From Verrucomicrobiaceae bacterium (GTDB lineage: Bacteria; Verrucomicrobiota; Verrucomicrobiia; Verrucomicrobiales; Verrucomicrobiaceae), in assembly GCA_016795365.1 (NCBI GenBank), contig JAEUHN010000047.1:124001-188000 (forward strand): a stretch of 64,000 bases of DNA, read 5' to 3'. The position numbers and the translations under genes are program-made. Under the pieces are notes generated by a model that worked only from the letters and a program-made list of their open reading frames with translations, did no database searches and was not told the DNA's origin. Shown one piece after another: positions 1-64,000 of this stretch (position 1 is its first letter; every line of letters starts with the position of its first letter).

Positions 1-584
1 TGATCGCGAAATACACTCCAGAAACCGAGGGCGACTAGAATCCCTGCCAAGCCATAGATCCAGCCTACCCAGCGCCAACTACTGAAAAGGGCGATGACCA
101 CAGACGCGGTGAGCACTGGAGCTAACCCAAGGCCGAGGCGACCACCCATCGAAATGATGCTGCTCCCGAGACCACGCCATTTGGTGTGAGCCCAGCAGGT
201 TAGAATACCACTGCTGGCCGGATAGGCACCGGCTTCTGTGAGCCCGCAACCGATGCGTGCGATAGCGAGCGTGGTGAAGCCCTGGGACAGGCTCGTGGCT
301 ATGGTGAACAATGACCACAGCACGATGTAAATCGTCATCAAAATCCGCGCGCCGTAGCGATCACTCAACCAACCAGCAGGCACTTGAGCGAGAGCATAGG
401 CCCAGAAGAATGCCCCCTTGATCCAAGCAAGCTGAGGCGGTGTCAGGTGAATGTCGCCCTTGAATGAGTCTGAATCGACGATCCATCCCAGGCAGGCACG
501 ATCCAGATACATCATGAAGGCCACCATCGTGGCCATGCCGAGCACAGAGAATCGAACCTGGGTGGGAGCAGCGGTGGTGGTCAT
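1..584 (-). CDS. MFS transporter, N-terminal part (cut by window edge)
   Basis: The frame opens with ATG at 584 and stays open to base 1, giving about 194 residues of the N-terminal half of a major facilitator. Helix 1 carries the YLDRACLGW segment. The loop 2-3 signature follows as GWLSDRYGARIL, and helices 4-5 contain GLTEAGAYPASSG, which resembles the anion:cation symporter (ACS) branch that imports sugar acids and organic anions. It should be an inner-membrane importer. It lies 57 bp downstream of the hscB-like gene on the same strand, so it may be co-transcribed, but no functional link is visible. The substrate cannot be told. A second MFS gene of the same general type lies at 54822-56093. 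Confidence 0.85.
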   Translation of the reverse strand, partial: MTTTAAPTQVRFSVLGMATMVAFMMYLDRACLGWIVDSDSFKGDIHLTPPQLAWIKGAFFWAYALAQVPAGWLSDRYGARILMTIYIVLWSLFTIATSLSQGFTTLAIARIGCGLTEAGAYPASSGILTCWAHTKWRGLGSSIISMGGRLGLGLAPVLTASVVIALFSSWRWVGWIYGLAGILVALGFWSVFRD

Positions 585-641
585 GCAGCGGAGTTAAAGT
601 CGTCCGCCGTCGCACTGATGTTTCGTCGATTGCGAGCCAGA

Positions 642-1169
642 CTACATCAGCTTGAGCAGCAGCTCGCGCACCTGAGCCTGCCATTTGGCGAGGTAGGCAA
701 AGCGAGCCTGCGCCGCGGCCAGGCCTTGCCAGTTACCTTCGATAGCAGCTAGCGACGACTCCAGCTCGCTGCGCTTGGCATCGAGCGCGGTCCCGATTTC
801 CTCCAGCGTTTCGCGCGTGGCGAACGTCTGGCCTTCGAGCAACGCCTTGCTCAGAGCGGTCTGCGCCTTGCTTCGCCTCTCGATCAAAGCCTCCGCTTCA
901 GGCCTCGCCTTGCCGAGATTCATGAACAGCGACATGAGATCATCGCTCATCGTCACGGTGCGCCATTGCTTGGCGTCCTCGGGTGCCGCGAGATCAATGA
1001 GGTGCCGCAGTCGCTTGTCGGGCGCGAGCAGCAGTTCGAAGGCCGCGTTCAGCGCCGCGCGATCCGCGTCTGCCGACTTCGACTTCTCGAAGTAAGCCAC
1101 GCGCACAGCTTCCTCGCTGAGTGCTGCTTGCTGAGGCAATCCGAGGACGTCGAACGCATTCATCGTCAT
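642..1169 (-). CDS. HscB/J-domain-like co-chaperone lacking HPD
   Basis: 175 residues. The N-terminus (MNAFDVLGLP) and the helical C-terminus ending in YLAKWQAQVRELLLKLM have the layout of HscB, the J-type co-chaperone that brings Fe-S scaffold protein to HscA. The loop that should carry His-Pro-Asp is missing: the helix around AYFEKSKS passes directly into ADADRAALNAAFELL. HPD is required to stimulate Hsp70 ATPase, so this protein either lost that role or acts differently. Its ATG shares one base with the stop of the iscA-type gene (TGATG), indicating translational coupling and supporting an Fe-S role. An alternative start is the second Met at 1163. The HscB assignment rests on architecture and context. 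Confidence 0.6.
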   Translation of the reverse strand: MTMNAFDVLGLPQQAALSEEAVRVAYFEKSKSADADRAALNAAFELLLAPDKRLRHLIDLAAPEDAKQWRTVTMSDDLMSLFMNLGKARPEAEALIERRSKAQTALSKALLEGQTFATRETLEEIGTALDAKRSELESSLAAIEGNWQGLAAAQARFAYLAKWQAQVRELLLKLM

Positions 1170-1540
1170 CAGGCCGCGAAGCTCTCACCGCATGAACAGG
1201 TCACGACCGCGTTCGGGTTCTTCACCTTGAAGCCGCCCTGCTGGAGATCGTCGCTGAAGTCGAGTTCCGATCCGGTCACAAACAACGCGCTCTTCGGGTC
1301 GATGACCACACGCACTTCGTTGCTCAGCACCATGATGTCGCGGTTCGCCGGGCCATCCACGAGGTCCATCTTGTATTGCAGTCCCGAGCAGCCGCCGCCC
1401 ACCACGGCCACACGCAGCGCACCGTGCTCGGCGCGACCCTGCTTCTTGAGCAGGCTCGTGAGCTTGTTCGCGGCATTGGGAAGCACCTTGATGAGCTTCT
1501 CATTGCCGAGCTTGTAGTTGATCGCGGGGGCTTCGGTCAT
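1169..1540 (-). CDS. HesB/IscA-family (A-type) Fe-S cluster carrier protein
   Basis: 123 residues, the usual size for the A-type family (IscA, SufA, ErpA), which carry or insert Fe-S clusters in the cytoplasm. The three ligand cysteines are present: Cys51 in VVGGGCSGLQY and Cys115/Cys117 in the C-terminal TCSCGESF motif. The start at 1540 gives MTEAPAINYK. The frame extends further upstream but that part has no family similarity. It is the first gene of a minus-strand unit and its stop overlaps the hscB-like start. The intergenic stretch 1541-1620 is shared with the divergent transglutaminase operon. Which A-type subfamily it belongs to cannot be decided here. Confidence 0.9.
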   Translation of the reverse strand: MTEAPAINYKLGNEKLIKVLPNAANKLTSLLKKQGRAEHGALRVAVVGGGCSGLQYKMDLVDGPANRDIMVLSNEVRVVIDPKSALFVTGSELDFSDDLQQGGFKVKNPNAVVTCSCGESFAA

Positions 1541-1620
1541 GGGTGTCAGGTAAACACAATACGTCGCGGCGCAAGGACAGCGCACAAGCTGGCACGATTG
1601 CTGCAACTTCAGGAAGCCGA

Positions 1621-4600
1621 ATGTCCATCCACGTCGCCCTGCATCACCGCACCAGCTACCGTTATGACCGAGAAGTGAATCTCGGTCCGCAAGTCGTCCG
1701 TCTGCGCCCCGCGCCACACGCACGCACGCGCATCCTGGGCTACTCGATGAAGGTGCATCCGCAGCCGCACTTCCTGAACTGGCAGCAGGACCCGCAGTCG
1801 AACTACCTCGGCCGCCTCGTCTTCCCGGAGAAGACTCGCGAGCTGACCATCACGGTCGATCTCGTGGCGGAGATGGCGGTGTTCAATCCCTTCGATTTCT
1901 TCCTCGAGCCCGCCGCTGAAAAGTTCCCCTTCGCCTACGATCCTGCGCTGGATCACGAGCTGGAGCCCTTCCAGTTGAAGCAGCCAATGCAGCCCTACTT
2001 CCTGGCGTATCTGTCGGATGTGCGGACGCAGATCCTCGGCGATGCCTATTTGTGGAAACATCAGCCCGGCACGCATTCGGAGACCGGTGGTGACACGCAT
2101 CATGGCGGTGGCGTGCTGCCTGCTGAGAACCAGCTCAAAGCCGAGGCGGACGCTGATCCGCGCCCGCGCACCATCGACTTCCTCGTCGCGATCAATCAGA
2201 AGGTCTGGAAGGACATCAGCTACACCGTGCGCATGGAGCCCGGTGTGCAGACGCCGGAGGAGACGCTCACCAAGAAGAGCGGCTCGTGCCGCGATTCCGC
2301 GTGGCTGCTGTGCCAACTCATGAGGCACTGCGGTCTGGCGTCGCGCTTCGTCAGTGGCTACCTCATTCAGCTCGCACCCGATGTGAAGTCCCTCGATGGC
2401 CCGAGCGGCCCCGAGAAGGACTTCACCGACCTGCACGCTTGGTGCGAAGTCTATCTACCAGGAGCTGGTTGGATCGGGCTCGATCCCACGAGTGGACTGC
2501 TCGCTGGCGAAGGACACATCCCACTGGCTTGCGCGCCTGATCCGTCCAGCGCAGCGCCGATCACCGGAGCCGTCGATGAAGCCGAAGTCGAATTCGACTT
2601 CGCGATGCACATCTCGCGTGTGCATGAATCGGCGCGCGTCACACGACCTTACAGCGATGAGCAGTGGGCCGAGATCGAAGCGCTCGGCCATCGCGTCGAT
2701 GCCGACCTGAAACACAATGACGTCCGTCTCACGATGGGCGGCGAGCCGACGTTCGTTTCCATCGATGACTACGACGGACCCGAGTGGAACACCGTCGCGC
2801 TCGGACCGATGAAGCGTCGTCTAGCCGATCAACTGCTGCGGCGCTTGCAGGATCGTTTTGCACCTGGGGCCTTCCTTCACCATGGCCAAGGCAAGTGGTA
2901 TCCCGGCGAGCAGTTGCCGCGTTGGTCGTTTGGTTGCTACTGGCGCAAGGATGGTCAGCCCGCATGGGAAGACATCTCACTCATCGCGGACGATAGCCGC
3001 AACTACGGCTACACCGAGCACGATGCCGAGCGCTTCATGCAAGCGCTGAGCGCTGCGCTCGACATTGATCCGAAGTGGATCATTCCCGGCTACGAGGACG
3101 CGCTCTACTACCTGTGGCGCGAGCGTCGCCTGCCGCCTAACGTGACGCCTGCCAACAACAAGCTCGAAGACCCCATCGAGCGCGCACGCATGGCCAAGGT
3201 CTTCTCACAGGGCCTCAACAAGATCATCGGCTACGCGCTGCCGATTCAACGCAGCTGGGCCAATGGCTGGCCGTATTGGGCCAGCGGTCCGTGGTTCCTG
3301 CGACCCGAGACCTTGTATCTAATCCCGGGCGATTCGCCCATGGGCTTCCGCTTGCCGCTCGATGGTCAGCCTTGGGTCTCGAAGTCCGACTATCCGTATC
3401 TCAACGAACTCGATCCACTCGCGCCGAGAGATGCCTTGCCACCGAAGCCGAAGTTCGCGCCGCAGCGGTTCATCGCCTCCGGGATTGGTTCTGCCGGCAC
3501 CGAGAAGGAACCCACCCAGCTCACGCCGATCGTGTCAGGTCGAGCGATTGGCGGCTGGAGTTCGAGCGGCCAGGCGATTCCGTTCAGCAAGCCCGAGTTC
3601 CGCGATCAGTCTGATACTTCACGCGAGCCGAACCAATTCGAATCAGCTTCGTGGATCGTGCGCACCGCCATGTGTGTGGAGGCACGCGAGGGCAAGCTGC
3701 ATGTCTTCATGCCGCCCGTGGCCACGCTGGAGGACTACCTCGAGATCGTCTCCGCTGTGGAAGCCACGGCCAAGCACCTGAGCATGCCCGTCTTGTTGGA
3801 GGGTTACACGCCGCCGTATGATCCGCGCATGAACGTGCTCAAGGTCACGCCTGACCCTGGCGTGATCGAGGTGAACATCCAGCCTGCGGAATCGTGGGAC
3901 GAGATGGTGAAGATCACCACGACGCTCTACGACGAAGCTCGCCAAGTGCGACTCGGCACCGAGAAGTTCATGGTCGATGGCAAGCACACCGGCACTGGTG
4001 GCGGCAATCACATCGTCGTGGGCGGCAGCGTGCCGTCGGACAGTCCGTTCCTGCGCCGACCCGATCTCTTGCGCAGCTTGCTGACCTACTGGCAGCATCA
4101 TCCGGCGCTGTCGTTCTTGTTCAGCGGTCTCTTCATCGGCCCCACCAGTCAGGCGCCGCGCATCGACGAGGCGCGCAATGACTCGCTCTACGAGCTGGAG
4201 ATCGCCTTCAATCAAATCGAGCCCTTCAAGAAGGTGCCCGCGTGGCTGGTCGATCGCATCTTCCGCCACTTGCTCGTCGATTCGACGGGCAACACCCATC
4301 GCGCCGAGTTCTGCATCGACAAGCTCTACTCGCCCGACAGCTCGACCGGTCGTCTCGGCCTCGTTGAGTTGCGCGCCTTTGAAATGCCGCCACACGCGCG
4401 CATGAGCCTCACGCAGCAGCTCGTGCTGCGCGCTTTGATCGCACGCTTCTGGGCCGAGCCCTACACCAAGCCGCTCGTTCGCTGGGGCACGGAGATTCAT
4501 GACAAGTGGTTGCTGCCGCACTTCATCTGGCAGGACATGCAGGAGGTCACCGAAGACCTCACCGCGTCCGGCTATCCGATGGACATCAGCTGGTTCGAGC

Positions 4601-5157
4601 CACACTTCGAGTTCCGTTTCCCGTTCGTGGGTGATCATCAGGTGCGCGACCTTCGCATCGAACTGCGCCATGCCTTGGAGCCGTGGCATGTGCTTGGTGA
4701 AGAAGGCACGCCCGGTGGCACCGCGCGCTTCGTCGATTCATCGGTCGAGCGCATTCAGGTCAAGGTCAACAGCGCCACGGACTCGCGTCATCAGCTCATG
4801 TGCAATGGCCAGCCCATCCCGCTGCAACCGACTGGCACCAACGGCGAATACGTGGCTGCGGTGCGATACCGTGCATGGCAGCCATCGTCGTGCTTGCACC
4901 CGACCATCGGCGTTCATGGACCGCTCGTGTTTGATGTCGCTGACAAGTGGAACGACCGCAGCATCGGCGGATGCACCTATCACGTCATGCATCCCGGTGG
5001 CCGCAGCTACGACACCTTCCCCGTGAATGGTTATGAAGCCGAGAGCCGTCGCCTCGCGCGCTTTTTCCGCCATGGCCACACCGGTGGTCGCATCAACATC
5101 GTGCCACCCACGATCAACCCCGAGTGCCCGCTGACGTTGGATTTGAGACTGAGCTGA
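1621..5157 (+). CDS. transglutaminase-like protease fused to DUF2126 (putative amidoligase)
   Basis: 1178 residues. Residues 1-330 form a bacterial transglutaminase-like domain: an N-terminal beta module starting HVALHHRTSYRYD, then the thiol triad Cys223 (SGSCRDSAW), His272 (DLHAWCEVY) and Asp288 (GLDPTSG). From about residue 360 (LTMGGEPTFVSIDD) to the end the protein matches the DUF2126 family, annotated in Pfam as a putative amidoligase. Established knowledge: this architecture recurs beside circularly permuted ATP-grasp, alpha-E and transglutaminase genes and was predicted by comparative genomics to make or cut isopeptide/amide bonds in small peptides; to my knowledge the substrate is unknown. 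The start ATG at 1621 was chosen because the family N-terminus begins there. It has no signal peptide, so it should be cytoplasmic. First gene of the 1621-11275 cluster. Confidence 0.88.
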   Translation: MSIHVALHHRTSYRYDREVNLGPQVVRLRPAPHARTRILGYSMKVHPQPHFLNWQQDPQSNYLGRLVFPEKTRELTITVDLVAEMAVFNPFDFFLEPAAEKFPFAYDPALDHELEPFQLKQPMQPYFLAYLSDVRTQILGDAYLWKHQPGTHSETGGDTHHGGGVLPAENQLKAEADADPRPRTIDFLVAINQKVWKDISYTVRMEPGVQTPEETLTKKSGSCRDSAWLLCQLMRHCGLASRFVSGYLIQLAPDVKSLDGPSGPEKDFTDLHAWCEVYLPGAGWIGLDPTSGLLAGEGHIPLACAPDPSSAAPITGAVDEAEVEFDFAMHISRVHESARVTRPYSDEQWAEIEALGHRVDADLKHNDVRLTMGGEPTFVSIDDYDGPEWNTVALGPMKRRLADQLLRRLQDRFAPGAFLHHGQGKWYPGEQLPRWSFGCYWRKDGQPAWEDISLIADDSRNYGYTEHDAERFMQALSAALDIDPKWIIPGYEDALYYLWRERRLPPNVTPANNKLEDPIERARMAKVFSQGLNKIIGYALPIQRSWANGWPYWASGPWFLRPETLYLIPGDSPMGFRLPLDGQPWVSKSDYPYLNELDPLAPRDALPPKPKFAPQRFIASGIGSAGTEKEPTQLTPIVSGRAIGGWSSSGQAIPFSKPEFRDQSDTSREPNQFESASWIVRTAMCVEAREGKLHVFMPPVATLEDYLEIVSAVEATAKHLSMPVLLEGYTPPYDPRMNVLKVTPDPGVIEVNIQPAESWDEMVKITTTLYDEARQVRLGTEKFMVDGKHTGTGGGNHIVVGGSVPSDSPFLRRPDLLRSLLTYWQHHPALSFLFSGLFIGPTSQAPRIDEARNDSLYELEIAFNQIEPFKKVPAWLVDRIFRHLLVDSTGNTHRAEFCIDKLYSPDSSTGRLGLVELRAFEMPPHARMSLTQQLVLRALIARFWAEPYTKPLVRWGTEIHDKWLLPHFIWQDMQEVTEDLTASGYPMDISWFEPHFEFRFPFVGDHQVRDLRIELRHALEPWHVLGEEGTPGGTARFVDSSVERIQVKVNSATDSRHQLMCNGQPIPLQPTGTNGEYVAAVRYRAWQPSSCLHPTIGVHGPLVFDVADKWNDRSIGGCTYHVMHPGGRSYDTFPVNGYEAESRRLARFFRHGHTGGRINIVPPTINPECPLTLDLRLS

Positions 5158-5163
5158 AAAAGA

Positions 5164-5191
5164 GAGTGATCACGGTAGTGATTGTTCACTC
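5164..5191 (+). other. nested inverted repeat between operon genes
   Basis: Just after the stop at 5157, GAGTGA (5164-5169) pairs with TCACTC (5186-5191). Inside it TCAC (5170-5173) pairs with GTGA (5178-5181) around a GGTA loop, with a TTGT bulge. No T-run follows, so this is not a standard terminator. It could be an RNA-processing or attenuation element between the first two genes, or chance. Confidence 0.35.
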
Positions 5192-5307
5192 CCGGACTTG
5201 AGCACCCCCGGCAGGCTCGGCACTCTAGCTGCTGCCCCACATTGCTCCAACCACCAGTGCCCGACTTGAACCCTCCCCCCCCTGTTTCCCAGTCTCAATC
5301 CCAGTCG

Positions 5308-7830
5308 ATGGTCCCGGCCCGGTCCCGTTTGTTGCGGGATTACCGGACTGCGGCTGGAGCTTTCGACGAGGTGCAGGACAGCACGGGCCAGGTGCGTCCG
5401 CACTATCGCACGCTGATGGCGGAACTTGAGGACCTGGGCTCCGAGGAGCTTCAGCGCCGGTGGGAGACAGGTCGTCGGTTCATTCACGAGCAAGGTGTCA
5501 CTTACAACGTGTATGGCGACCCCATGGGCATGGAGCGTCCGTGGGAACTCGATCCCGTGCCGATGGTGATCGCAGCGGATGAGTGGAAACAACTCGAAAC
5601 CGCCTTGATCCAGCGGGCCACGTTGATCAATGCCGTGCTCGCCGACTGTTACGGGGATCAGAAGTTGATCCATCAAGGTGGGCTGCCTCCGGCACTCGTG
5701 CTTTCGCAGCTCGATTTCTTGCGTCCTTGCCATGGCATCAAGCCGGCCAATGGTGTGTTCCTCGATTGTTATGCGGTTGATCTCGCTCGTTCGCCCGATG
5801 GCAAGTGGTGGGCGATCTCGGATCGCACCCAGATTCCCACCGGCGCTGGCTACACGCTGGCCAATCGTCTGGTCACATCTCGCGTGCTGCCTGAGGTGTT
5901 TCGCGATTGCAATGTCCAGCGTCTGGCGGGCTTCTATGGTCACATGCGTGACTCGCTCGCGCGCCTGGCGAACCGTCGCACGGACGATCCGCGCATCGTG
6001 GTGCTCACCCCTGGGCCGCACAATGAGACTTACTTCGAGCAATCCTACCTCGCGCGCTATCTCGGATACTCGCTCGTCGAGGGACAAGATCTCACCGTGC
6101 GCGATGGGCGTGTGTTTTTGAAGACATTGAGCGGACTGGAGCCGGTCGATGTGATTCTGCGTCGAGTGGACGATGACTTTTGCGATCCGCTCGAGCTGCG
6201 CAATCACTCCATGCTCGGCGTTCCAGGGCTGGTCGAGGCCTTGCGAAGTGGTTCCGTGGCGGTGGCGAACAGTCTCGGCAGCGGCTTGCTTCAGAGCCCA
6301 GCTTTCATGGCCTTCCTGCCGGGCTTGTGTAAGCAATTGCTGGGCGAAGAACTCAAGCTCTCGTCCGTGGCCACCTGGTGGTGCGGGCAGAAGTCAGCTG
6401 AGCAGCATGTCCTGACGAATCTGCACAAGCTTTTCGTGAAGCCTGCCCTGCGATCACAAGCCAAGGGCATGCCACCGGGCGGTGCAGCGGCGATGTCTGA
6501 AAGCGAACTCGCCGAACTGAAGAAACGCATTCAGTTCCAGCCGCATCTTTATGTCGCTCAGGAGCGGGTGGAACTCTCCACGGCACCCACCTGGATCGAT
6601 GGCAAGCTGATGCCACGCCCGGTGGCGATGCGCGTGTATCTCGTCGCGGGCGAGAATGGCTACCATGTGATGCCCGGCGGTCTCGCACGCATCGCACCGC
6701 TCGATGGTGCACGAATGATCTCGATGCAGAAAGGCGGATCGAGCAAGGACGTGTGGGTGCTCAATGATGGACCCGTGCCAGATGTCACGCTGCTGCCGCG
6801 ATCTGCGGATGCGATCCAGCTTCGCCGGACAGGCAACAATCTGCCGAGCCGTGTGGCGGACAATCTCTACTGGCTGGGCCGCTATGCGGAACGCGCCGAA
6901 TGCACCGCACGCCTGCTGCGCAGTTCGTTGATCCGTTTGAATTCGGAGAGCGCGAGCAGCGCCATCGCTCTGCTGGAGCCCTTCCTGCGAACACTCGAAG
7001 CTCAGGATCAGCTGCCTGTCGGTCGAGCTCAGGCAATGCTGACGGCCAACACAGAAGCGCTCGAAGCCGAGCTGCTCACAATTATTCTCGATGACCAGCG
7101 CGCGGGCAGCTTGTCGAGCATTGCGGAGAATCTTCAGCGGCTCGGGATGCTGGTGCGCGATCGCACGTCGAACGACTTCTGGCGTGCGCTGAGCAAGCTG
7201 AGCGACACCATTCAGCAGAGTGCTCATGCCAGCGAGTTCCTCATTGGCGATGCCATCGTGCTGCTCAATCAGATGCTGCTGGATCTCGCCGCACTGCACG
7301 GCCTCGCGTATGAAAACATGACCCGGGCCCAGGGCTGGCGGTTCCTGGACATTGGCCGCCGTATCGAGCGGACGATCTACATGAGCAGCTTCCTCAGCCA
7401 TGCCCTCAGCTCGTCGATTGCCGATACGCCGAGCGCTCTGGAGGCCGTGCTCGAGATGGCGGACAGTGCGATTACTTACCGGTCACGTTACAACCTCATG
7501 CCGCACATCGCGGCGGTCTATGATCTGGTGATGCTGGACGAGACCAATCCGCGGTCACTGCTTTTCCAGTTCCGACAGCTCACGAAGCACCTGGAACGTC
7601 TGCCATCTGATTCGTCAGCGTTGCCCAGTCCCGCGCACCGCACCTTGATCGAGGCCGTGACCAAGCTGCGCCTCACCGATCCGATGGTGCTCTCGACCGG
7701 CGGATCGGGCGTGGCGGAGACGCTGGAGCATCTGGAGAAGGCGATGCCGCGCCTCTCCGATGAACTCGCGGTGAACTACTTCGCGCACTCGGCGATCTCG
7801 CGGGCTGGCAGTGCTGATGTGGGGGAATGA
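5308..7830 (+). CDS. circularly permuted ATP-grasp ligase fused to alpha-E domain
   Basis: 840 residues from ATG 5308. The first ~490 residues match the circularly permuted ATP-grasp family (formerly DUF404/DUF407): LLRDYRTAAGAFDEVQD near the start, GVTYNVYGDP, and ILRRVDDDFCDPLELR in the nucleotide-binding part. The remaining ~310 residues form the all-helical alpha-E domain (formerly DUF403), recognisable from NLYWLGRYAERAECTARLLR and WRFLDIGRRIERTIY. In many genomes these are two genes; here they are one polypeptide. ATP-grasp enzymes make acyl-phosphate intermediates and join carboxylates to amines, so this is the probable ligase of the cluster. The start is uncertain: the frame stays open upstream with a Pro/Ser/Gln-rich stretch, and there is no clear ribosome site before 5308. 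Confidence 0.88.
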   Translation: MVPARSRLLRDYRTAAGAFDEVQDSTGQVRPHYRTLMAELEDLGSEELQRRWETGRRFIHEQGVTYNVYGDPMGMERPWELDPVPMVIAADEWKQLETALIQRATLINAVLADCYGDQKLIHQGGLPPALVLSQLDFLRPCHGIKPANGVFLDCYAVDLARSPDGKWWAISDRTQIPTGAGYTLANRLVTSRVLPEVFRDCNVQRLAGFYGHMRDSLARLANRRTDDPRIVVLTPGPHNETYFEQSYLARYLGYSLVEGQDLTVRDGRVFLKTLSGLEPVDVILRRVDDDFCDPLELRNHSMLGVPGLVEALRSGSVAVANSLGSGLLQSPAFMAFLPGLCKQLLGEELKLSSVATWWCGQKSAEQHVLTNLHKLFVKPALRSQAKGMPPGGAAAMSESELAELKKRIQFQPHLYVAQERVELSTAPTWIDGKLMPRPVAMRVYLVAGENGYHVMPGGLARIAPLDGARMISMQKGGSSKDVWVLNDGPVPDVTLLPRSADAIQLRRTGNNLPSRVADNLYWLGRYAERAECTARLLRSSLIRLNSESASSAIALLEPFLRTLEAQDQLPVGRAQAMLTANTEALEAELLTIILDDQRAGSLSSIAENLQRLGMLVRDRTSNDFWRALSKLSDTIQQSAHASEFLIGDAIVLLNQMLLDLAALHGLAYENMTRAQGWRFLDIGRRIERTIYMSSFLSHALSSSIADTPSALEAVLEMADSAITYRSRYNLMPHIAAVYDLVMLDETNPRSLLFQFRQLTKHLERLPSDSSALPSPAHRTLIEAVTKLRLTDPMVLSTGGSGVAETLEHLEKAMPRLSDELAVNYFAHSAISRAGSADVGE

Positions 7831-7834
7831 GGTC

Positions 7835-8707
7835 ATGATATTTCGCATCACTCATCGCACCACCTATCGCTACAGTGAGCCCGTGACGGTCTCACAGCAT
7901 GCATCGCGCATGGCCCCACGATGCACGCCGCATCAGCAGGCTCGCGACTTCAAGCTGCAGATCAAACCGGTGCCTTCTTTGCAGAGCACGCGTCGGGATT
8001 ACTTCGGGAACAGTGTGTGCGTCTTCAGTGTCCAGGGCTTGCACAAGGAGCTGGACGTGACCGCGACAAGCACCGTGGAGACCAAGGCGCAGCCGAAGCA
8101 TGATCTCGCCAAGTCGCCCACGTTTGGCGATGTGCGCAGCATGTTCCTCGACCCCGTGTCGCCTGATTTGTGCGAGGCTTATCAGTTCGTGTTCGATTCA
8201 CCTCAGGTGCGTTGCCATCCTGACTACGCGGCCTACGCGCAAGCGAGCTTCGCGGCGGACAAACCTTTGCTCGAAGGCGTGCGTGATCTCACGCATCGCA
8301 TTCATGAGGACTTTAAGTTCGATCCCACGGCCACCACGGTGGCCACGCCGCTGGATGAGGTCTGGGCTAAGCGCCATGGCGTGTGTCAGGACTTTGCCCA
8401 CATGGCGATCGCCTGCCTGCGCAGCATTGGGTTGCCTGCCAGTTATGTGAGCGGTTACCTGCGCACTGTGCCGCCTCCTGGGAAGCCGAGGCTTGTGGGT
8501 GCGGATCAGAGCCACGCATGGTTCTCGGTGTATTGCCCCACGGTGGGCTGGGTGGACTTTGATCCCACCAATGACTGCCTCGTGGGAGAAGATCATCCGG
8601 TGGTGGCGATTGGTCGCGATTATAGCGACGTCAGCCCTCTCGTGGGCATCCTCACCGGCGGGGGCGAGCATCAGGTTTTCGTCGGCGTGGACGTGGAGCC
8701 GATTTGA
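7835..8707 (+). CDS. transglutaminase-like cysteine protease, small form
   Basis: 290 residues. It begins with the family-typical beta-domain motif MIFRITHRTTYRYSEP and carries the triad Cys184 (HGVCQDFAH), His227 (QSHAWFSVY) and Asp243 (VDFDPTND). The overall length and the SYVSGYLRT segment match stand-alone transglutaminase-like proteins (COG1305) regularly found beside the ATP-grasp/alpha-E gene. Only 4 bp separate it from that gene, so co-translation is likely. The ATG at 7835 was preferred over in-frame starts at 7811 and 7817, which overlap the upstream coding region and add residues before the conserved N-terminus. It probably hydrolyses or transfers peptide amide bonds made by the neighbouring ligases. 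No signal peptide. Confidence 0.9.
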   Translation: MIFRITHRTTYRYSEPVTVSQHASRMAPRCTPHQQARDFKLQIKPVPSLQSTRRDYFGNSVCVFSVQGLHKELDVTATSTVETKAQPKHDLAKSPTFGDVRSMFLDPVSPDLCEAYQFVFDSPQVRCHPDYAAYAQASFAADKPLLEGVRDLTHRIHEDFKFDPTATTVATPLDEVWAKRHGVCQDFAHMAIACLRSIGLPASYVSGYLRTVPPPGKPRLVGADQSHAWFSVYCPTVGWVDFDPTNDCLVGEDHPVVAIGRDYSDVSPLVGILTGGGEHQVFVGVDVEPI

Positions 8708-8797
8708 TTCGTGTCGTGCTCAAGCATTTGCTTGTGAACGCGCGGCGACTTTGGAAATCTAACGCCGCTTCGTTTTTCAATCCCCATCCCTCAAGCC

Positions 8798-11275
8798 ATG
8801 ACCATTACTCCCGACCAATACGAGAAGCTCGGCACCTTTTACCTCGGACGCGGCTACGACACTGACGCGAAGAAGCTCCAGGACGATCTGGTGCTCTACG
8901 ATTCGAAGGATCTGGTCACTCACGGCGTGGTGCTCGGGATGACGGGCTCAGGCAAAACGGGTCTGTGCCTCGCCTTGCTCGAAGAGGCGGCGATGGATGG
9001 GATTCCGGTCATCGCGATCGACCCCAAAGGCGACATCGGGAACGTGATGTTCACCTTTCCCAAACTCGATGGCCCTACCTTGAAGCCTTGGGTGAATGAG
9101 GACGATGCACGTCGCAAAGGAGTTTCGATTGATGACTATGCCCAGGGACAGGCAGACCTTTGGAAGAAGGGCCTGGGCGATTGGGGACAGAGCGAGGACC
9201 GGATCAAGTCGCTGCGCGAGAAGGTGGACATGACGATCTACACGCCGGGCAGCAATGCAGGCATCCCGGTTTCCATTTTGAGTTCCCTCGGCGCGCCGAG
9301 CGAGGAGGTCATGGAGGATCGCGAGATGCTGGCGGATCGGATCGAGAGCACTGTGAGCAGCATCCTTGCGCTGTGCGGCATCGAGGCTGATCCAGTCCAA
9401 TCGCGCGAGCACATCCTGATGTCCAACATCGTCAGTCATTGCTGGGCAAAGAAGCAGAACCTCAGCCTCGAAAACCTCGTCCGCCTCATCCAGCAGCCAC
9501 CGGTCAGGAAGATCGGAGTCGAGAGCGTGGACAATTTCTTCCCTGAGGAGAAGCGCAACGAACTGGCGATGAAGATCAACAATCTGATCGCCTCGCCTGG
9601 CTTTGCCGTGTGGATGGAGGGCGAGCCGCTGGACATTCAGCGCATGTTCTACACCGCCGATGGCAAGCCGCGCATCAGCATCTTCAGCATCTCGCACCTG
9701 AGCGACACAGAACGCATGTTCTTCGTCTCCTTGCTGATGAACCAGTTGCTCGGATGGATGCGCCAGCAATCGGGCACCACATCGCTGCGTGCGCTGTTCT
9801 ACATGGACGAGATCTTTGGCTACCTGCCACCGACCGCCAATCCGCCATCGAAGAAGCCGATGATGATCCTGCTCAAGCAGGCGCGTGCCTTTGGTCTGGG
9901 ACTGCTGCTCGCTACGCAGAACCCTGTGGACCTCGATTACAAGGCGCTGTCCAACATCGGCACCTGGTGGATCGGACGTTTGCAAACCGAGCGCGACAAG
10001 ATGCGCTTGCTCGATGGGCTGGAAGGAGCCGTCAGCGGCCAAGGGGCCAACTTTGATCGCAGTGACATCGAGAAGCTCATGAGCGGTCTCGGCAATCGCA
10101 TCTTCCTCATGAACAATGTCCACGAGGATGGGCCTGTGACCTTCAACGTCCGCTGGTGCATGACTTACCTGCGCGGCCCCGTGTCGAGGACCGAAATCAA
10201 AAAGCTGATGGACCCGGTGCGCGATCGGTTCGTCACGAAGAAAACCAAAGCCGCTGCCGAGGATGATGGCTTCGCGCCACCGGGAGCATCGGGCGATGAG
10301 GAGATTCGAAACACGACCAAGCCCAAGCTGCCCGATGGCGTCGCTGAATTCTTCCTCCCGAGTGCGGCTGGCACCGACACCAAGAGCCTCAGCTACAAGC
10401 CGGCCCTGATCCGCAGTGCGGTGGTGAACTTCGACGATGCCAAGCGCAAGATCTCCGGGCGCAGCAGCATCACATTGGTCAATGAGATCGACGCCGAGGG
10501 CCAAAAGGTGAACTGGCAGAAGTTCTTTGAACTTCCCAAGGACATGGACCTAGCCAAGCTCGGCCATGAAGCTGAAGGGGATGAATGCGACTATGGCGAC
10601 CTGCCCAGCGCTGCCATGAAGGCGAAGACCTACGACAGCATTGCCAAGGACTACACCGACTGGGTCTATGCCAATCATTCGCTGGAGGTGAGCTATTGCC
10701 CGCTGTTGGAATCTTATTCGAATCCCGGCGAGACCCAGGGCGACTTCAGAGCGCGCATGGGGCAGATCGCCCGCGAGAAGCGCGATGTCGCGGTGGAGGA
10801 ACTCAAAACCAAGCTGGCGAAGAAAACCAAGTCGCTCGAGGACTCCATGACCAAGGCCATGGCCAAGGTGGATGCTCAAAAGGCCCAGGCCAGCAGTGCC
10901 AAGCTCAGCACGGCGATCCAGATCGGGTCATCGCTGCTCGGTGCCTTGCTCGGCCGCAAGACCGGTGGATTGCTCGGCGCTGCCAGCGTCGTGAAGGGCT
11001 CGACGGTTACCAGTGCCTCCAGAGCCTGGAAAGAGAGCCAGGACGTGGCTGCCGCAGAGACCGAGCTGGAGCGGATGAAGGTGGAATACGAGGCGCTCAA
11101 CAAGCAGTGCGAGGAGGAGGTTCAGAAGATCAAAGATCAGTATGATCCCGCCGCCCTTGCTCTGGAGACCTTCAAGCTCACGCCTGTGAAGAAGAACATC
11201 TCCATCGCAGCAACGGGCATTCTCTGGATGCCCTACGAGCGTGCAGGTGGAAGTCTTCGCCCAGCCTGGAGTTGA
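8798..11275 (+). CDS. HerA/FtsK-superfamily ATPase
   Basis: 825 residues. Walker A is GMTGSGKTG (about residues 47-55) and Walker B is LFYMDEIFGY with Asp337/Glu338, followed by the LLATQNP sensor and a GRLQTERDKMRLL arginine-rich segment, as in the HerA-like branch of pumping ATPases. Residues ~650-710 and ~740-790 are rich in Lys/Glu/Ala and predicted coiled coil. Between them a Gly/Leu-rich stretch (IGSSLLGALLGRK) could be membrane-associated. HerA-type ATPases normally translocate DNA with NurA-like nucleases, but no nuclease gene is adjacent. It lies 90 bp after the small transglutaminase on the same strand, so it may belong to that operon; the 90-bp gap leaves this open. Function is therefore unknown beyond an ATP-driven motor. 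Confidence 0.75.
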   Translation: MTITPDQYEKLGTFYLGRGYDTDAKKLQDDLVLYDSKDLVTHGVVLGMTGSGKTGLCLALLEEAAMDGIPVIAIDPKGDIGNVMFTFPKLDGPTLKPWVNEDDARRKGVSIDDYAQGQADLWKKGLGDWGQSEDRIKSLREKVDMTIYTPGSNAGIPVSILSSLGAPSEEVMEDREMLADRIESTVSSILALCGIEADPVQSREHILMSNIVSHCWAKKQNLSLENLVRLIQQPPVRKIGVESVDNFFPEEKRNELAMKINNLIASPGFAVWMEGEPLDIQRMFYTADGKPRISIFSISHLSDTERMFFVSLLMNQLLGWMRQQSGTTSLRALFYMDEIFGYLPPTANPPSKKPMMILLKQARAFGLGLLLATQNPVDLDYKALSNIGTWWIGRLQTERDKMRLLDGLEGAVSGQGANFDRSDIEKLMSGLGNRIFLMNNVHEDGPVTFNVRWCMTYLRGPVSRTEIKKLMDPVRDRFVTKKTKAAAEDDGFAPPGASGDEEIRNTTKPKLPDGVAEFFLPSAAGTDTKSLSYKPALIRSAVVNFDDAKRKISGRSSITLVNEIDAEGQKVNWQKFFELPKDMDLAKLGHEAEGDECDYGDLPSAAMKAKTYDSIAKDYTDWVYANHSLEVSYCPLLESYSNPGETQGDFRARMGQIAREKRDVAVEELKTKLAKKTKSLEDSMTKAMAKVDAQKAQASSAKLSTAIQIGSSLLGALLGRKTGGLLGAASVVKGSTVTSASRAWKESQDVAAAETELERMKVEYEALNKQCEEEVQKIKDQYDPAALALETFKLTPVKKNISIAATGILWMPYERAGGSLRPAWS

Positions 11276-11432
11276 GTTGCCATTTTTCCGGGTGCTGACA
11301 CAACTTAGGGGTGCTCGTGGGAACATTTCAGCATTGTCATGTTGGGTGTTTCCAGAATGTCGGGCCGTCGGCCTGGGTTGATAAACCAAGGCTTCCAGCC
11401 TGATGAAGTTCAAAGAACCGCATTTTGCAGTG

Positions 11433-11462
11433 TTGACTCTCGAAGCCGAATTTCGCTACACT
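11433..11462 (+). promoter_or_regulatory. candidate sigma70-type promoter
   Basis: TTGACT at 11433-11438 and TACACT at 11457-11462 are separated by 18 bp, close to the -35/-10 consensus. The site lies 22 bp before the ATG at 11485 and 73 bp before the alternative ATG at 11536 of the giant exported protein. A transcript from here would have a very short leader for the first start, which slightly favours the second. Confidence 0.45.
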
Positions 11463-11484
11463 TCGAAACAAGTGGTGATCGCTC

Positions 11485-14400
11485 ATGTCAAAACCACTAT
11501 TCCCCAAGGTGAACCACAACGTAACTACCATGCATATGAATAGCCAACCTGCCCCCTTCTCTCGCCGCAGCTCCATGCTGCCGGTATTTGCTCTGGCGGC
11601 TACGCTTCTAGCAGCTTCGTCCCTTTCGGCTGTGGCTCAGATTGGTCGTGTGTGGACCAAGCGTAATCCGCTTCCTGCAGGCGACAGTATTCGCTCCGTC
11701 ATCGCCGGCACTCCGGCCACCAATCCTCCCGTGGGTGGCACACGCCTCGTAGCCGTTGGCGGACGTGGTCTGATCTTGTCGAGTGACGATGGGATCACCT
11801 GGACTCAACGCAGCGCGACGAGACTCAAGAACTCGGCACCGGCACCTGTGATTGAAGACCTCAATGGCGTGATTTATGCCAATGGCCGTTACCTCGCTGT
11901 GGGTGACAAGGCAACCTGGGTCGAGGGCGCAATCACCAAGAACAAGGCTACGATCTTGACCTCTCTGGACGGCATCTCATGGACCGATGTGTCTCCTGAC
12001 GGAGCGTTTGATCTCAACTCCGCAGCTTACACCAACCAGTTTGTGGCGGTGGGCGGCGCTGGCACCCAAGGCGTGACCTTCTTCTCCTCAAACGCCACCA
12101 CGTGGTCCAGCGCTACGTCGGCGGTCCCAACGGGCGAACTCTTCGATGTGCTCGGGCTTTCGGGATCGCTCTACGCGATCTCTACTGGGGTCAAAGGAGC
12201 CATGCTCAAGGGCACCTTCAATGGAACGACTTGGGTATGGGCGAAGGTGGCAGTGACCTTGGGCCTGACCGCGACAGATGTCCCTCAGGCACTGGTTTAC
12301 AATGGTTCTCGCTATGTGATGGCGACCAAAAATGCCCTCGGCTGCGATTTGTGGTCTTCGCTCACAGGGGACAAATGGTTCAAATGCACGCTCGGTTCAG
12401 CAAGCCCCGCTTTGGCTGTCACGCGACTTTCGATGGCTGGAACCGAGATCGTCGGCGTCGGCACCGCTGGGGAGGTCTGGAAGTCCGCCGATGGAACCAC
12501 TTTCACCGCCATCAACCGTATCCCCACAGGCCAGCCGCAGAACCTTCTCAGCGCTGCGAAGATCGCCAGCACGTATGTGGTGACCGGTGAAGGTGGACGC
12601 ATTTACACCATCACGCCTCCCGGTGAGACCGTGTGGACCAGTCGTTATTCCACTGGCAGCACCTTCGACATCAATGGTGTGGCATCCAATGGGACGAACT
12701 TCGTTGGCGTTGGTTCCAATTTCTCACTGACCTCGAGCGACGGCACGACGTGGACCGAGCACTCGCAAACGGCTCTCAACATGCTGAGCGCCGCTCACAC
12801 AGGCAGCCAGTATGTGGCGGTAGGTGGCGGAGCGTGGAAGTCACCAGATGGCATTACCTGGACCGAGGTGCTTGCGCCATTCCCTGCGGGCACGCTGAAT
12901 CGTGTGGTGTGGACAGGACAGTATCTCGTCGCCGTCGGATCCGAAGGTGCGGCTGGCAATTCGCACATTCAGATTTCGGACTCTGGCAATGCGTGGACGA
13001 AGATGACGCTTCAGGCCGGCAGCAACAAGCCCCTGAGAGGAGTAGCATTCGTCGGCGGACTCTTTGTTGCCGTGGGTGACGGAGGAGCGGTGCAGACTTC
13101 ACCTGACTTTGGTAACAACTGGACCAAGCGTCAGGTCGCCCTGCTTGCGGGCGAGAATTTCACGGACGTTGTTTTTGGAGCGAACCTCTTCATTGCTGTC
13201 ACTAACAAAGGCGGTGTTTGGACGAGTCCGAATGGCACCGCCTGGACCAAGCGCAAGGCATCCTCGCCCAAGGGTCTCAATCGTATCATCACGGTGGGCC
13301 CTCAAATCATCGCTTTGGGTGAGGGCGGCCTTGAAGCCTATTCGTTCGGCGGTCTGGGCTGGTCCGAAACCGAGATTGGCAGCTCTCAGAACGTCAAGGA
13401 TGCCGTCTTTGCGGCAAGCCAGATCGTGGCCGTGGGAAGCACCGGATTGATCGCGACGAGTTCAGGCAGCGCTCCTGCCCGTCCGACTCTGAATTTTGCG
13501 TTGGCGACCGACACCGTCGCCGAGTCAGCGGGAACTAAGCTAGTGACTCTGAATCTGTCTCCGGCAGCGAGTATTCCCGTGACCGTTTTGTTCACCACTT
13601 CAGGGACTGCTGCTCGCGGTGTGGCGGCGACGAGCGATTACAACGTTCCCGTTACTCCAGTGCTCTTCAACCCGGGCGAAATCAGCAAGCAAATCGCTGT
13701 GGCAGTGAAATCGGACACTGTTGATGAAGTGGATGAGACGGCGGTGTTCTCGCTCGGTGCCGCCACGGGCGACGCTGCGCTGGGAACGACATCGGTGCAT
13801 ACCTTGACGATCCAAGATGACGACCAGGTGCCGACCTTCACCGTTCAGCCCTTGTCAGGCATCCTCAACGTGGGGGCCAATGCCGAATTGATCGCTACCG
13901 TTGCAGCTTCAGGCACGATCACTGCCCCTGCCAATTTGACTGCCGTGTGGAAGAAGGGCGCAGCCATTGCTCCGCTGCCTCAGACGGTGACGGCGGTCGT
14001 CTCTCCCGCAGGGGCGACGTTCAAGGGAGCCATCGCACCTGTGAAGCTCACCGACGCAGGAGATTATTCGGTCGCAGTCAAGAACGCCGCTGGCACGACG
14101 ACCAGCGGTGTTGCTCGGATCGCGGTCGTGGATCCAACTCCCGTGAGCCTTGCTGCAGGTGCAGACACAACCGTCACGATTCAAGCTAAGTTCGGCGGCA
14201 CTGGGTTGGTCTTCCAGTGGATGAAAGATGGCAACGACATCCACAACAGCACTGATGGAAGGATTGTCGGCACGGACACGTCAAAGCTAACGATTAAGAA
14301 TTGTGACCTCGGTGATATCGGCACCTACACCTGCAAGGTCTATCTTATCACGAACTCGGGCACTCTCATGGCCCCCACTACGCCTACCACACTGAATGTG

Positions 14401-15984
14401 CTGACAACGGTGCCTGGGATTACATCAACCTCTTTGGGGACGACAAGCGTGGGCCTGCCATACACATTCACTCCCACGGCCACTGGCAGCCCAAGTCTCT
14501 GGACGATCACGGGACTCCCAACCGGACTCACCTACAATGCCTCCACGGGAACGATCAATGGCAAGGTGGCGGTGGCGATCACCAATCCTGGCGGAACAGA
14601 CTTTACCGTTGCCGTTAAAGCCAAGAATATTCTCGGAGAGGGACCTGCGAGGAATCTGATCTTGCATGTGAATCCTCTGCCTGCGAACGCCATCAACTCC
14701 TGGAAAGGTCTGCTTGAACGCAATGCGGACGTGAATGGAAGTCTGGGCGGTCGATTCGAACTGACGATTGCTGCCAATGGCAGTTACACGGGCAAGCTGC
14801 AGCGTGGCACCCATACTTCGAATTTCACCGGTTTGATCACCCTCAATCTGACGGGCCCAGTCGTGACGTTGTCACAAGCCATACCCACCATTGGTGGATT
14901 GCCTCCTGTGACACTGAACGCTACCATCGACCCTGTAGCGCAGACGCTCACGGCTTCGACCACTGATGGAGTCTCCACCGCCAACATCACTGGATGGAGA
15001 GACAACTTGTGGGATGGAGCTCCACCCACCAACAGCACAGGACGTTACAACTTCGTGATCAATCCCACAGTCTCTCCAACGGTGGGTAATCCACGCGGCT
15101 ACGGCTACGGCTCATTCGTGCTTGCTTCGGATGGCTCATACACAGTCTCAGGCAAGACGGCCGACGGGAATGGTTATTCTATGGCTGGTGTCATGGGCAA
15201 AACGGTTGTGAGCGGAGTTAATCAGATTCAGGTCTATGCGGGCATGTTTACGGGAGCGGCAGGATCGCTGCATGGCACCCTCACGCTGACCGAAGTGCTG
15301 GATTCCGGGAACTATCGGAAGAATAAGATCAGCGGGGACCTCACCTGGATGAAACCTGATCAAGGAACTGTGATTGCTGCCAGCGCTACCGACAGACGCA
15401 CCTATGGTGCCGGATTTGGCAGCTCGTCGCCCCTGGTTCACGTGACCGATGGTGGACGCTACTACGATCCGGCGGACACGGTGAACATGCCTCCGAACAC
15501 CGGAGCCAGCGCCAATCAGGCGCATGTTTTTGCGGGACTGAAACCAACGGCTTCCAACGCCTCTCTGCGATTCAATCTGGGAACGTCTTCACCCTACCCA
15601 CACCTGACCACCTACAATCCAGACATTGTTCTGGGCATCACGGCTCCTTCGACCATCGCAGTGATGCCAACTGGGGCGTCCGCCAATCCTGGCACGGTGA
15701 CTTTGACGATCAGCGGTGCGACAGGCGTCTTCTCTGGAGGCATGACACTCACGGAGCTGGATACGTTTGGTAAGTCATGCACACGGAAGCCCACATTCTT
15801 CGGGATTGTCATTAGGCCTCTCGGTGACAGCCCTGTCGTTCAAAACTATCCGTTCCTTGAAGCCAAGGGCTCTACACTGATCGAAAGACTCCCCGAATCC
15901 GGGTTTAGCGGGCCGACAACCGTTGGTCCGACCGGAAACGGGGCGATCGAGTCGATACCAGTGACCATGGTGCGTAACACGTAG
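11485..15984 (+). CDS. giant exported propeller/Calx-beta/Ig surface protein
   Basis: 1499 residues. After a signal peptide (hydrophobic core FALAATLLAASSLSAVAQ) residues ~50-660 hold repeated blades with the signature 'dG.tWt' (GITWTQRS, GISWTDVSP, TTWTEHSQT, GITWTEVLA, NNWTKRQV, TAWTKRKA), i.e. a sialidase/Ycf48-like beta-propeller. Then a Calx-beta domain (~666-781, ending TIQDDDQ), two Ig-like domains (~782-975), a putative-Ig (He_PIG) domain (~976-1060) and a C-terminal module from NSWKGLLERNADVNGSLGG onward that recurs in the 16195-21165 protein. Likely outer-surface or secreted; no sorting motif (PEP-CTERM, Por, LPXTG) is seen at the C-terminus. The start at 11485 precedes the signal peptide by 32 residues, and ATG 11536 would give a more normal one. 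Adhesin or matrix role is inference. Confidence 0.8.
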   Translation: MSKPLFPKVNHNVTTMHMNSQPAPFSRRSSMLPVFALAATLLAASSLSAVAQIGRVWTKRNPLPAGDSIRSVIAGTPATNPPVGGTRLVAVGGRGLILSSDDGITWTQRSATRLKNSAPAPVIEDLNGVIYANGRYLAVGDKATWVEGAITKNKATILTSLDGISWTDVSPDGAFDLNSAAYTNQFVAVGGAGTQGVTFFSSNATTWSSATSAVPTGELFDVLGLSGSLYAISTGVKGAMLKGTFNGTTWVWAKVAVTLGLTATDVPQALVYNGSRYVMATKNALGCDLWSSLTGDKWFKCTLGSASPALAVTRLSMAGTEIVGVGTAGEVWKSADGTTFTAINRIPTGQPQNLLSAAKIASTYVVTGEGGRIYTITPPGETVWTSRYSTGSTFDINGVASNGTNFVGVGSNFSLTSSDGTTWTEHSQTALNMLSAAHTGSQYVAVGGGAWKSPDGITWTEVLAPFPAGTLNRVVWTGQYLVAVGSEGAAGNSHIQISDSGNAWTKMTLQAGSNKPLRGVAFVGGLFVAVGDGGAVQTSPDFGNNWTKRQVALLAGENFTDVVFGANLFIAVTNKGGVWTSPNGTAWTKRKASSPKGLNRIITVGPQIIALGEGGLEAYSFGGLGWSETEIGSSQNVKDAVFAASQIVAVGSTGLIATSSGSAPARPTLNFALATDTVAESAGTKLVTLNLSPAASIPVTVLFTTSGTAARGVAATSDYNVPVTPVLFNPGEISKQIAVAVKSDTVDEVDETAVFSLGAATGDAALGTTSVHTLTIQDDDQVPTFTVQPLSGILNVGANAELIATVAASGTITAPANLTAVWKKGAAIAPLPQTVTAVVSPAGATFKGAIAPVKLTDAGDYSVAVKNAAGTTTSGVARIAVVDPTPVSLAAGADTTVTIQAKFGGTGLVFQWMKDGNDIHNSTDGRIVGTDTSKLTIKNCDLGDIGTYTCKVYLITNSGTLMAPTTPTTLNVLTTVPGITSTSLGTTSVGLPYTFTPTATGSPSLWTITGLPTGLTYNASTGTINGKVAVAITNPGGTDFTVAVKAKNILGEGPARNLILHVNPLPANAINSWKGLLERNADVNGSLGGRFELTIAANGSYTGKLQRGTHTSNFTGLITLNLTGPVVTLSQAIPTIGGLPPVTLNATIDPVAQTLTASTTDGVSTANITGWRDNLWDGAPPTNSTGRYNFVINPTVSPTVGNPRGYGYGSFVLASDGSYTVSGKTADGNGYSMAGVMGKTVVSGVNQIQVYAGMFTGAAGSLHGTLTLTEVLDSGNYRKNKISGDLTWMKPDQGTVIAASATDRRTYGAGFGSSSPLVHVTDGGRYYDPADTVNMPPNTGASANQAHVFAGLKPTASNASLRFNLGTSSPYPHLTTYNPDIVLGITAPSTIAVMPTGASANPGTVTLTISGATGVFSGGMTLTELDTFGKSCTRKPTFFGIVIRPLGDSPVVQNYPFLEAKGSTLIERLPESGFSGPTTVGPTGNGAIESIPVTMVRNT

Positions 15985-16008
15985 CCACCAAGTTCTCAAA
16001 GACTTGAG

Positions 16009-16048
16009 CAAGCCCACGAACTCGATGAAGGTCGTGGGCTTGTTGTTT
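16009..16048 (+). terminator. rho-independent terminator
   Basis: CAAGCCCACGA (16009-16019) and TCGTGGGCTTG (16032-16042) form a perfect 11-bp stem with a 12-nt loop, followed by the T-rich TTGTTT. It lies 25 bp after the stop of the giant exported protein and should separate it from the next one. Confidence 0.85.
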
Positions 16049-16194
16049 AGACTTCTAACAACTCGTGGAACTCTATCGCAGACTCGGCTTGTTCCGCCGA
16101 GGGCGATTGAATGCTTCACAATCATCTTTGGAGCTGTCACAATCGGATGAGGCTCCGGTCAATCTGGACAATCATGAGACTAACCTGCCTGCTT

Positions 16195-19100
16195 ATGAAA
16201 ACTTCATCGCCCCTTGTTCTCCTCGTTGCCGGCTTTTCTTTGCTAATCTCCGTGAGCTTTGCAGCTCCCGTGTATCAGGTGTCGGCGACCTTCGAGAGTG
16301 CGCCCGGAAACGCATTGGCAGGGTTGGTGAAACTTCCCGATGGAATCTTTTATGGGGTGGCACCGCTTGGCGGAGAGGGTGGGGGAGGATGTGTGTTCAA
16401 GGTGCAGGGCACTGGCACGGTGGTGGCGAGTTTCTCGAGCATCGGGGTTACCTTGAGTGATTCGTCGGCTGAGCTTTCGAGGCTCGTTGTCATGGGTTCC
16501 GCGATCTATGGGATTCACAATGGCGGTGCGGGAGCGTCAGTGATCTGGAAGTGGAATGCGAACGATGGACTGAGCAAACTAGCGGATATTGATGCGGTGA
16601 TGGTCGGCACGGGAGTGCTGGAGTCTTTTGTGGTCGCGAGTGACGGGACGATCTATGGTGCCTGTAGCGATGGTCCGATCTCGGATGGTGGAAGTTTTTG
16701 GAAGTGGACAGCGGCTGGGGGATTCGAGTTGATCTTGGAGTTCGATGGCGTGGGGGCACCATATCAATTGCCAGTTGCCGGGCTTTCGAGCGCCCCGGAT
16801 GGCACGGTCTATGGACTTACTGATCAAGCAGAGATTCGCGATCCAGACACGGGCGCGCTCACGGGTTACTCACCTGCCAAGCTCTGGAAATGGACTGAGG
16901 CAAACGGCCTGACGACGCTGGCGGATGTGCAGCTAACGGGCGCGCAGGTGACGGGCAATTTTTCTGTCAGCCCCACGGGTGCTGTGTTTGGAGTAGCGGT
17001 GGATCGGAACGCGACGAACTATGACACACGGGTTCCAAAGCTATGGAAGTGGGCGAGCCCAGACTCGTCGGCGACTTTGGTCCACTCGTTTGCAGCGTCG
17101 GCAAATATCTCGGCACAAATCGTGTTCGATGCTGCGGGCAATGCTTTTGGTGCCACAGAGTTGGGAGGAACAGGTGCCAGCGGGCAAGTTTGGAGAGTCG
17201 CGGCCACAGGCGGTGCGGCAGTTGTTCAGGCCTCCCTGCCTGCCACGGCGGGCAAATATACCTCGGGTAATCTCTTTCGTGATCCGGGCACGGGCCAGGT
17301 CTTTGGGTTGTCGTATTTTAAAGGCGTGGCTCCCACCCACGAAGGTGCCGTGTGGAGATGGACTCCCACGCCATTAGCCGTTTCGGTGGAGGCGACGCTG
17401 ACGGGTTGGGGGACGGCGGGAGGCAAGCCCCAGGGGGTGCTGGTGGACTCCGCAACGGGCTTTGTGTATGGCGTCTCAGTCGGTAACAACGGGGACACGC
17501 AGTTGTGGCGCGCGAATGGGGCGACTATTACCGTGCTCGCGACGCTGCCATTCGCGACCTATGGGACGATCGGAGAATCGGTCACGCTGGTGAAGGATGG
17601 CTCGGGTAACATCTATGGAATCACCTCCTCCGGTCCCGCTGCGGGCAAGGGGGCGCTCTGGAAGTGGACGGCTGCGACGAGTGTGGTCAGCAAGCTGGCA
17701 GCGATGGGAACAGCCGCCGTTCCAGGAAATCCCACAGGCACTTTGATCCGTGACGCGAGCGGTAACTTCTATGGCCTAAGCCAGGTGTCATCAGGGGTGG
17801 GCTACTACGGGAGCACTTCGTATGTGGTGTTGTGGCGAGCCAGCCCGACGGGTGTCTTGACCAACCTCGGGGTGATTGATCCCAAAGTGATCGGGCATCA
17901 GGTGTCCAATACCTTGATCCTTGATGGCAGCACCATCTACGGAGTGTGCGAGTCCACGGGAGACAGCGAGTCAGCGCTTGGTGTGACCGGCGGCATGGTG
18001 TGGAAGTGGACGGCCGCAGGCGGCATTCAGACGGCGCTCAATGAGCCGGGTTCCCTGCAGTTCATGCCGCAGACGCTGATGAAGCACAGCAATGGCAGCC
18101 TGTATTTCGTCTGCCCAAACTACGACGATGCGCGAATGGCTCTGTGGTCGTGGAGCATGAACCCTGCGGAGCCTCCGATGCTTGTTTCGGAAGATGATGT
18201 CGCCAACGTGGGGGCGAATTCTTATATCCTCGCGACGCCGCTAATCGAGGGCCTGGGAGGCTTGATCTATGGCACCTTTCCTTCCAATGGTGCGGGCAAT
18301 GCCGGTGTGCTTTGGAGTTTGGACCCTGCGGCTCCCGTGCCTGCGTTCACAGTGCTGCATAGTTTCTCAGGTGTGACTGGGAGATTTCCCTCGGCGCAGC
18401 AGCTGACTTTCGATGCCAGAGGTTCATTGTTCGGTGTGGCAAGAGACGTGGTCTGGCGTTTTGGCGAGGCACCTCCAGGCGGATCGGCTCTGCCCGTGGT
18501 GAGCAATGTGAGCACGACCGGCCTTGCGGCGACGACTGTCACCATCAATGCGACGGTGAACCCCTCTGGCGCGGACGCCCAGATGTGGGTCGAGCTGGGA
18601 ACCGCAGCGATCTACCTGCCAACTCGTGTGGCCACTAGCCCATCCACCTTGGTAGCTGCTGATCCAGCAACTGCGATCACGGCCTCCGTGCCCGGGCTTC
18701 TCGCGAACACCACTTACTTCTATCGAGTGGCTGCGCAGAATGCACACGGCGTCAGTTACTCACCCACGCAGAGCTTCAAGACCTTGGTGGCAATTGCGCC
18801 TGCGGTGGTCACCTCGCCCGTCGTTGTGACAACGATCAGCGCCACGGGAGCAACGCTCGCGGGCACCGTGAATCCACGCGGAGCATCCGTGACGGTCGTT
18901 TGCGACTACGGGCTCAGTGCTACAGCTCTCAATTCGACGCTAACATTTCCCACCACACTCACCGGCACCACAGCGCAGCCTGTGAGTTTTCCGCTGACCA
19001 CCCTGGCACCTCACACGCGCTACTATTTCCGCATTCGTGCCAGTGGCAGCATGGGGACCACGAGTGGTGCGACGCTCAGTTTCCTCACGGGCAATCGTGC

Positions 19101-21165
19101 TCCCACGGGTTTCGCTGACACGGCTGTCGCCTTGCCTGGAGCCCCTGTCACCATTGATGTGTGTGGCAATGATGTGGATGTCGATGGGGATGCCTTGACC
19201 GTGTTTTCCTTCACGGCTCCCCTGGCTGCACAGGGAACAGTTTCGAAGACGGGCGGAAAGCTGATCTTCAATCCTGCGGCGACCTTCACGGGGCCGGTCA
19301 ATATCACCTACATCGCTAGTGATCCATTGGGGCAAAAGAGCGCCGCGACGAGTGTTGCGATCACGATGGGCACGTGCACACCGAGCCAGACGGTGGTCAA
19401 TGTGTCAGCTGGCAGTGCCATTGATTCGATTGCTCTGCCGTTCATTGCCGATGCGGCGCTGCCGACAACGAACTTCCGCATCACCCAGGCGATCGACGTG
19501 GTGGCGTCCGCACCTTTCACTGTGGTCGAGAGTGTGCCGTGGTTGTCGGGGTCCGTCGTGGTGGATCCTGCGGTGCCCATTTCGCAGGCCGTGCTTTACA
19601 TTGATCCGAATCCTTCCGTGGCCCTTCGTTCGGGTTTCATCAAAATCGGCGGAGTGTCCGTCGAGGTGCGGCAGGCTGGTGTGCAAGCTCCGGCACTGGA
19701 CACGATGAATCTGGACTCCCAGGCAAAGGTGGGTGCGCCCTATCGCAGTGTGATCGGTCTGACGAATGCACCAGCGACGATGTCCGTCATTGGCACCTTG
19801 CCGCCAGGGCTCAAGTTCTATCCGAGCAGTGGCATTGTAGCTGGCGTTCCGACCAAGGATGGAATGTATCCAGTGACCTTCAAAGCGGTCAATGCAGCCC
19901 TGCCTGCGGGTGTGACCACGCCATTCACGTTCACCGTCGCGCAACTGCCCAACGGCGTGGCGGGTTCGTATGCAGCGCTGGTGAATCGTGAGCCCAACGT
20001 CAATGCCGACCTGGGCGGACGAGTGACGTGCTCCATCACTTCGGCTGCTGCCTTGACCGGCGCACTGACGGTGGATGGGGCGGCGCATTCGTTTACTGGC
20101 GTGATCAATCCTGACTTCGATCCCGGCTACACCGCGGGTGCCCGCATCGAAGTGAAGCGCACGGGCAAACCCAGCTACTTCCTTACTCTGCTGATCGGTG
20201 GCATCAGCAACAGCATCTCAGGCAGGTTGGAACTGGCAGGTTTGGCGGTGCCGGCCACGGCACCTTTGCTCGGACATCGAACGCCTTATTCGACCTCCAC
20301 TCCGGCTACGGACTTCGCCGCTCGTTACGTGAGCACCGTCAAGATCGACACCGTGTTCCAATCGCCGTCCGTTCCCGCTGGCGATGGTTACCTGACGATG
20401 GTGGCTGCCGCCAATGGCAGTGCCACGCTTGGTGGCAAGCTCGCAGATGGCACGGCGATCACAGGTTCAGCGATTCTTGGCGAGAGCCCCGCGCTTCCCG
20501 ATCACTCTCAGGTTTTCATCCACGTGCCCTTGTATGCAGGCACGGGTTCATACCAGGCGGCAATTGAGTTGTCGCCAGGTGGTGATGAGCCCAATGGCGT
20601 GCTCAGTTCGTCCACCTCCTGGCTGAAGAAACCGCAAGCTGCGACCACCGTGCGCGCTTATCGCTCCGGGTTCTCCGTCTCCACCACGGTGGAAGGCTGG
20701 GAATGGAAAACGCCTGCCGTGGGAACCAACGTCCTTGGTCTGACGGTCGAGCCGGACAACGCTGAACTGACGGTCTCTGGCGGAGAGGTTGAGCTGGCGG
20801 ATCAATTCAAGACGCTGAACCGGACCTTTGCCATCTCAGCCACGAATGTGTGCTCCTTCGGTGTGGCGACTCTCAACCCCACCAGCATTGCGATTGCCAT
20901 TGTGCCGAGCACAGGCCAGTTCACCGGCAGCTTCAAGCTCACCGATGTGGATGGCTACGTGCCGACCAAGTCCGTGGTGCGCACGGTGCCTTTCGAAGGT
21001 GTCATCGTGCCGGGACCAATGGGCAATTTCGGATCGGGCTTCTTCCTACTTTCGAAGTTGCAGGCCGATGCGGATCATCCGCTGCTTCCTGCCAATCCGG
21101 CATCCACCACCAGCCAGTTGTCAGGTCTAATCCAATTTGGTCAGCCAACGGCGGGCGGGCTCTGA
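16195..21165 (+). CDS. GloVer-repeat giant exported protein
   Basis: 1656 residues. Signal peptide MKTSSPLVLLVAGFSLLISVSFA. Residues ~25-760 are tandem units of the form 'G..DG.iYG......G..wkwt' (for example LPDGIFYGVAPLGGEGGGG, SDGTIYGACSDG), the GloVer repeat (TIGR03803) named for Gloeobacter and Verrucomicrobium. Next come two Fn3-like domains (~762-965), a cadherin-like domain with NDVDVDGDALTV (~967-1060), a BACON-like domain (~1061-1163), a He_PIG domain (~1165-1248) and the C-terminal module starting VAGSYAALVNREPNVNADLGG, shared with the upstream giant protein. ATG 16195 was chosen because the longer frame adds 28 residues before the signal peptide. Probably surface-exposed; ligand unknown. 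A terminator separates it from the upstream gene, so it has its own promoter, not identified. Confidence 0.85.
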   Translation: MKTSSPLVLLVAGFSLLISVSFAAPVYQVSATFESAPGNALAGLVKLPDGIFYGVAPLGGEGGGGCVFKVQGTGTVVASFSSIGVTLSDSSAELSRLVVMGSAIYGIHNGGAGASVIWKWNANDGLSKLADIDAVMVGTGVLESFVVASDGTIYGACSDGPISDGGSFWKWTAAGGFELILEFDGVGAPYQLPVAGLSSAPDGTVYGLTDQAEIRDPDTGALTGYSPAKLWKWTEANGLTTLADVQLTGAQVTGNFSVSPTGAVFGVAVDRNATNYDTRVPKLWKWASPDSSATLVHSFAASANISAQIVFDAAGNAFGATELGGTGASGQVWRVAATGGAAVVQASLPATAGKYTSGNLFRDPGTGQVFGLSYFKGVAPTHEGAVWRWTPTPLAVSVEATLTGWGTAGGKPQGVLVDSATGFVYGVSVGNNGDTQLWRANGATITVLATLPFATYGTIGESVTLVKDGSGNIYGITSSGPAAGKGALWKWTAATSVVSKLAAMGTAAVPGNPTGTLIRDASGNFYGLSQVSSGVGYYGSTSYVVLWRASPTGVLTNLGVIDPKVIGHQVSNTLILDGSTIYGVCESTGDSESALGVTGGMVWKWTAAGGIQTALNEPGSLQFMPQTLMKHSNGSLYFVCPNYDDARMALWSWSMNPAEPPMLVSEDDVANVGANSYILATPLIEGLGGLIYGTFPSNGAGNAGVLWSLDPAAPVPAFTVLHSFSGVTGRFPSAQQLTFDARGSLFGVARDVVWRFGEAPPGGSALPVVSNVSTTGLAATTVTINATVNPSGADAQMWVELGTAAIYLPTRVATSPSTLVAADPATAITASVPGLLANTTYFYRVAAQNAHGVSYSPTQSFKTLVAIAPAVVTSPVVVTTISATGATLAGTVNPRGASVTVVCDYGLSATALNSTLTFPTTLTGTTAQPVSFPLTTLAPHTRYYFRIRASGSMGTTSGATLSFLTGNRAPTGFADTAVALPGAPVTIDVCGNDVDVDGDALTVFSFTAPLAAQGTVSKTGGKLIFNPAATFTGPVNITYIASDPLGQKSAATSVAITMGTCTPSQTVVNVSAGSAIDSIALPFIADAALPTTNFRITQAIDVVASAPFTVVESVPWLSGSVVVDPAVPISQAVLYIDPNPSVALRSGFIKIGGVSVEVRQAGVQAPALDTMNLDSQAKVGAPYRSVIGLTNAPATMSVIGTLPPGLKFYPSSGIVAGVPTKDGMYPVTFKAVNAALPAGVTTPFTFTVAQLPNGVAGSYAALVNREPNVNADLGGRVTCSITSAAALTGALTVDGAAHSFTGVINPDFDPGYTAGARIEVKRTGKPSYFLTLLIGGISNSISGRLELAGLAVPATAPLLGHRTPYSTSTPATDFAARYVSTVKIDTVFQSPSVPAGDGYLTMVAAANGSATLGGKLADGTAITGSAILGESPALPDHSQVFIHVPLYAGTGSYQAAIELSPGGDEPNGVLSSSTSWLKKPQAATTVRAYRSGFSVSTTVEGWEWKTPAVGTNVLGLTVEPDNAELTVSGGEVELADQFKTLNRTFAISATNVCSFGVATLNPTSIAIAIVPSTGQFTGSFKLTDVDGYVPTKSVVRTVPFEGVIVPGPMGNFGSGFFLLSKLQADADHPLLPANPASTTSQLSGLIQFGQPTAGGL

Positions 21166-21179
21166 CGAGGTCTTCGCGC

Positions 21180-21704
21180 ATGACCCGCCTTGTTCTCAAC
21201 CATGACACTTATGAAGCCGTGCTTCGTGAAGTGGTGCCAGGCGCGCGGCGGTTCGTGTGGATTCTCACGGCCGACATCAAAGACCTTTTCGTCGAGAGCG
21301 AGGGCGGTCGGTTCATCCCCTTCCTAGAAGTGCTCGCGGGCAAGCTCCGCGATGGCGTCGAAGTCCGGCTCATTCACGCGAAGGAGCCGGGGCCAAGGTT
21401 CCGCGAGGAGTTCGATCGCTTTCCTGAGTTTCTCCAAAGCGACGCCTTTGATCGGCTTTTGTGTCCGCGCATGCACATGAAGTGCGTGATCGCTGACGGT
21501 CGGCTGGCTTACGTGGGTTCGGCGAATTTGACGGGAGCGGGACTCGGAGCAAAGAGCGAGCACCGGCGCAATTTCGAGGCCGGCATGGTCACCGATGATC
21601 CCGTCATGATTCGTGACCTGATGGCCTTTCTGGATGATTTTTACACCGGGTCTCTGTGCGCCACCTGCCAGCGCAAGGAGCTGTGCCCCAACCCACTGGC
21701 CTGA
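21180..21704 (+). CDS. phospholipase D-like domain protein
   Basis: 174 residues, one PLD half-domain. The HKD motif is His99-x-Lys101 (HMKCVIAD, with Asp106), followed by GSANLTGAG (Ser114, Asn116). Classical PLDs need two HKD motifs, so a single-motif protein of this size would act as a homodimer, as in the Nuc/BfiI-type nucleases or small phosphatidyl-transfer enzymes. The C-terminus has a Cys cluster, CATCQRKELC, which could bind a metal. No signal peptide, so probably cytoplasmic. The ATG at 21180 begins 14 bp after the giant protein's stop. It converges with pal, with an 11-bp gap. Phospholipid or nucleic acid substrate cannot be decided. Confidence 0.8.
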   Translation: MTRLVLNHDTYEAVLREVVPGARRFVWILTADIKDLFVESEGGRFIPFLEVLAGKLRDGVEVRLIHAKEPGPRFREEFDRFPEFLQSDAFDRLLCPRMHMKCVIADGRLAYVGSANLTGAGLGAKSEHRRNFEAGMVTDDPVMIRDLMAFLDDFYTGSLCATCQRKELCPNPLA

Positions 21705-21715
21705 CGCTTGCGACT

Positions 21716-22192
21716 CTACTGAGCGATGTAGATCTTCACCGTGTCCTCGCTGCTCAGGCCGGGCTGATCGTGACCGTAGCCTGTGCTGTGCAGATGGGCT
21801 GCGTCGATGCCTTGCTCGATGAACACTTGGCGGACACTCTCAGCGCGTCTCTGCGACAGAGAGCGTGCATAGCCTGAGGGCGTTCCGCGACGTGCGAATC
21901 CTGCGATGAGCAGTTGCGGAGCGGCCTCCTTCCACTGCTCGCCCAGCGTCTGAAGCTGAGCGCGCTGGCGGGAGGTGAGGAGGAATCGATTGGGCGGGAA
22001 GGTGATCATGGGACCCCCTGGCGTGAGCTTCTCAGGGTTGCTCAGCAACGATGGCAGCTTCTCCTGCGGCGGCAGGGCGTAGATCACGGCGGACGAGTTC
22101 ACCACGCGATTCAGCAGGCTGCACTGGCACAGCGTGAGCATGGCTGCGAAGGCGATGATCAGGCAGGTCAGGTGTGGGAATCGTGCATTCAT
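21716..22192 (-). CDS. pal: Pal-like OmpA-family lipoprotein
   Basis: 158 residues. N-terminal hydrophobic stretch CLIIAFAAMLTLCQC ends in a Cys-containing site suggestive of a lipobox, though LCQC is not ideal. The C-terminal half is an OmpA-type peptidoglycan-binding domain: LTSRQRAQLQTLGEQW, then ARRGTPSGYARSLSQRRAES and VRQVFIEQGIDAAHLHSTGYG, which match the 'N..LS..RA..V...L...G...' core with some drift. It would anchor the Tol complex to peptidoglycan from the outer membrane. Its ATG shares one base with the TGA of tolB (TGATG), so translation is coupled. Last gene of the five-gene tol-pal operon. The assignment is supported strongly by context. Confidence 0.85.
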   Translation of the reverse strand: MNARFPHLTCLIIAFAAMLTLCQCSLLNRVVNSSAVIYALPPQEKLPSLLSNPEKLTPGGPMITFPPNRFLLTSRQRAQLQTLGEQWKEAAPQLLIAGFARRGTPSGYARSLSQRRAESVRQVFIEQGIDAAHLHSTGYGHDQPGLSSEDTVKIYIAQ

Positions 22193-23394
22193 CAGCGCAT
22201 CCATCTGGGCTCGGAGATTTCACCACGACCGTTGACAATGCTGCGTCGCTTGCTGGTGACGATGTCTTGAATCCAGAGCTGGCCATTCTGAGCATAGGCG
22301 ATGCTGCGGCCATCGGGGCTCCAGGTGGGATGCTGGGCTCCGCCTTTCTGAAGCACGCGCGAGCTCCCGCTTGGATAGGGTTTCACCACCACTCCGAAAT
22401 CCAGACCCAGCCGGGCAGTGAAGGCCACCTGCTTGCCATCAGGCGACCACTCGGGATCGGTGGCGAAGGAGTAGCCGCAGGCCCATTTGGTAGCCGCGGC
22501 TTCAGTGTCGGACTCGACCACAAACAACTGCGGGCCATCGCCTTCGTTGGAGCTAAAAATGATGCGGCGACCATCGGGATGCCAGGCAGGATCGGCGGGG
22601 GTGCCCATGGATTCCGTGACGCAGACCGCGTGGCTTGTGGGAAGGTCGATCACGAAGATTTCGGGATTGCCCACGAAGCTCATCGTCAGGGCGACACGGC
22701 GTCCCTCGGGAGCAAATGCAACGCCGGAGTTCAGCCCTGGAGTGCCTGCGATGCGGCGCTCGGCACCGGCTCCCATGTCCACGAGCATTACATTGGGAAA
22801 GCCTGAGGAATAGCCCGTGAATGCCAGGAAGTCAGGGCTGATCGCCGGGGCCACGGCTCCGCCCGGATGGCGTGTCACCTGCTCCACATTGCTGCCATCG
22901 GCGTCGCACACATAAATTTGCTTCGTGCCGGACACATCGCTGACAAAGGCAAGCTGGCTGCTGGCCATCCCTGCGCGTCCAGTCACAGCGAAAAGCACGT
23001 CATCGGCGAGGGCCTTCACATTGTCCTCCAGTCCCGGTGCGGCGTAGGTGCGCTCAAAGATCGCGGTGCCTTCACGGTCCGTGAGCTTGGCATCGATGCG
23101 GCCACCCACGGACTTGCCCGTGAGGAGGAATCGAGCGGCCTTGGCGTCCAGGACGCGAAGCTCCTCGTGCGAGGCCAGGCGCTCGCTCATCTTGCGGGCT
23201 GCCGTCATGCCAGTCGCACCAGTGAACTCACCGACGGAGAGCGTGCGTGCTGTTTCCAGATCCTGGCGCGTGCGGCTCTTGGCGGGCTTGCGCTTCCAGA
23301 GCGATGACCAGTCCACCGCAGACGCGCGCTCTGGCATCACCAGCGTCAACGCGGTGGCACAGAACAGCAGAAGCCGACAGGGGTTACTCAACAT
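22192..23394 (-). CDS. tolB: TolB periplasmic beta-propeller protein
   Basis: 400 residues. The start at 23394 gives a signal peptide (LLLFCATALTLVMPERASA). Residues ~50-170 are the TolB N-terminal domain; the C-terminal two-thirds is a WD40-like propeller with repeated motifs KQIYVCDADGSNVEQVT, WHPDGRRIIFSS, WSPDGKQVAFTA and WSPDGRSIAYAQ. TolB sits in the periplasm and links Pal to the inner-membrane TolQRA motor. The gene overlaps the end of tolA by 11 bp and shares a base with the pal start. Upstream in-frame codons to 23502 lie inside tolA and have no signal-like sequence. Confidence 0.92.
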   Translation of the reverse strand: MLSNPCRLLLFCATALTLVMPERASAVDWSSLWKRKPAKSRTRQDLETARTLSVGEFTGATGMTAARKMSERLASHEELRVLDAKAARFLLTGKSVGGRIDAKLTDREGTAIFERTYAAPGLEDNVKALADDVLFAVTGRAGMASSQLAFVSDVSGTKQIYVCDADGSNVEQVTRHPGGAVAPAISPDFLAFTGYSSGFPNVMLVDMGAGAERRIAGTPGLNSGVAFAPEGRRVALTMSFVGNPEIFVIDLPTSHAVCVTESMGTPADPAWHPDGRRIIFSSNEGDGPQLFVVESDTEAAATKWACGYSFATDPEWSPDGKQVAFTARLGLDFGVVVKPYPSGSSRVLQKGGAQHPTWSPDGRSIAYAQNGQLWIQDIVTSKRRSIVNGRGEISEPRWMR

Positions 23395-24481
23395 GAAAAT
23401 TGACTTGGAACTCGTAAACGTCCCGCGGGTAAGAAGCGGGCAATTTGATGTCGATCTTGCCAAGACGATCCGCAGCTTCAAGCACGGAGAGATCGAGATC
23501 ATCGCTGCCGGAGTGCCGAGGCAGGCTGAAGTTCAACACGCGACCTTCACGATCGAGGCTCACATCCAGGCTGACGGTGCGCTGGTCGAGGTTGAGCTTG
23601 CTGGCATCGGGGGCCACCCATTCACGAAGAAATCCCTGAATGATGGCGCGGTCCACTTCATCCAGGCGAATGCCTTTGGCCGCCCCAGTGGTCGCGGCAT
23701 CGAGCGCGGCAATGTCGAGCAGGCTCGCCACCTTTGGCAGGTCCTTGTTCACCTTTCTGGGGACCGGATGAGACACCGTGACGAAGCGTGAGGCGTCTGA
23801 CGTTTGCGGCGCTGGCGTCGGGGGCGAGGGAGTGGCGGCCACTGCCGGTGCAGCAGGCTCTGGTTTGACCACCGGAGCTGGCTTGGGTGGCTCGGGAACG
23901 GGTTTGGGCGCTGGCGGAGGATCTTTCTTCGCCGTGGTCTGAGCGGGAGGAGGTGGTGGCAGAATCGGAGGTGCAGTGGGCTTCGGCTCGGGAACAGGAG
24001 CTGGTGCCGGGGCAGATTTGTCGGCGGCCATCGCACGCGCCATGAGCGCTGCGGCCTGGGCCGGGTCAATGGCGATCGCCTTGGGTGGGTTGTCCTCCAT
24101 GGGTTCCTCGGCGGGCGCTGGTGCGGATGCCTTGGATTCCGACTGCGCGACAGCTGTGCTAGGGGCGTTGAGCTCTGGTGGGATCGCGGTGGCAGCGAGT
24201 TTGGCGGGCTCGGTAATCAAGGGCTCGACGGCCTTGGTTGGCGGTGCAGGCTCGGGCTTTGACTCTGGAGGCGAGGTTGGTGGCACGTTGCCTGCCGGAC
24301 TGATCTCGACCGCGTTGGTGAAGTCGCCTGGTGCCACCCAGACGAGGTTTTGATTCGCTGATCCCTGCACCTCTTGATTGGCATGGCTCAGCCACCACCA
24401 GAGCCCGGCTCCGATCACCGCATGAACGCCGAGCACCAAAAAGGCGAAGCGTCCGACTGGTTCTAGATTGACTCGCGGCAT
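23384..24481 (-). CDS. tolA: TolA/TonB-like energy-transducing protein
   Basis: 365 residues. One membrane anchor near the N-terminus (FAFLVLGVHAVIGAGLWWWL), then a long Pro/Ala/Lys/Glu-rich periplasmic spacer (~50-240), and a C-terminal domain of about 100 residues with the TonB/TolA-type strand pattern (VSLDVSLDREGRVLNFSL ... YEFQVNFHVE). The gene sits between tolR and tolB, so the role is TolA: transmitting force from TolQR to TolB/Pal during outer-membrane constriction. The Pro-rich linker looks more TonB-like than the helical TolA stalk of Escherichia coli, so a TonB homologue doing the TolA job is possible. 4 bp separate it from tolR. Confidence 0.85.
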   Translation of the reverse strand: MPRVNLEPVGRFAFLVLGVHAVIGAGLWWWLSHANQEVQGSANQNLVWVAPGDFTNAVEISPAGNVPPTSPPESKPEPAPPTKAVEPLITEPAKLAATAIPPELNAPSTAVAQSESKASAPAPAEEPMEDNPPKAIAIDPAQAAALMARAMAADKSAPAPAPVPEPKPTAPPILPPPPPAQTTAKKDPPPAPKPVPEPPKPAPVVKPEPAAPAVAATPSPPTPAPQTSDASRFVTVSHPVPRKVNKDLPKVASLLDIAALDAATTGAAKGIRLDEVDRAIIQGFLREWVAPDASKLNLDQRTVSLDVSLDREGRVLNFSLPRHSGSDDLDLSVLEAADRLGKIDIKLPASYPRDVYEFQVNFHVE

Positions 24482-24485
24482 GTGA

Positions 24486-24914
24486 TCAGGTGCCAGGCTG
24501 GGATTTGTCCGCCGTGGCGACGGAGGTTTTTTGCACGCCCGCCTTCTTGAGCGTGCCCATCACGTCCACGAGCAACTGCACAGGCAGATCGCGATGAATC
24601 TGCACCAGCACGCCGAGCTTGGGGCGCTCGCGCAGGAGGGTCTGCAGTTCATCGCCGAGTGCCGAGAAGGGAATCTTCCGGCCGCTGAGGCTGAGGTTTT
24701 GCGAGGCATCGATCGTGAGGGTTACTACGTCCTTCGGTGCCGCACCTGCGGCTCCTTCACCCGCGAACGGGAGCTGCAATGAACGCGCATCCTGAAGCAG
24801 GGGAGCGGCCAGCATGAAAACAAACAGCAGCACCAGCACCACATCCAGCAGAGGGGTGATGCTGATCTCGTGGATCAGGCGCAACTGATGTCGATGCTGG
24901 GACCAGCGCTGCAT
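24486..24914 (-). CDS. tolR: TolR/ExbD proton-motor subunit
   Basis: 142 residues, normal for the family. One transmembrane helix with the essential Asp: ISITPLLDVVLVLLFVFML. The periplasmic domain follows (VVTLTIDASQNLSLSGRKI, VLVQIHRDLPVQLLVDVMG). It forms the proton-driven motor with TolQ in the inner membrane. Gaps are 16 bp to tolQ upstream and 4 bp to tolA downstream. Confidence 0.95.
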   Translation of the reverse strand: MQRWSQHRHQLRLIHEISITPLLDVVLVLLFVFMLAAPLLQDARSLQLPFAGEGAAGAAPKDVVTLTIDASQNLSLSGRKIPFSALGDELQTLLRERPKLGVLVQIHRDLPVQLLVDVMGTLKKAGVQKTSVATADKSQPGT

Positions 24915-24930
24915 ACAAATCGAAATGAAA

Positions 24931-25821
24931 TCAACTGCCTACAACCGACGCTGGCTGTCGCGAAGGTGGCGGCATCTGGCGAGGTGTATTCGCAGCGGCG
25001 GGTGCAGATGGAGCCGAAAACGCCACGACCTTGGGCGCGCCAAGTGCGCCCACGCTCGGCAGCTCATCGCTGGAGCGCGTTTGATGATCCACGTAGCGGC
25101 GATCAAAGGTGGAGGAGAGTTCCGAGGCGAAGTTGTCCATCCGCACCACCATCTCGCGAATGCGGGTGATCAGCACATTGTAGCCAAACATGCTGGGGAT
25201 CGCGACGAGCAGACCTACTACCGTGGTGAGCAGTGCTGCGCACACGCCTGGAGCCATGGCTTGAATGCTGGACTCGCCCTGCTGGCTGGTGGCCAGAGCG
25301 GCAAAGCTGCCCATGATGCCCCACACGGTGCCGAGCAGACCGATGAAAGGCGCGCCGCTCAAGGCGATCGAAACGGTGCTCAGGCCGTGCTCGAACTTCA
25401 GCGCGGCCTCGCCCACGGCACGTTCGAGGGCAACCTGCACTGCTGACATCTGCGATGGTGAGATGCGGCCTGCACCTTGAAGCCGTGCCCCGAAGGTGCG
25501 GTCAGGCTGATCGCTGCCCACGAGGTGGAAGGCCAGTTCGCGCGCCGCCTCGTGGTAGATGTGGTAGTAAGGAGCAAAATCAAAATGCTCGCCGTTCTGA
25601 TACATCGACAACGGATGAGGCGAACTGCGGAAGACGGAAACGAACTCCGCATTCGCCCGTCGAGCGCGGCGCAGGAGCACTACCTTGGCGATCATTGCGG
25701 TCCAGCTTCCGACCGACATGATGGCCAGGATCACGCAGATCACGATGCCCTCCGTGGTGGATTGGCGCCAGCCAAACTCCAGGCCGTTGGCCAGCAATGG
25801 GGAAGGAAGAAGCAGGTTCAT
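24931..25821 (-). CDS. tolQ: TolQ/ExbB proton-motor subunit
   Basis: 296 residues. Three predicted membrane helices: IVICVILAIMSVGSWTAMI near residue 26, and the conserved pair around APFIGLLGTVWGIMGSF and CAALLTTVVGLLVAIP. These are the MotA/TolQ/ExbB signatures. A C-terminal Pro/Ala/Ser-rich tail of ~45 residues is extra. It forms the proton channel with TolR. It is the first gene of the tol-pal operon; the 89 bp to the sdpI-like gene upstream should hold the promoter, though I see no clear -35/-10 pair. Five genes in the order Q-R-A-B-pal are typical; the usual cpoB (ybgF) gene is absent here. Confidence 0.95.
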   Translation of the reverse strand: MNLLLPSPLLANGLEFGWRQSTTEGIVICVILAIMSVGSWTAMIAKVVLLRRARRANAEFVSVFRSSPHPLSMYQNGEHFDFAPYYHIYHEAARELAFHLVGSDQPDRTFGARLQGAGRISPSQMSAVQVALERAVGEAALKFEHGLSTVSIALSGAPFIGLLGTVWGIMGSFAALATSQQGESSIQAMAPGVCAALLTTVVGLLVAIPSMFGYNVLITRIREMVVRMDNFASELSSTFDRRYVDHQTRSSDELPSVGALGAPKVVAFSAPSAPAAANTPRQMPPPSRQPASVVGS

Positions 25822-25910
25822 GACAGCTCAGCGTGCGAGTGAAATTCGCTCGCCATGCTATCGCAAAAAGTTCGGCTGTCTTGAATAAATCGCCGAGCGT
25901 TCAGCAGGCT

Positions 25911-26606
25911 TCATTTGGTGGCCGCGCTTGCAGCTTTCTCAGCCGCAGCTGCGCGCCACGCGATGAACATGGGAACCACCACAAGCACTATGATCCATGC
26001 GACGAAGAGAGGCTGTTGTGCCCTCGATGGCAGCAGCCAGATGCCAACAAGGAAGACAAGGCTGCTCGCGGTGTAGAGCCAGCCAGAGATGCGATGCGTG
26101 ATGCGCCACACGTTCTCGGAATTCATCGTCCACGGCACACGAATGCCCACGTAGCGATTGGGCTTCAGTTTGCCGAAGAAGTTGCCCAGGAACGCGATCA
26201 AAACCGCGACCAGCGTGGGCACGAGGCGCGACACATCGGGATGGCGTCCGAGGGCCGCAGCGATCTGGATCAAGGTGACAGCGCCGAGCATTGCTGAGAT
26301 GCCGAGGCGGATCGAGCGCGTGGCTTTGCCATGAGATGTGAGGCTGCCGTCAGGGTCGCGATGACGTGCCGGGTCGCGGCTCTCCAACCAGAACACGAGG
26401 CCGAAGATCAAGAACGTCGTGATCGGCATGATCGTGAGCCCCCATTCCTTCGGGGCCGTCCAGTTCACACGGCCATCAATGCCCCACTGCATGGGCACGC
26501 GGTCGGTGGCGAAAGGCATGGCCGCGAAGGCGGCGAGGGCCGGGAGAACGAGGAGCAGCAGTTGCAGCCACTCATCGCGCAGAAATTGGGCGAACTTGGT
26601 TTTCAT
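25911..26606 (-). CDS. SdpI-family integral membrane protein (DUF1648)
   Basis: 231 residues with about six hydrophobic helices. The DUF1648 portion (VPMQWGIDGRVNWTAPKEWG) and the C-terminal SdpI portion (NRYVGIRVPWTMNSENVWR, then HRISGWLYTASSLVFLVG) are both present. In Bacillus subtilis SdpI is an immunity protein against the SdpC toxin and a membrane sensor that sequesters the repressor SdpR; elsewhere its role is poorly known. The start at 26606 overlaps the end of the ArsR-type gene in an ATGA, so the two are translationally coupled, as in the sdpRI operon. A longer open frame upstream is the shadow of the arsR-type gene. No sdpABC toxin genes are in the window. Confidence 0.88.
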   Translation of the reverse strand: MKTKFAQFLRDEWLQLLLLVLPALAAFAAMPFATDRVPMQWGIDGRVNWTAPKEWGLTIMPITTFLIFGLVFWLESRDPARHRDPDGSLTSHGKATRSIRLGISAMLGAVTLIQIAAALGRHPDVSRLVPTLVAVLIAFLGNFFGKLKPNRYVGIRVPWTMNSENVWRITHRISGWLYTASSLVFLVGIWLLPSRAQQPLFVAWIIVLVVVPMFIAWRAAAAEKAASAATK

Positions 26607-26911
26607 GAACTGGTTCTTGGCTTGAGCCGCGCGACCTTGCGGGCGACGGGCTTGGTTTCGGTGACGAGCTTGCTCAACCACACCATCACATCCTCCACCA
26701 CGCTGGTGTTCAGGTGGTAGCGGCGGAACTGCCCCTCGCGCTCCTGCTCGATCAGCTCGGCACGCATCAGCAGCTCGAGGTGATGGGAGATCGTGGGCTT
26801 GGCCACATCGCAGCGCTCGGCGATCTCGCCCGCGGTCAGGGACTGCTTGCGCAGCAGCTCCAGAATGCGTCGGCGGGTGGCGTCGTTGAGGGCTTTGAAG
26901 AGGTCGTTCAT
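26603..26911 (-). CDS. ArsR/SdpR-family transcriptional repressor
   Basis: 102 residues. A winged helix-turn-helix protein: MNDLFKALNDATRRRILELL, recognition helix CDVAKPTISHHLELLMRAEL, and wing EREGQFRRYHLN. It has none of the metal-binding Cys pairs of ArsR/SmtB metal sensors, consistent with the SdpR autorepressor subgroup, which responds to its partner SdpI. A perfect inverted repeat lies 19 bp before the start codon. First gene of a two-gene operon. Confidence 0.9.
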   Translation of the reverse strand: MNDLFKALNDATRRRILELLRKQSLTAGEIAERCDVAKPTISHHLELLMRAELIEQEREGQFRRYHLNTSVVEDVMVWLSKLVTETKPVARKVARLKPRTSS

Positions 26912-26929
26912 GCGGGTCGAGCGATTCTA

Positions 26930-26951
26930 TATTTCGACAACTATCGAAATA
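26930..26951. promoter_or_regulatory. operator: perfect 8-bp inverted repeat
   Basis: TATTTCGA (26930-26937) and TCGAAATA (26944-26951) with a 6-bp spacer. It sits between the arsR/sdpR-type gene (minus) and the peptide-binding lipoprotein gene (plus, 78 bp away). The natural reading is the autoregulatory site of the ArsR-type repressor; it could also affect the divergent gene. Confidence 0.7.
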
Positions 26952-27029
26952 ATTCAAGCCCGATTTCACGACGGCGCGTTCGTGGCAATTCAATGGCGAC
27001 AGGGCGGGAATGCGCTTTACTCGCGCGCC

Positions 27030-28628
27030 ATGCCTTCTCCTGAGATGAACCGAATCACGCTAGCCTGTGCTGCCGGCGCGGTGATCGCGTTGTTCAATGC
27101 CTGCTCGCCCGAGGCGAAGCGTGCAGACCTGGTCTTCGTGCAGAGCGCGGAGCCCGAGACCGTTGATCCCGCGCTGGTGACCGATCAGGTGAGCATGAGA
27201 ATCAGTGAGGCGCTCTTCGAGGGCCTGTGCCGCGTGAACGAAAAAGGGGAGCCACAACCTGGCGTCGCCGAGCGCTGGGACATCTCGCCGGACAAGAAAC
27301 GCTACACCTTCCACCTCCGCGCGAACGCGGTGTGGAGCGATGGCCGGCCCGTGGTGACGAATGACTTTGTGCAATCATGGCGGCGTGCGCTCGATCCCTT
27401 GCTGGCCTCGGAATACGCCAGCCAGCTCTACCTCATCAAGGGCGCGAAAGAGTTTAACGAAGGCAAGACCACCGATGCCAGCACCATCGCTGCACGCGCT
27501 GTCGATGATCGCACACTGGAGGTCGATCTGGTCAATCCCACGCCCTACTTCATCGACATGGCGGCCTTCCTCACGCTCGCCCCTGTGCCGCTCGATGTGG
27601 TGAAGCAGCACGGCACGGCCTGGATCAAGCCGGGTAATCTCGTGGGCAATGGTGCCTACTTGCTCGAAGAGTGGAAGCTCGACGACCACATCCTGCTGCG
27701 CAAAAATCCACGATACTGGGACGCGGCAAATGTGAAGATGGCCACGGTCGAAGTGAAGCCGATGCAGGAGGCGAACACCGCGCTGACTTACTTCGTCACC
27801 AGTGCTGCCGACTTGATGATGGACAAGGGCATGGTGCCGCCATCGCTCACGGACAAACTCAAGCAGGAGCCTTGGTTCCATACCGGACCCTTCCTCGGCA
27901 CCTGGTTCATTCGGCTCAATGTCACACGTCCACCGTTCAATGATGCGCGCGTTCGCCGTGCTTTTGCGATGGCCATCGACAAGAAGCGCATCACCGAGAA
28001 GATCACACGCCTGGGCGAGCGCTCGGCTTTCAGTCTTACACCTCCCGGCGCAGGGCAGAACTATCAGCCGCCCCCTGGGCTCGACTACGATGTGGCGAAG
28101 GCGCGCGCCTTGCTCGCGGAGGCTGGCTTTCCCAAGGGCAAGGGTCTGCCTCGCGTCGAGTATCTGCACATGCCGCTCAATGTGGAGCGCAACATCGCGA
28201 TCGAGCTGCAAGCGATGTGGAAGGAGAATCTCGGTGTCGAGGTAGGCCTCATCAAACAGGAGCAGAAGATCTGGCTCGCCTCCATGCGATCGCTCGATTA
28301 CGCGATGTGCCGGTCGAGCTGGGTAGGGGACTACAACGACCCGAACACCTTCCTGGAAATGTTCACCACCGGCAATGGCAACAACCGCACCGGCTTCGCC
28401 AGCAAGGACTACGACGCGCTGATCACGGCTGCCGCCGCGGAGGCGGATGTGCAGAAGCGCAACGGCATCTTCCAGCAGGCCGAGCAGATGCTCATCTCCG
28501 ATGCCTGCGCGATCATCCCCGTCTATTTCTATGTGGGGGTGCAGTTCTATCACGCGGACAAGCTGAAGGGCGTGCAGGCCAACCTGATCGACACCCATCC
28601 CTTTCGCTGCATGAGTTGGCAGCCGTGA
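27030..28628 (+). CDS. oligopeptide-binding lipoprotein (SBP family 5, OppA-like)
   Basis: 532 residues. A lipoprotein signal ends at AVIALFNAC, so it should be anchored in the periplasm-facing membrane. The family 5 solute-binding fold is clear from PETVDPALVTDQVSMRISEALFEGL, YTFHLRANAVWSDGRPV and RVRRAFAMAIDKKRITEKI. Such proteins deliver peptides to an ABC permease (OppBCDF), but no permease or ATPase gene is nearby, so it is an orphan here. Start ATG 27030 is followed by a second possible Met at 27045; the frame extends upstream into the arsR-type gene, which is not coding in this direction. Confidence 0.92.
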   Translation: MPSPEMNRITLACAAGAVIALFNACSPEAKRADLVFVQSAEPETVDPALVTDQVSMRISEALFEGLCRVNEKGEPQPGVAERWDISPDKKRYTFHLRANAVWSDGRPVVTNDFVQSWRRALDPLLASEYASQLYLIKGAKEFNEGKTTDASTIAARAVDDRTLEVDLVNPTPYFIDMAAFLTLAPVPLDVVKQHGTAWIKPGNLVGNGAYLLEEWKLDDHILLRKNPRYWDAANVKMATVEVKPMQEANTALTYFVTSAADLMMDKGMVPPSLTDKLKQEPWFHTGPFLGTWFIRLNVTRPPFNDARVRRAFAMAIDKKRITEKITRLGERSAFSLTPPGAGQNYQPPPGLDYDVAKARALLAEAGFPKGKGLPRVEYLHMPLNVERNIAIELQAMWKENLGVEVGLIKQEQKIWLASMRSLDYAMCRSSWVGDYNDPNTFLEMFTTGNGNNRTGFASKDYDALITAAAAEADVQKRNGIFQQAEQMLISDACAIIPVYFYVGVQFYHADKLKGVQANLIDTHPFRCMSWQP

Positions 28629-28734
28629 GGCCCCATGGTTCCGCTTTTCACCACAAGCATCCACCCTTGCCATCTGGCGTGGGATGCGGCATTCTTGCCA
28701 CCCCTCCAAAACCTTAACCGAATCCAACAAACCT

Positions 28735-29043
28735 ATGCCGACCTACGACTACGAATGCCAGGACTGCGGCCATCAGTTTGAGGCCAGACAGTCCATGAAG
28801 GACCCCCATCTCACCGAGTGCCCAAAGCAGGAGTGCAAAGGCCACGTGAAGCGGAAGATTGGGCTGGGCAGCGGACTCATCTTCAAGGGCTCCGGGTTCT
28901 ACATCACCGATTACCGCAGCGACTCCTACAAGGCGGCTGCCAAGGCCGACTCAGCTGGAGGTTCAGGTGGCGGATCGTCATCTTCATCGGGAGGTTCTGC
29001 ATCGTCAGGAACCTCATCGGCCAGTCCGGCGGCCTCGGCCTAG
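28735..29043 (+). CDS. FmdB-family zinc ribbon protein
   Basis: 102 residues. The N-terminus MPTYDYECQDCGHQFEARQS and the second Cys pair CPKQEC form the small zinc ribbon typical of FmdB/CxxC regulatory proteins, followed by GFYITDYRSDSYKAA, also common in the family, and a Gly/Ser-rich tail. The function of the family is poorly defined; a regulatory role was proposed for FmdB of Methylophilus. The start at 28735 is fixed by the conserved MPTYDYEC. Confidence 0.9.
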   Translation: MPTYDYECQDCGHQFEARQSMKDPHLTECPKQECKGHVKRKIGLGSGLIFKGSGFYITDYRSDSYKAAAKADSAGGSGGGSSSSSGGSASSGTSSASPAASA

Positions 29044-29082
29044 CCGTCTCATCCTTCACCCGCAGCACGCGCTTCTCCTCCC

Positions 29083-29655
29083 GTGGCCTCTCCCTGGCTC
29101 AACTCCGCGCTGCTGCTCGCTCTGAGCGCCCTCTCCGCCGGGGCTGTGCTCTGCCATCAGACGCCGGACCTCAGCGGAGTGGCGCTGGTGCCCGCCCCCA
29201 AGACTCGACCGCTCAATGATCTAGCCAATCAATTGGAGCAGACCGCGCTGAAGCAGGAGTCGGTCTTCGTGATCAGCGAGGGGCAGATCAATGACTACTT
29301 GGTGCGTCGCCTGCGCGGCCAGCCTTCAGGAGTCACGGCGAAGGTGGCAACCTTCGACCGCGTGCTCGTGGAGATGAATGAAGGCGTGGTGCGGCTGCAC
29401 CTGTGCTGGAATGTGCTGGGCCACATGCAGGTCGCGCGCGTGGACCTGGCGATTCGGCGCACGAAAGAGGATTTCACGGTCGAGATTTTACAGGGCGCTT
29501 ACGGACGGCTGGAAGTGCCGCGTGCGATGCTCACGCCCTTGATTCCAGCCCTCCGGGAACTGGCCCGCGCCTGCAAGCCGGAGATCCAGGCCTTGTTCAA
29601 GCTGCCTCAAATCCGCCTCTCGAAGGACAAGGTGGTGCTCAACTCGCGATTCTGA
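29083..29655 (+). CDS. hypothetical exported or membrane-anchored protein
   Basis: 190 residues from a GTG start. It has an N-terminal hydrophobic segment (LNSALLLALSALSAGAVLC) and then a soluble domain (FVISEGQINDYLVRRLRG ... VDLAIRRTKEDFTVEILQG ... LPQIRLSKDKVVLNSRF). The 'i.e.q.N..l' pattern and beta-rich repeat recall membrane-associated lipid-binding domains, but I cannot name a family. It lies 39 bp after the fmdB-like gene and 17 bp before the next exported protein, so they may form one unit. Confidence 0.6.
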   Translation: MASPWLNSALLLALSALSAGAVLCHQTPDLSGVALVPAPKTRPLNDLANQLEQTALKQESVFVISEGQINDYLVRRLRGQPSGVTAKVATFDRVLVEMNEGVVRLHLCWNVLGHMQVARVDLAIRRTKEDFTVEILQGAYGRLEVPRAMLTPLIPALRELARACKPEIQALFKLPQIRLSKDKVVLNSRF

Positions 29656-29672
29656 TTCACGTTTCCTCTGTC

Positions 29673-32111
29673 ATGCTGCTGCGCCTCCCCTCCACGCTCT
29701 CCACTGCCTTGGCGACCTTTGCATTTGTTGCAGCCGCTGGTGCCCAGTCAGCTCCGCCTTTTCGCGTGCCGATCGAGGACAAGCCCCCCGCGCTCTCGCT
29801 GCCCAACACCAAGCCCGCCAGTCCTCCAGCCAACGCGGGCGGATCTCCCGGAGTGCTGGCCCCGGCGCAGGATACCAAAGGTGGAGCGCCAGCCGAACCG
29901 GCGGCTCCGCAGCAGCCTGTTTTCAAGCCCTCCAGCACCAGTGGTCAGTTCGTGATCCATGGAGCCGATCTCGAGACGCGCACTTGGTTTGGCCGGATGT
30001 TCGAGGAGACGGCGGATGAAATGCGTCGTCTGCTTCGTGATCCCTCGGCCTGGGGCATTCCCATCGTGGTCTCCCTCAAGGCCGGCACCGAGGTGAATCT
30101 CAGCGAGCCCTCGGTGCGGTCCAGCTTCGCCCACCTGGCCGAGGGGGGCTTTCACCTTCAGCTCACGCTGCAGATCAAGCCGGGATTCAATACCAATGAG
30201 ATGCGTGCTGAGCTGATCCGCATGCTGCTGGCCGAGCGCATCCTGCGCGATCACAAAGACATCAGCACCAAGCGCTCGCGCATCCTCCCGGACTGGCTCC
30301 TCGTGGGCGTGACCGAGGGCCTCGAGTATCGTCGGCGCTCGCGTCCGAGTGCGGCGTTTGCCTCCGTGTTTGGCTCGGGGAAGGCGTATGGCATTGAAGA
30401 GATTCTCGATGCCAGCCCCGGGCAGCTCGACTCCTTCAGCCGCACCGTTTACAACACCTCGTGCTGCGCCCTGGTGCTCGCCTTGATCGATCAGCCCGAG
30501 GGCGGGCTGCGCATGAGCAAATTCCTCAGTGCCCTGGCTGCGGACAGCCGCAATGATCGGGAGTTGATCAATCAATGGTTCCCCGGCATCGCGCAGTCAA
30601 AGACCAGCCTGGAGAAATGGTGGAGCCTCCAGATGGCCAACCTCTCGCGTCCCACGGTCTTCGAGAACATGGGACCTACTGAAACCGCGAAGGCACTCGC
30701 CGAAGCACTGACGCTCAAGTTTACGGTCGAGGCCGGAAGTGCCCCCGTGGTCGCCAGCCGGAAGACCGCGGCGGAAGACGAACCCGAACCCGAAGAGAAC
30801 AAGCCTCGTGGCATTCTCTCGCGCTGGTTTGGTCGTGGGTCCGATGACGCAGGCAAGGACGAAGAAAAGCCCAAGCCTGAAAAGGCTGAGAAGAAGCCCG
30901 AGCCCAAGCCCCTGAGCGATGAAGAGCTGGCCAAGGGCAAGCAGCAGGGCTTCCGGCTTCGCAATCTCTTCGGTGGCGGCGACGAAGATAAGAAGGACGA
31001 AGCCAAGAAGGATGAGGCCAAGCCTGAGCCGAAGAAATCCGAGAAGCCTGCCGAAAAACCTGAGAGCAAGGAAGAGCCCAAGAAGGAGCCTGAGAAGAAA
31101 AAGGAGCCCGAGAAAAAGAAGGAGGAAGCGCCCAAGCCCAAGCCTGACAAGGCCGACGAAGAGCCCAAACGGCCAGGGCTTTTCAAGCGCCTGTTCAGTG
31201 GTGGTGACAACGAGACGGACTCCAAGGAAGAGCCCAAGAAGGAAAAACCCGCCAAGGCTGAAACGCCCAAGCCTGCACCGGCCAAGGCGGAGGCTCCGAA
31301 GCAAGACGAGGTGAAGAAAGACGAACCGAAGAAGGAAACGCCCAAGGAATCCGCCGCAATCATTTCCCCGCTGGGTCGCTTGTTGGCGGCCGCGATGTTC
31401 CCGCAAGTGGTGACGCTGGCTGATGCAGGTGCTTGGCTGAGTCCGCGCTCAGCGCATTACACCTTCCTTGGCTTTGGCAAAAAGAAGGACAAGGATGCCG
31501 AAGAAGAGAAGGGCAAAGGCGAGGCCAAGGAAGAAGACAAGAAGTCCAAAAAGAAGGAAGAGAAGCCCGAGCCTCCGAAGAAGGAGGAGAAAGAGCCCGA
31601 GAAGGAAAAGAAGGAAGAGAAACCTGCTGCGCCCAAGCCTGATGCTCCGAAACCTGAGCCTGCGCCCAAGCCAAAGGCAACGGCTCCCAAACTGGTCCCT
31701 GCATCGCTTCCGATCGAGGACTATGCTCGCGTGCTGAAACGCAGCGACGCCCGGCAGATTTTTGCCGGAGTGCTCGCCGACCTGAATGTGCTCAATCAGC
31801 ATGCGCACGTGCTCTTCCGTCCTGTGATCGCAGGTTACATGGAGGTGGTGGTCGATCTTTCCAGTGGCAAGACCAAGGATGTCGATGCGCGTCTGAAACA
31901 GCTGAAGGCTGCCAGCGCCGCCGCTTTGGAAAAAGCCAAGGCCGTGCAGAGCTTTGTCGATACCTACGAGGCCAACCATCCCCAAGGTCAGACCGGCATG
32001 TTCGATGACTTCCTGAACATCGAGAAGAACATCGAAAAACGTCTGCCGCAGCCCACGGACCAGATTGGCATCTGGTTCGAGGAACAGTTCAAGAAGTTCG
32101 AAAAGAAGTAA
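29673..32111 (+). CDS. exported protein with peptidase-like domain and Lys/Glu/Pro-rich region
   Basis: 812 residues. Signal peptide (LSTALATFAFVAAAGAQ). Residues ~90-330 look like a globular domain with EMRAELIRMLLAERIL, PDWLLVGVTEGLEYRRRS and STVYNTSCCALVLALID-type helices, similar in layout to peptidase-MA-like domains, but the HExxH metal motif is replaced (GVTEGLEY), so catalysis is doubtful. Residues ~360-680 are very rich in Lys, Glu and Pro with many EEPKK-type units, interrupted by two short copies of a PRGILSRWFGRG-like motif (also KQQGFRLRNLFGG, PGLFKRLFSGG). The C-terminal ~130 residues are helical. Low-complexity sequence may form an unstructured periplasmic linker. ATG 29673 follows the preceding stop by 17 bp. 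Function unknown. Confidence 0.65.
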   Translation: MLLRLPSTLSTALATFAFVAAAGAQSAPPFRVPIEDKPPALSLPNTKPASPPANAGGSPGVLAPAQDTKGGAPAEPAAPQQPVFKPSSTSGQFVIHGADLETRTWFGRMFEETADEMRRLLRDPSAWGIPIVVSLKAGTEVNLSEPSVRSSFAHLAEGGFHLQLTLQIKPGFNTNEMRAELIRMLLAERILRDHKDISTKRSRILPDWLLVGVTEGLEYRRRSRPSAAFASVFGSGKAYGIEEILDASPGQLDSFSRTVYNTSCCALVLALIDQPEGGLRMSKFLSALAADSRNDRELINQWFPGIAQSKTSLEKWWSLQMANLSRPTVFENMGPTETAKALAEALTLKFTVEAGSAPVVASRKTAAEDEPEPEENKPRGILSRWFGRGSDDAGKDEEKPKPEKAEKKPEPKPLSDEELAKGKQQGFRLRNLFGGGDEDKKDEAKKDEAKPEPKKSEKPAEKPESKEEPKKEPEKKKEPEKKKEEAPKPKPDKADEEPKRPGLFKRLFSGGDNETDSKEEPKKEKPAKAETPKPAPAKAEAPKQDEVKKDEPKKETPKESAAIISPLGRLLAAAMFPQVVTLADAGAWLSPRSAHYTFLGFGKKKDKDAEEEKGKGEAKEEDKKSKKKEEKPEPPKKEEKEPEKEKKEEKPAAPKPDAPKPEPAPKPKATAPKLVPASLPIEDYARVLKRSDARQIFAGVLADLNVLNQHAHVLFRPVIAGYMEVVVDLSSGKTKDVDARLKQLKAASAAALEKAKAVQSFVDTYEANHPQGQTGMFDDFLNIEKNIEKRLPQPTDQIGIWFEEQFKKFEKK

Positions 32112-32128
32112 GCCTCCAGGGCCCGCCG

Positions 32129-32722
32129 TCACCCGAGGTAGCGCTGCTTCAGCTCTGCCCGAGTGACCTCAAACTTCCACATCTCCCGGCACAGCACGCT
32201 GGATTTCGCTCCCTCTCGGTGTGAGATGAGATGAAAGGCAAACCGTCCGTCCGCCCGCGCTCGTTCAGACGCGATCTTCTTCGCGAAGGCGAACGGCAGG
32301 TCGAAGATCACATACGGCGAACGTTTGTCGCGATAGGTCGCCTTGCGGCTGGGATCGGCCTCCGCCACCAGGATCAAGCGGTGGTAAGTTTTCTTGCTGC
32401 CCACGCCGAGGAAGTTGTGCCACGTCCAGCGGCTGTAGCTGTAAGTCTGGTCCGGGCCCGAATAGAAGAGATTGCACCTGGAGCCCTTGATTTCAAAACG
32501 CCGACGACCAATGACGAAGTCGTGGTCCGCATTGCGCTCCGTGGCCTTCGCTCCCAGCAAGCGACACACGTAGTCCTCGGCTTCTTTACCCGTGGAGTTG
32601 GCAGCATGTCGGCTGGCGCGCCGACGCTGCTCGCGATGGCGGACAATCTCCGCTTCCAGCTTCTCAATGCGTTTCCGCAACCGCACATTCTCAGCCCGGA
32701 GAGTGCGCAGTTCGGAGGACAT
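32129..32722 (-). CDS. PD-(D/E)XK nuclease-like protein with coiled coil
   Basis: 197 residues from ATG 32722. The first ~40 residues are a Leu/Arg/Glu coiled coil (LRTLRAENVRLRKRIEKLEA). After it come GKEAEDYVCRLL, then DHDFVIGRRRFEIKGS: an Asp followed by Glu-x-Lys on adjacent strands, the core of PD-(D/E)XK restriction-endonuclease-like folds. Later conserved-looking aromatics (YSYSRWTWHNFLG) resemble a type II enzyme target-contact region, but no methyltransferase partner is near. It lies 25 bp after nuoF on the same strand. Nuclease activity is an inference from motif spacing; a non-catalytic DNA-binding role is possible. Confidence 0.5.
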   Translation of the reverse strand: MSSELRTLRAENVRLRKRIEKLEAEIVRHREQRRRASRHAANSTGKEAEDYVCRLLGAKATERNADHDFVIGRRRFEIKGSRCNLFYSGPDQTYSYSRWTWHNFLGVGSKKTYHRLILVAEADPSRKATYRDKRSPYVIFDLPFAFAKKIASERARADGRFAFHLISHREGAKSSVLCREMWKFEVTRAELKQRYLG

Positions 32723-32747
32723 GTCTGATGCAAACGGGGAAGTCCGA

Positions 32748-34139
32748 TCAGGCCTTGAGGCCAGCCACGGCGAGTTTCGTCTCTTCGTTGACGATCTTGC
32801 CACTGAGGTCGGTCTTGGTCACCGACTTGATTTCATCACGGAACTTGCGCACGAAGCTCTGTGTGGGCCACGAAGCAGCTTCGCCGAAGGCGCAGATGGT
32901 CTTGCCTTCGATCTGATTCGCCACTTGTTCGAGCATGTCCACATCGTCCGGGCTAGCGTTGCCGGCCACGATGCGATCGCTGATCTTCGCCATCCACGGG
33001 CTGCCTTCGCGGCATGGCGTGCATTGGCCGCAGGACTCGTGCTGGTAGAACTTGTTCAGGTTGTTGATCACCCAGGCCATGGAGCGCGAGTCGTCCATGA
33101 TCATCACGCCACCGGAGCCGGCCATCGAGCCGCACGCGGCCATGGTGTCGAAGTCCATCGGGATGTCCCAAATCGTCAGCTCGCGACCGTCCTTGAGCTT
33201 GTATTTCTCGTCTGCCTTCAGGACCTTCGCGGACGAACCGCCAGGGATGATGGCCTTCAGCGAGCGGCCAGGCTTCAAGCCACCGCACAGGTCGTTGATG
33301 ACCTCGCCCATCGTGACCTTGCCGACTTCGACTTCGTAGTAGCCGGGCTTCTGCACGTCACCGCTCACGCACAGGATGCGCGTGCCGGTGTTGTTCGGCG
33401 TGCCGAGCTTCGCGTATTCGGCACCGCCCATCTGGAGGATGTGCTTCACATGGCACAGGGACTCGACGTTGTTCACGATCGTGGGGCTCATGTAGAGGCC
33501 CAGCGCGGCGGGGAAATACGGCGGCTTGATGCGCGGATACGGGCGCTTGCCTTCGAGGGACTCGATCAAGCCGGTCTCTTCACCGCAGATGTAGGCACCG
33601 GCACCGCGATGCACATAGATCTCGCAGTCGAAGCCGGAGCCGAGGATGTTCTTGCCCAGGAAGCCCTTGGCACGCGCTTCAGCGATGGCCTTCTCCATGA
33701 TCTTGGCGGCGTGCGGAAACTCCTCGCGGATGTAGAGGTAGCAAAGGCTCGCCTTCACCGCGAAGGCGGAGATCGCCATGCCCTCGACCAGCTGATGCGG
33801 GTCCTGGTGCATGATGTAGCGGTCCTTGAACGTGCCGGGCTCGGATTCGTCCGCGTTGCAGATCAGGTAAACAGGCTTCGTGTTCGTCGGAGGAATGAAG
33901 CCCCACTTCACGCCGGTCGGGAAACCCGCACCACCACGACCGCGCAAGCCGCTGGCCTTCACCTCGTTGATGATCGCCTGCCGTTCCATCGTGACCGCTT
34001 TCTTCAGCATCTCATAAGCACCGTCCGCGATCGCGGTTTCAATGCTCTGATCCCAGCCCACGCGGTCCACGTTGCGGAAGATCATGCGGTGCTCGCGGGC
34101 GTGCGGCTGCTTGCCAGGAAGGTATTCGACGGAGGCCAT
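32748..34139 (-). CDS. nuoF: NADH-quinone oxidoreductase subunit F
   Basis: 463 residues, full length for NuoF. The FMN/NADH site is GLRGRGGAGFPTGVKW and CNADESEPGTFKDR; the conserved GAGAYICGEETGLIESLEG follows. Cluster N3 ligands are Cys370, Cys373 and Cys376 (SCGQCTPCREG) and Cys416 (ICAFGEA). NuoF accepts electrons from NADH and passes them into complex I, or into an NAD-linked hydrogenase module. No nuoE, nuoG or other complex I gene is next to it, so it is detached from the usual nuo operon. A Rex-like operator lies 41 bp upstream. It is the first gene of its transcript. Confidence 0.95.
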   Translation of the reverse strand: MASVEYLPGKQPHAREHRMIFRNVDRVGWDQSIETAIADGAYEMLKKAVTMERQAIINEVKASGLRGRGGAGFPTGVKWGFIPPTNTKPVYLICNADESEPGTFKDRYIMHQDPHQLVEGMAISAFAVKASLCYLYIREEFPHAAKIMEKAIAEARAKGFLGKNILGSGFDCEIYVHRGAGAYICGEETGLIESLEGKRPYPRIKPPYFPAALGLYMSPTIVNNVESLCHVKHILQMGGAEYAKLGTPNNTGTRILCVSGDVQKPGYYEVEVGKVTMGEVINDLCGGLKPGRSLKAIIPGGSSAKVLKADEKYKLKDGRELTIWDIPMDFDTMAACGSMAGSGGVMIMDDSRSMAWVINNLNKFYQHESCGQCTPCREGSPWMAKISDRIVAGNASPDDVDMLEQVANQIEGKTICAFGEAASWPTQSFVRKFRDEIKSVTKTDLSGKIVNEETKLAVAGLKA

Positions 34140-34179
34140 GCGCGATTATCCGGCCCGAGCGCAGAGCGGCAAGGGGGTT

Positions 34180-34197
34180 TTGTGAAATTTTTCACAA
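34180..34197. promoter_or_regulatory. Rex-type operator before nuoF
   Basis: TTGTGAAATTTTTCACAA is a perfect 18-bp palindrome and fits the TTGTGAA-N4-TTCACAA consensus of the NADH/NAD+-sensing repressor Rex. It is 41 bp before the nuoF ATG, a place from which a repressor would block transcription. The rex gene is not in the window. The match is read from sequence; that Rex exists in this organism is assumed. Confidence 0.75.
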
Positions 34198-34297
34198 GGG
34201 GGTGAGATCAACACGGGACACGGCGGCACTCGGCATTCAATGCGGCTTTGCAAATCGCGAAAAAGGTCCCTTCAAATTGCGAATGTGGTGTTCGGAG

Positions 34298-34370
34298 ATT
34301 GGAAGCGCAACCTCCGCGAATTGGAAGCACAACCTCCGCGAATTGGAAGCACAACCTCCGCGAATTGGAA
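34298..34370. repeat. 22-bp tandem repeat, 3.3 copies
   Basis: Three copies of a 22-bp unit starting ATTGGAAGC (34298, 34320, 34342), differing only by one base in the first copy, and a partial fourth (34364-34370). The unit reads open in several frames, so a longer open frame runs through it, but the downstream ATPase family starts at 34414. It lies between the Rex-type operator and the ATPase gene. Confidence 0.9.
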
Positions 34371-34413
34371 ATCAAACTTGCCCAAAGCTCGATTTCATGG
34401 ACATTCCAGCCCC

Positions 34414-35562
34414 ATGCAAACACGGCAGTCCGAGGCAATGATCTGGAGGCATCTCAAGCGCTTCCCAGCGGCTTGCATCGTGGGGCCGCGTCAGTGTGGG
34501 AAGACCACGCTGGCGAAGGCGATGGGCGCTCACTACTTCGACCTGGAGCACACGCCTGACCGGTTGCGACTGGAGACGCGGTGGACTGAGATGATGGAAG
34601 GCAAGGACTTGGTGGTCTTTGATGAGGCCCAGTGCTGGCCGGAGCTTTTCACCCGGCTGCGCAGCGAGATTGATGCGGATCGACAACGCAAAGGGCGCTT
34701 CCTGCTGCTTGGCTCGGTGTCGCTCGAACTCATGAAACAGGTCAGCGAGTCGCTCGCTGGCAGGCTGGCCGTAGTCGAACTGACGCCGCTTCATGCTGCC
34801 GAGTTGCCCGAGATCAACCTCAACAAGCTCTGGAAACTCGGCGGCTTCCCCGAGGGCGGCGTATTGGACGGTGAGGAGTCGTTCGACTGGCACAGCAGCT
34901 ACCTCAAGCTCATGGCCCGGCGCGACCTGCCTCAATGGGGACTGCCTGCCGAACCCGCTGTGACCGAGCGCCTGTTCAAGCTCATTGCCGCCAAGCACGG
35001 CAGCATCCAGAACGCTTCGGAGTTCGGCGCTGCGCTGGGACTTTCCCACCACACGGTGCAGAGCTACCTGCACTACCTCGAAGGCGTGTTCCTTATCCGT
35101 CGCCTTCAGCCCTACCACGCCAAGCTGAAGAACCGCCTCATCCGCACGCCCAAGCTCTACTGGCGCGACAGTGGACTGCTGCACCGTCTGCTGGGCTGCA
35201 ACGTGAAGACCGAACTCGCTGCCATGCCCTGGGTCGGCGAGAGCTGGGAGGGCTGGATCATCGAGCAAGTGCTCGCCTGCTACTCCTCTCTGGGCATTGA
35301 GGTGGAGGCGACGTTCTTCCGCGACCGCGACGGGCTCGAATGCGATCTCGTGCTCGACATCGAAGACAAACGCGAACTCATTGAGATCAAGCTGACCAGC
35401 CATCCCGCACCCGAAGACCTCACGAAGCTGCGCAAGATTCAGTCGCTCATCGGTGCCGACCGCCTTGTCTTGCTCACTCGCTGCGCAGACGTGGTGACCA
35501 CGGGTTCCACCTGGATGACGGACCTGCGCGGCTACATCGCCGCAGTGAACGCATCGAGATAA
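34414..35562 (+). CDS. AAA ATPase with DUF4143 domain
   Basis: 382 residues. Walker A GPRQCGKTT (about residues 24-32), Walker B LVVFDEAQCW, and the sensor LLGSVSLELMKQVSESLAGR mark the AAA_14 fold; the C-terminal half carries the DUF4143 nuclease-like domain with DRDGLECDLVLDIEDKRELIEIKLT (a Glu/Asp ... Glu-x-Lys arrangement). A helix-turn-helix-like segment lies between (NASEFGAALGLSHHTVQSYL). These ATPases are common, often mobile-looking, with unknown role. ATG 34414 is favoured because it begins the conserved MIWRHLKRFPA block, although the frame is open back through the 22-bp repeats. 50 bp precede the next gene. Confidence 0.88.
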   Translation: MQTRQSEAMIWRHLKRFPAACIVGPRQCGKTTLAKAMGAHYFDLEHTPDRLRLETRWTEMMEGKDLVVFDEAQCWPELFTRLRSEIDADRQRKGRFLLLGSVSLELMKQVSESLAGRLAVVELTPLHAAELPEINLNKLWKLGGFPEGGVLDGEESFDWHSSYLKLMARRDLPQWGLPAEPAVTERLFKLIAAKHGSIQNASEFGAALGLSHHTVQSYLHYLEGVFLIRRLQPYHAKLKNRLIRTPKLYWRDSGLLHRLLGCNVKTELAAMPWVGESWEGWIIEQVLACYSSLGIEVEATFFRDRDGLECDLVLDIEDKRELIEIKLTSHPAPEDLTKLRKIQSLIGADRLVLLTRCADVVTTGSTWMTDLRGYIAAVNASR

Positions 35563-35612
35563 GGGCCATCCTCCGCAAGCTCACCTCGCCTCGCTCGTTT
35601 AGGCTCCCCCTC

Positions 35613-37661
35613 ATGATCCTCCGAATCTCTGCGTTGCTCCTCCTTGCCGGTGTGCCGGTCTTTGCCGACGGCCCAAAAGACAACATCCCCACCGACGTGC
35701 GTCCCGTCCCGCCTCCGGGAATCGAAGTGCCTGCCGAGACACGCGCGAAGATCGCCGACCAGATCAAGAAGCTGCGCGCCGCCATCGACGACGCGGCCAA
35801 GGCGCAGGCAAAGAACACGACGCTACCGATCGCCGACTTGCTGGCGGACATCGAGATCTACCACAAGGCGCTCGACTGGGCGCTGCGGCACAACGAGTTC
35901 TTCAAGGCCGACGACTTCAAGGCAGCCGATGAGCAGTTCGCCGAAGCGATGGAACGCGCCGCACAGCTCAAGGCAGGCAACGCGCCGTGGACCCGCCAGA
36001 CGGGCCTCGTGGTGCGCGGCTACAAGTCGAAGATCGACGGCTCCTACCAGCCCTACGGCATGGTCGTTCCCGCGACCGGATTCGACAGCGCCAAGCGCCT
36101 CGACATCTGGTGCCACGGCCGCGTGGAGAATGTCGGTGAGCTGCAATTCAACCAGCAGAACCGCAAGACCACCGGCAGCATCCAACCCGCCGACACACTG
36201 GTGCTCAAACCGTATGGCCGCTTCTCCTGCGCGAACAAATTCGCCGGTGAGATCGACGCCTTCGAGGCGCTGGAGCACGCGAAGAAATTCTACCCCGTCG
36301 ATGCGCAGCGCGTTTTCATTAGAGGCTTCAGCATGGGCGGTGCCGCTGCGTGGCAGTTCGCCGTTCACTACGCCGATCAATGGTGCGGCGCGAACCCGGG
36401 CTCAGGCTTCAGCGAGACGCCGGAGTTCCTGCGCGTGTTCCAGAAGGAGGAAGTCGATAACGCCCCGTGGTATCAGAAGAAGCTCTGGCACTGGTATAAC
36501 GCGACCGACAACGCACTCAACCTCTGGCATTGCCCCACCGTCGCCTACAGCCCCGAGCTGGATCGTCAGAAGCAAGCCGCCGACGAGATGGAGAAGGCGC
36601 TGCTCGGCGAGCAAATCGACCTCAAGCACATCATCGGTGAGCAGAAGTCCAAAGGCATCACCGTCGATAAAGCTCACCGCATCATGCCCGACGCCCTCGT
36701 GGAGATCGAGCGCCACCTCGCTCAGATCGCCGCCGTGGGCCGCGAGCAAGCTCCCTCGGTCGTCCACTTCACCACCTGGACGCTGATGTATAATCGCATG
36801 CACTGGATCGTAGTCGATGCACTCGATGAGCAATGGGCGCGCTGCCGCATTCATGCCGACGCCAGCGATGGCAAGTCGGTCACCGTGAAGACCCAGAACT
36901 GCGCCGCGCTGTCGTTCGAGATGCCTTCCGGCACCTGCAAGTTCCCGCTCGTTAACAAGGTGCCTGTCACCATCGACGGCCAGAAGCTGGAAGTCTCCCG
37001 CCCGCGCACCGATCGCTCATGGACCGTGCATCTGCGCAAGCAAGGCGGCCAGTGGCAGCAGGTGCTCGGCAACGAGAACGACGGCAAGCTGGTGAAGTCC
37101 CACACCGTCTGCGGCCCCATCGACCACGCCTTCATGACCAGCTTCCTGTATGTGAAGCCGACCGGCCAGGCCTGGAATGAAAAGACCGGCCAGTGGGCCA
37201 AGGCCGAGATGGATCGCGCCGTGTTTGAGTGGCGCCGCCAGATGCGCGGCGATGCACCGACGAAGGAAGACAAGGCCATCACGGACGAAGACATCGCCAA
37301 CAACAACCTCGTCCTCTGGGGCGATCCCGGCAGCAACAGCGTGCTCGCCAAGGTCCTCGCCAAGCTCCCGATCACGTGGACCAAGGACGCGCTGGAGATG
37401 AATAAGCAGAAGCACAGCGGCGCGACCACCATGCCCGTGCTCGTGTATCCGAACCCGCTCAACCCGAAGCACTACATCGTGATCAACAGCGGCCTCACCT
37501 ACCGCGAATACGACTACCTCAACAACGCTCGCCAAGTCGCCAAGCTCCCCGACTGGGCCGCCATCGACATCTCCAAAGCTCCCAACGCCATCACCCCCGG
37601 CGGTATCGCCGACGCTGGTTTCTTCGACGAAGCCTGGCAGTGGAAGCCAGCGGCGAAGTAG
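35613..37661 (+). CDS. large secreted alpha/beta-hydrolase
   Basis: 682 residues with a signal peptide (ILRISALLLLAGVPVFA). Residues ~50-120 are a helical N-terminal region; the catalytic domain has the nucleophile motif GFSMGG with Ser240 and the preceding DIWCHGRVENVGE and LKPYGRF segments, as in esterase/prolyl-oligopeptidase-like hydrolases of Planctomycetes and Verrucomicrobia. The His and Asp of the triad are not certain; DKAHRIMPDALVEIE and HWIVVDAL are candidates. A beta-rich C-terminal region (~400-680) follows. Likely periplasmic. Substrate unknown; ester or peptide hydrolysis cannot be separated. Confidence 0.75.
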   Translation: MILRISALLLLAGVPVFADGPKDNIPTDVRPVPPPGIEVPAETRAKIADQIKKLRAAIDDAAKAQAKNTTLPIADLLADIEIYHKALDWALRHNEFFKADDFKAADEQFAEAMERAAQLKAGNAPWTRQTGLVVRGYKSKIDGSYQPYGMVVPATGFDSAKRLDIWCHGRVENVGELQFNQQNRKTTGSIQPADTLVLKPYGRFSCANKFAGEIDAFEALEHAKKFYPVDAQRVFIRGFSMGGAAAWQFAVHYADQWCGANPGSGFSETPEFLRVFQKEEVDNAPWYQKKLWHWYNATDNALNLWHCPTVAYSPELDRQKQAADEMEKALLGEQIDLKHIIGEQKSKGITVDKAHRIMPDALVEIERHLAQIAAVGREQAPSVVHFTTWTLMYNRMHWIVVDALDEQWARCRIHADASDGKSVTVKTQNCAALSFEMPSGTCKFPLVNKVPVTIDGQKLEVSRPRTDRSWTVHLRKQGGQWQQVLGNENDGKLVKSHTVCGPIDHAFMTSFLYVKPTGQAWNEKTGQWAKAEMDRAVFEWRRQMRGDAPTKEDKAITDEDIANNNLVLWGDPGSNSVLAKVLAKLPITWTKDALEMNKQKHSGATTMPVLVYPNPLNPKHYIVINSGLTYREYDYLNNARQVAKLPDWAAIDISKAPNAITPGGIADAGFFDEAWQWKPAAK

Positions 37662-37681
37662 TCGTCGCAGCGGCGGCACGT

Positions 37682-37709
37682 CGATGGCTTGTCGATTGAG
37701 GAGCCATCG
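37682..37709 (+). terminator. hairpin after the hydrolase gene (weak terminator)
   Basis: CGATGGCT (37682-37689) pairs perfectly with AGCCATCG (37702-37709) across a 12-nt loop, 20 bp after the stop at 37661. No T-run follows, so it may only protect or process the 3' end. Confidence 0.4.
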
Positions 37710-37995
37710 GCAAGGAGCAATTGCGTGGGTATCACGTCCGGCGCAGTGGCAATGCATTTTGGCATGCGATCAACGGAGGCAACGGTCGCCAGGGGTAGAA
37801 GTCGGCAGCCTCGCCTGCATCACAGTTCACGAGTCCGCTGACCAGCGTCTCTGCCCAAAGCATGGTGCCGTCGTGGTCGATCACGTCGAGTGCACAGCCG
37901 CTGCTGCCTTTGCAGGAGGTCTGTCCGCCGTGACCCGGGCCTTCCTCGGGCAAGCAAGCATGGGAACACCAGGCCCACCAACGATGACGAAATAG
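37710..37995. other. intergenic stretch without a supported gene
   Basis: Between the hydrolase hairpin and the operator before tetR. A 91-codon open frame on the minus strand (37732-38007) is present, but it overlaps the tetR operator and matches no family I know, so I do not call it. Confidence 0.5.
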
Positions 37996-38015
37996 TTGAC
38001 TAAACATCTAGTCGA
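37996..38015. promoter_or_regulatory. operator before tetR-type gene
   Basis: TTGACTAAACATCTAGTCGA contains the inverted repeat GACTA-N6-TAGTC and ends 26 bp before the tetR ATG at 38042. The same core TTGACT-N3-CATCTAG appears inverted before the pump operon at 38712-38731. It fits an autoregulatory TetR site. Confidence 0.65.
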
Positions 38016-38041
38016 GGCGATGACCCGTATCTCTTGGAACT

Positions 38042-38674
38042 ATGGGACGCACCTCTGATGCCGAACAACGATTGATGGACGCCGTGCTCGAACTCGTCTG
38101 GACGGGTTCGTATGGGGCGACCACGATCGATTTGATCTGTGAAAAGGCGGGAGTGAAGAAGGGCAGCTTCTACTACTACTTCGATTCCAAAACCGATCTC
38201 ACTGCTGCGGCGCTCGAGTCGTGCTGGCTGAAGACCTACCGACCACAAATGGATGCAATCTACTCATCCAGCGTTGACCCCTTGGCTCGACTCAAGGCTC
38301 ACGCAGAGCATGCCTACCAGGAACAAGCCCAAGCGCTCAAGGAGTTTGGCCATGTGCTCGGCTGTCCTTTGTTTACCTTGGGAAACGAGATCAGCACGCA
38401 GGAACAAAAGCTTCGCGATGTGATCGAGAAGATCCTCAACACACAGCATCGCTACGTGGAGTCAGCCCTGCGCGAGGCATCGGCCAAAGGGGACATCGTT
38501 TGCCCAGATCCTGGCTTCATGGCCAAGGCCTTGTTTCTCTACTGGGAAGGCGCGCTGGCTGAGGCTCGCATCAAGAATGATCTCTCGCTCCTCAAGAATC
38601 TCTGGCCTTCCATGCAGAAGCTCCTTGGCCTGACTCCTGCGCCGCCTGCCAAGGCACGCCGCAAGGCAGCATAA
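38042..38674 (+). CDS. TetR/AcrR-family regulator of the RND pump
   Basis: 210 residues. N-terminal helix-turn-helix typical of the family: LVWTGSYGATTIDLICEKAG, then KKGSFYYYFDSKTDLTAAAL. The C-terminal ligand domain (~60-200) is diverse, as usual, and ends Lys/Arg-rich. It lies just before a co-directional RND efflux operon, so local repression of that pump is the likely role. Effector unknown. Start ATG at 38042 is preceded by the operator. Confidence 0.92.
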   Translation: MGRTSDAEQRLMDAVLELVWTGSYGATTIDLICEKAGVKKGSFYYYFDSKTDLTAAALESCWLKTYRPQMDAIYSSSVDPLARLKAHAEHAYQEQAQALKEFGHVLGCPLFTLGNEISTQEQKLRDVIEKILNTQHRYVESALREASAKGDIVCPDPGFMAKALFLYWEGALAEARIKNDLSLLKNLWPSMQKLLGLTPAPPAKARRKAA

Positions 38675-38687
38675 TTCGCATTGCCGG

Positions 38688-38702
38688 GCGTTCCAGGAAC
38701 GC
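38688..38702. promoter_or_regulatory. short palindrome between tetR and pump operon
   Basis: GCGTTCCAGGAACGC is a perfect 15-bp inverted repeat 14 bp after the tetR stop. It may be a hairpin in the tetR 3' end (six-pair stem, CAG loop, no T-run) or a second regulator site. Confidence 0.35.
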
Positions 38703-38711
38703 GGGCGCCGC

Positions 38712-38731
38712 TATCCTAGATGAACAGTCAA
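38712..38731. promoter_or_regulatory. second operator-like site before the pump genes
   Basis: Read on the minus strand, this is TTGACTGTTCATCTAGGATA; it shares TTGACT-N3-CATCTAG (13 of 13 fixed bases) with the site before tetR. It overlaps the upstream in-frame ATG at 38720, which argues that translation of the outer-membrane factor really starts at 38756. One regulator probably controls both its own gene and the pump. Confidence 0.6.
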
Positions 38732-38755
38732 CTATTCTCCACATTTCACTCCATC

Positions 38756-40138
38756 ATGAAGTCATTTCGCCTGGTTGGTCTATCTGTTTGCTGCTTTGGC
38801 GTTGCCCATGCCGAACTGCCCGCGACACCGGCGAACTGGAAAAGCGGTCAACCCATGAGCCCTGCTGCTGCTGTGGCTGGCGACAATTGGTGGAAGGTGT
38901 TCAACGACGCGCAGCTCACCAAACTCATTGAAGAGGCGAGAGCGACGTATCCGGGATTGAAGACGACCATGGCGCGTGTGGATCAGGCCCGTGCGGCCGT
39001 TCGCATGGCACGGTCGGGCTTGCTGCCGAGAGTGAACGCCACGGGCGACCTCGGACGCAGCCGCGCATCGGACACGATCTATGACTTCTCCTTTGGCACA
39101 CTGAGCAATTTTGGAGCTGCGGCTGAACTCAGCTACGAAATTGACATCTGGGGCAGGCTGCGGGGACAGGTGAATGCGGCCCGCGCAGACGAAGTCAGCG
39201 CTATCGCTGATGCCTATGCTCTCGGCCTTGTGCTTGCGGGTGAGGTGGCCCGAATTCACTTTGCGTTGAGGTCGATGGATGAGGAACAAGTGGTGCTTCA
39301 AGACACCTTGAAACTTCGGCACGAAGCGCTCGACATGGCTACAGCGAGGGTGAACGCGGGTGCAACCAATGAGCTCGATCGCGTGCGCGCCGAAGCAGAA
39401 CTGGCAACGACGGAAGCCGAGATCGCGGCGCTCGTCGGACCTCGTGCCGAACTCGAAAACACTCTCGCTCTCGCCCTTGGGAAGATGGCCTCGAACTTCA
39501 AGATGGCTCCTGGCAAGTTGCCTTCGACGCTGCCTGCCATTCCCAAGGTGTTGCCTTCGGAACTCGTGCAACGCCGGCCCGATGTGGCCTCAGCCATGCG
39601 TCGCGTGGAAGCTGCGCAGACCCGAGTGGGCGTCGCTCGCAGCGCTTACTTCCCGAAGGTCACGCTAGGCGCAGGACTTGGCACGCAGACCAGCCAGACG
39701 GGCAAGTTCTTTGACCATGAGAGCGAAACATGGTCGATTGGCCTTCGCGTTTCGGTGCCGCTCTTTGTGGGTGGCCAGCGGAAAGCGACGGTCGATGCGG
39801 CCAAGGGAGTGCTCAAAGAGGTGACGGGTCAGTATGAGGAGAAGGTGCTCACTGCTTTCAAGGAAGTCGAATCGCTGATGGCGAGGCTCGAAGCGCATCA
39901 GAAGCAGAGCAAGGCACAAGAGAATTTGCAAACCGCCGCCGATGCAGCCGCGAAGCTCGCACGCCAGCGCTACAGCGAAGGGATCACGACCTATCTCGAA
40001 GTGATCGAAGCCGAGCGCACCTCCTTGTCCGCGCGTCGTGCTCTCGTCCAACTGCGCGGCCAGCGCCTCACCACCACCGTGCAACTCATCCAGGCCCTCG
40101 GCGGCGGATGGAACCAATCCCCTACCCCAAAACCATGA
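38756..40138 (+). CDS. RND efflux outer-membrane factor (OprM/NodT family)
   Basis: 460 residues. Signal peptide MKSFRLVGLSVCCFGVAHA. The two structural repeats of outer-membrane efflux proteins are visible: PGLKTTMARVDQARAAVRMA and the matching VASAMRRVEAAQTRVGVARS, with the beta-barrel part around RVNATGDLGRSRA and YEIDIWGRLRGQVNAARAD. As the TolC-like exit duct it joins the adaptor and transporter encoded next. ATG 38756 was chosen over 38720 because the latter lies inside an operator-like site and adds no useful signal. The stop overlaps the adaptor ATG (ATGA). Confidence 0.92.
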   Translation: MKSFRLVGLSVCCFGVAHAELPATPANWKSGQPMSPAAAVAGDNWWKVFNDAQLTKLIEEARATYPGLKTTMARVDQARAAVRMARSGLLPRVNATGDLGRSRASDTIYDFSFGTLSNFGAAAELSYEIDIWGRLRGQVNAARADEVSAIADAYALGLVLAGEVARIHFALRSMDEEQVVLQDTLKLRHEALDMATARVNAGATNELDRVRAEAELATTEAEIAALVGPRAELENTLALALGKMASNFKMAPGKLPSTLPAIPKVLPSELVQRRPDVASAMRRVEAAQTRVGVARSAYFPKVTLGAGLGTQTSQTGKFFDHESETWSIGLRVSVPLFVGGQRKATVDAAKGVLKEVTGQYEEKVLTAFKEVESLMARLEAHQKQSKAQENLQTAADAAAKLARQRYSEGITTYLEVIEAERTSLSARRALVQLRGQRLTTTVQLIQALGGGWNQSPTPKP

Positions 40139-41274
40139 AGTCAGTCCTCACTCTCACCGGCCTCGCGGCATTGATGATCGCGAGCTGCCACAAGTCAGAT
40201 CAAGCCGCCGGTGGCGGTTTCCAAATGCCGCCTCCTGGCGTCACCGTCTCGCCGCCGATCCAACAAGAAGTCCAGGAATGGGATGAGTTCACTGGTCGCA
40301 TCGACGCGGCTGAGTCAGTCGAAATTCGTCCGCGTGTCAGCGGCTACATCGACAAGATTCACTTCAAGTCCGGCCAGATGGTGAAAAAGGGCGACCTGCT
40401 CGTCACGATCGATCCACGTCCGTTCCAGGCCTTGCTCGATCGCGCTGAGGCCGAAGTGCAGCGTGCGAAGACGAAGGTCGAGCTATCGAAGAAAGAACTG
40501 GATCGCGCGGACAAGCTCATCGCCGCCAAAGCGATCAGCGCCGAGGAAGCTGACACAAAGTCGATGACCTTCCGCGAGGCCAACGACGCGCTCCGCTCCG
40601 CTGAAGCCGCCGTGAAAGCCGCCGCGCTTGATGTGGAGTTCGCCTCTGTGCGCAGCCCGCTCGATGGCCGCGTGAGCCGCGAGATGGTCACCGCTGGCAA
40701 CTACGTCAGCGGTGTCGCAGGCTTCACCACACTGCTCACCACCGTCGTCAAAGCCGACCCGGTCTATGTTTATGCGGATGTCGATGAATCGACGTTCCTG
40801 CGCTATCAACGCTTGGGCCTGCTCGACAAGCCCACGGTCGCCGAGATGCAGCTCGAAGGTGAGAAAGACTACCCGCACAAAGGACACATCGAGTCCTTCG
40901 ACAACCGCATCTCCGGCACTACTGGCAGCATCTTGGTGCGCGCCGAGTTTGAGAACAAAGACGGCACGCTACGCCCTGGCACCTTCGTGCGGATGCGTTT
41001 GCCCGCTGGGCCGAAATACAACGCCTTGCTCGTGACGGAAGAAGCCATCGGCACCGATCAAGGCCGCAAGTTCGTGCTCACCGTGAACAAGGAGAACATG
41101 ACCGAATACAAGGCGGTCGAGATCGGCCCGCTCATGGGCGACAAGCGCGTCATCCGCAGCGGTGTCACCAAGGACGAGAACGTGGTCATCAACGGCCTTG
41201 CCAAGGTGCGCCCAGGGATGCCCGTCGCACCGATGCCGCCGGAGAAGAAGGTCGCGGAAACGCCAGCGAAGTAA
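40135..41274 (+). CDS. RND efflux periplasmic adaptor lipoprotein
   Basis: 379 residues from ATG 40135. Lipobox LMIASC, so anchored by lipid in the inner membrane. Family order is present: the membrane-proximal strand EWDEFTGRIDAAESVEIRPR, the lipoyl half PRVSGYIDKIHFKSGQMVKKGD, a helical hairpin (AEAEVQRAKTKVELSKKEL), the second lipoyl half SPLDGRVSREMVTAGNYV, and the beta-barrel domain. It bridges transporter and outer-membrane duct. It overlaps the previous gene by 4 bp and lies 12 bp before the transporter. Confidence 0.93.
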   Translation: MKSVLTLTGLAALMIASCHKSDQAAGGGFQMPPPGVTVSPPIQQEVQEWDEFTGRIDAAESVEIRPRVSGYIDKIHFKSGQMVKKGDLLVTIDPRPFQALLDRAEAEVQRAKTKVELSKKELDRADKLIAAKAISAEEADTKSMTFREANDALRSAEAAVKAAALDVEFASVRSPLDGRVSREMVTAGNYVSGVAGFTTLLTTVVKADPVYVYADVDESTFLRYQRLGLLDKPTVAEMQLEGEKDYPHKGHIESFDNRISGTTGSILVRAEFENKDGTLRPGTFVRMRLPAGPKYNALLVTEEAIGTDQGRKFVLTVNKENMTEYKAVEIGPLMGDKRVIRSGVTKDENVVINGLAKVRPGMPVAPMPPEKKVAETPAK

Positions 41275-41286
41275 CCGACTCCGCTC

Positions 41287-44200
41287 ATGAACTTCTCTCA
41301 ATTCTTTATCACTCGCCCGATCTTCGCGGGTGTGCTCTCGATCATCCTCGTGCTGGTCGGTGGCATCTCGCTGAACTACTTGCCCGTCAGTGAGTATCCC
41401 GAAGTGGCGCCGCCGAACATCGTCGTGCGCGCGATGTATCCGGGCGCGAATCCGCAGGTCATCGCGGAGACCGTTTCCACCGTGCTGGAAAAGGAAATCA
41501 ATGGCGTCTCGAACAGCATCTACATGTATTCGCAGGCCACCGGCGACGGCGTGATGACGCTGACCGTGACCTTCAAGATCGGCACTGATTTGGACAAGGC
41601 GCAGGTCGCTGTGCAGAACCGTGTGAACCAGGCGCTACCGCGCTTGCCCGAGGAAGTGCGACGCATCGGCATCGTGACCATGAAGTCGTCACCCGACCTC
41701 ACGATGGTCGTGCATCTGTTCTCGCCCGATGGCCGCTACGACGACATCTACGTGCGTAACTACGCCGCGATGAACGTGAAGGACCAGCTCGCGCGCATCC
41801 CTGGTGCGGGCAATGTGACGCTCTTCGGCTCAGGCGACTACTCGATGCGCATCTGGTTGAACCCGGACAAGGTCGCGTCGCTCGGCATGACGCCTGCCGA
41901 CATCATCCGCGCGATTCAATCGCAGAACTCCCAGGTCGCCGCAGGTTCGATCGGCAATCAGCCCATCAGCAGCGATGTGCCGGTGCAGTTACAAATCACC
42001 ACCAAGGGGCGTCTTGTCACCGAGGAAGAGTTCGCGAAGATCATCATCAAGACCGGCCCCAACGGCGAGACCGTGGAACTCAAGGACGTGGGTCGGATCG
42101 AACTCGGCGCGAGCGAATACGCACTGCGCTCGACGATGAACAACAAGAGCGCCGTCGCCGTGCCCATCTTCCAGCAGCCCGGCTCGAACTCGCTTCAGCT
42201 CTCGGCCGCCGTGCGTGCGGAGATGAAGAAGCTCAAAGAGAACTTCCCCGCCGGCATCGACTACGCCATCGCGTATGACCCCACCGTCTTCGTGCAGCAG
42301 TCCATCGACGCGGTGATTCACACCTTGCTCGAAGCCATCCTGCTCGTGGTGATCGTCGTCATCGTCTTCCTCCAGACTTGGCGCGCCTCCATCATTCCGC
42401 TCGCCGCTGTGCCGGTGTCGTTGATTGGCACGTTCGCCGTGATGCATGCGCTCGGCTTTTCCATCAATGCGCTTTCGCTGTTCGGTCTCGTGCTGGCGAT
42501 TGGTATCGTGGTCGATGACGCCATCGTCGTCGTTGAGAACGTCGAACGAAACATCCGCGAAGGCTTGTCACCACTCGAAGCGACGAGAGTCGCGATGAAG
42601 GAAGTGACTGGCCCCATCGTCGCCACGGCGCTGGTGCTGTGCGCCGTGTTCGTGCCCACCGCCTTCATCAGCGGTTTGACCGGCCAGTTCTACAAGCAGT
42701 TCGCGCTCACCATCGCCATCAGCACGGTCATCTCCGCGTTCAACTCGCTCACGCTTTCACCCGCTCTGAGCGCATTGCTTTTGAAGGGACATCACGACAA
42801 GCCCGACCTGCTCACACGTCTCATGAACTTTGGTCTGGGATGGTTCTTCAAACCCTTCAATTGGTTCTTCGAGAAGCTCGGTGGCACGTATCAATGGATC
42901 GTCGGACGCGCGCTTCGTCTCGCTGTTGTCTCGCTCCTACTCTACGGAGGCCTCGTTTATCTCGGCTACGATGTGTTCAACAAGGTGCCGGGTGGCTTCG
43001 TGCCCACGCAGGACAAGAAGTATCTCGTCGCCTTCGCGCAGTTGCCTGATGGTGCCTCGCTGGAGCGCACCGACGCCGTGATGCGCCGCATGAGCGACAT
43101 CATCATGAAGACGCCTGGTGTCGAGAATGCGATCGGCTTCCCAGGTTTGTCGATCAACGGCTTCAGCAATGCCTCGAACTCCGGTATCGTCTTCGTCGGC
43201 CTGAAACCCTTCGAGGAACGAACGACTCCCGACCTCAGTGGCGAAGCGATTTCAATGATGCTGAACGGCCAGTTCATGCAGATTCAGGAAGCCTTCGTGC
43301 TCGCCGTGATGCCGCCCGCCGTGAACGGCATGGGCGCCATTGGCGGCTTCAAGCTCCAGGTCGAAGACCGTGCCGACCTTGGAGTCGAAGCGCTCGCGAA
43401 CGCCACGAACGAGATCATCGCCAAGGCTTATCAAAGCGGCGTCTTCGCTCCGATGAGCGTCTTCACTGGCTTCCGCCCCAACACACCGCAGCTTGCTGCT
43501 GAGGTCGATTGGGTGAAAGCGGAGAGCCTTGGCATCAGCAAGCAGGAGATCTCGCTCGCGCTGCAAGTCTATCTCGGCTCGCTCTACGTGAACGATTTCA
43601 ATCGCTTCGGCAGAACGTGGCAGGTCGTGGTGCAAGCCGACCAGCAATACCGCTCGAAAGCCGAAGACATCACCAAGCTCAAGGTGCGTAACACACGCGG
43701 CGAAATGGTCCCGCTCGCCACCGTGCTGAAGGTCAGCCCCAGCAGCGGCCCCGACCGCGTGATGCACTACAACTCGTATCTCAGCGCCGAGATCAACGGC
43801 AACCCCGCCCCCGGCCACACCAGCGGCGAGGCCGAAGCGATGATCACGAAGATCGCCAAGGAGACGCTGCCCAAGGGCATGGATGTCGAGTGGACCGAAC
43901 TGAAGTTCCAACAGGAACTCGCCGGCAACACCGCCGTGTATGTCTTCCCGCTCTGCGTCATGCTCGTCTTCCTCGTGCTCGCCGCCCAGTATGAAAGCCT
44001 GCGCATGCCGCTCGCCATCGTGCTCGTCATTCCGCTCACGCTGCTAAGCGCGCTCGTCGGCGTGATGATCACCACCAACGAGAACAACATTTTCACGCAG
44101 ATCGGCCTCATTGTGCTGGTCGGTCTCGCCTGCAAAAACGCCATCCTCATCGTCGAGTTCGCCAAGGTGAAACAAGACGAAGGCATGACACCCTTCGATG

Positions 44201-44424
44201 CCGCCGTGACCGCTGCCCGCCTGCGTTTGCGCCCGATCTTGATGACCTCCATCGCCTTCATCGCCGGTGTGTGGCCGCTCGTCGCCAGCCATGGAGCCGG
44301 TGCCGAAATGCGCAAAGCCATGGGCATCGCCGTTTTCAGTGGCATGATCGGCGTGACCATCTTCGGCCTGCTGCTGACGCCCGTGTTTTACTACGTGCTG
44401 ATGAAGTGGGGAGCGAAGAAGTAG
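41287..44424 (+). CDS. RND efflux transporter (HAE1/AcrB type)
   Basis: 1045 residues, the expected size. Starts FSQFFITRPIFAGVLSIILV as the AcrB family does. Helix 4 has the proton-relay Asp pair in GIVVDDAIVVVENVER, and helix 10 carries Lys in GLACKNAILIVEFAK. The porter domains contain SEYPEVAPPNIVVRAMYPGA and GGFVPTQDKKYLVAFAQLPDG. It is a proton-driven exporter of hydrophobic compounds, dyes or antibiotics; the substrate cannot be predicted. Last gene of the TetR-controlled pump operon. Confidence 0.95.
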   Translation: MNFSQFFITRPIFAGVLSIILVLVGGISLNYLPVSEYPEVAPPNIVVRAMYPGANPQVIAETVSTVLEKEINGVSNSIYMYSQATGDGVMTLTVTFKIGTDLDKAQVAVQNRVNQALPRLPEEVRRIGIVTMKSSPDLTMVVHLFSPDGRYDDIYVRNYAAMNVKDQLARIPGAGNVTLFGSGDYSMRIWLNPDKVASLGMTPADIIRAIQSQNSQVAAGSIGNQPISSDVPVQLQITTKGRLVTEEEFAKIIIKTGPNGETVELKDVGRIELGASEYALRSTMNNKSAVAVPIFQQPGSNSLQLSAAVRAEMKKLKENFPAGIDYAIAYDPTVFVQQSIDAVIHTLLEAILLVVIVVIVFLQTWRASIIPLAAVPVSLIGTFAVMHALGFSINALSLFGLVLAIGIVVDDAIVVVENVERNIREGLSPLEATRVAMKEVTGPIVATALVLCAVFVPTAFISGLTGQFYKQFALTIAISTVISAFNSLTLSPALSALLLKGHHDKPDLLTRLMNFGLGWFFKPFNWFFEKLGGTYQWIVGRALRLAVVSLLLYGGLVYLGYDVFNKVPGGFVPTQDKKYLVAFAQLPDGASLERTDAVMRRMSDIIMKTPGVENAIGFPGLSINGFSNASNSGIVFVGLKPFEERTTPDLSGEAISMMLNGQFMQIQEAFVLAVMPPAVNGMGAIGGFKLQVEDRADLGVEALANATNEIIAKAYQSGVFAPMSVFTGFRPNTPQLAAEVDWVKAESLGISKQEISLALQVYLGSLYVNDFNRFGRTWQVVVQADQQYRSKAEDITKLKVRNTRGEMVPLATVLKVSPSSGPDRVMHYNSYLSAEINGNPAPGHTSGEAEAMITKIAKETLPKGMDVEWTELKFQQELAGNTAVYVFPLCVMLVFLVLAAQYESLRMPLAIVLVIPLTLLSALVGVMITTNENNIFTQIGLIVLVGLACKNAILIVEFAKVKQDEGMTPFDAAVTAARLRLRPILMTSIAFIAGVWPLVASHGAGAEMRKAMGIAVFSGMIGVTIFGLLLTPVFYYVLMKWGAKK

Positions 44425-44780
44425 AGGCCCACCTCACCTTCCTCAAACGCGGCGTGAGCAGTTCGAAGAGAACGAACTCCTCATCAGCGGACCCATGATC
44501 GCAGTTCCGTGTGATAGTCGTCGTGTCGTCTAGCACGCGAGTTCGCACGGCGATCAGTTCACACCCGCTTCCGTGAATCTTGCTGTTGACGTGCCGTGCA
44601 GCGTCTCATCGGCAGGGCGGACCAGTTGCTACTGCAGCAGGTGAACGAGCTGGCTTGCGTCGCCGAGGCCTTCTGGCGCATACGCATTTCTACGCATAGC
44701 CAGCTCCGCCTGAAACCGCCAGCATCGGCCTGCCTGGAGGAACGTCTCCCCTGCGGCATGAACCCAAACCAGACCCGATC
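44425..44780. other. intergenic region before the fibre gene
   Basis: 356 bp without a supported gene. A 62-codon plus-strand frame (44596-44784) overlaps the next start and is not credible. It holds the TACGCAT direct repeat described separately; no terminator after the RND gene is evident. Confidence 0.5.
44681..44697. promoter_or_regulatory. TACGCAT direct repeat, one-turn spacing
   Basis: TACGCAT at 44681-44687 and again at 44691-44697 (10-bp period). Repeats on one face of the helix are typical of cooperative activator sites. It lies 84 bp before the ATG of the fibre protein gene. No family consensus is recognised. Confidence 0.35.
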
Positions 44781-47700
44781 ATGAAAATTCGCCTCCCCGG
44801 AATCCATGTTCTGCTTGCCGGCCTTCTCGCCTGCATCGCGACGGCCACCCACGCCCAGGTGCCCGGTATCCTCAACTACCAGGGCCGCATCGCCGTCGGC
44901 ACCACGAACTTTGACGGCACCGGCCAGTTCAAGTTCGCACTGGTCGATGCTGCTGGCACTGCCACTTATTGGAGTAACGACGGCACCAGCACCGCCGGCA
45001 GCCAGCCAACGTCCGCCGTCTTGCTCACGGTGACGAAGGGCCTCTACTCCGTGCTGCTGGGTGACACGACACTGGCGAATATGACCGCCATTTCGGCCAG
45101 CCAGCTCAACAACAAGGCGGATGTTAGGCTGCGGGTGTGGTTCAATGACGGCATGAACGGGTTTCAACTTCTCACGCCCGACCAGCGGCTAGGTGCATCG
45201 GGTTATGCCATCGTGGCCGGCGGGGTCAACTTGCCCGCCCCTGGTCGGATCAATCAGGGAGCGGACTTTGCTCTGAACTCAGATCCCAGCCGCTCGCACA
45301 TCGCAGTGGGCAGCAATGCTGGGGGCACGGGTTCGGGCAATGAGAATACGGCGGTGGGTTATCAGTCCATGTTGAGCGCAAGCTCGGGCGGGGGAAACAC
45401 GGCGGTGGGCGCGCTTTCTCTGCAGCAAACCACGACCGGTGCTTCGAACACAGCCATCGGTGACTATGCGCTCAACAACAACATCAGCGGCAATGACAAC
45501 ACAGGAGTGGGCGTCTCCGCTTTGGAATGGAGCACGGGCAGCAACAACATCGCTGTGGGAGCCTACGCCGGAACCGCCTTCACCGCAGGCAGCAACAACA
45601 TTGACATCGGCCATCTCGGTTTGGCGGGTGACTCAGGCATCATCCGCATCGGCACCAGTGGAACCCATGCTCACACCTACCTCGCCGGCGTGATTCACGG
45701 TGATGGCTCGGGTTTGAGCGTTCCGGTCTCCAGTTTGGTCGGATCCATTGCCAGCGTGCAGATCGCCCCCGGGGCTGTGGACTCACCTCAATTGGCTTCC
45801 TATCTCACTCTGGGCGGTGTTACGACAGGCACCTTCAGCGGAAACTTGACCGGCAATGTGACCGGCAACGTCACAGGCAGCGCGGCGAGCTTCACGGGTT
45901 CTCTCGCAGGCGATGTGACAGGCACTCAGAGCGCCACATCAATCCCTGCCGCAGTCGTGACAGGCAAGGCGCTGACGGGCTTCAGTTCCACTACGGGCAC
46001 GATCACCGCAGCGGACTCCATCCTCTCTGCGATCAACAAGCTCAATGGCAATGTCGGACTCAAAGCCAACCTCGCGTCCCCCACCTTCACCGGCACCGTT
46101 ACCGCGCCCACGTTCAGTGGCAATGTGACGGGCAATGTCTCCGGCAGTGCGGGGAGCTTCACCGGCTCGCTGGCAGGTGATGTCACGGGGACGCAGGGAG
46201 CGACGGTGGTGGCGGCCGTGGGGAGCAGCACAGCGGCAGCTGTGTCGGCAGGCACGGTGCTTGCCAATGCGGCCACCAGCAACAACACGGCAGGCACCAT
46301 CGTGAGGCGCGGTGGCCTGGGCGAGTTCTCCGCAGGGGAGGTCATCGCAGATAGGCTTAGCCTGCCCTCCACAGCCTCATCCAACGCTGGTGTCATCACA
46401 CAGGGTGGCAACCGGCTGATCCACTCCTATGGTTTTGCGAATTTCTTTGCTGGAAAAGACGCCGGGAACTTTACGATGACTGGCGGGACCAATACTGCCG
46501 TGGGTAACTCCGCACTGACTGCAAATATCACCGGCTACCAAAACGTCACTCTCGGAGGCAGTGCTTTGGCTTCAAACACATATGGAGACCAGAACACCGC
46601 TTGCGGTTACAATGCGCTCCCCAATAACACAGAAGGAGATCGCAATACCGCATTGGGTTGCAACAGCTTGCTAGCCAACACATCAGGATCCGACAACACA
46701 TCAGTTGGATTTGAGTCTATGTATTACAGTCTTGCTGGGACAAATAATACCGGGTTGGGTTATCATGCTCTATTCTCTAGTTCCGACAGCAGCTTTAATA
46801 CGGCGATTGGATCTGACGCTTTGGAGTCAAATTACAAAGGTGATTTTAATAGTGCGCTCGGTTTTGAAGCATTGAACCAATCCACTACTGCCAGCCGCAA
46901 CGTGGCCATCGGCACACAAGCGCTTTTCACACAGTCTTTTACGAATGGCAGCTCCGGTGGCATAACATGGGACAGCAACAATGTGGCGGTTGGTTATCGT
47001 GCGCTTTACTCCAATCAACCCACCGCGACCTCCAACGGCATCCAAAACACTGCGTTAGGAACCTCCGCGCTTTACAGCAATACGACAGGTTTTAACAACA
47101 CCGCCGTCGGCCATCAGGCGCTGTTCACCAACACTGTCGGAAACCGCAATACTGCCACTGGCGTGCTTTCGATGGGCGCGGCCACGGCGGACGACAACAC
47201 TGCTGTCGGCTATACGGCCCTGCGGTTCAGCACGGGCGGGGCCAACACCGCAGTGGGATCAGGGGCCCTCAATAGCAACACCACGGCCGACAATTGCGTA
47301 GCTGTTGGCTATCTGGCCCTATACAGCAACACGAGCGGCCAAGATAATGTGGGGGTCGGAGGGCAAACACTCAAATTCAACCAGACAGGTCGCAACAACA
47401 CGGCCGTAGGTCGCGATACGATGCAGACCAACACGGTAGGCAATTACAATACCGTTCTGGGGTCAAATGCAGATGTGGCTGCCAACAACCTGACCAACGC
47501 CACAGCCATCGGCAACGGCGCGGTCGTTCCTACAAGCAACACGATCCAGCTTGGCAACAGCAGCATCACTTCCCTCCGGTGCCAAGTGGGCCTTACCATC
47601 GTATCCGACCGCGCCAAGAAGGAGAACTTCCTGCCGGTGGATGGTGCGGAGGTGCTACGGAAGATTCGCGCATGCGAAGTAACGAGCTGGAACTACATCG

Positions 47701-48077
47701 GCCATGATCCGAAGCAATTCCGCCACTACGGACCGATGGCGCAGGATTTTTATGCCGCCTTCGGTCAGGATGGCATCGGCAAGATCGGCACCGACACAAC
47801 GATCAACAGCGGCGACATGGCCGGGGTGATGTTCATTGCCATCAAGCAGCTCGCCAACGACAGCCTCGACCACGAGCAGCAGATCAAGCAGCGCGACGAA
47901 ACGATAGCCGCGCTGAAGAAGCAGGTCGCCGAGCTAGAGGCACGGGAAGAAGCCCGAGTGGCGAACGAGCGCGTGCGCGAGGAGCGCCTTTCCCGCCTGG
48001 AGACTCTGATGGCGGCCCTGCCAAAGCCGAGAGCGAAGACCGTGGCCCAGACAAAGGACAACCCGCCCAGAAACTGA
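44781..48077 (+). CDS. tail-fibre-like surface protein with S74 self-cleaving domain
   Basis: 1098 residues. Signal peptide (ALLACIATATHAQ-like end, GLLACIATATHAQ). Residues ~26-150 form an N-terminal domain (VPGILNYQGRIAVGT). Residues ~170-300 and ~560-935 are repeats of 'gN.TavG..al' (SNTAIGDYALNNN, NNTAVGRDTMQTN) as in head-type trimeric adhesins, joined by Gly/Thr-rich spacers (GNVTGNVTGSA, twice). The C-terminus from about residue 940 is the peptidase S74 intramolecular chaperone: SDRAKKENF gives the Ser and Lys of the self-cleavage dyad. It ends in a coiled coil. Established for phage endosialidases: the domain trimerises and cuts itself off. Here a trimeric cell-surface fibre is likely. 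Co-directional partner 12 bp downstream. Confidence 0.85.
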   Translation: MKIRLPGIHVLLAGLLACIATATHAQVPGILNYQGRIAVGTTNFDGTGQFKFALVDAAGTATYWSNDGTSTAGSQPTSAVLLTVTKGLYSVLLGDTTLANMTAISASQLNNKADVRLRVWFNDGMNGFQLLTPDQRLGASGYAIVAGGVNLPAPGRINQGADFALNSDPSRSHIAVGSNAGGTGSGNENTAVGYQSMLSASSGGGNTAVGALSLQQTTTGASNTAIGDYALNNNISGNDNTGVGVSALEWSTGSNNIAVGAYAGTAFTAGSNNIDIGHLGLAGDSGIIRIGTSGTHAHTYLAGVIHGDGSGLSVPVSSLVGSIASVQIAPGAVDSPQLASYLTLGGVTTGTFSGNLTGNVTGNVTGSAASFTGSLAGDVTGTQSATSIPAAVVTGKALTGFSSTTGTITAADSILSAINKLNGNVGLKANLASPTFTGTVTAPTFSGNVTGNVSGSAGSFTGSLAGDVTGTQGATVVAAVGSSTAAAVSAGTVLANAATSNNTAGTIVRRGGLGEFSAGEVIADRLSLPSTASSNAGVITQGGNRLIHSYGFANFFAGKDAGNFTMTGGTNTAVGNSALTANITGYQNVTLGGSALASNTYGDQNTACGYNALPNNTEGDRNTALGCNSLLANTSGSDNTSVGFESMYYSLAGTNNTGLGYHALFSSSDSSFNTAIGSDALESNYKGDFNSALGFEALNQSTTASRNVAIGTQALFTQSFTNGSSGGITWDSNNVAVGYRALYSNQPTATSNGIQNTALGTSALYSNTTGFNNTAVGHQALFTNTVGNRNTATGVLSMGAATADDNTAVGYTALRFSTGGANTAVGSGALNSNTTADNCVAVGYLALYSNTSGQDNVGVGGQTLKFNQTGRNNTAVGRDTMQTNTVGNYNTVLGSNADVAANNLTNATAIGNGAVVPTSNTIQLGNSSITSLRCQVGLTIVSDRAKKENFLPVDGAEVLRKIRACEVTSWNYIGHDPKQFRHYGPMAQDFYAAFGQDGIGKIGTDTTINSGDMAGVMFIAIKQLANDSLDHEQQIKQRDETIAALKKQVAELEAREEARVANERVREERLSRLETLMAALPKPRAKTVAQTKDNPPRN

Positions 48078-48089
48078 GGAGACACCGCC

Positions 48090-49010
48090 ATGAAGACATT
48101 TCTCCTTTTTGTCCTCTCCCTGACAGCTTTGAACATGGCCCATGCCGGGCCGCGTGGTAGCGCCAGCTACTCCGTCGCGACAGACTCCGTTGATGCGGCG
48201 GGCAGACGCACGGCAAGCGCTGCCTATTCCAACGACGCAAGCCTCGGTGGAATCGCCGGCGTCTCCACCGTCGCCGCTCCTGCGGCGACTGCGAAGCAGG
48301 GCTACATCGCGCAGATCTATGAGGTGATCGCGCTCCAACTCGCCGCGTCACCGACGACGGTAAACGAGAGCGGAACACGGCAGATCACGGGCGCACAGTT
48401 GCTCGATGACCTGACTTTGATCACTGTGCCTCCAGCCAGCATCACCTGGAGCATCCAGAGCGGGCCGCTCAGCAGCATCAGCGCAGGTGGTCTGGCCACG
48501 GCGGACACCGTTTATCAAAACACAGCCGCCGTGGTGCATGGCAGCTACCTGGGCAACAGTGGCACGCTCGGTCTTACTGTGCTTGACACCATCCCGGACA
48601 ACTTCAGCACCTACGCTGGCGATGGCATCGGCGATGACTGGCAGGTGTTCTACTTCGGCCAAAATGATTCCAATGCTGGGCCGCTGATCGATCTCGACCA
48701 TGATGGCTTGCCCAACTTGCTCGAGTTCGCCTGCAATCTGAACCCAAACACCAGCAGCGTGTTGCCGACGACCGCTGTGCGCAACGGCGCGAACTTTGAA
48801 TATGTCTATCAACGCAGCGTGGCCGCGCTGGGTGCCGGACTTCAGTTTGCCGTGCAGTGGAGCGACAGCCTCAACGCGACCGACTGGCATGTCACCGGTG
48901 TGAGCCAAACGGTTCTCAGCGACAACGGCACCGTGCAGCAGGTGAAGGCGCTCATCCCTGCGGGTAGTGCCACACGCAAGTTCGCCCGCTTGTCCGTATC
49001 CGCTCCATGA
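48090..49010 (+). CDS. exported partner protein with calcium-binding-like repeat
   Basis: 306 residues with a signal peptide (TFLLFVLSLTALNMAHA). The N-terminal part carries SASYSVATDSVDAAGRRTAS; the central part is Ig-like (ITWSIQSGPLSSISAGGLATA). Near residue 200 is DLDHDGLPNLLEFACNLNP, a TSP3/EF-hand-like calcium-binding motif that often precedes C-terminal domains in Planctomycetes and Verrucomicrobia. The C-terminal domain looks like a beta-sandwich. It starts 12 bp after the fibre gene, so both are probably one transcript and may form one surface structure. I cannot assign a function. Confidence 0.65.
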   Translation: MKTFLLFVLSLTALNMAHAGPRGSASYSVATDSVDAAGRRTASAAYSNDASLGGIAGVSTVAAPAATAKQGYIAQIYEVIALQLAASPTTVNESGTRQITGAQLLDDLTLITVPPASITWSIQSGPLSSISAGGLATADTVYQNTAAVVHGSYLGNSGTLGLTVLDTIPDNFSTYAGDGIGDDWQVFYFGQNDSNAGPLIDLDHDGLPNLLEFACNLNPNTSSVLPTTAVRNGANFEYVYQRSVAALGAGLQFAVQWSDSLNATDWHVTGVSQTVLSDNGTVQQVKALIPAGSATRKFARLSVSAP

Positions 49011-49025
49011 CGGAGCATCCGTCAT
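49007..49025 (+). terminator. hairpin overlapping the stop codon
   Basis: ATGACGGA (49007-49014) pairs with TCCGTCAT (49018-49025) around a GCA loop; the TGA stop of the exported partner is in the 5' arm. The following TCCTCCC is only weakly T-rich, so termination is likely but not certain. Confidence 0.45.
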
Positions 49026-49202
49026 TCCTCCCAATTCCAGGAGCGTCGTTACCTCCCAAGCGGCGCTTCTGGACGGGGAAGGCGAAGAAGTGGTGAGTCG
49101 AGCACGGCACCAACGAGATGCCTCGTTTGGCGGTGGCCTGGGCGACGATCGGCGTTGAGGCTTGCTTGTGATTGGTGACGATCATGGCATGTCTTCGCCT
49201 CC

Positions 49203-50099
49203 ATGAGTTCATCTCCTGCCTTTACGATTTCTGGATACTCGACAGCGCGCTACGCGACGTGGTTCTTCATTGATGAACTGGGTTTGTTACTGGATGCGGG
49301 CGATGGGTTGATCGCCGGACTGATGAGCAAGGCGGCCAAGATCAAGCACATTGCTGTCTCTCATCCTGATCGTGATCATCTCTCGGGCTTGCTGCACTTC
49401 CTGAAGCTCTTCGGCGGGCAGGGTGTGCCCACGATCTACTACCCTGAGAGCAGCGGATCGTTTCCTGCGCTTGCTGAGTTTTCCCAGCGATTCGATCCCG
49501 ATCAACCTGGACGACCGGACTGGAAACCCATCGCCTCGGGCGCGGAGGTCGTTTTGGGGTCGGGCTTAGTTTTGCGGGCGCAGGCCAATCGCCATGTGCC
49601 CTGCGAGTCTGGCCAGACGAAGAGCGTGAGCTTCAGCCTGCTGCGGAAGATTCGAAAGCTGAAACCTGAGCACAGGCATCTCACGGGGCCGGAGATCGGG
49701 GCCTTGAAGAAGTCGCTCGGTGAGGCCGCGATCACGGACGAGGTGGAGCACACCGAACTCATCTACACAGCCGACACGCCAATCGAACCGGCGAGTCGCT
49801 GGGGTCCGACCAAGATCCTCATTCACGAGTGCACCTTCCTGGATGCTGCAACCGCCGAGTCCAAGCACCAGATCGCCCGGCATTCTTACTTGGATGCAGT
49901 GCTCGACATCGCTGCGGAATTGCAGCCCCAGCATCTGATCCTCACGCATTTCTCCGCACGCTATGGCGCGGATGAAATTCGCGAGGCCATCCGTGCGGGG
50001 GCCACAAAGAGGCAATTGGGATTGCCGACTTATGCCGTGCTGCCTGGAGAGACGGTGCACAACATCCTTGGACATGTCCCGGTCTATGCGCCGGCGTGA
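49203..50099 (+). CDS. metallo-beta-lactamase-fold hydrolase
   Basis: 298 residues. The zinc-binding motif is SHPDRDHLSGL (in place of the usual HxHxDH, the first His is replaced by Ser), followed by NRHVPCESG, ADTPIE and a C-terminal HLILTHFSARY. It resembles RNase Z-like proteins, but without the canonical first His a tRNA 3'-end role is not safe. Cytoplasmic, no signal peptide. Start ATG 49203; convergent with rsmB with a 12-bp gap. No promoter was identified in 49026-49202. Confidence 0.8.
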   Translation: MSSSPAFTISGYSTARYATWFFIDELGLLLDAGDGLIAGLMSKAAKIKHIAVSHPDRDHLSGLLHFLKLFGGQGVPTIYYPESSGSFPALAEFSQRFDPDQPGRPDWKPIASGAEVVLGSGLVLRAQANRHVPCESGQTKSVSFSLLRKIRKLKPEHRHLTGPEIGALKKSLGEAAITDEVEHTELIYTADTPIEPASRWGPTKILIHECTFLDAATAESKHQIARHSYLDAVLDIAAELQPQHLILTHFSARYGADEIREAIRAGATKRQLGLPTYAVLPGETVHNILGHVPVYAPA

Positions 50100-50111
50100 A
50101 GCGAGTGGCTG

Positions 50112-51608
50112 CTAGGCCGAGGCTTCGTCGTCGCCTCCGTCCATGAAGACCACCTCGTCCTCAGGGGCAATGAAGGCGGGTTCAGGCTCGGGCGCTGGCA
50201 CTGTTACCGTCGCTGGGGGAACTGGAGCGATGAGCGCGGGTTCATCGTCTAGCGGTCCATCTTCTTCGACGGCGTCGATCGGCTGAATGACTGGCTCGAC
50301 CACAGCCGGAGTGGGCTTGGTGACGACGCGAGGAGGCAATGCCTGATCCAGGGTGAGGGCGGCAGCGAAAGCCCCATCGACGCCATCGCGATGCGGGAGT
50401 GTTTGCTTGGTTTCGATGAGGCGCAGGCTGGGTATGGCCTCCATGGCCTTGGCGATCACGCCTTCGTTCTCTTCCTTGTCGATGCTGCAGGTGCTGTAAA
50501 CGAGCACGCCGCCAGCGGCCAGGGAATGAAGGGAGCTAAGCAAGAGTTGCAGCTGGACCTCGGCCTGAACGGTGATGTCCTCGGGTTTCAAGCGCCACCG
50601 AACGTCAATGCGTCGGCGCATGACGCCACTGTTGGAGCAGGGCACATCGAGCAGGATGCGGTCATACTTCTTGTTCTCCTTGGGACCGCGTGAGTCCTTC
50701 AGCCAGTCATAGACCATCGTGGTCACGTTGTTGACGCGGAGCCGCTGCATGTTGCGGTTCATGCGTTCAAGTCGCTTGCCCGAGGTGTCCGTGGCGATGA
50801 TGCGGCCATCGTTGCGCATGAGCTGGGCGAGGAGGGCGGTCTTGCCACCTGGAGCGGCACAGGCATCCAGCACGGAGTGGCTGGGGGAAGGGGACAGAAG
50901 CTCGGCGGCCATGGCTGTGCTGGGGTCCTGCACATAGCATTCACCCGCCTCGATCGCGGCGTGGGGCACGCGTTCCACGCTGTAAAAATCGTCGCCGTGA
51001 TCATCGAGAAACTCGAACGTCGGCTTCTTCGCGACCAGGCGGTTCAGACGCACGTAGATCGGCGCGGGCTGCTGATTCCAGGCGCAGAGGTCCACGGTGC
51101 CCGATTCCCCGAACTGCTCCACCCAGCGCTGCACCAGCCACTTGGGATGGGAGTAGCGGATGTAGGTGGCCGCATTGTCGCGAGCTTCCAGGAGGGTGCC
51201 TTTCTCACGAATCGCTCGGCGAAGCACCGCATTGACCAAGCCGCCGGAGCGTCCCACGTAGGCGACGGTTTCATTGACGGCAGCGTGAGGAGCCATGTCC
51301 AAGATCAGCAGCTGGGCGAGGCCAAGACGCAGAGCATCCTGGGTTTCGCGATCAAGGAGCTTGTCGCCGGTCAGCTTGGCGGCCCACCAGTCGAGCAGGG
51401 TCTGGTGACGGATCACGGCATAGACCAGCGTCTGCAGCAGAGCGGTGTCGCGGGGCTCGTAGCCGCAGTCCTCGGCGGCTTCGTCGATGAGATTCACTGC
51501 GTATTCATCGCCACGGTGCCACTCGAAAAGCACACCGAGGGCCACCTTGCGCGGGGGGCGAGGTTTGCGGATGCGATTGGGGAACTGTCTGCGTGGGGGA
51601 AAGGGCAT
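50112..51608 (-). CDS. rsmB: RsmB/NOP-family rRNA m5C methyltransferase
   Basis: 498 residues. N-terminal NusB-like RNA-binding domain (VALGVLFEWHRGDEYAVNLI, AVNETVAYVGRSGGLVNAVL), then the Rossmann methyltransferase with the SAM motif LDACAAPGGKTALLA and the two catalytic cysteines in DVPCSNSGVMRRR and YSTCSIDKEENE. It would methylate C967 of 16S rRNA if it is RsmB proper; other NOP2-type targets are possible. The C-terminal ~85 residues are an acidic Pro/Ala-rich tail, absent from E. coli RsmB. Start at 51608 fixes the conserved N-terminus; longer frames overlap the sulfatase region. Confidence 0.88.
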   Translation of the reverse strand: MPFPPRRQFPNRIRKPRPPRKVALGVLFEWHRGDEYAVNLIDEAAEDCGYEPRDTALLQTLVYAVIRHQTLLDWWAAKLTGDKLLDRETQDALRLGLAQLLILDMAPHAAVNETVAYVGRSGGLVNAVLRRAIREKGTLLEARDNAATYIRYSHPKWLVQRWVEQFGESGTVDLCAWNQQPAPIYVRLNRLVAKKPTFEFLDDHGDDFYSVERVPHAAIEAGECYVQDPSTAMAAELLSPSPSHSVLDACAAPGGKTALLAQLMRNDGRIIATDTSGKRLERMNRNMQRLRVNNVTTMVYDWLKDSRGPKENKKYDRILLDVPCSNSGVMRRRIDVRWRLKPEDITVQAEVQLQLLLSSLHSLAAGGVLVYSTCSIDKEENEGVIAKAMEAIPSLRLIETKQTLPHRDGVDGAFAAALTLDQALPPRVVTKPTPAVVEPVIQPIDAVEEDGPLDDEPALIAPVPPATVTVPAPEPEPAFIAPEDEVVFMDGGDDEASA

Positions 51609-51723
51609 CTTTTGTCCATTCCACGGATTTCCGAGATGCCCAAGTGCAAATTGAGTGTGACGGCTTTCGGGTCTGCTAGAGGAGGTTGATAACGAGGTCC
51701 TGCTAACGTCGTTCACAGCGCCC

Positions 51724-53130
51724 ATGCGTTTCCTTGCTTTTGCCGTCCTGCTGCTCTGTTCGTCTGCCCTCGCCGCTGAAAAGAAGCCCAACATCCTCTG
51801 GCTGATCGCGGAGGACTTCGGTCCGCACCTCAGCTGCACCGGCACCAAGGAAGTCTGGACGCCCAACATCGACAAGCTCGCCGCCGAGGGGGTGCGCTAC
51901 ACGCACTTCTACAACGGCATGGTGTGCAGCGTCAGCCGCTCGTCCTTCATGACCGGGATGCATGCCGTCTCCATCGGCGCGCACAACCATCGCACGCCGA
52001 ACAAGAAGCCGCTGCCCGAAGGCGTGCGCACGCTGTCCGATTGGATGCGCAGCGCGGGCTACTTCGCCGCCAACCTCACGAAGCTGCCCGAGTCCTGCGG
52101 CTTCAAAGGCGCGGGCAAGACGGACTGGAACTTCCTCGTCGATGGACCGCTCTTTGACTCGAATGACTGGGCGGATCTCAAGTCGCACGGCCCGTTCTAC
52201 GCGCAGATCAACTTCCAGGAAACGCATCGCACCTACCACGCACCGAAGCACGCCGATCCGGCCAAGGTCGAGATCCCGCCCTACTACCCCGATCATCCCG
52301 TGACCCGCCAGGACTGGGCCGAGTATCTCGACGCCGCGAGCGAACTCGATGTGAAGATCGGCAAGGTCATCGACGCGCTGAAAGCCGATGGCTTGTTCGA
52401 CGACACAATCCTCGTCTTCTTCGGCGACAACGGTCAGTCCCATGTGCGTGCGAAGCAGTTCTGCTATGAGGAAGGCCACCTCGTGCCGCTCGTCATTCGC
52501 TGGCCCAAGAACTTCCCCGCACCCGAGAACTTCAAGCCCGGCACGCTCGACGAACGCTTCCTCCACGGCGTCGATCTCGCGCCCACGATGATCGACATCG
52601 CTGGCGCACCGAAGCCCGCCAATATTCAGGGCCACATCTTCCTCGGCCCGCGCTCCGAGCCGCCGCAGCCCTACATCTTCGGCTACCGCGACCGCTGCGA
52701 CATGACCGTCATGCGCCTGCGCACCGTGCGCGACGAGCGCTACCGCTACATCCACAACTTCCACCCTGAGATCCCCTTCATGGCACGGAATGTTTACAAG
52801 GAGACGCAATACCCCGTGTGGAACCTGCTCAAGCAACTGCACGCCGAAGGTAAACTCACGCCGCAGCAAGACGCGATGTGCCAGCCCACCATGCCCGCCG
52901 AGGAACTCTATGACATGCAAGAAGACCCCTTCCAGCTCAACAACCTCGCGACTTCCACCAAGCCTGAGCACCAGGCCGCTCTGAAGCGTCTGCGCGCTGT
53001 GCTCGATCAATGGATCATCGACATTGATGACCAAGGCCGCACGCCCGAGCCGCCTGAAGTCCTCAAGATGGTCGAGGATGACAAGCAAAAGCCCAAGGGC
53101 AAAGGCAAAGGGAAGAACAAGAAGGCGTAG
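51724..53130 (+). CDS. sulfatase (S1 family)
   Basis: 468 residues. Signal peptide MRFLAFAVLLLCSSALA. Metal and active-site motifs: PNILWLIAEDFG at the N-terminus, the formylglycine motif CSVSRSSFMTG with Cys68, and FFGDNGQS downstream. The motif has Val where Pro or Ala is usual (C-x-P/A-x-R), so maturation might be altered; similar variants occur in Planctomycetes sulfatases. It should desulfate polysaccharides or other sulfate esters in the periplasm. The C-terminus is Lys-rich. Divergent from rsmB (115 bp); 39 bp before aroE. Confidence 0.88.
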   Translation: MRFLAFAVLLLCSSALAAEKKPNILWLIAEDFGPHLSCTGTKEVWTPNIDKLAAEGVRYTHFYNGMVCSVSRSSFMTGMHAVSIGAHNHRTPNKKPLPEGVRTLSDWMRSAGYFAANLTKLPESCGFKGAGKTDWNFLVDGPLFDSNDWADLKSHGPFYAQINFQETHRTYHAPKHADPAKVEIPPYYPDHPVTRQDWAEYLDAASELDVKIGKVIDALKADGLFDDTILVFFGDNGQSHVRAKQFCYEEGHLVPLVIRWPKNFPAPENFKPGTLDERFLHGVDLAPTMIDIAGAPKPANIQGHIFLGPRSEPPQPYIFGYRDRCDMTVMRLRTVRDERYRYIHNFHPEIPFMARNVYKETQYPVWNLLKQLHAEGKLTPQQDAMCQPTMPAEELYDMQEDPFQLNNLATSTKPEHQAALKRLRAVLDQWIIDIDDQGRTPEPPEVLKMVEDDKQKPKGKGKGKNKKA

Positions 53131-53169
53131 CTCGACAGTCGCGCGCGAACGCTTCATCATGCGCGCCGC

Positions 53170-54024
53170 ATGAGCAACACGCCCAACTTCTGTCCCGAAC
53201 TCGTCGGCTCCATGTCTCAGGGAGCCGCTGGCAATCCGACCGTTGCGATGGTGGAGGCTGCGTTTCAGCACCACGGTCTGTGCTGGCGCTACATCAACAT
53301 GGAAGTCGCGCCCGCTGATCTCGCGGATGCGGTGAAGGGCGCGTTCGCGATGGGCTTCCGCGGCTTCAACTTGTCCATGCCTCACAAAGTCACCGTGATC
53401 CCCATGCTCAGCGGTCTTGGTGAGAGCGCTGCACTCATCGGCGCGGTGAATTGCGTGGTGCGTCGCGGCGATCAGTTCATCGGCGAAAACACGGATGGCA
53501 AAGGCTTCCTCACCTCGCTGCAAACCGAGATCGACCCACGCGGGAAGAACGTCGTGCTCTTCGGCGCCGGCGGTGCCGCGCGTGCGGTGGCGGTCGAACT
53601 CGCACTCGCAGGAACGGCGAAGATCATCGTCGTGAACCGCGACGAAGCACGCGGCCGAGAACTCGTGGACACGCTGCGCAGCAAGACGCAAACGAGCGCT
53701 GAGTTCGTCGCGTGGCTAGGCGATTACGTGGTGCCGAGTGACACCCACGTCGTCATCAACGGCACCTCCATTGGCCTCTACGATGCGGACGCCAAACTCG
53801 CGCTCGACTTCGATTCGCTGAAGCCCGGCATGATCGTCGCCGATGTGGTCTTCAATCCGGTGCGCACCCGCCTGCTCGAAGACGCGAAGGCGCGCGGTTG
53901 CGTCACGATTGATGGCCTTGGCATGTTGGTGAACCAGGGCGTCATCGGCGTGAAGCACTGGACCGGCATTGATCCCGATGCTGCGGCGATGCGTGTCGCC
54001 CTGGAAAGGGCCATGGGCCTGTAG
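53170..54024 (+). CDS. aroE: shikimate dehydrogenase
   Basis: 284 residues. The shikimate-binding motif is NLSMPHK with the catalytic Lys73 and Asp109 in ENTDGKG; the NADP-binding loop is GAGGAARA, followed by NRDEAR, and the C-terminal GLGMLVNQGVIG is typical of AroE. It reduces 3-dehydroshikimate in aromatic amino acid biosynthesis. Some AroE-like proteins use quinate instead; this cannot be excluded. 39 bp after the sulfatase, 14 bp before the convergent SGNH gene. Confidence 0.93.
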   Translation: MSNTPNFCPELVGSMSQGAAGNPTVAMVEAAFQHHGLCWRYINMEVAPADLADAVKGAFAMGFRGFNLSMPHKVTVIPMLSGLGESAALIGAVNCVVRRGDQFIGENTDGKGFLTSLQTEIDPRGKNVVLFGAGGAARAVAVELALAGTAKIIVVNRDEARGRELVDTLRSKTQTSAEFVAWLGDYVVPSDTHVVINGTSIGLYDADAKLALDFDSLKPGMIVADVVFNPVRTRLLEDAKARGCVTIDGLGMLVNQGVIGVKHWTGIDPDAAAMRVALERAMGL

Positions 54025-54038
54025 CCGAGTCTCCTCGA

Positions 54039-54761
54039 CTACTTCTTCGGCAGTTTCGCTTCGATCTCAGCGGCGACTTTCTCGGCGAGGTATTTTGATC
54101 CCTCGGGCGAGAAGTGAACGTTGGCTGGCAACTGAACCTCCGCGAGCTTCGCACGCGCATGGGCACAGAGGTCGTCCGTGGGAATGCCAGCGGCCATCGT
54201 CACGCGGGCAGCAGCTTTGTTGTATTTGATCTCATCGCCTTCGACGCGGCCATCGGAGCCTGCGGGCACGGGGGTGGTATTGCACCAGATGAGCTGAGCG
54301 CCGGTGGCTTTGAGTTGGCTGACCAACGTGGTGAGATTCTTTTCATAGTCAGCGGGCGGCACTTGCTGGTGGCTCCCTGGGGCCTTGGGGTCGGCGCGGA
54401 GCTTGGGATCGGTGCCGATGTATTTCAGATCGTGGAGACCCCAGTTGAAGTGGATCACATCCCACTTCGAGTCGCCAAGCCAGGATTTGAGATTGGCCAG
54501 GCCATTGGTGGTGGGACCGCCATTGGTCAGGATGCGATGGACGTTGGCCTTGCCTTTGAGCAGTTCGCGAACGGCGAGGGTGTAGCCGATGGAAATGGAG
54601 TCGCCGATCAAGAGCACGCGTGGTAATCCAGGCACGTCTTCGATCTTCGCCATGGCGGGATTGGGCGCGCGTTTGGCCTTTGCTTTGGCCTTGGGTTCAG
54701 CGCTGAGGAGTCCGTGAGTGGCGAGCACGACGGTGAAGCAGAGGAGCAGGATGGTTCTCAT
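54039..54761 (-). CDS. SGNH/GDSL hydrolase
   Basis: 240 residues with signal peptide (TILLLCFTVVLATHGLLSA). The nucleophile is Ser55 in LLIGDSISIGY, the oxyanion Gly is in TNGGPTTNG, Asn in HFNWGLHD and the catalytic His is His216 in NVHFSPEGS. The family removes acetyl or other ester groups, often from polysaccharides. It lies 60 bp after the MFS gene on the same strand and is the last gene of the catabolic operon. The ester it acts on is unknown. Confidence 0.85.
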   Translation of the reverse strand: MRTILLLCFTVVLATHGLLSAEPKAKAKAKRAPNPAMAKIEDVPGLPRVLLIGDSISIGYTLAVRELLKGKANVHRILTNGGPTTNGLANLKSWLGDSKWDVIHFNWGLHDLKYIGTDPKLRADPKAPGSHQQVPPADYEKNLTTLVSQLKATGAQLIWCNTTPVPAGSDGRVEGDEIKYNKAAARVTMAAGIPTDDLCAHARAKLAEVQLPANVHFSPEGSKYLAEKVAAEIEAKLPKK

Positions 54762-54821
54762 GAGGTGATGGTGCGCGAAGACGAGGCCGGTCCTGAAGAA
54801 CTTTCGTCGAAGATCAAGGCC

Positions 54822-56093
54822 TCAGCCTTTGATGATCGCCTGATCAATCACTGTGCCTTCCACCTTGAGCATCGCCCAGCACAGGGCGCCTGCCACATAG
54901 AGTCCGCCAAAGCCAAGCAACACCGCGTCCCAGCTACCGGTGGCGGATTGCAGCCATGGCACGGCGAGGGGGAACAGCGCTGCGCCCAGGTTGCCGCTCA
55001 TATTCATCATGCTCATCACCGGAGCGACGTGATGCCCGCCCATGTTCATCGTGATCGCGCAGGAGCAAGGATTGCCGACCGCTGCACAGAAGGTGCCCGC
55101 GCTGATGATGAGGACAATCAAGGAAACACTGGAGCAGAAGTAGGCCGTGAAGGTGAGGGCTGCGCAACAAGTCAACGCTGTGATGGCGAGCCCCTGTCGT
55201 GCGAGTCGCACACTGCTGGTCCGGCGCAGCACCAGATCGGAAACGGCTCCACCGGCGAGGCTGCCAAGCACATCGGCGAGCAATGGCAGGGCGGTGAGCA
55301 GGCCCGAACTGATGATCTTCACACCGCGGGCTTCCTGCAGATAGGTGGCGAACCAAGTGCTGAAAAAGATGTAGCCCGCAGCGCGGAAGAACTGCTGCGC
55401 GCAAATCCATCCCATCGCCGGACTCGTCAGGATTTGAGCCCACGGCACTGTCGCGGTCTCTGCATCATTCGCCTTGGGTGCATCCACCTCGATCAACGCT
55501 CGCTCGGCCTCATTGCACGAAGGATGCTCAGCGGGTCGATTCCGAAACCAGGCGTGGAACCACACAGCCCATACGAGCCCCGGCAAGGCATACAAGCCAA
55601 ACGCCCAGCGCCATCCGCAACTGACCACCAGCCACGCTGTGAGCGGAGCAGCAATAACGCCGCCCACCGACATGAATCCCGCGAAGGCACCAGAGGCCGA
55701 GGCTTGCCCCGTCCGTGGAATCCATCGCGACATCACGCCTGTGCAGACCGGAACGAGACCCGCCTGAGCCACGCCCATGAACATTCTCATGCCTGCCATG
55801 ACGAAGAGTTGTCCCGCCGCCATGCCTGCGGATGCCAACGACCACAGAATGCCGAACAATGGCAGGGCGCGTCGAGGTCCGATCTTCTGACCCAGCCACG
55901 CACCTGGAATCTGGCACAACGCATACGGCCAGAAAAACAAACTCATGAGCCAGCCCGACTGCTCCTTGGTCAGGCCCAAGTCCGCGCGCACGGTGCTCTC
56001 GGCTGCACCGATGGCATTGCGCGTCACATAGGCCATGACCGCCGCCATGCACAACCCGGCAAGGACGATGAAACGTGACCTGGAGGCAGGCAT
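54822..56093 (-). CDS. MFS transporter (ACS-like)
   Basis: 423 residues with 12 hydrophobic segments. Loop 2-3 signature GAWLGQKIGPRRAL; helix 4-5 region GMRMFMGVAQAGLVPVCTGVMSRWIP resembles sugar-acid and organic-anion symporters. It lies 46 bp after the aldolase gene on the same strand, so it is probably the importer of the operon's substrate. Weak similarity is visible to the truncated MFS at 1-584. Confidence 0.88.
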   Translation of the reverse strand: MPASRSRFIVLAGLCMAAVMAYVTRNAIGAAESTVRADLGLTKEQSGWLMSLFFWPYALCQIPGAWLGQKIGPRRALPLFGILWSLASAGMAAGQLFVMAGMRMFMGVAQAGLVPVCTGVMSRWIPRTGQASASGAFAGFMSVGGVIAAPLTAWLVVSCGWRWAFGLYALPGLVWAVWFHAWFRNRPAEHPSCNEAERALIEVDAPKANDAETATVPWAQILTSPAMGWICAQQFFRAAGYIFFSTWFATYLQEARGVKIISSGLLTALPLLADVLGSLAGGAVSDLVLRRTSSVRLARQGLAITALTCCAALTFTAYFCSSVSLIVLIISAGTFCAAVGNPCSCAITMNMGGHHVAPVMSMMNMSGNLGAALFPLAVPWLQSATGSWDAVLLGFGGLYVAGALCWAMLKVEGTVIDQAIIKG

Positions 56094-56139
56094 GGTGATG
56101 TGGCTCAGGATTGGCGGCGAAGGCCGCTTTCGTCGCAGG

Positions 56140-56859
56140 CTAGGAGCGAACGGCTTCCAGATTCTTCAGGAAGCCATCGCGCATCAGCGACAGATCCGAG
56201 CCTACGGCTAGCATCGAGAAGCCCAGTGCCTTCATCTTGGGCACGTCGTCCAGACTGCGCACGAGGATGCCGCTCACCTTCTTGTGATCCGCTGCGGCCT
56301 TGGCCACACGCTGCAAGCACTCGTCATACGTGCGCGCCGAGTGGTGCGCCTTCAGATCAAAATTCAGATCCGCTGGCCCAACGAAAAGGGCGTCGATGCC
56401 CGCAACCGCCGCGATCTCCTGAGCGTGCTCCACGCCTTCCAATGTCTCGATCTGCGCTATGACCAGTGGTGCAGGCGGATGATCGCCTGGCGGCCGCAAG
56501 CCGTAGCCATACGCACGCACCGTGCGCGAGTAGCCACGACGCCCATGCGGCGGATACTGAGCTGCCTTCAGCACCTGGAACGCATCATGCACCGTGTTCA
56601 CATGCGGCACCATGATGCCACACGCGCCCCAGTCGAGCACGCGACCGATGAGATCGGGATTGGGACCACCCACGCGCACGATGGCTTGTGTATTGAAGCC
56701 GCGCAGTGCTCGGAGTTGCGACGGTAGCGCGGACTCCGATTCACAGCCGTGCTCGAGATCCAGGAGCACCCAGTCAAAGCCGCACTCGGCGGCCAATTCA
56801 GCGATCACAGGTGAACCAACGGAAAGCCAGGTGCCGATGCGGAGCGGTGAGTCATTCAT
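56140..56859 (-). CDS. HpcH/HpaI-family class II aldolase
   Basis: 239 residues. Family motifs: GTWLSVGSPVIAELAAECGF, VLLDLEHG with His37 as general base, AIVRVGG, IAQIETLEG and IDALFVGPADLNFDL. Such aldolases (HpcH, GarL, RhmA, YfaU) split 2-keto-3-deoxy acids into pyruvate and an aldehyde with Mg. Its ATG overlaps the kinase stop (ATGA), so the two act together: the kinase likely phosphorylates a substrate before or after the cleavage. Which keto acid is used cannot be read. Confidence 0.88.
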   Translation of the reverse strand: MNDSPLRIGTWLSVGSPVIAELAAECGFDWVLLDLEHGCESESALPSQLRALRGFNTQAIVRVGGPNPDLIGRVLDWGACGIMVPHVNTVHDAFQVLKAAQYPPHGRRGYSRTVRAYGYGLRPPGDHPPAPLVIAQIETLEGVEHAQEIAAVAGIDALFVGPADLNFDLKAHHSARTYDECLQRVAKAAADHKKVSGILVRSLDDVPKMKALGFSMLAVGSDLSLMRDGFLKNLEAVRS

Positions 56860-57923
56860 AGAGCGTCGATGTCAGCATTTTCGCGCAAGCATTGCAAGGC
56901 TTTGAACAGCCGAGCGCAAGTAAAGGTGCGCAAATCGCTGCCGCTGCTCCCCGAGCCGATCAGGAAGAACCCGCTGTCACGCTCGAAGTAGCCTGCACCG
57001 ACTCGAATGACCGCCTTCACGATCATGTTACGCAGCAGGTGCAGCCAAAAGCGACGTCGATGCTCCCCCGGCAGGGGGCGCACGCTTTGATAACCCGCCA
57101 ACGCACGCTGCAAGAACGCGGCATCGTGAAAGCACGCGAGCAATGACAAGTCATCCATCGCATCGCCGCCAATCGCATCATCGAAGTCAATGAAGGCCGC
57201 GATCTCACCGCGAGTGCCGAGGATGTTCCAGAGCGCCAAGTCCTTGTGCACCAACACGCTGCGCTCCACTTGAAGCAACGCCTGATGCTCATCGATCGCG
57301 CGCTCGATGTCGGTGCGCTGCTCGCTCGTGAGGAACTGTCGCTCCACGAGGAAGTTCAAGTGCTGATCGAGCCGCAGTCGGAAGTAGTCCTCGTAGCGCG
57401 AGTGGAAACAGCGCAACGACACATCCGCTAGCGGCCCGAAACCCTCCGGCTCAATCGACTGCCATCGCGCCACCGCCGCACCAATCTCAAACGCCACGCG
57501 CGGCTGATCGAGTTCACCCAGCTTGAACCAGTGATTCAAATCCGGTGCCGCGATCCGCTCCAATGCCTGCCAAGCAAACGGCACCCGACTCCGCGATGCA
57601 TCACACGCAAACACTCGCGGCGTCGGCACACCTTCCTCACGCACACGATCCAGCACTGCCGACTCAATCGCGAGCTGCCCATCCTTTTCCGGCCCGTTCT
57701 CCACGCGAATAAACATGGTCATGCCATCCACCTCAGCCTTCCAAGTGAGGTGATTGCCTTGGCTGCCGGTGGAGTGAAGCAATACTGGTTCCGATTTGAA
57801 CCGCACTTGAAGCTGCAGCGCGAGTTCCTCTGCAATACCCGCATCCGCCTTGCCTCTCGTCTGCGTTCCATGGAACGCGGCCGGGCGATCGCACTTCCAG
57901 TAGTAGATGTCGCGACGGCTCAT
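56856..57923 (-). CDS. APH-family small-molecule kinase
   Basis: 355 residues from ATG 57923. The phosphotransferase core has HKDLALWNIL around residue 225 (H-x-D-x4-N) and FIDFDDAIGGDAMDD a few residues later, the APH/choline kinase signature, with MTMFIRVENG in the N-lobe. The start gives MSRRDIYYWKCDRP. It is probably a sugar, sugar-acid or amino-alcohol kinase in the pathway between BASS transporter and aldolase. Aminoglycoside resistance is unlikely in this context. It overlaps the aldolase by 4 bp and follows the BASS gene with a 2-bp gap. Confidence 0.85.
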   Translation of the reverse strand: MSRRDIYYWKCDRPAAFHGTQTRGKADAGIAEELALQLQVRFKSEPVLLHSTGSQGNHLTWKAEVDGMTMFIRVENGPEKDGQLAIESAVLDRVREEGVPTPRVFACDASRSRVPFAWQALERIAAPDLNHWFKLGELDQPRVAFEIGAAVARWQSIEPEGFGPLADVSLRCFHSRYEDYFRLRLDQHLNFLVERQFLTSEQRTDIERAIDEHQALLQVERSVLVHKDLALWNILGTRGEIAAFIDFDDAIGGDAMDDLSLLACFHDAAFLQRALAGYQSVRPLPGEHRRRFWLHLLRNMIVKAVIRVGAGYFERDSGFFLIGSGSSGSDLRTFTCARLFKALQCLRENADIDAL

Positions 57924-57925
57924 GT

Positions 57926-58858
57926 TCAAGCATCCGGCGTTCGGCGTTTCCACCACGAGGCGAGCAGGCCGCCGATGATATTTTGCATCACGCCGCTGAA
58001 GACACCCGCCGCAGCGGCGAGCGGCATCGCGGCGAAGTGCTCACGCGCGAGCGAAGCAGCCATGCCGCCGTTTTGCATGCCGACTTCGATGCTGACGGTG
58101 CGCGCTACAGACTCGGGATAACGCAGCACCTTGGACACGCTGTAGCCCACGCCAAAGCCCAGCACATGCAGCACGAAGGCGGCAAGCGCGAGCTTGCCGA
58201 AGTTCGCTGCGATCGCCTCAGCGCTGGCCGCGACGATGCCGCCGCTGACCATCACGAAAGCCAGCACCGCCACGGTCGGACCGCAGGCACCGATCGTGTT
58301 CGCTGTGCGTGGCAGCTTCCATCGGATCAGCACGCCGAGCACCACGGGCGCGATGGTGAGTTTGCACGCATCGATGGACATCTTCACCGCGTCCACCGGC
58401 ACATACTTGCCCGCCAGCACACTGGTCCACATCGGCGTAAAAAAGAACGCAAGCAGCGTGGACGCGAGCGTGAGCACAACGGACAGCGCCACGTTCGCCT
58501 TCGCCAAGTAGCTGATCATGTTCGATGCCATGCCGCCGGGGCAGCTCGCCACGAGGATGATGCCCACGGCGAGGCCGGGATCGAGTTTGAGAGCCATCGC
58601 AACGCACCAGCCGGAGAGCGGCATGATCGTGTATTGCGCGACAAAACCCAGCGCGACACTGCCCGGCATGCGAGCGATGGCTTTGAAGTCCGCAAGACTC
58701 AGCGTGAGTCCCATGCCGAGCATCGACGCCGCTAGCGACCAGAAGATCCACGGCTTGTCGAACCACAGCATCACTTGCGGCTTGAAGAACGAGATGATCG
58801 CCAGCGTGACTAGCCACACGGGGTAGAGATTGTTGAACCAATCGAGGAAGCGTTTCAT
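57926..58858 (-). CDS. BASS-family (bile acid:sodium symporter-like) transporter
   Basis: 310 residues, about nine to ten hydrophobic helices. Signatures GLTLSLADFKAIAR and CPGGMASNMISYLAKANVAL and SVEVGMQNGGMAASL-type helix 9 (EVGMQNGGMAASLA) match the BASS/SBF family, which moves organic anions with Na+. It lies 6 bp after the giant hydrolase-like gene, so the operon pairs extracellular release with uptake. Substrate unknown; sugar acids and sulfonates are possible. Confidence 0.9.
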   Translation of the reverse strand: MKRFLDWFNNLYPVWLVTLAIISFFKPQVMLWFDKPWIFWSLAASMLGMGLTLSLADFKAIARMPGSVALGFVAQYTIMPLSGWCVAMALKLDPGLAVGIILVASCPGGMASNMISYLAKANVALSVVLTLASTLLAFFFTPMWTSVLAGKYVPVDAVKMSIDACKLTIAPVVLGVLIRWKLPRTANTIGACGPTVAVLAFVMVSGGIVAASAEAIAANFGKLALAAFVLHVLGFGVGYSVSKVLRYPESVARTVSIEVGMQNGGMAASLAREHFAAMPLAAAAGVFSGVMQNIIGGLLASWWKRRTPDA

Positions 58859-58864
58859 GGGAGG

Positions 58865-61800
58865 TTAATGAGCTGTGTCACGCACGCCGCTGAAGGCAGG
58901 ACCACCCGCCCCGACGTAGCCGTGGCTTGCGCCGTTTTCGTCGTCGGTGATCCAGAAGGAATACAGCGAGCCGTTCGTGAGCGTGAAGCGCAGTTTGACG
59001 TTCTTGTTTGCGAGCGAGGAGAGATCAGTGCGCTTCTGCCATTCGATACGTTGCTTCGTGTGATCGCCGCTAAGCAGCTTCGAGGTGTCGGTGACCTTGC
59101 CGTTGAGATCGAGTGTCTCGACTTTCAATTCGCCAGTGAAGTTCACGAACGCGTGCTTGCCGCTGAACTTGATCGCCTGCGTCGTGAGCTCTCCAGGGCC
59201 ATCCATGCTCGCAAAACCATCGCGACGCAGCGTGGCGAGGCCGATGCTGCCGCCGGTATACATGCCGCGATGTCCGCTCGGCGCGATGCCGCTGGTGCCC
59301 ATGTAGGGGAAGACGAGTTGGTCATCGAGCACGACAAACACGCCCGCGGTGCTGTGCAGATAGGCGCGATCCCAGGTGCCTTCCGTGCGCGTGCTGGCGA
59401 TGAAGGGCGTGCGATCCGGGCGATCCCAGTGAAAGCCATCGCGGCTGAAGCCGAGTTCGAGATCGATGAGCTTCGGGAACTTGCCTTTGTCGCAGATTTC
59501 ATTCTTCGGGCCGCGGTGGATGTAGTGCATGCCAACCATGAGGCTCTCATACGCCACCGCATTGAGGCTGTAGAGCTGCGGCGTCTCGCCCGCGCCGGGA
59601 TAGCTGCCCGCTGCGTCAGGCGCGTCGAGTTTGTCTGTGCAGGTCCAAAACACGCTCTTCTTCCAGTCGGCACTGGCGAGGAAATCATCGCTCTCGAAGT
59701 AAAAACGGCTGCGACCGCGTGACGTGCCCTGCTTGATGCTGAAGACCCACTTCTCGCGGAACGGATTGAAGAAGAACGAGCAGTAATCATCCGCCGCGAT
59801 GCTCGTCGGCACCGCATCGGAGAACGTTTTGCCATCGCTGACATGCAGCGAGTGCATGAAGCCCTGCGGCCGCTGCTCCTTCGGCACATGCAGCCAGCAA
59901 GTGAGGTATTTGATGCGCTCGGCGGCATTCTTCGCGTTCAAATCGAGCCACACGCAGTTGTCGGAGCCGCCCGTGGCGAGCTTTGGTCCCGTCCAGCGCA
60001 GCCCTTCGGGCAAAAGTTGGCCTTTGCGCGTCCACGTCTTCATGTCCGGACTCGTCGCAAGCGACAGTGGCCCGCGCCATCCCGCGACGTAGAACATCTT
60101 GAAGAGCTTTTCCGACGGATCGTAAAACACGCCGCCCTGGCCGGTGAAGGTGGTCGCTTCCTCGCCGCGCTCGCCTTCCACCGAGGGACCGAGTTCGCGC
60201 TCCGTCTCCGCTTTGAAGACCGGATTGCCCTCGAACTTCTTCGCCTGATGGAAGGTGCGCTTGAGCGTGGTCTTCTCGATGAGGAAGTCATCGACGAAGA
60301 GCTGCCGACCGAGGTCGATGGGGATCACCTTCGGCTTCTTCTTCAAATACGGCACTTCCATCACCGCATCGCTCGGCTCGCGATAGGGCGGCGGCCATTG
60401 ATCGGGCAGTTCGATGCCGTTGTAGAGCTTCTCGGGCTTCGGGCCGGTGGCCTTGTTCGCGAGCATGAGCAGCTTCGCGTCCTTCGACACGATTTTGCCC
60501 GCGAGCACATCCTCCTCGCGAAACCTCGCCATCAGGATCTCCGCGTCGGTGTGGCGATTCCAATCATAGAGAATGTGGATGAGCCCATCGGGCGATTCGA
60601 AGCCATCGGGATAGGACACCGCGTTGCGTTCATCGAGAATGAGGCCGCCTTTCCACGTCTGGCCTTCGTCCTCGGAAAGCCACGCGCTCATGTGCGTGCG
60701 CTTCTGGAGTCGCTCCGCTGGCGAGCCGTTCTTCACCAGCAAAATGCGGCCTGATTTGAGCCGACGGAGGAAAAAGCGCGCATTCACATTTTGCACCGTC
60801 GCGGCTTGTTTCGGCGTGCTCCACGTTTTGCCGCCATCGCTGGAGAAACTCTCATGCGGCTGGCCTTTCGTCCGGGCGAGCATCCACAAGCGGCCGTCCT
60901 TCAACTCGACCATCATGTGCTCGTCGAACTCCCAATCTGGGAACTGCAAGTTGCCGCGCTCCTTCCACGACGCGCCTTCATTGGTCGATTCAAACACGCG
61001 ACACGTTTTCTTGTGCCAATCGGAGACCGGTAGCAGCCACGAGCCATCTTTGAGCACCGTCGGCTTGTTCAGCGTGCAACCTTCCGCAAACATCACCGGC
61101 GTGCTCCACACCGGCTCCGCTGCATCGGGATCATCGCAGCGCATGAACCAGTTCGTGATGCGCTTTAGCGGATCGCCGAGCTGCTGATCAAAAAACAGCC
61201 ACAAGCGGCCTTTCGGATCGCTCCACAGATTCCCCACAAGCGCTCCGCTGACCTTCTGCGCCGCCTCCATGCGTGCTCCGACCGCCACACGCGGCTTCGA
61301 CCACGTCGCGCCGTCATCATCGCTCGTCGCGAGCAGGAAGTAGCCATCCGCCTTGTCCCCCGTGCCCGTCCAGCAGCCCCAGATGCGTCCCTTCGGCGTG
61401 CGGTCCATGCCGATGACCATTGCGCCAGGGCGTGCGTTGTCCTGGAACTCGGTGCCAGGATTCGTGATGACCGAAGGCATCAAGCCATCCTCATCTCGAA
61501 CCTGCGCCCCATCCGCGAGCACTAGCAGCACCATCTTCTTGAATTGAAGATGCTCGCCTTGCTGCACGGCTTTGCGATAGAGGCTCACGCGATTGATTTC
61601 GCCTGGGAAGAGCTGCACTTCTGGCGCATTCACCTTCGTGAAGCCTGCTCTTTGCAGCGCTTCCTCCTGACTGGCGGCTTTGGGGCGGATTGTTGGCGTG
61701 AGTGTGTAGAGCGTGCCCGCCTTGCTGACTCGCACATCGGTCTTTTCGATGCTCGTGCGGTGAAATGGCAGGTCTTTGACCGCGTCGGGCATTTCGTCGA

Positions 61801-64000
61801 TGACATACTCGCGATCGGTGAAGAGCTTCACGCCGGGCTTCATCACCGCAGGAGCCGGCGGCGGTGGAGGAGGCCAGTCGATGCGATTTTGGCCCTTCTG
61901 TGACTCGAACTCGCCAATGGCCTCCAGTTTGCCGAACATGATGCGCTCCTTGCGGCTGTCGGAGGTGTCGCCTTGCGTCACGCAGAGCCAGATGGTGCCT
62001 TCGTGCTCGTGGAAGGTCGGGTATTGGAAGGACTTCGGCGTCTCGAAGCGGTATTTGCGCTCCCATGTTTTGCCATCGCGGGAGATGTCCACGTTGAACA
62101 CGCTGCGATTTACGTTCTGAATGCGCGTGGACTCTTGCCATCCGAGGTAATACACGCCGCCGAAGCGGTCGAAGGTCGGTTTCGAGTTCGCGCCGTTCGG
62201 GACATGCGGCAGCGGCTTGCCGACGCTCCATATTTTGCCATCGACGCTGGTGGTGAAGTGGTAGTTGCCCTTGTCGTTGCGCACGATGGCCATCCAGGTT
62301 CCATCCGGCAGCTTGTTGATGGCGGATTCGCTGAGCTGCTCGCTCTGTGGCTCGTTGAAGTGGCCGAGCACTTCAAACGTCGCCAGATCGTCGTGCACGA
62401 GCGCGAGGGCGTTTTGCTTCCCGCCGAAGTTGTTCAGCGCGACGTGCAGTTTGCCATCGAAGCGCTTGAAGGAGTCAAAGATGAAGAAAGAGGAATCCTC
62501 CGGCTTCTTCGTGAAGCCCTGCGCAGCAGCGTCCGCATGAAAATGCTGCGGCTGGAAGTCAAAAGTGCCCGCAGCGGTTTTGAGCCTGGCTTTGTGAATG
62601 GTCGGCAAGAACTCGCCCCGCTTCAGATCGAAGTCGCGATACCACATCTGCGACTGCCGCTTGCCCGGATCTTCACTGGTGAAGTAGCAGCGCAGCGAGC
62701 TGGCATCTTTTTGGATGATGCGCGGCACAAAGCAGGCCCCGACGGGCAGCGTCTCGTTTTCAAACACCTGCTCGCTCTTCGCGAAGTCGATCACGCGCTC
62801 CGGTTTCAGCGTCCTCAGGTTCACGATCGACATCGTGGCATAAATGAACGGCCAGCCCGCACTCTCGCCCGCCTTCAAATCATTCGCCTCGGCGACAATA
62901 TAGGCCTTTTCGCCGACACAGACGAACTCCGCATCGTGCGCGCCCTTCACCTGTGGCGCAGAGGTGTTTACGAGGCGCTGCATCACGATGTCACCCGCGA
63001 GCGCGGGGTCCCAGTTGGCGGGCAGCAGAGATGGCTTGTCGAGTTTGTTCACCACCTGCTTCATGGTCACCGTGCCAGACACGTTCTTGCCAGCGAGCAC
63101 GTCTTCCTCTTTGAACTTGGCGAGCAGGATCTCCCCCGCGCCACCGCGATCACGATCATAGGCGATCCAGATGACGCCGTCCTTGTCCTGCACGCCATCG
63201 GGATACGAGATGCCTTTGCGTTCATCGAGCAGCAGGCCGTCAATCCACGTCGCGCCATCGTCGGTGGATATCTGTGCCGTGAGATGGCTGCGGCCCGTGA
63301 ACTTGTAATGGTTCACCAGCAGCAGATTACCCGACGCGAGCCGACGAATGAAGAAGCGTGAGCCCGGATTCGCGATGGTGCTGGCTTTGGCCTCGCTCCA
63401 AGTGCGGCCTTTGTCGCTGGAATGGCTTTCCCATAGAAAACCGCCGCCGGTGCGTGTGAGCAGCCAGAGGCGACCGTCCTTCAATTCGGTGATCATGCAC
63501 TCCAGCGCCCACTTCGGAGCTTTGAGCGCCCCATGCAGCTTCCATGTATTGCCTTCGTCGGTGGAGATGCCCACGCCTTGCAATTGCTTCTCCTGCGCGA
63601 ACCAGTCTTTCATCGGCTCCGTCGCATGCGTGACTGGCATCATCCACTCGCCGGTGGAGAGCACGGTGGGCTTGTTCATGCGGAAGGCGTAGGCACCATA
63701 GCCAACTCGGAAGGCCTCGCCAAAGAACGGCGTCGTCGCATCGGGATCGTCGCAGATGCGCGCCCACACATCATGCTGCGCGGTGTCTTTGTTGCCGCGA
63801 TTGAAGACATACCAAAGCCGTCCCTTCGGATCGATCCACACCGTCGGATCAAAGCAGCGCGTGCCATCCTTGGGCTCACCCATCACCTTCGGTGTCGTGA
63901 AGGACTTCGCGCCATCATCGCTCCAGCACAGAAGCACCTCGTTATCAGGTGCCGGCTCCTTTGGCCCACCGGTGAACCAAGACATGAACACGCGTCCCTT
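58865..64000 (-). CDS. giant four-propeller sialidase/GH32-43-like protein (5' end missing)
   Basis: 1711 residues visible; the frame is open at the window edge (GTG at 63991 is internal: residues KGRVFMSWFTGG run on), so the true start is outside. Four domains: (1) residues ~1-315 and (3) ~735-1175 are sialidase-type propellers with Asp-box repeats (SDDGAKSF, STDEGNTW, SSDKGRTW, STDDGATW; SDDDGATW, STNEGASW, SSDGGKTW, SEDEGQTW) and share the tail RFREEDVLAGK/KFKEEDVLAGK. (2) ~315-700 is another propeller; a Pro-rich linker at ~710 follows. (4) from ~1223 (DLGRQLFVDDFLIEK) to the end resembles GH32/43-like five-blade enzymes with a C-terminal beta-sandwich. Catalytic residues are not certain. 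The signal peptide would be upstream. Leads the catabolic operon. Confidence 0.85.
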   Translation of the reverse strand, partial: KGRVFMSWFTGGPKEPAPDNEVLLCWSDDGAKSFTTPKVMGEPKDGTRCFDPTVWIDPKGRLWYVFNRGNKDTAQHDVWARICDDPDATTPFFGEAFRVGYGAYAFRMNKPTVLSTGEWMMPVTHATEPMKDWFAQEKQLQGVGISTDEGNTWKLHGALKAPKWALECMITELKDGRLWLLTRTGGGFLWESHSSDKGRTWSEAKASTIANPGSRFFIRRLASGNLLLVNHYKFTGRSHLTAQISTDDGATWIDGLLLDERKGISYPDGVQDKDGVIWIAYDRDRGGAGEILLAKFKEEDVLAGKNVSGTVTMKQVVNKLDKPSLLPANWDPALAGDIVMQRLVNTSAPQVKGAHDAEFVCVGEKAYIVAEANDLKAGESAGWPFIYATMSIVNLRTLKPERVIDFAKSEQVFENETLPVGACFVPRIIQKDASSLRCYFTSEDPGKRQSQMWYRDFDLKRGEFLPTIHKARLKTAAGTFDFQPQHFHADAAAQGFTKKPEDSSFFIFDSFKRFDGKLHVALNNFGGKQNALALVHDDLATFEVLGHFNEPQSEQLSESAINKLPDGTWMAIVRNDKGNYHFTTSVDGKIWSVGKPLPHVPNGANSKPTFDRFGGVYYLGWQESTRIQNVNRSVFNVDISRDGKTWERKYRFETPKSFQYPTFHEHEGTIWLCVTQGDTSDSRKERIMFGKLEAIGEFESQKGQNRIDWPPPPPPAPAVMKPGVKLFTDREYVIDEMPDAVKDLPFHRTSIEKTDVRVSKAGTLYTLTPTIRPKAASQEEALQRAGFTKVNAPEVQLFPGEINRVSLYRKAVQQGEHLQFKKMVLLVLADGAQVRDEDGLMPSVITNPGTEFQDNARPGAMVIGMDRTPKGRIWGCWTGTGDKADGYFLLATSDDDGATWSKPRVAVGARMEAAQKVSGALVGNLWSDPKGRLWLFFDQQLGDPLKRITNWFMRCDDPDAAEPVWSTPVMFAEGCTLNKPTVLKDGSWLLPVSDWHKKTCRVFESTNEGASWKERGNLQFPDWEFDEHMMVELKDGRLWMLARTKGQPHESFSSDGGKTWSTPKQAATVQNVNARFFLRRLKSGRILLVKNGSPAERLQKRTHMSAWLSEDEGQTWKGGLILDERNAVSYPDGFESPDGLIHILYDWNRHTDAEILMARFREEDVLAGKIVSKDAKLLMLANKATGPKPEKLYNGIELPDQWPPPYREPSDAVMEVPYLKKKPKVIPIDLGRQLFVDDFLIEKTTLKRTFHQAKKFEGNPVFKAETERELGPSVEGERGEEATTFTGQGGVFYDPSEKLFKMFYVAGWRGPLSLATSPDMKTWTRKGQLLPEGLRWTGPKLATGGSDNCVWLDLNAKNAAERIKYLTCWLHVPKEQRPQGFMHSLHVSDGKTFSDAVPTSIAADDYCSFFFNPFREKWVFSIKQGTSRGRSRFYFESDDFLASADWKKSVFWTCTDKLDAPDAAGSYPGAGETPQLYSLNAVAYESLMVGMHYIHRGPKNEICDKGKFPKLIDLELGFSRDGFHWDRPDRTPFIASTRTEGTWDRAYLHSTAGVFVVLDDQLVFPYMGTSGIAPSGHRGMYTGGSIGLATLRRDGFASMDGPGELTTQAIKFSGKHAFVNFTGELKVETLDLNGKVTDTSKLLSGDHTKQRIEWQKRTDLSSLANKNVKLRFTLTNGSLYSFWITDDENGASHGYVGAGGPAFSGVRDTAH

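Follow-up and report, generated by a model that had tools for sequence, protein, structure and literature searches.

A perfect TTGTGAA-N4-TTCACAA palindrome (TTGTGAAATTTTTCACAA) in front of a solitary nuoF gene in a member of the Verrucomicrobiaceae is very probably a Rex operator, and one of ten through which a single regulon takes in the dispersed units of complex I, two ATP synthase operons, a polyprenyl synthase (for the quinone tail) and an alternative complex III. Rex binding, the response to NADH and repression as the direction of control are read here from the behaviour of the Rex family, and the transcription start sites referred to below are predicted ones. As the same operator stands ahead of nearly every piece of the respiratory chain and ATP synthase, it probably keeps these pieces in step, with nuoF not singled out.

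The nuoF operator and its counterparts in the host genome

The window, i.e. the whole stretch of 64,000 nucleotides that was analysed, lies within contig C3 of the 6.74 Mb host genome assembly (G000). The host is a Prosthecobacter-like member of the order Verrucomicrobiales, and those closest to it among the named relatives are MAGs of Verrucomicrobiaceae and Prosthecobacter. The features of the nuoF locus are as follows.

32748-34139, minus strand: nuoF, NADH-binding subunit of complex I, 463 aa (PF01512 Complex1_51K, 2e-49; PF10589 NADH_4Fe-4S, 4.9e-32)
34145-34150, minus strand: -10 box GATAAT of the predicted nuoF promoter, after a 16-nt spacer and ending 5 nt ahead of the ATG
34167-34172, minus strand: -35 box TTGCCG of the same promoter, 7 nt past the operator
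34180-34197, minus strand: operator TTGTGAAAAATTTCACAA (nuoF-strand reading, direct from the sequence), predicted Rex binding site, at about -58 to -41 relative to the predicted start

The palindrome is thus where the sequence-only reading had placed it, though the gap to the ATG measures 40 bp and not the 41 bp given there. A promoter scan of positions 34100-34450 returned a single sigma-70-type match, TTGCCG-16-GATAAT on the minus strand, between the palindrome and the nuoF ATG, and because its -10 box ends 5 nt before the ATG the nuoF mRNA is predicted to be leaderless. That nuoF is solitary was also correctly seen: no nuo gene adjoins it in the window, and nuoE, nuoD, nuoG, nuoBC, nuoHIJKLMN and nuoA are all elsewhere in the genome. 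In the window alone, a single match at up to three mismatches is unremarkable; the match found is a perfect one. Control of the divergent AAA/DUF4143 gene, which begins at about 34417, is unlikely, as that gene is approximately 220 bp away and the operator accompanies the nuoF promoter. Between nuoF and the divergent gene, at window positions 34298-34370, a 22-bp unit, ATTGGAAGCACAACCTCCGCGA, is also repeated 3.3 times in tandem.

Across the 6.74 Mb of the host genome the perfect palindrome is present ten times, against an expectation of 0.005 from base composition or 0.015 from a first-order Markov model, and a chance origin is thereby ruled out. The reversed pattern, used as a control, has one match in the host genome and none elsewhere in the order (141 further genomes). 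All ten perfect copies could be assigned to respiratory, ATP synthase or isoprenoid-quinone genes. The complex I units with an operator of their own are nuoF, nuoD, nuoE, nuoG, nuoB (followed by nuoC) and nuoH (followed by nuoI, J, K, L, M and N, where nuoM and nuoN were assigned by eye from the sequence and not with a profile). Two separate ATP synthase operons (L019 and L022) each have a perfect operator before atpB, a further copy precedes the multihaem cytochrome gene that is first in an alternative-complex-III-like cluster (cytochrome, Fe-S protein, NrfD), and another precedes the gene for a polyprenyl-diphosphate synthase. No operator was found at nuoA (L229, C10:213359-213664), which lies apart from all other nuo genes and behind a small unrelated ORF, and a second NuoF-like gene (C24:26616), encoding a 590-aa fused HoxF-type protein, is without a perfect operator. 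The sole copy with one mismatch (C3:213876), located between an ABC permease gene and a CAP-domain gene, was left out of the regulon.

A gene for an RRM RNA-binding protein is divergent from nuoG across a single operator in the host genome (L025 5866), and in G023 (L156 3477) the RRM protein gene next to nuoG has a separate perfect operator.

The genome was also found to include a rex homologue (PF06971, 66.9 bits, 1.3e-17). The gene is broken off after 137 codons by the end of contig C40, and PF02629 is matched at 24.3 bits on the first half of the protein; the rex genes of relatives are full-length open frames. The host fragment carries the recognition helix of the family, STQLRKDLTYFGQFGTRGLGY, and its best matches are eight Rex structures, including 3ikt and 3ikv. 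The standard N4 operator is not present upstream of rex. Instead, a palindrome with a 2-bp spacer, TTGTGAA-NN-TTCACAA, is found at the GTG start in 12 of the 13 rex genes of the family that were examined (TTGTGAA-AT-TTCACAA in G043; also L238, L234, L230 and L231, and positions 9755-9770 of L027 in the host), and it is less well conserved in some other families. This contracted palindrome may be a weaker autoregulatory site.

Distribution of the operator and rex among relatives

Among the named nuoF loci of relatives with enough upstream DNA, 45 have a solitary nuoF, and in 37 of these the operator lies directly before it, so the palindrome is conserved. None of the 32 loci with nuoE upstream has an operator directly before nuoF; in these it sits ahead of the first nuo gene, nuoD or nuoE, in 25 of the 26 loci where that DNA was covered (the exception is L107). 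The operator is placed according to the nuo unit: a nuoDEFGH unit has it before nuoD, a nuoEF unit has it before nuoE, and a lone nuoF has it directly upstream. Mismatch counts at the nuoF loci of relatives are bimodal, being either 0 or at least 4. Eight of the 45 solitary loci are without the operator, and four of the eight (L035, L037, L038 and L040) have lost it with the promoter boxes retained.

When all perfect sites were read in nine genomes from five families, 70 of 72 were found in front of nuo, atp, act, polyprenyl synthase or NDH-2 genes, and the remaining two were before the RRM RNA-binding protein gene beside nuoG and at a contig edge. Further copies upstream of redox and energy genes, which the sequence-only reading had proposed looking for, are thus the rule both here and in the host. 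The number of operators rises with fragmentation, from three to four in G005 and G006, where nuo is clustered, to ten in the host and 13 in G022. In G022 (L196-L208) the ATP synthase genes are also split, with a separate operator at each of atpB, atpA, atpG and atpD; separate operators likewise stand at nuoB, D, E, F, G, H and I and at an L/M-type gene.

In the 142 genomes of the order, host included, rex and the motif are both present in 114 and both missing in 25, three have the motif without a detected rex, and none has rex without the motif (Fisher p = 7e-25, a value that ignores the relatedness of the genomes). The 25 genomes with neither comprise one genus of small genomes together with G069 and G141. 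Since the other sampled members of the genus of G069 and G141 have both, rex and the operator were lost together in at least two independent events. G069 and G141 lack rex, and their nuoD operators have one and four mismatches, respectively, with the -35 and -10 boxes still readable; in G009 a promoter is present and the operator is absent. No rex was found in three operator-bearing MAGs (G051, G107 and G120, 90-95 % complete), perhaps due to incompleteness; in one of them, G120 (90 % complete), half of the operator at nuoF is missing and six perfect copies are kept elsewhere. At the level of the phylum the motif is essentially confined to this order though rex is common and, hence, a regulon built on this exact operator seems characteristic of the order. 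With rex in the genome, conservation before solitary nuoF genes and the joint retention or loss of rex and operator within the order, the Rex-operator reading is well supported. It also came through both checks that the sequence-only reading had set as possible refutations, a genome lacking rex and a palindrome not kept at nuoF of relatives.

Promoter geometry and alternative readings

Every one of the 54 nuo and atp sites read has a TTGC or TTGA -35 box that begins 5-7 nt past the operator, with 41 of them N7-TTGC and nine N5-TTGC, the latter mostly at nuoB. The 14 sites at act and polyprenyl synthase genes have no such box at that distance, and there the operator is near the start codon. In relatives the pattern was readable at 29 loci, and at 25 of these the -10 box ends 5-7 nt ahead of the ATG; conserved leaderless mRNAs are predicted for nuoF and nuoD, where the -10 box ends 5-8 nt before the ATG (window 34137-34150 and relatives). 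The inner edges of the N4 spacer are also constrained. As the spacer starts with A in 70 of 70 sites and ends with T in 69 of 70, the practical operator consensus is TTGTGAAANNTTTCACAA.

When NADH is low, Rex would most likely occupy the operator just upstream of the -35 box, at the predicted positions -58 to -41, and would there block RNA polymerase at sigma region 4 and the alpha C-terminal domain. A build-up of NADH would then release Rex, and the whole chain would be produced jointly. Simple repressors do not usually have operators upstream of the -35 box. This position and the near-fixed spacing would also be compatible with an activating role or with competition with the alpha C-terminal domain.

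From just upstream of the -35 box, an activating or dual Rex would contact RNA polymerase at the nuo and atp promoters, and it would repress only at the act and polyprenyl synthase genes, where the site is near the start codon. The near-fixed distance at nuo and atp (41 of 54 exactly N7-TTGC and 54 of 54 within 5-7 nt, versus 0 of 14 at the act and polyprenyl synthase sites) is what such a role would lead one to expect, and the Rex footprints in Streptomyces avermitilis instead overlap the promoter (PMC5355995). We nevertheless consider it unlikely. Rex is known as a repressor family (PMC5355995), and no precedent for a Rex activator was among the literature-search matches listed. Had an activator been lost, a weak promoter should remain, yet promoters that lost the operator along with rex look unaltered, for example in G069 compared to G095, and this persistence of a similar promoter speaks mildly against activation. 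Moreover, the nuoB sites are spaced at 5 nt and not 7, a shift that an activator working from one helix face would tolerate poorly.

A site for a CRP/FNR-type protein, with a CRP-like protein activating the respiratory genes, is less probable still, and we regard it as very unlikely. The palindrome does include the TGTGA-N6-TCACA core, matching both the half-site and the spacing of CRP/FNR sites, and clear CRP-type HTH proteins (PF13545) are encoded in the operator-bearing genomes G022, G092 and G095. However, the constrained inner spacer that gives TTGTGAAANNTTTCACAA sets the site apart, and the operator tracks rex. CRP sites are usually centred at -41.5 or -61.5, and the nuoF operator, placed from the predicted start site, is centred near -49.5 and matches neither. 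In the search for PF13545 proteins, the host has only a partial match of 27.0 bits, at cut-off level, and G005 has none above the cut-off, though both possess the operator set. The suggestion of the sequence-only reading that Rex regulates nuoF independently of the other complex I genes, through an NADH-sensing loop at the NADH entry point, is extremely improbable: nuoF is indeed alone at its locus and nuoA has no operator, but the idea fails because nearly every other piece of complex I in the host (nuoB, nuoD, nuoE, nuoG and nuoH-N) carries the identical perfect operator, as do the matching units of relatives, and both ATP synthase operons and the alternative-complex-III-like cluster share it. 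Most likely, the copy at nuoF keeps the dispersed complex I under common control.

Comparison with known Rex regulons

Control of nuo and atp operons by Rex is already known in Streptomyces (PMC5355995). The Rex regulon of S. avermitilis has been demonstrated experimentally and includes nuoA1-N1, atpIBEFHAGDC, cydA1B1CD and rex-hemAC1DB among others, with footprints at -42 to -16 for nuoA1 and -50 to -22 for atpI that overlap the -35 region (PMC5355995). The host system resembles it in the 18-bp consensus TTGTGAANNNNTTCACAA, in having complex I and ATP synthase as targets and in encoding a Rex protein. However, nuo in S. avermitilis is one operon with one imperfect site (PMC5355995), whereas the host has ten perfect sites on separate units, and the host's nuo and atp operators lie entirely upstream of the -35 box. 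The host regulon also takes in the alternative complex III and the polyprenyl synthase, and its rex is without the standard operator, again unlike S. avermitilis (PMC5355995). Fermentative Gram-positive bacteria have a similar operator and a sensor of the same Rex family, but their targets are mainly fermentation genes such as adhE and ldh (e.g. PMC6018154, PMC8389512), while those read in the host are genes for the respiratory chain and ATP synthase.

No paper on Rex in Verrucomicrobia was found in our literature search, which did not reach the main comparative study of Rex regulons. What appears to be new is the lineage, the provision of one operator per dispersed fragment of complex I, a target set that extends to alternative complex III and polyprenyl synthase, the near-fixed module of operator and promoter and, at rex, the contracted palindrome.

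More tentatively, and with slightly less than an even case for it, complex I, and in some species ATP synthase too, may have been split into single units, nearly each of them behind a module of Rex site, 5-7 nt and TTGC -35 box, such that a trans-acting NADH sensor replaced the operon in the co-production of subunits, with Rex acting from an unusual site upstream of the -35 box. This would bear on the old question of how a multi-subunit complex is kept in balance after its operon has broken up. The loss of rex with decay of the operator in at least two lineages provides natural controls, and the set of operators gives a phylum in which there has been little regulatory work a respiratory regulon that is concrete and testable.
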